NCBI GenBank assembly: GCA_017883485.1
Contig: JADGNM010000046.1
Coordinates: 1-11,418 of the forward strand
DNA from: Methanosarcina sp.
GTDB lineage: Archaea; Halobacteriota; Methanosarcinia; Methanosarcinales; Methanosarcinaceae
Length of the DNA: 11,418 bases
Direction of reading: 5' to 3'
Shown here: piece by piece, positions 1 to 11,418 of the stretch
Position numbering within the stretch: the first letter of the stretch is position 1
Layout: every line of letters starts with the position of its first letter
The notes under the pieces: generated by a model
Databases searched by the model: none
What the model was told of the DNA's origin: nothing
What the model saw: the letters and a program-made list of their open reading frames with translations, nothing else
Made by a program: the position numbers and the translations under genes

Positions 1-25
1 TCTTTTCTGTAGCATAGCACATTTC

Positions 26-45
26 ATGCATCAATACTGATGCAT
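26..45. repeat. Perfect inverted repeat ATGCATCA-N4-TGATGCAT
   Basis: Arms at 26-33 and 38-45 are perfectly complementary with a 4-nt spacer. It lies about 90 bp beyond the 3' end of the second hsp20 gene, in a 135-bp gene-free end of the window. It could be an operator or promoter element of a gene to the left, or a 3' hairpin of the hsp20 transcript. The same octamer TGATGCAT recurs at 4460-4467. The function is not determinable here. Confidence 0.5.
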
Positions 46-135
46 AAATGAGCTTTCTTGGCACACCGTGACCCTCTGCGCTCCCTAGTAATAAATTATT
101 ATTTATATTTTTGTTAATCTCTCGCTAAATTCATG

Positions 136-630
136 TCAGTTAACCTTTATTTCAACAGGTTCTTCTTCAGCGCAGCGTCTGAATGTAACCTCAAGCACTC
201 CATTTTTATAGCTTGCTGTTGCACTTTTTGGGTCCACGCGGACTGGGAGCTCAATGTCTTCCGAGTATTCGGAAGGGCCGATAACCTTGATTTCGAGGTT
301 TTGAGCTGTAGCACGTAGCATGAGATCTTCCTTTCCAACCTCAGGGAATTCTGCTAGGATGTGTAACATTTCCCCGTTTTCAAAAATATCAATTAAAGGA
401 TCTTTTGTTTCGGAGGGTAAGAAATTCCCTTCATTTTGAGAATATTCCGGAGCATTTCCGAACTCCCTGAATTCGGGATCTTCTCCCGGGCGCCGAATGA
501 TAGAGAATCCGTAAACGAAGGGAACGGATTCTCCCATTTCTTCCAGGATACTTTCGATTATTTCTTCCAAATTGTCAAAAAGTTCAGATCCAAAATCTTC
601 AAAGAAATCCTTTCTTTTTCTTATGCCCAC
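136..630 (-). CDS. hsp20: Small heat-shock protein, Hsp20/alpha-crystallin family (second of tandem pair)
   Basis: 164-residue ATP-independent holdase that would bind unfolding proteins in the cytoplasm and keep them refoldable. The alpha-crystallin domain spans about residues 76-152, with the family signature NGVLEV at 143-148. The C-terminal tail has an I-x-V motif (IKV, 161-163), used in the family to link dimers into oligomers. Residues 1-75 form a charged N-terminal arm that shares the YGFS...PGE.PE.REFGN stretch with the neighbouring Hsp20. The start is GTG, supported by AGAGGT at 638-643 (7-nt spacing). It begins 37 bp after the stop of the upstream hsp20 and probably shares its transcript. 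A recent-to-ancient tandem duplication is likely, because the two proteins align over their whole length but differ at many positions. The family call is very secure; the client range is unknown. Confidence 0.95.
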   Translation of the reverse strand: MGIRKRKDFFEDFGSELFDNLEEIIESILEEMGESVPFVYGFSIIRRPGEDPEFREFGNAPEYSQNEGNFLPSETKDPLIDIFENGEMLHILAEFPEVGKEDLMLRATAQNLEIKVIGPSEYSEDIELPVRVDPKSATASYKNGVLEVTFRRCAEEEPVEIKVN

Positions 631-637
631 AATTATT

Positions 638-643
638 ACCTCT
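638..643 (-). promoter_or_regulatory. Shine-Dalgarno AGAGGT deciding the GTG start of hsp20
   Basis: On the minus strand AGAGGT sits 7 nt upstream of GTG at 630-628. No ATG lies nearby in this frame, so the site supports the GTG start inside the 37-bp gap between the two hsp20 genes. Confidence 0.65.
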
Positions 644-667
644 GCTTTTCCTCGCGCTCCCTATCAA

Positions 668-1192
668 TTACTCAATATTTATTGAAGTTCGGGAACTGGA
701 TTCCAGCCGCTTAATGGTAACTTCCAGCACGCCGTTTTTGTATGTGGCTTTAGCACTCTGGGGGTCCACCTTCACGGGCAGCTCCACACGTTCGGAATAT
801 TTTGGATTCCCATCTATTGTTTCGATGTCAAGTATTAAATCAGTTGCGTTTAGTAGAATGTTTTCTTTCTCAATTCCAGGTATTTCAGCGATCACATGCA
901 CTTTGTCTTCGGTTTCCAGAATATCAATAAGGGGTTTTCTCGTGTCAAGATAACGCCTATCTCCAGTCTCTATCTGCTCAAACGTAGGGATATTCCCGAA
1001 TTCGCGAATTTCGGGATTCTCCCCTTGCCGATGAGTTACAGAGAAACCATAGATGAAGGGATGCTGTCCAAAATTTTCCAAGCTCATACCCATTGCCCTG
1101 TTGAGGCGATCAAAGATTTCATCCATATCGTGAACAGAATCGATTCTGAACATTTCATCGAAAAAGTTTCTTCTTCTATTATCTCTGTCCAT
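668..1192 (-). CDS. hsp20: Small heat-shock protein, Hsp20/alpha-crystallin family (first of tandem pair)
   Basis: 174-residue cytoplasmic holdase chaperone. The alpha-crystallin domain covers about residues 86-162, with NGVLEV at 153-158, and the C-terminus carries the canonical I-x-I motif (INI, 171-173) for oligomer assembly. The N-terminal arm (1-85) is Arg/Phe-rich and ends in the same YGFS...GE.PE.REFGN region as the next gene. The start is ATG with GGAG 7 nt upstream. It is the first gene of the hsp20 pair, lies 153 bp behind the cdc48 stop on the same strand, and has its own TATA-like box and dyad at 1225-1255. It can therefore be transcribed separately, or also receive read-through from the regulator-cdc48 unit. 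In Archaeoglobus the HSR1 operon likewise combines an HSR1 regulator, an Hsp20 and a Cdc48-type ATPase (recalled, not searched). Confidence 0.96.
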   Translation of the reverse strand: MDRDNRRRNFFDEMFRIDSVHDMDEIFDRLNRAMGMSLENFGQHPFIYGFSVTHRQGENPEIREFGNIPTFEQIETGDRRYLDTRKPLIDILETEDKVHVIAEIPGIEKENILLNATDLILDIETIDGNPKYSERVELPVKVDPQSAKATYKNGVLEVTIKRLESSSRTSINIE

Positions 1193-1224
1193 CTCAGCAC
1201 TCCATTATTAAGTTATCTGTTCTC

Positions 1225-1255
1225 AGTTTAATTCTTACGTAAGTATTAATAAACT
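1225..1255 (-). promoter_or_regulatory. Candidate promoter/operator of the hsp20 pair: nested dyad over a TATA-like box
   Basis: Outer arms AGTTTA (1225-1230) and TAAACT (1250-1255) enclose a perfect 10-bp palindrome CTTACGTAAG (1234-1243). Read on the minus strand, TTTATTAATA at about 1253-1244 is a plausible TATA box; initiation would fall near 1222, leaving a leader of about 30 nt before the ATG at 1192. A protein bound here would block polymerase recruitment. The second half-site CTAAC at 1254-1258 resembles half of the HSR1-type site. The assignment is inferred from position and symmetry. Confidence 0.45.
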
Positions 1256-1345
1256 AACAAATATTCTTTCAATAAATTAATAAATGTCATTTTAATAAAC
1301 CAAAAATTTAAAAGGTCGAGATTTATCAGCCTTTCGGGCAGAGAC

Positions 1346-3610
1346 TTATTCAGCCTGAAGCAAATCTGGAATGTTTTTGTTTTCGATTTCTTTTTCCTGC
1401 TCTTCAGCCTCAAGGTCTTCTTCTGATTCAGTTGCATATTTAGCAAAGAGCTCGGAATTCTGTTCATATGACCTCATAGTCTCTCTGGATGTTGTAGGCT
1501 TAACGCGGCGGACTGCACGTTCAAAATGCTTCATTGAAATCTTGACTTCTCCTGCCTTCTCCTCAATATCTTTTCGGCCAATGCCTGGAGTAACTATCTC
1601 TCTTAGGGCAAGCATTGCAGCCTCCCTGCAGATGCCTTCAATATCTGCGCCCACATAACCTTCGGTCATATCAGCAAGCTGCGAGAGCTTGACATCCTCC
1701 GCAAGGGGTTTTCCCTGTGTATGGATCTCAAATATTTTTTCTCTGCTTGCTTTATCAGGCGGCTTGATATAGATTAGCCTGTCAAAACGGCCAGGCCTGA
1801 GCAGGGCAGGGTCCACCATATCCGGCCGGTTAGTGGCCGCAACTATGATCACGTCTTTAAGTTCCTCCACTCCATCCAGCTCGGTAAGGATTTGACTGAC
1901 AACTCTTTCTGAGACATGCGTATCGGAAACGGAGCTTCTTTGAGGAGCCATGGAATCAATTTCGTCAAAGAAGATTACAGTCGGAGCGGCTTGTTTTGCT
2001 TTCCTGAAAGTTTCCCTTATCGCACGTTCGGATTCACCCACATATTTGCTGAGCAGTTCCGGACCCTTTATACTGATGAAATTAGCCTCGCTTTCACTTG
2101 CAACAGCCTTTGCAAGCAAAGTTTTACCCGTGCCCGGGGGCCCGAATAGCAATATACCTCTAGGGGGCTTTACATTAATAGTGCTAAATATTTCAGGATA
2201 CTTCAGGGGCCATTCCACAGCTTCAATCAGTTCTTGCTTCGCGTTTTCAAGTCCGCCTATATCTTCCCAGCCTACATGCGGGACTTCAATATAAACCTCC
2301 CTCATGGCTGAAGGCTCTATGTTCTTCAGGGCTTCTCTAAAGTCTTCCTTTGTAACCACCAGATTGTCAAGGATCTCCTGTGGGATTTGTTCCTCTTCAA
2401 TATCGATTTCGGGAGTTATTCTTCTGAGAGCATGCATAGCAGCTTCCTTGCAGAGGGAAGATAGATCAGCTCCCACAAATCCATGAGTTACATCGGCAAT
2501 TTCACCGAGGCTTACATCCTGTTCAATAGGCATGCCTCTGGTATGAATGAGAAGAATTTGCTTCCTGCCATTCCGATCAGGAATTCCGATTTCTATTTCT
2601 CTGTCAAACCTACCGCCGCGGCGGAGAGCTTCATCTATCGAGTTCGGGCGATTTGTAGCTGCAATTACGACTACCTGACCTCTGTTCTTAAGCCCGTCCA
2701 TCAGGGACAGCAACTGGGCAACTACCCTGCGCTCCAGTTCTCCTGTGACTTCGCCTCTTTTAGGAGCTATGGAATCGATCTCATCTATAAATATGATTGA
2801 AGGTGCGTCTTTCTCAGCTTCTTCGAAAATCTCTCGGAGCTTCTGCTCACTCTCTCCGTAATACTTGGAAACGATCTCAGGGCCGCTTATAGTGATAAAA
2901 TTGGCGTCAGTTTCACTTGCAACTGCCTTTGCAATCAGTGTCTTGCCCGTTCCGGGCGGCCCACGCAGGAGAACCCCTTTGGGGGGCTCAATCCCAAGTT
3001 TCAGGAATAATTCTGGATGTCTTAGCGGCAGCTCGATCATTTCCCTGACAAGCTGAATTTCCCGCCTAAGCCCACCGATATCTTCATATGAGATGCCTCC
3101 TGGAATCTTCATTTCCTCAACAGATTTTTCCTTGATGACAATCTCCGTATCCTTGGTAACGACCACAGGCCCTGCAGGCTTTGTAGATGCAACTACAAAT
3201 GTCAAGGGGTTGCTTACAGTTTCAACCCGGATCTGCTGGCCCTTATTCAAAGGCCTTCCCTCAATTATTCTAAGAATGTAATGGGTACCTCCCACAAGCC
3301 TTACAGGCTGCGAAGGAGCGAGGGTAACTCTTTGAGCGTGTTTTGCCTGGACTTTTTTAATCGTGACCCTGTCGTCAATCCCTACTTTTGAATTGCTGCG
3401 CAGGTTTCCGTCCATACGGATCCTGTTATCCTGCTCGCGTTCTACGTTTGGCCAGACGATTGCGTAAGTTTTGGCTCTTCCTGAGATCTCTATTATATCC
3501 CCACTCACAAGCCCCATCTGCTGCATTAGCAGAGTATCTATTCTCGCAATTCCCCTGCCTACATCCTTATGATAAGCTTCAGCTACTCTCAGATTCGTTT
3601 CCTCAATCAT
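1346..3610 (-). CDS. cdc48: Cdc48/VAT (p97-like) double-ring AAA+ ATPase
   Basis: 754-residue ATP-driven unfoldase/segregase, cytoplasmic and hexameric in its family. An N-terminal substrate and adaptor-binding domain (about 1-165) precedes D1 (about 175-400) and D2 (about 448-720). D1 shows Walker A GPPGTGKT at 217-224, Walker B IIFIDEID at 272-279, sensor AATN at 317-320 and arginine-finger region GGRFDR at 332-337. D2 shows GPPGTGKT at 490-497, VIFFDEID at 545-552, AATN at 591-594 and RPGRFDR at 605-611. Both pore loops are aromatic (KYYG 249-252, KYVG 522-525), fitting archaeal threading enzymes. The tail (728-754) is acidic and ends LLQAE, without the hydrophobic-Tyr-X motif used to dock on the 20S proteasome. 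The ATG overlaps the upstream regulator stop by 8 nt, indicating translational coupling. Length and motifs are complete. Confidence 0.98.
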
Positions 3611-4298
3611 CTATTTTCAACTCCATCTCACATAGTTTCCAATAGTGCTGATTATTCTTAATACTGTACTCAACAAACCCTCTCTCAGCAAGATCTATCA
3701 GGTTATCATTGACAATGCTCGGGTGCAGGCGCAGGTTATAGCATAAGACAGCTAGAGTGGTTTCACTTTTCAGAAGCTCAAACAGAAGTTCACACTCTAT
3801 AGGGTTCTTGGCAACCTCTTCAATTGATTCCAGACAGCAGTCCATCAATTCCGTATACTCGGCTTGGAGCTGCTGCTGCATCTGCACAAGCTCTTCCTGC
3901 CTTATTTTAAGTTTTTGAAGTCTACTACTGAGTTTCAAAAAGAAGGATGATGACCTTTCCCTGGCAGCGGTCTCCTGATTCTCGGTAACCGAATGTTCTA
4001 CTTTTTTCTCCTTATCAAGAGCAATATCATAAAGTATCACGTTATAGGTGTATGGAGACACTGAGACCTCTAGCCGCATATTATTTGCGATATTAAAGTA
4101 CTTGCGCCTCTGTTCATCCACGCTGCACTCTATAAGTCCTGCCTGCTCAAGCAGGTTAAGATGACTTATTATGGCTTTAGGCCCTACTCCCAGCCTGCCC
4201 GAGATCTCACTGACATAGCAGGGGCGGCTTGCAAGAAGCTGAATAATCTTCCTGCGATTTTCGTTTCCCAGAATGTCAAGTAATGTTGCAGGATCCAT
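3603..4298 (-). CDS. Winged-helix (ArsR-type) regulator, probable HSR1-like heat-shock repressor
   Basis: 231-residue cytoplasmic DNA-binding protein. An ArsR-like winged helix-turn-helix occupies about residues 4-75, with the recognition helix around 39-53 ([18 protein letters not shown] region). A Gln/Glu/Lys-rich stretch at about 118-150 is a likely coiled-coil dimerisation helix, and 160-225 looks like a second winged-helix-like domain. The start is ATG with the purine-rich AGGGGGAG almost directly upstream. Its last codons overlap the first of cdc48 (ATGATTGA), and the next genes downstream are two hsp20s. The same neighbourhood is known for Archaeoglobus HSR1, an autorepressor of an HSR1-Hsp20-ATPase operon. 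The dyad TAAC-N5-GTTA in its own promoter supports autoregulation. The DNA-binding class is firm; the HSR1 role is inferred from context. Confidence 0.85.
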
Positions 4299-4461
4299 TT
4301 CTCCCCCTATGATAGTCGTCGAAATCTTGCAGACCTTCAGTAATAATATTCAACTTTTGCATTTTGTATATCTTTCGGATAATTTGTTAACCATGTCGCC
4401 CTGAGTGAATTCTGACAAGTTTGCAAAAAATCCCTGCCCAGTAATTTTACCCAGAAGACTG

Positions 4462-4479
4462 ATGCATGTGGATATGCAT
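4462..4479 (-). repeat. ATGCAT-N6-ATGCAT repeat in the regulator leader
   Basis: Two self-complementary ATGCAT hexamers (4462-4467, 4474-4479) would form a 6-bp stem with a 6-nt loop near the 5' end of the predicted mRNA, or could be a further protein site about 10-25 bp beyond the start of transcription. Related in sequence to the dyad at 26-45. Confidence 0.4.
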
Positions 4480-4483
4480 TAGA

Positions 4484-4502
4484 TAGTAACCAGTAGTTAT
4501 TA
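4484..4502 (-). promoter_or_regulatory. Candidate HSR1-type operator TA-x-TAAC-N5-GTTA-x-TA
   Basis: The core arms TAAC (4487-4490) and GTTA (4496-4499) are separated by CAGTA, and TA/TA pairs extend the dyad after one mismatch on each side. It lies 8 bp downstream of the TATA box of the regulator gene, across the expected transcription start. The core equals the inner eight specified bases of the CTAAC-N5-GTTAG palindrome that I recall for A. fulgidus HSR1. It is seen in the sequence; its identity as operator is inferred. Confidence 0.6.
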
Positions 4503-4509
4503 GTGATAC

Positions 4510-4517
4510 TATATAAA
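4510..4517 (-). promoter_or_regulatory. TATA box of the regulator-cdc48 operon
   Basis: On the minus strand TTTATATA stands in a suitable archaeal promoter context; initiation is expected near 4487, giving a leader of about 190 nt before the ATG at 4298. A short inverted repeat GATAC (4505-4509) and GTATC (4523-4527) brackets the box. This and the following dyads are what the 361-bp gap 4299-4659 holds; I see no convincing gene in it. Confidence 0.6.
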
Positions 4518-4659
4518 CGATTGTATCGCCTATATAACATGGGAAGAATAGTAAAGGTACATAAATAAAAGCTATGCAAAAATGAGGGTTATACAAAAGG
4601 TAACTTTCAAAAATTCATGCGAGACTTCTGGAAAATTCTCAGAAATTTGGAAATTATTT

Positions 4660-5112
4660 CTACTTTTTTAACTTTGTTTTATTTTTGTTTTTATCCTTAT
4701 TCTGTTTGAAAACCGAGGGCAAATGCAGGGCATAAGAGCCTTCTTCTCTGATTGCCATAACCAGCTCTTTTCTCTCAAGGAGAGAGTCAAGGTTAAGTTC
4801 GTAAGAACCGGGCCCAAGAATTCTTACGGATTCTACTCTATCTTCATCTATTTTCCTCTCAGCTTCAGGTTCCTGCTTTTTACCTTCATGCTCAGAAGAA
4901 AGAGCTTCATCAATACTTCTGACAACTTCATCCAGAGAGGACTCTAGATCCAGTTTCTGTTCTTCCAGAGCGGGATTTACCTGGTCCTCCGAACCTTTAG
5001 ATTCTGTTTTCACATAAAGGAATTTATTCCAGCCGCAGTTCGGGCAGCCGCTTAAGATGACCGAATCTCCGTCTTCAAAAATGGTTCCGCATCTGGTGCA
5101 TCTGTGGGGCAT
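4660..5112 (-). CDS. Zinc-ribbon protein, DUF2072-like (archaeal conserved hypothetical)
   Basis: 150 residues from the chosen ATG at 5112. A zinc ribbon at the very N-terminus has CTRC (5-8) and CPNC (23-26), four cysteines fit to hold one zinc. An acidic linker (about 40-90) leads to a small conserved domain (about 95-136) with the GPGSYELNL and EEGSYALHLP stretches, as in the archaeal DUF2072 zinc-ribbon family. A Lys/Asn-rich tail (KQNKDKNKNKTKLKK) closes it. The start at 5112 is preferred because GGTGA lies just upstream and the ribbon begins five residues later; an upstream in-frame ATG at 5172 would add 20 unconserved-looking residues. The gene ends in TAG followed one codon later by TAA. 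Molecular function is unknown; nucleic-acid or protein binding is plausible. Family call from memory. Confidence 0.8.
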   Translation of the reverse strand: MPHRCTRCGTIFEDGDSVILSGCPNCGWNKFLYVKTESKGSEDQVNPALEEQKLDLESSLDEVVRSIDEALSSEHEGKKQEPEAERKIDEDRVESVRILGPGSYELNLDSLLERKELVMAIREEGSYALHLPSVFKQNKDKNKNKTKLKK

Positions 5113-5173
5113 GAATTCACCGACAATTAGATAAGTATAAACTGATTTGTCGAAAATAATACAACCATACATC

Positions 5174-5192
5174 GGTACCTTACTTAGGTACC
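5174..5192 (-). promoter_or_regulatory. Candidate operator GGTACCTTACTTAGGTACC upstream of the zinc-ribbon gene
   Basis: Perfect 7-bp arms GGTACCT and AGGTACC flank a 5-nt spacer. It directly follows a TATA-like CTATTTAA at about 5203-5196 (minus strand), so initiation is expected near 5172 and the dyad occupies the DNA between TATA and start. That is the classical position of an archaeal repressor site. The binding protein is unknown. Confidence 0.55.
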
Positions 5193-5370
5193 ATACTTAA
5201 ATAGACACTTAAAATGAACATCCTAAAAAGCACATCTGCATAATGATATATCGGATGGATAATTTAAAGGACATTCTCATCCCTGTATCTATAACGATAT
5301 CTCAGTGAGTATTTTAAATAGATACCCTGGGTAGATATGTATATTTGTATTTACTGCTTAATATTCATTT
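5193..5370. other. AT-rich intergenic stretch with nested dyads
   Basis: Between the phosphoribosyltransferase stop and the zinc-ribbon promoter. It holds an 8-bp inverted repeat GTATCTAT (5285-5292)/ATAGATAC (5318-5325), the smaller CTCA-G-TGAG (5301-5309), and TACCC-T-GGGTA (5323-5333). Some may form the 3' end of the phosphoribosyltransferase transcript. No gene is seen. Confidence 0.35.
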
Positions 5371-6045
5371 TTATAAAAGCTTCCAGTATTTTTTTCCGTT
5401 GAGTATTTCTGAGCCGATCCTGCGCACTCTCTCCATCTCTTCCAGTACTTCCGGAATCCTTCCTGGCTGCGTAATTTCAAAGACAACTGGATCAATGGCA
5501 TGGTTAATGTAAAGACTGTGTTTGAAATCTTCAAGGCTCCAGAGCTTTTTGGCATCCTTTCGCATGCATTTGGTCAGGATGCTAATCATATCTTCCATAA
5601 AGTTCCAGGGATACACCATCCATGCCCAATCCTCCAGCCGCTCTCCTACATAATCAGGATCGATTTTCGAACTCCCAAGATACTGTAGTGAAGCAGTCTT
5701 AACTTCTAATGGATTTCGCCCTTTCACGTAAGCCTTCGCACTTAACATGCTTTCTCCTGTATCAACAATATCATCCACGATAAGCACTCTTTTGCCTTCT
5801 ATGACGCCGTCCGAAAGGGGATATTTGATGTAGGGCTCACCGCTGTCAATAGCCGGAGCACCTACATAATGCTCGATTTTCAGACTGGACAGATCATCCA
5901 GCCCCAGAAAATCACAGAGCACGCGCCCGGCAAACCAGCCTCCTCTGGCAAGCGCAATAATTACGTCCGGCTCGTATCCCGAGTTTTTTATTTCCTTTGA
6001 GATATTTCGGCACAAATTATAGATGTAATCCCAGTTCGTAAACAC
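5371..6045 (-). CDS. Phosphoribosyltransferase (COG2236-like)
   Basis: 224-residue cytoplasmic enzyme of the type I PRTase fold, which transfers the phosphoribosyl group from PRPP to a base (or the reverse), most likely in purine salvage. The 13-residue PRPP-binding motif VLIVDDIVDTGES is at 87-99, with the paired acidic residues intact, and the N-terminal loop ARGGWFAGR at 33-41 is typical of this group. WMVYPWN at 142-148 is also characteristic. The C-terminal portion (about 165-224) extends past the core fold. The only usable start is GTG at 6045; an in-frame TGA lies at 6066-6064. The consensus AAGGAGGT is 24 nt away, which is unusually far. It stands alone on the minus strand, divergent from the FilR1-type regulator. 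The substrate base cannot be read from the sequence. Confidence 0.88.
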   Translation of the reverse strand: MFTNWDYIYNLCRNISKEIKNSGYEPDVIIALARGGWFAGRVLCDFLGLDDLSSLKIEHYVGAPAIDSGEPYIKYPLSDGVIEGKRVLIVDDIVDTGESMLSAKAYVKGRNPLEVKTASLQYLGSSKIDPDYVGERLEDWAWMVYPWNFMEDMISILTKCMRKDAKKLWSLEDFKHSLYINHAIDPVVFEITQPGRIPEVLEEMERVRRIGSEILNGKKYWKLL

Positions 6046-6069
6046 ACATTTGAAAGATTTTATTCAAAT

Positions 6070-6077
6070 ACCTCCTT
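6070..6077 (-). promoter_or_regulatory. Consensus Shine-Dalgarno AAGGAGGT, distant from the phosphoribosyltransferase start
   Basis: Perfect anti-16S match on the minus strand, but 24 nt separate it from GTG 6045 and an in-frame TGA intervenes. It may act from a distance through mRNA folding, or hint at a start or sequence detail I cannot resolve. Confidence 0.45.
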
Positions 6078-6119
6078 GATCCGGAGTTCTGCGCATATGG
6101 TTAGGGCACTCACTATTTT

Positions 6120-6133
6120 AGATGCAGGCATCT
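6120..6133. repeat. Inverted repeat AGATGC-AG-GCATCT in the divergent promoter region
   Basis: Perfect 6-bp arms with a 2-nt spacer, in the 349-bp region between the phosphoribosyltransferase and the FilR1-type regulator. On the minus strand it would fall near the start of the phosphoribosyltransferase transcript if TTAAAGTTTATG at about 6178-6167 is its TATA box. Confidence 0.35.
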
Positions 6134-6224
6134 CCAAGATCCGTTTCTGAAATACATAATTTAGATCATAAACTTTAAGGTTTCTTTCTTCTTAAAGATA
6201 ATAAAGTAAAAGATTAAACAGAAA

Positions 6225-6233
6225 TATTTAAAA
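6225..6233 (+). promoter_or_regulatory. TATA-like box TATTTAAAA for the FilR1-type regulator
   Basis: Purine-rich sequence precedes it and initiation would lie near 6255, leaving a leader of about 140 nt. From 6296 to 6394 the regulator's frame is open but has no ATG, GTG or TTG, so this stretch is taken as leader. Confidence 0.4.
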
Positions 6234-6394
6234 GGTATGTGTTAAACTCTCACTATCCTACGTGGTGCAATCAAAAGGTTTCAAAAAATCTTTAAGTTGT
6301 CGCTTCCGGTATTGGCAAGCTTTTCAGGAGGCATCCTGGAAAACAGAATAAGAATGAATCTTCACTAGAAGTTAAAGATCTGGAAAGTGAAATC

Positions 6395-7174
6395 ATGGAT
6401 AAAGATTTAATAGACCTGCTTTTCATGTCCCAGAAAAGGAGAGATCTTTTGCTCCTGCTCAAAAATGGAGGAAGAAAAATAGAAGATATTGTATCTATTC
6501 TGCACGTTACACCGACAGGAATGCTTCCCCAAATCAAGAAATTGAAGGAGGAAAGTCTGATCTTTCAGGAAAACAAAGAATATAAACTTACTCCTCTTGC
6601 AGAAATATTGGTCGAAAAAATGGAGCCTTTGATAAATACTCTGGAGGTTATTGAGGAAAACTTGAATTACTGGCAAGAACGTGATCTTAGCAGCATACCC
6701 CATTCTTTCCTTGAAAGGCTTAATGAGCTAAAATCCTGTTCTCTGATTGAGCCCGATCCGGATAACATTTTTGAACCTCCCAACATCTTTCTGGAAAACA
6801 TACGAAAATCAAAAAAGATACTCTCGCTTTCATCGATATTTCATCCAATCTTCTCCGAAATATTTCAGAGAAAAGGAGAGGATACCGAAATAACCCTTAT
6901 AGTGACGCAAAAAATTGATGAAAGATTGAAAAATGATTTTGAAAAAGAGCTGGAAGTTTATATGGCGGGGGAAAAAAGGAGGCTTTTAGTCTGCGTTGGT
7001 GAGTTAAAGATAGCCATGATTATCAAAACTGAGTATTTCATGAGTGCAGATTTTCTTACCTATAAAGGAGCATTTGACCAGGAGACTATAATAGGCATTG
7101 AGCCTGCACCTATGAAGTGGGCTGAAGATCTGATCCTGCACTATAGAGATAAAGCTCAGGAAATAAAGGGATAA
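6395..7174 (+). CDS. FilR1-family (DUF1724) winged-helix transcriptional regulator
   Basis: 259-residue cytoplasmic DNA-binding protein. A winged helix-turn-helix spans about residues 5-75 (LIDLLFMSQKRRDLLLLL at the front, HVTPTGMLPQIKKLKEE as turn and recognition helix). The effector domain at about 125-250 is of the kind named after the methanogenesis regulator FilR1, ending with the family-like IGIEPAPMKWAEDLILHY stretch. The length fits the family. The ATG at 6395 is preceded by AAGTGA at a usable distance, and the N-terminus matches the usual family start. It is monocistronic: divergent from the phosphoribosyltransferase and closed by a strong terminator at 7231-7270. Methanosarcina carry many such paralogues; the ligand and target genes of this one are unknown. 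The family call is confident, the target is not. Confidence 0.9.
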   Translation: MDKDLIDLLFMSQKRRDLLLLLKNGGRKIEDIVSILHVTPTGMLPQIKKLKEESLIFQENKEYKLTPLAEILVEKMEPLINTLEVIEENLNYWQERDLSSIPHSFLERLNELKSCSLIEPDPDNIFEPPNIFLENIRKSKKILSLSSIFHPIFSEIFQRKGEDTEITLIVTQKIDERLKNDFEKELEVYMAGEKRRLLVCVGELKIAMIIKTEYFMSADFLTYKGAFDQETIIGIEPAPMKWAEDLILHYRDKAQEIKG

Positions 7175-7230
7175 AGCCAGGTAGACTAATTTAAATTGAA
7201 AGCTCTTAAACCAACTCTTCCGAGTTTCTA

Positions 7231-7270
7231 CTCTCTTTGCAAACTTTGCTTGCAAAGAGAGATCTTTTTT
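7231..7270 (+). terminator. Strong hairpin and T-run terminator
   Basis: CTCTCTTTGCAA (7231-7242) pairs perfectly with TTGCAAAGAGAG (7250-7261) around a 7-nt loop, followed by TTTTTT (7265-7270). It lies 57 bp after the FilR1-type regulator stop. The form is that of an intrinsic terminator, unusually good for an archaeon, where U-runs alone often suffice. Confidence 0.75.
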
Positions 7271-7397
7271 GAGGATAGTACAAAATCACATGCAAACAAC
7301 TTAAGATAGGTATTTGAAACCGTTTTTCAGCTATACAAGAATAGTATGTATATTATATTTTTCCTTAAGCAAAGGATAAATCCGAAAAAGCAATTTT

Positions 7398-7410
7398 TTT
7401 ATATAAATAT
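7398..7410 (+). promoter_or_regulatory. TATA-like box before the lipoprotein gene
   Basis: TTTATATAAATAT preceded by purine-rich CGAAAAAG. Initiation would fall close to 7428, leaving a very short leader that barely includes the AGAGGGA ribosome site. A second TATA-like run at 7349-7358 would give a leader of about 55 nt and is an equally fair candidate. Confidence 0.45.
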
Positions 7411-7434
7411 ATCAGAAGAAGTAAGAGGGAAATA

Positions 7435-8316
7435 ATGAAAAAAGTACCAAACAATAAATTTGTAAAACATATGATAATCATGACAACCCTGCTTCTGGTC
7501 TGTACAATCATTCTCTCCGGCTGTGTTAATAAGGGACAGAATAGTACGGAGACTAAACCGGCAGGTAACATAAGTCCTACAGATAATTTAACCCCAGCAG
7601 ATAACGCAACCAGCGGTCAGGAAACTAATGGGAAAGAGTACATATACGGCACTGCAGTTGTGGAAACAATTCAAGTTTTAATGCTGGAATCTTTCCCAGT
7701 AAAGGTACAGGTGGTAGCACAAGGTTACCTGCCTGATAGCTGTACTGAGATTAACGAGGTAAAAACTGAAAAGGAAGAAAACAACTTTAAAATTAATATC
7801 AGCACTAAGCGCCAGAAAGACGCAGTCTGTACGCAGGCGATAGTACCCTTCAATAAAACAATACCCCTTGATGCGCAAGGACTTAAAGCCGGGAACTACA
7901 CAGTTAATGTAAATGGAGTAAGGGAATCATTCGAACTTGCGGTTGATAACATGTTAAATAAGCAGCCCAACCATATGCCGCCGAGACAGCAGGTGATAAC
8001 CGAATCTGACGACGGAAAGAACATAAGCCTCAAGAATGGAGAGGCTTTTTATCTGAGACTCAAGGAAAACCCGACTACAGGTTATTCCTGGGAACTAAAC
8101 CTGAGCCAGGGACTCAATAACGTCTCCGATAACTATTATCCTCCTGAGTCTTCTAATGACAATAAACAACCTCTAGTTGGTGCCGGAGGGGTCCATATCT
8201 GGGAAATAAAAGCCGTGACTGAAGGCAGCCAACAGGTAAAAGGTATATATAAAAGACCCTGGGAGAATATAACCGGCACGGAAGATAACTTTACGCTTAA
8301 TGTTGAAGTTTTGTGA
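7435..8316 (+). CDS. Secreted lipoprotein with C-terminal chagasin-like (I42) cysteine-protease inhibitor domain
   Basis: 293 residues. A lipoprotein signal (about 1-30) has a basic N-region, a hydrophobic core and the lipobox LSGC with Cys30 as the lipidation site, so the protein is anchored on the outside of the membrane. Residues 31-65 are a Thr/Asn-rich linker. The middle domain (about 68-170) carries Cys103 and Cys132 in PDSCTEI and DAVCTQAIVPF contexts, probably a disulfide, and ends GNYTVNVNG. The C-terminal domain (about 185-293) has all three inhibitor loops of chagasin: NPTTGYSWE (212-220), VGAGG (248-252) and RPWE (274-277). In that family these loops block the cleft of papain-like peptidases. 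The start is ATG with AGAGGGA upstream. No operon partner. Role probably in protection from secreted proteases or control of the cell's own; target unknown. Confidence 0.9.
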   Translation: MKKVPNNKFVKHMIIMTTLLLVCTIILSGCVNKGQNSTETKPAGNISPTDNLTPADNATSGQETNGKEYIYGTAVVETIQVLMLESFPVKVQVVAQGYLPDSCTEINEVKTEKEENNFKINISTKRQKDAVCTQAIVPFNKTIPLDAQGLKAGNYTVNVNGVRESFELAVDNMLNKQPNHMPPRQQVITESDDGKNISLKNGEAFYLRLKENPTTGYSWELNLSQGLNNVSDNYYPPESSNDNKQPLVGAGGVHIWEIKAVTEGSQQVKGIYKRPWENITGTEDNFTLNVEVL

Positions 8317-8550
8317 GATAAGGTTTCACATTTCGTGTCTCTTCTTCCTTTTTTACATTATTCTTTTAGTATCATCACTATCTTCCGGAAATCTAACAGA
8401 GTTTTTCAGTGATTTAGCAGAGCCCCAGCGCTTCTTTCAGATAATAGCAGTGAGTAGAAAAAAAGTTCCACAAATTAAAATGAAGTTCGGAGTTCTTTAG
8501 AAGTAGCACTTAAACCTAATAATCCTGGAAAACAGGGAATTAAGCGAAAA
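8317..8550. other. Gene-free stretch between the lipoprotein gene and tRNA promoter
   Basis: T-rich runs right after the lipoprotein stop (about 8340-8357, CTTCTTCCTTTTTT) may end its transcript. A small hairpin CCTG-GAAAA-CAGG is at about 8524-8536. I see no credible gene. Confidence 0.4.
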
Positions 8551-8557
8551 CTATATA
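8551..8557 (+). promoter_or_regulatory. TATA box of the initiator tRNA
   Basis: CTATATA preceded by purine-rich GCGAAAA (BRE-like). Initiation is expected near 8580, about 40 nt before the mature 5' end of the tRNA. Confidence 0.55.
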
Positions 8558-8587
8558 AGTGATAGTTAGTATTTTCAGATAGCTGTC

Positions 8588-8618
8588 TCAGGTAAAGCGA
8601 CCTGACTAATTTACCCTG
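8588..8618 (+). other. Two alternative hairpins in the pre-tRNA leader
   Basis: TCAGGT (8588-8593) can pair with ACCTGA (8600-8605). Alternatively CAGGTAAA (8589-8596) can pair with TTTACC-TG (8610-8618) with one bulged C. The two share bases and exclude each other. Both lie between the predicted transcription start and the mature tRNA 5' end at 8620. Confidence 0.35.
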
Positions 8619-8619
8619 T

Positions 8620-8694
8620 AGCGGGGTGGGGTAGCCAGGAGATCCCGACGGGCTCATAACCCGTAGACCGATGGTTCGAATCCATCCCCCGCTA
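8620..8694 (+). tRNA. Initiator tRNA-Met (CAU)
   Basis: A 75-nt cloverleaf folds by eye. The acceptor is AGCGGGG/CCCCGCT with discriminator A, the anticodon arm ACGGG-CTCATAA-CCCGT, and the T arm GATGG-TTCGAAT-CCATC. The D arm has GGG/CCC. The A1-U72 end pair and the three consecutive G-C pairs flanking the anticodon loop mark it as initiator rather than elongator tRNA-Met. CCA is not encoded and no intron is present. It is free-standing, with its own TATA box upstream, and probably feeds all start codons including the GTG starts in this window. Confidence 0.95.
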
Positions 8695-8707
8695 TAATGA
8701 AGTTCTC

Positions 8708-8793
8708 TTCTGAATATGTTTGTACACATTTTCTGAATATGTTTGCACATATTATTTTGCACATATCTTTAAGGTTATGTTGTACATATCTTT
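8708..8793. repeat. Imperfect repeats TTGYACAYATYWTT behind the tRNA
   Basis: Two adjacent 23-bp units (8708-8730, 8731-8753) share their first 15 bases, TTCTGAATATGTTTG. The core motif TTG[TC]ACA[CT]AT recurs four times, beginning at 8720, 8743, 8757 and 8780, with spacings of 23, 14 and 23. The T-rich parts may help end tRNA transcription. The origin may be slippage or an array of binding sites. Confidence 0.55.
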
Positions 8794-8832
8794 CTGATTT
8801 TTATTACCAGGTAACTTTTTTATAGCCAGCTA

Positions 8833-8847
8833 CTAATTTATAATTAG
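8833..8847 (+). promoter_or_regulatory. Palindrome CTAATT-TAT-AATTAG, possible srp54 promoter element
   Basis: Perfect 6-bp arms with a 3-bp centre. The middle, TTATAATT, could itself serve as the TATA box, with a leader of about 110 nt before srp54. Other AT-rich runs in 8860-8920 are possible, so the promoter is not fixed. Confidence 0.35.
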
Positions 8848-8981
8848 GATTCATTTACCTATATCTTTTTTAAGCTTCAGAAACTCAAGGCTTATTAAGG
8901 AAATGATACTTTTTACACAAGGTCAAAAAAGTTAAGTTATCTTTTCATTCATTCTCAAAAACTTAACAGGACGATTTTCAG

Positions 8982-10313
8982 ATGGTAATGGAAAAACTAG
9001 GAGACTCCTTACAGGGGGCACTCAAAAAGCTGATCGGCGCGGGGAGAATTGATGAGCGCACGGTCAACGAAGTAATAAAGGATATCCAGCGGGCTCTGCT
9101 CCAGGCCGATGTAAACGTAAAACTAGTTATGGCGATGTCCCAGAGGATCAAAGAGCGTGCGATGAAAGAAGAACCTCCTGCAGGAATGAACCCGAGGGAA
9201 CATGTAATTCGCATTGTCTACCAGGAACTCATGGAGATAATTGGTAAGGGAGCGGATATCCAGCTTAAACCCCAGACCATTATGATGGTTGGGCTGCAAG
9301 GAAGCGGAAAAACCACAAGTGTCGCAAAGCTTGCCCGCTACTTTCAGAGAAAAGGACTTAAAGCAGGAGTTATTGCCGCAGATACTTTCCGTCCGGGAGC
9401 CTATCACCAGCTTAAAACTCTATGTGACAAGCTCAATGTCGCTTTTTATGGGGAAGAAGGAAATCCTGATGCCGTAATGATTACCAGAAACGGGCTCAAG
9501 GCTCTTGAAAAATACGATGTAAAAATTGTGGACACCGCAGGCAGGCATGCTCTTGAAGCCGAACTCATAGATGAGATGGAACGAATTAATGCTGCTGCAA
9601 AGCCAGACCACAAGTTTATGGTTCTGGATGCAGGTATAGGACAGCAGGCAAGCCAGCAAGCCCATGCATTTAACGATTCCGTACGGATTACAGGCGTAAT
9701 TATAACTAAACTTGACGGTACAGCAAAGGGAGGCGGAGCCCTTTCAGCTGTTTCTGAAACAAAAGCTCCTATAGCCTTCATAGGGATTGGGGAAACTCCG
9801 GAGGATTTCGAGAAGTTCGAAGCTGACAGATTCATCTCAAGACTGCTCGGCATGGGAGACCTCAAAAGCTTGATGGAAAAAGCTGAGGAGACACTGAGCG
9901 AAGAAGATGTTAATGTTGAAGCCATGATGCAGGGACGCTTCACTCTCAAGGACCTGTACAAACAGATTGAAGCCATGAACAAGATGGGACCTCTCAAACA
10001 GATAATGTCCATGCTGCCCATGGGAATGGGAGGTATGGGAGGCATGAAGTTATCAGACGAAATGTTCCAGGCTACCAGTGACAAGATGAAGAATTATAGG
10101 GTCATCATGGACTCAATGACAGAAGAGGAAATGTCAGACCCCAAACTCATAGGAGGTTCACGAATCAAAAGGATTTCGAGGGGCTCGGGCTGCAGTCCTG
10201 AAGAGGTAAGAGAGCTTCTGAAATACCACAAGACCATGCAAACAGCCTTTAAAGGCTTTAAAGGCGGAAAATTCAATATTCAGAAGATGATGAAGAAAAA
10301 AATCGGGATGTAA
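8982..10313 (+). CDS. srp54: Signal recognition particle GTPase SRP54
   Basis: 443 residues. It binds signal sequences emerging from the ribosome and, with 7S RNA, SRP19 and the FtsY receptor, targets nascent membrane and secreted proteins to the translocon. The N domain (1-90) is helical. The G domain (about 95-290) has G1 GLQGSGKTT at 104-112, G2 DTFRPGA at 134-140, G3 DTAGR at 184-188, and G4 TKLD at 242-245. The M domain (about 300-443) has the Met/Gly-rich finger loop near 340-355 ([14 protein letters not shown]) and the RNA-binding helix-turn-helix GSGCSPEEV at 401-409. ATG 8982 ([10 protein letters not shown]) matches family N-termini; AGGA lies about 10 nt upstream. An ATG two codons on is possible. 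It is complete, monocistronic, and normal in length. Confidence 0.98.
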
Positions 10314-10740
10314 TTCATCCCAAAATTTCTTTTCAGCAGTGTTTTTGCCTGAGGTGTTTATCTGGCAGTGTTGTAATCTATCTGCAGGCTCTAATCTTTA
10401 TCTGCCTTTTGGGACAACATTCTTAGGATCTGAAGATTTATTGAAATCTTTGAAGACTATGTAGAAGCTTATTACTTTCAATATGCTTGCTAGAAGCTTT
10501 TAAACCTAAATCTTATCAAAGGTGAGTAAATGGGAATTTAAGACTATTCACTGGAAGTAACTCTGCCAAATCTTAACAGAAGATTCAAACGGCGAAGTAT
10601 TTCGAAGCAAATAAGAATTCTATCCTTGATTTCGAAAACTACCTTTTTGCTTATTGACTGTTTTATGAAATTCAGGAATAAATGAATGGCATATGAGCCA
10701 CCGAAGACTTGAAAGACATCTTTGCTTTGTTTTGATGAGA
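10314..10740. other. 427-bp intergenic region between convergent genes
   Basis: T-rich stretches just after srp54 (about 10325-10346) may end its transcript. TAGAAGCTT occurs at 10462-10470 and 10491-10499. The second copy runs into TTTTAAA, which with AAAGGTGAG at about 10518-10526 and an ATG at 10530 looks like a start of translation, but a TAA follows at codon 4. No RNA gene is recognised. Confidence 0.4.
10530..10685 (+). pseudogene. Possible remnant small gene with premature TAA at codon 4
   Basis: ATG 10530 has a good ribosome site (AAAGGTGAG) and a TATA-like TTTTAAA at about 10497-10503, but the frame reads Met-Gly-Ile-stop (TAA 10539-10541). It then stays open to TGA 10683, with a basic sequence (LNRRFKRRSISKQI). 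No homology is recognised, so this is a weak candidate. Confidence 0.15.
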
Positions 10741-11325
10741 CTATAATTGATCGTCTCTAGCTTCCCGCTGAATAATTTTTACAGGATGTTGAGTCGCTGG
10801 GTCAGTCACTGAAAAGGAGGGATTACTTGAATAAACTTTATAAAGGGTTCCCACACCAGGCATAGTGAGAACAGGTATCTCACTATATTTATTCATTAAA
10901 TTTTGATTTTCCCTAAATAGATAGACATCATTTCTGTTTATCCTTTCTTGTATGCGATCTGGCCATTCTTTATAACTTGCACCAAAAATATCTACAGTTG
11001 GATTTATGTGGTACACAAGTTGGAAATACTTCAGTGGTTCAACGATTTGCCATACATCGATAATAGTCGAATCTGGAGGGACCTCATTTAGGACATTAGT
11101 AAGAAAATACGGAAGATCTGCACTTCCAGATCTATCAGCTTCTTGGGAATGTGAGACATAAGAGATAAGTGGGATATATGCTGCTATGATCAGAACCAAG
11201 GAAATTGAAATTAACCCTAAAAAATATTTTCTTTTTCCAGTTTCCAAAGGTAGCTTATTTCCTTTTTTTCCAGTTTTTAAAGGTAGCTTATTCCCTTTTT
11301 TTCCAGTTTTCAAAGATGGCTTCAT
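10741..11325 (-). CDS. Membrane-anchored protein, probable detached C-terminal part of a polytopic (glycosyltransferase-like) membrane protein
   Basis: 194 residues. The N-terminus is a basic repeat, LKTGKKGNKLP at 5-15 and 16-26, with a third partial copy at 27-32. One membrane segment follows (about 34-57), then a soluble domain of about 135 residues (DSTIIDVWQIVEPLKYFQ, HINPTVDIFGASYKEWPDRI, GVGTLYKV), presumably outside the cell. The layout (last helix plus exterior tail) reads like the end of a multi-membrane-span glycosyltransferase (GT39 or DUF2723 kind) cut loose from its N-terminal part. The ATG has no Shine-Dalgarno, and an in-frame TGA lies two codons upstream. A TATA-like TTATATAAAA at 11376-11367 could still drive it. 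It ends in TAG. I do not recognise the domain with certainty. A pseudogene fragment is a real alternative. Confidence 0.6.
   Translation of the reverse strand: MKPSLKTGKKGNKLPLKTGKKGNKLPLETGKRKYFLGLISISLVLIIAAYIPLISYVSHSQEADRSGSADLPYFLTNVLNEVPPDSTIIDVWQIVEPLKYFQLVYHINPTVDIFGASYKEWPDRIQERINRNDVYLFRENQNLMNKYSEIPVLTMPGVGTLYKVYSSNPSFSVTDPATQHPVKIIQREARDDQL
11215..11313. repeat. 33-bp tandem repeat inside the membrane-protein gene
   Basis: Two full units (11281-11313 and 11248-11280) differ at 2 of 33 positions, and a third is recognisable only in its last 17 bases (about 11231-11247). The period keeps frame and encodes the 11-residue repeat LKTGKKGNKLP. Confidence 0.85.
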
Positions 11326-11418
11326 TGGTCATCGGTTAAGGAAAAAGTATCAATCTTGCTATCGATTTTATATAATTTAACTATATTAAACTCACACAAT
11401 GGTACTTCAGTCATCCGC

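Follow-up and report, generated by a model that had tools for sequence, protein, structure and literature searches.

A conserved TAAC-N5-GTTA dyad at the promoter of a predicted HSR1-type heat-shock operon in Methanosarcina

Genes and promoter of the locus

The stretch of Methanosarcina DNA analysed here, called the window, is 11,418 nucleotides long and comes from a MAG of 2.83 Mb that is 82% complete. Its minus strand carries, in this order, an ArsR-type regulator (4298-3603), cdc48 (3610-1346) and two hsp20 genes (1192-668 and 630-136), with the cdc48 start sharing 8 bp with the 3' end of the regulator gene. This is the gene set named in the original prediction, and it is borne out by the positions of the open reading frames together with domain and family models. 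The features of the promoter and the operon are as follows.

4510..4517, minus strand: TATA box TTTATATA, read from the promoter sequence
4487..4499, minus strand: core operator dyad TAAC-TACTG-GTTA, a predicted HSR1 site by exact motif match
4482..4499, minus strand: putative extended operator TAACTACTGGTTA-C-TATC, read from the sequence as the dyad, 1 bp and a third half-site TATC (4485-4482)
4484..4489, minus strand: expected transcription start region, placed by the usual archaeal TATA-to-start distance
4299..4486, minus strand: presumed 5' leader of ~190 nt, from sequence positions
3603..4298, minus strand: HSR1-like ArsR-type regulator, 231 aa (PF01022, E 5.3e-16)
1346..3610, minus strand: cdc48 AAA ATPase, 754 aa (TIGR01243, 1087.7 bits, cut-off 802.65)
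668..1192, minus strand: first hsp20, 174 aa (NF041800, 163.3 bits, cut-off 140; PF00011)
136..630, minus strand: second hsp20, 164 aa (PF00011, E 4e-5; NF041800, 132 bits, just under the cut-off of 140)

The layout of regulator, then cdc48, then hsp20 is a mark of the HSR1 operon, and it is found in the window and in relatives too. Elsewhere in the window, a gene for OapC, an origin-associated protein (PF09845, 4660-5172, minus strand), precedes the heat-shock promoter and is oriented alike. On the plus strand, two successive genes encode proteins with a FilR1 middle domain (6395-7174) and a chagasin-family (I42) inhibitor domain (7435-8316), and a tRNA-Met (CAT) at 8619-8695 stands upstream of an ORF at 8982-10313 that is presumably SRP54.

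The exact motif TAACN5GTTA occurs once in the window, at 4487-4499 on the gene strand (TAACTACTGGTTA), confirming the dyad that had been noted in front of the hsr1-like gene. Its location near a TATA box ahead of the regulator's own gene is a further mark of HSR1. The gap between the two had been given as 8 bp; it is 10 bp from TTTATATA, and 8 bp results only when the box is taken as TTTATATAGT. The claimed match to the A. fulgidus operator holds for the core TAAC-N5-GTTA and not for its ends, as the outermost C and G of the full published motif CTAAC-N5-GTTAG are absent and the flanks in the window are A and C (ATAAC...GTTAC). The outer C/G pair is present at only 17/48 Methanosarcinaceae loci and 29/43 loci of other families, so it is no constant part of the conserved site, and the window was therefore assigned by the core.

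The best PDB match of the regulator was 2p4w (E 3.5e-21; profile E 2.2e-34), titled there only as an arsR-family regulator and taken by us to be Phr of P. furiosus. The regulator also aligned over nearly its full length (228 columns, 34% identity) with the protein at locus L096 of genome G215; we take this genome to be A. fulgidus DSM 4304, and HSR1 of that organism to be AF1298. A profile of the regulator gave one match each at E<=1e-20 in its own genome and in G215. With the NCBIfam Phr model NF053602 the regulator scored 96.3 bits against a cut-off of 320 and did not pass; by sequence comparison it is a homologue of Phr that is not classed as Phr. The metalloregulator model NF033788 was not passed either (53.2 bits against 55). 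The G215 protein does pass NF033788, with 74.1 bits, which implies that this model cannot separate heat from metal regulators. The AlphaFold model of the regulator is weak (mean pLDDT 64.9, pTM 0.32, 14 sequences).

Conservation of the dyad and its absence with the regulator

Among 111 Methanosarcinaceae genomes, 55 had a regulator match at E<=1e-15 and 56 did not, the best match in the latter reaching 9.9e-8. Four of the 55 genomes were left out of the locus set (G001, in which the gene is broken, and G011-G013). From the distinct regulator loci, which by coincidence also number 55, we set aside L055, L056, L057, L075, L076 and L077, which are from Methanimicrococcus and similar genomes, and the ANME-2 locus L054, which was counted with the other families as L088, leaving 48. 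The exact dyad lies within 500 bp upstream of the regulator at 45 of these 48 loci, and the remaining three carry it with one mismatch. When the 256 tetramer dyads with a spacer of 5 were compared, TAAC ranked first with 45/48 promoters and the runner-up reached 14/48; with other spacers from 0 to 19, TAAC/GTTA was found in at most 6/48. A TATA box (>=7/8 match) starts 18 bp ahead of the dyad at 42/48 loci, as do 2/4 weaker boxes; two boxes are at 20 bp. The distance from the dyad to the ATG ranges from 65 to 485 bp. A conserved dyad at a nearly fixed distance from TATA is the sequence pattern expected of an operator coupled to the core promoter.

These counts bear on whether the dyad is a chance occurrence in an AT-rich promoter. 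By number the motif shows no excess in the window's MAG, which holds 22 exact sites (~0.09 per 11.4 kb), fewer than the 50 of the reversed control, as chance would allow. The conservation at 45/48 orthologs, against a mean of 0.86 and a maximum of 3 in mononucleotide shuffles, and the positional lock to TATA nonetheless refute this explanation, and we regard its probability as negligible.

The six Methanimicrococcus-type loci have no dyad at <=1 mismatch within 500 bp. Five of them (L055, L057 and L075-L077) have no cdc48 match next to the regulator in the stretch covered; L056 has an AAA ATPase that is 41% identical, and its inclusion gives an exact dyad at 45/49 loci. In Methanimicrococcus-like genomes the regulator domain is found inside a longer open frame, of 358-389 codons in six genomes of genus g6.

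By profile search, 284/392 genomes of the phylum have the regulator, and 77 loci beyond the family were taken in two batches. Batch 1, with 47 loci, consisted of the best-scoring matches of diverse families plus automatic loci. At 43 of these loci, spread over 10 families, cdc48 follows the regulator in every case; the dyad is exact within 200 bp upstream in 40 of them and has one mismatch in 3. The original prediction had named conservation of the dyad in orthologous promoters as a point on which it could fail; the dyad proved to be exact in 45/48 and 40/43 upstream regions. L125, L126 and L134 have neither cdc48 nor dyad, and L124 has no dyad, on a contig that stops 133 bp beyond the regulator, too soon to judge cdc48 linkage. 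L096, on a single contig of 2,178,400 bp, has a gene reading as TFB on one side and cdc48 and hsp20 downstream, neighbours that fit A. fulgidus. Its promoter, ctttatataccataaacCTAACATAAAGTTAGtaacc, contains CTAAC-ATAAA-GTTAG ahead of the regulator, cdc48 and hsp20, the same as the HSR1 motif given in the available part of PMC9133787.

Batch 2 comprised 30 further genomes, mostly of weaker-scoring families. Six of its loci are cdc48-linked or belong to genus g51; the dyad is exact at L259, L261, L263 and L265, has one mismatch at L282 and is missing at L269. Family f11 contributed one exact site and one with a mismatch, with cdc48 not seen. Two further sets are referred to by inferred class names, Methanomicrobia-like (f7, f15, f18, f24, f25 and f26) and haloarchaea-like. 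No cdc48 was matched in the stretch covered at any of the 16 Methanomicrobia-like loci, of which 3 carry an exact site, 10 a site with one mismatch, in all cases TAAC-N5-GTAA, and 3 none; here the site lies immediately before the start codon. The idea that the site is confined to cdc48-linked regulators is refuted by these loci. The next gene was given for 8/16 of them and three were tested: one weakly resembles an sHSP (NF041800 E 8.7e-5) and has a weak CS domain, another has no more than a low HSP20-like Pfam score (0.095), and the third gave nothing. Among the six haloarchaea-like loci of this batch one site is exact, one has one mismatch and four loci have none, and overall 7/9 haloarchaea-like loci are without a site at <=1 mismatch. 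Regulator loci without a site include L056, L124, L262, L267, L269, L281 and five Methanimicrococcus-like ones.

Five Methanosarcinaceae genera (g7, g9, g10, g11 and g12) gave no regulator match at E<=1e-15. A search for cdc48 covered 22 genomes, including 19 of the 56 regulator-less ones, and we examined 19 loci, with L173-L183 left out. The 18 cdc48 loci from these five genera have no hsp20 match in the flank (<=1.5 kb downstream; shorter for L167) and no operator-like site. The single exact dyad among them, at L157, lies 356 bp upstream, inside an open frame and with no TATA before it, and a few one-mismatch copies are scattered over the regulator-less loci. L154, the sole examined locus with the regulator, has both the site and hsp20. 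In G034 there is no cdc48 above ~60% identity, and the others have one at 66-72%. The regulator and the operator are thus missing together in five genera. This result bears on two alternatives, that the dyad is the site of a different DNA-binding protein or that it is a core-promoter element shared by genes of this class; its near-fixed distance from TATA and its overlap with the expected start would suit a core element. The dyad instead tracks the regulator, as it is missing from the 18 regulator-less cdc48 loci and is kept at 13/16 Methanomicrobia-like loci that have the regulator and no cdc48 in the stretch covered; we judge both alternatives together to be very unlikely.

Extended operator and genome-wide occurrence

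A TAAC-like half-site follows 1 bp past the dyad, as TAAC or TATC at 41/48 Methanosarcinaceae loci and as TAAC at 29/43 loci of other families. All five groups compared show a +14 peak in the dyad's offset profile, and in four of them no peak is higher; in the Methanosarcina group it is barely above +10, in g14 it is exceeded by +42, and smaller peaks occur at +4. A second dyad exactly 14 bp on, each with <=1 mismatch, is present at 26/91 loci, against a mean of 0.07 and a maximum of 1 in shuffles. L064 has four copies of the dyad and L090 has five; the window keeps the dyad and TATC, and G215 has one dyad and the half-site. The sequence TAACTNNNGGTTASTANC occurs once per genome in 25/30 Methanosarcina genomes and is absent in the other 5, with 0 matches for the reversed control, and each of the 25 matches stands before the regulator gene and in its orientation. 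These sequence patterns suggest that the operator probably extends to the third half-site.

Scans with the core alone gave no sign of a wide regulon. Across the 30 Methanosarcina genomes, the 13-bp core TAACTNNNGGTTA was found at 203 sites against 208 for the control, and TATATA-N10-dyad with one mismatch allowed at 139 against 149. The original prediction had proposed a genome scan for the dyad near TATA boxes; enrichment was not seen, and the scan did yield an unlinked hsp20 promoter that recurs as an ortholog in six genomes and stands in front of a 152-aa hsp20 remote from the operon. This promoter was picked for its recurrence from the TATATA-N10-dyad list, which is itself not enriched, and 18 of the 139 places were opened. 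The other recurrent groups (an ASKHA-type activator gene, a peroxiredoxin, a TPR-like gene and repeats, all named by eye) were ruled out as they are not heat-shock genes by eye and their dyad is mostly imperfect. The promoter of a twin-arginine, hydrogenase-small-subunit-like gene (by eye; three genomes) has a mismatched half-site and was judged to be inherited background.

Orthologs of this solo hsp20, at ~70% identity or more, are found in 25/30 Methanosarcina genomes and not in the MAG of the window. The pattern TATA-N10-dyad-N-TAAC, with three TATA variants, scores >=18/20 in 24/25 of their promoters, the exception being L201; for L190 a 760-bp upstream stretch was required. The same threshold was reached by 0/4 hsp20 paralogs of ~50% identity and 0/1000 shuffled upstream regions. 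Of these 24 promoters, 6 carry an exact dyad, 11 a dyad with one mismatch and 7 a dyad with two. The unlinked hsp20 is therefore, as far as promoter sequence can tell, probably under the same regulator in most Methanosarcina.

A pattern written to cover both promoter types, and hence circular for the operon and the solo hsp20, matched 62 places in the 30 genomes against a control total of 9. The 44 exact matches comprise 20 at the operon, 24 at the solo hsp20 and none elsewhere; the 18 with one mismatch are 9 at the operon and 9 others, one of which is the operon site on the opposite strand. At this stringency, the full architecture rises above control in the 30 Methanosarcina genomes at these two promoters and nowhere beyond them, which also argues against a core-promoter element. 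A scan with TAACNNNNNGTTASTAAC covered 30 genomes from 22 genera, the majority picked for having a known regulator promoter. It matched in 29/30 genomes, with 43/48 places at the regulator and 5 elsewhere, against 3 in the control. At L248, in a family-f5 genome (G351), a TATA box and TAACCTGAAGTTA-G-TAAC near base 2138 (gene strand) stand directly upstream of an HtrA-like protease gene. The protease has Trypsin_2 and PDZ domains and scores under the NCBIfam HtrA cut-offs; with its well-placed TATA, the gene is a candidate for an extra HSR1 target. L250, in G215, has a second well-placed TATA with TAACGAGAAGTTA-C-TAAC before a gene for a 69-codon hydrophobic peptide, just upstream of a purA-like gene (named by eye). 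The other off-regulator places, L249, L251 and L252, are unlike such promoters.

The solo hsp20 genes (L184-L208) have a leader of ~370-670 nt from operator to start codon, partly conserved over 24 loci. A structured RNA was sought here and set aside: RNAalifold on 19/24 leaders gave a weak -8.78 kcal/mol with an unfavourable covariation term of +0.58, and pairing in four hand-picked stems was 93.8%, compared with 92.6% for shuffles, while covariation was slight. An Rfam scan returned no match except a tRNA in five sources. That the leader is an RNA element is only a possibility.

Predicted circuit and comparison with known regulators

The site, its position and conservation, its joint absence with the regulator and a second promoter like it are observed. 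The HSR1-type reading of the original prediction is supported by the conserved dyad, by the 34% alignment to the G215 protein with its CTAAC-N5-GTTAG promoter and by the joint absence in five genera. We consider it highly likely that the HSR1-type regulator, whose gene comes next, has its operator at 4482-4499, and that the operon is autorepressed and heat-induced; binding, repression, the heat signal and the exclusion of polymerase are what we infer here. Weighing against this reading are the lack of genome-wide enrichment of the core, the missing C/G flanks in the window, the regulator loci that have no site and the inexact dyad in most solo hsp20 promoters. A regulator dimer would sit on TAAC-N5-GTTA, with further contacts at the third half-site, between TATA and the expected start. 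The usual archaeal TATA-to-start distance puts the start where the dyad ends on its downstream side; a dimer bound there would spare TATA and block polymerase. TBP and TFB may thus still bind while RNA polymerase would be kept out, as reported for Phr (PMC9133787). The regulator, cdc48 and the two hsp20 genes would be autorepressed as one operon, which is suggested by the gene order, with the regulator encoded in its own operon. Heat would weaken binding and induce the operon until newly made regulator shuts it off, and in most Methanosarcina one unlinked hsp20 is probably under the same protein.

Heat as the signal is proposed from the analogy with Phr and HSR1 and from the nature of the targets. 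The regulator might bind the dyad and answer mainly to some other signal (redox, metal, misfolded protein or salt), with no heat switch in mesophilic methanogens. For M. barkeri, Zhang 2006 reportedly describes a heat-shock and air microarray. A different signal would suit an ArsR-family protein with a cysteine, Cys27, that never varies in alignments A1 and A3 but does in the wider A2. Both predicted targets, however, encode heat-shock proteins, and the related Phr and HSR1 respond to heat according to the available parts of PMC9133787, PMC5852551 and PMC10746257; we hold a signal other than heat to be unlikely.

Beyond the predicted heat-responsive operon, a broader reading is tentative, and our doubt outweighs our confidence in it. 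HSR1-type repressors might read a phased half-site array, TAAC-N5-GTTA-N-TAAC-N5-GTTA, with a 14-bp pitch, rather than a single dyad. On it, neighbouring dimers would act cooperatively over the start, and copy number and decay of copies would set the heat set-point; the phylum's ancestor would already have had the switch, and one Methanosarcinaceae branch would have lost or replaced it.

A 2022 review, in its available part, lists no archaeal heat-shock regulators other than Phr and HSR1, and these two come from hyperthermophiles (PMC9133787). The present results give Methanosarcina a specific predicted regulator, an operator and a small regulon. The genus has genetic tools, and natural variation in array length together with the natural absence of the whole switch is available for comparison, so it becomes directly testable whether the archaeal repressor mechanism operates at moderate temperatures and what sets its threshold. 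In the accessible text of the open-licence literature we found no description of this operator in Methanosarcina, and an earlier prediction is possible; within that literature we have not seen in print the phylum-wide conservation of the operator, the third half-site with its 14-bp arrays, the second hsp20 target or the joint absence in five genera.

By its sequence features the circuit is of the HSR1 kind. For HSR1 of A. fulgidus (Rohlin et al. 2005) the motif CTAAC-N5-GTTAG is reported in the available text of PMC9133787. Similar to the HSR1 operon, the window has the ArsR-type regulator first, with cdc48 and hsp20, and TAAC-N5-GTTA just downstream of TATA, and the proteins share 34% identity over nearly their whole length. 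Contrary to HSR1, the flanks of the dyad are A/C rather than C/G, there are two hsp20 genes (one was seen at L096), the leader is ~190 nt, most Methanosarcina have an extra unlinked hsp20, and the host, judging by its genus, is mesophilic.

Phr represses hsp20 and other heat genes and binds over the transcription start, as described in the available parts of PMC9133787 and PMC10746257. Its structure, 2p4w, is the nearest solved relative of the window regulator. The published Phr elements, however, are TTTA, TGGTAA and AAAA in 29 bp rather than TAAC-N5-GTTA, the window protein falls under the NCBIfam Phr cut-off, and Phr controls more genes than the predicted regulon here, ten or more in the source text available. 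AMET1_0853 of Methanonatronarchaeum is a heat-up-regulated ArsR regulator (arCOG01684), for which, unlike the window, the available part of PMC5852551 describes no operator. The same source places Phr, HSR1 and AMET1_0853 in one family, and proposes that this regulator family and its heat-shock role are ancestral in Euryarchaeota.
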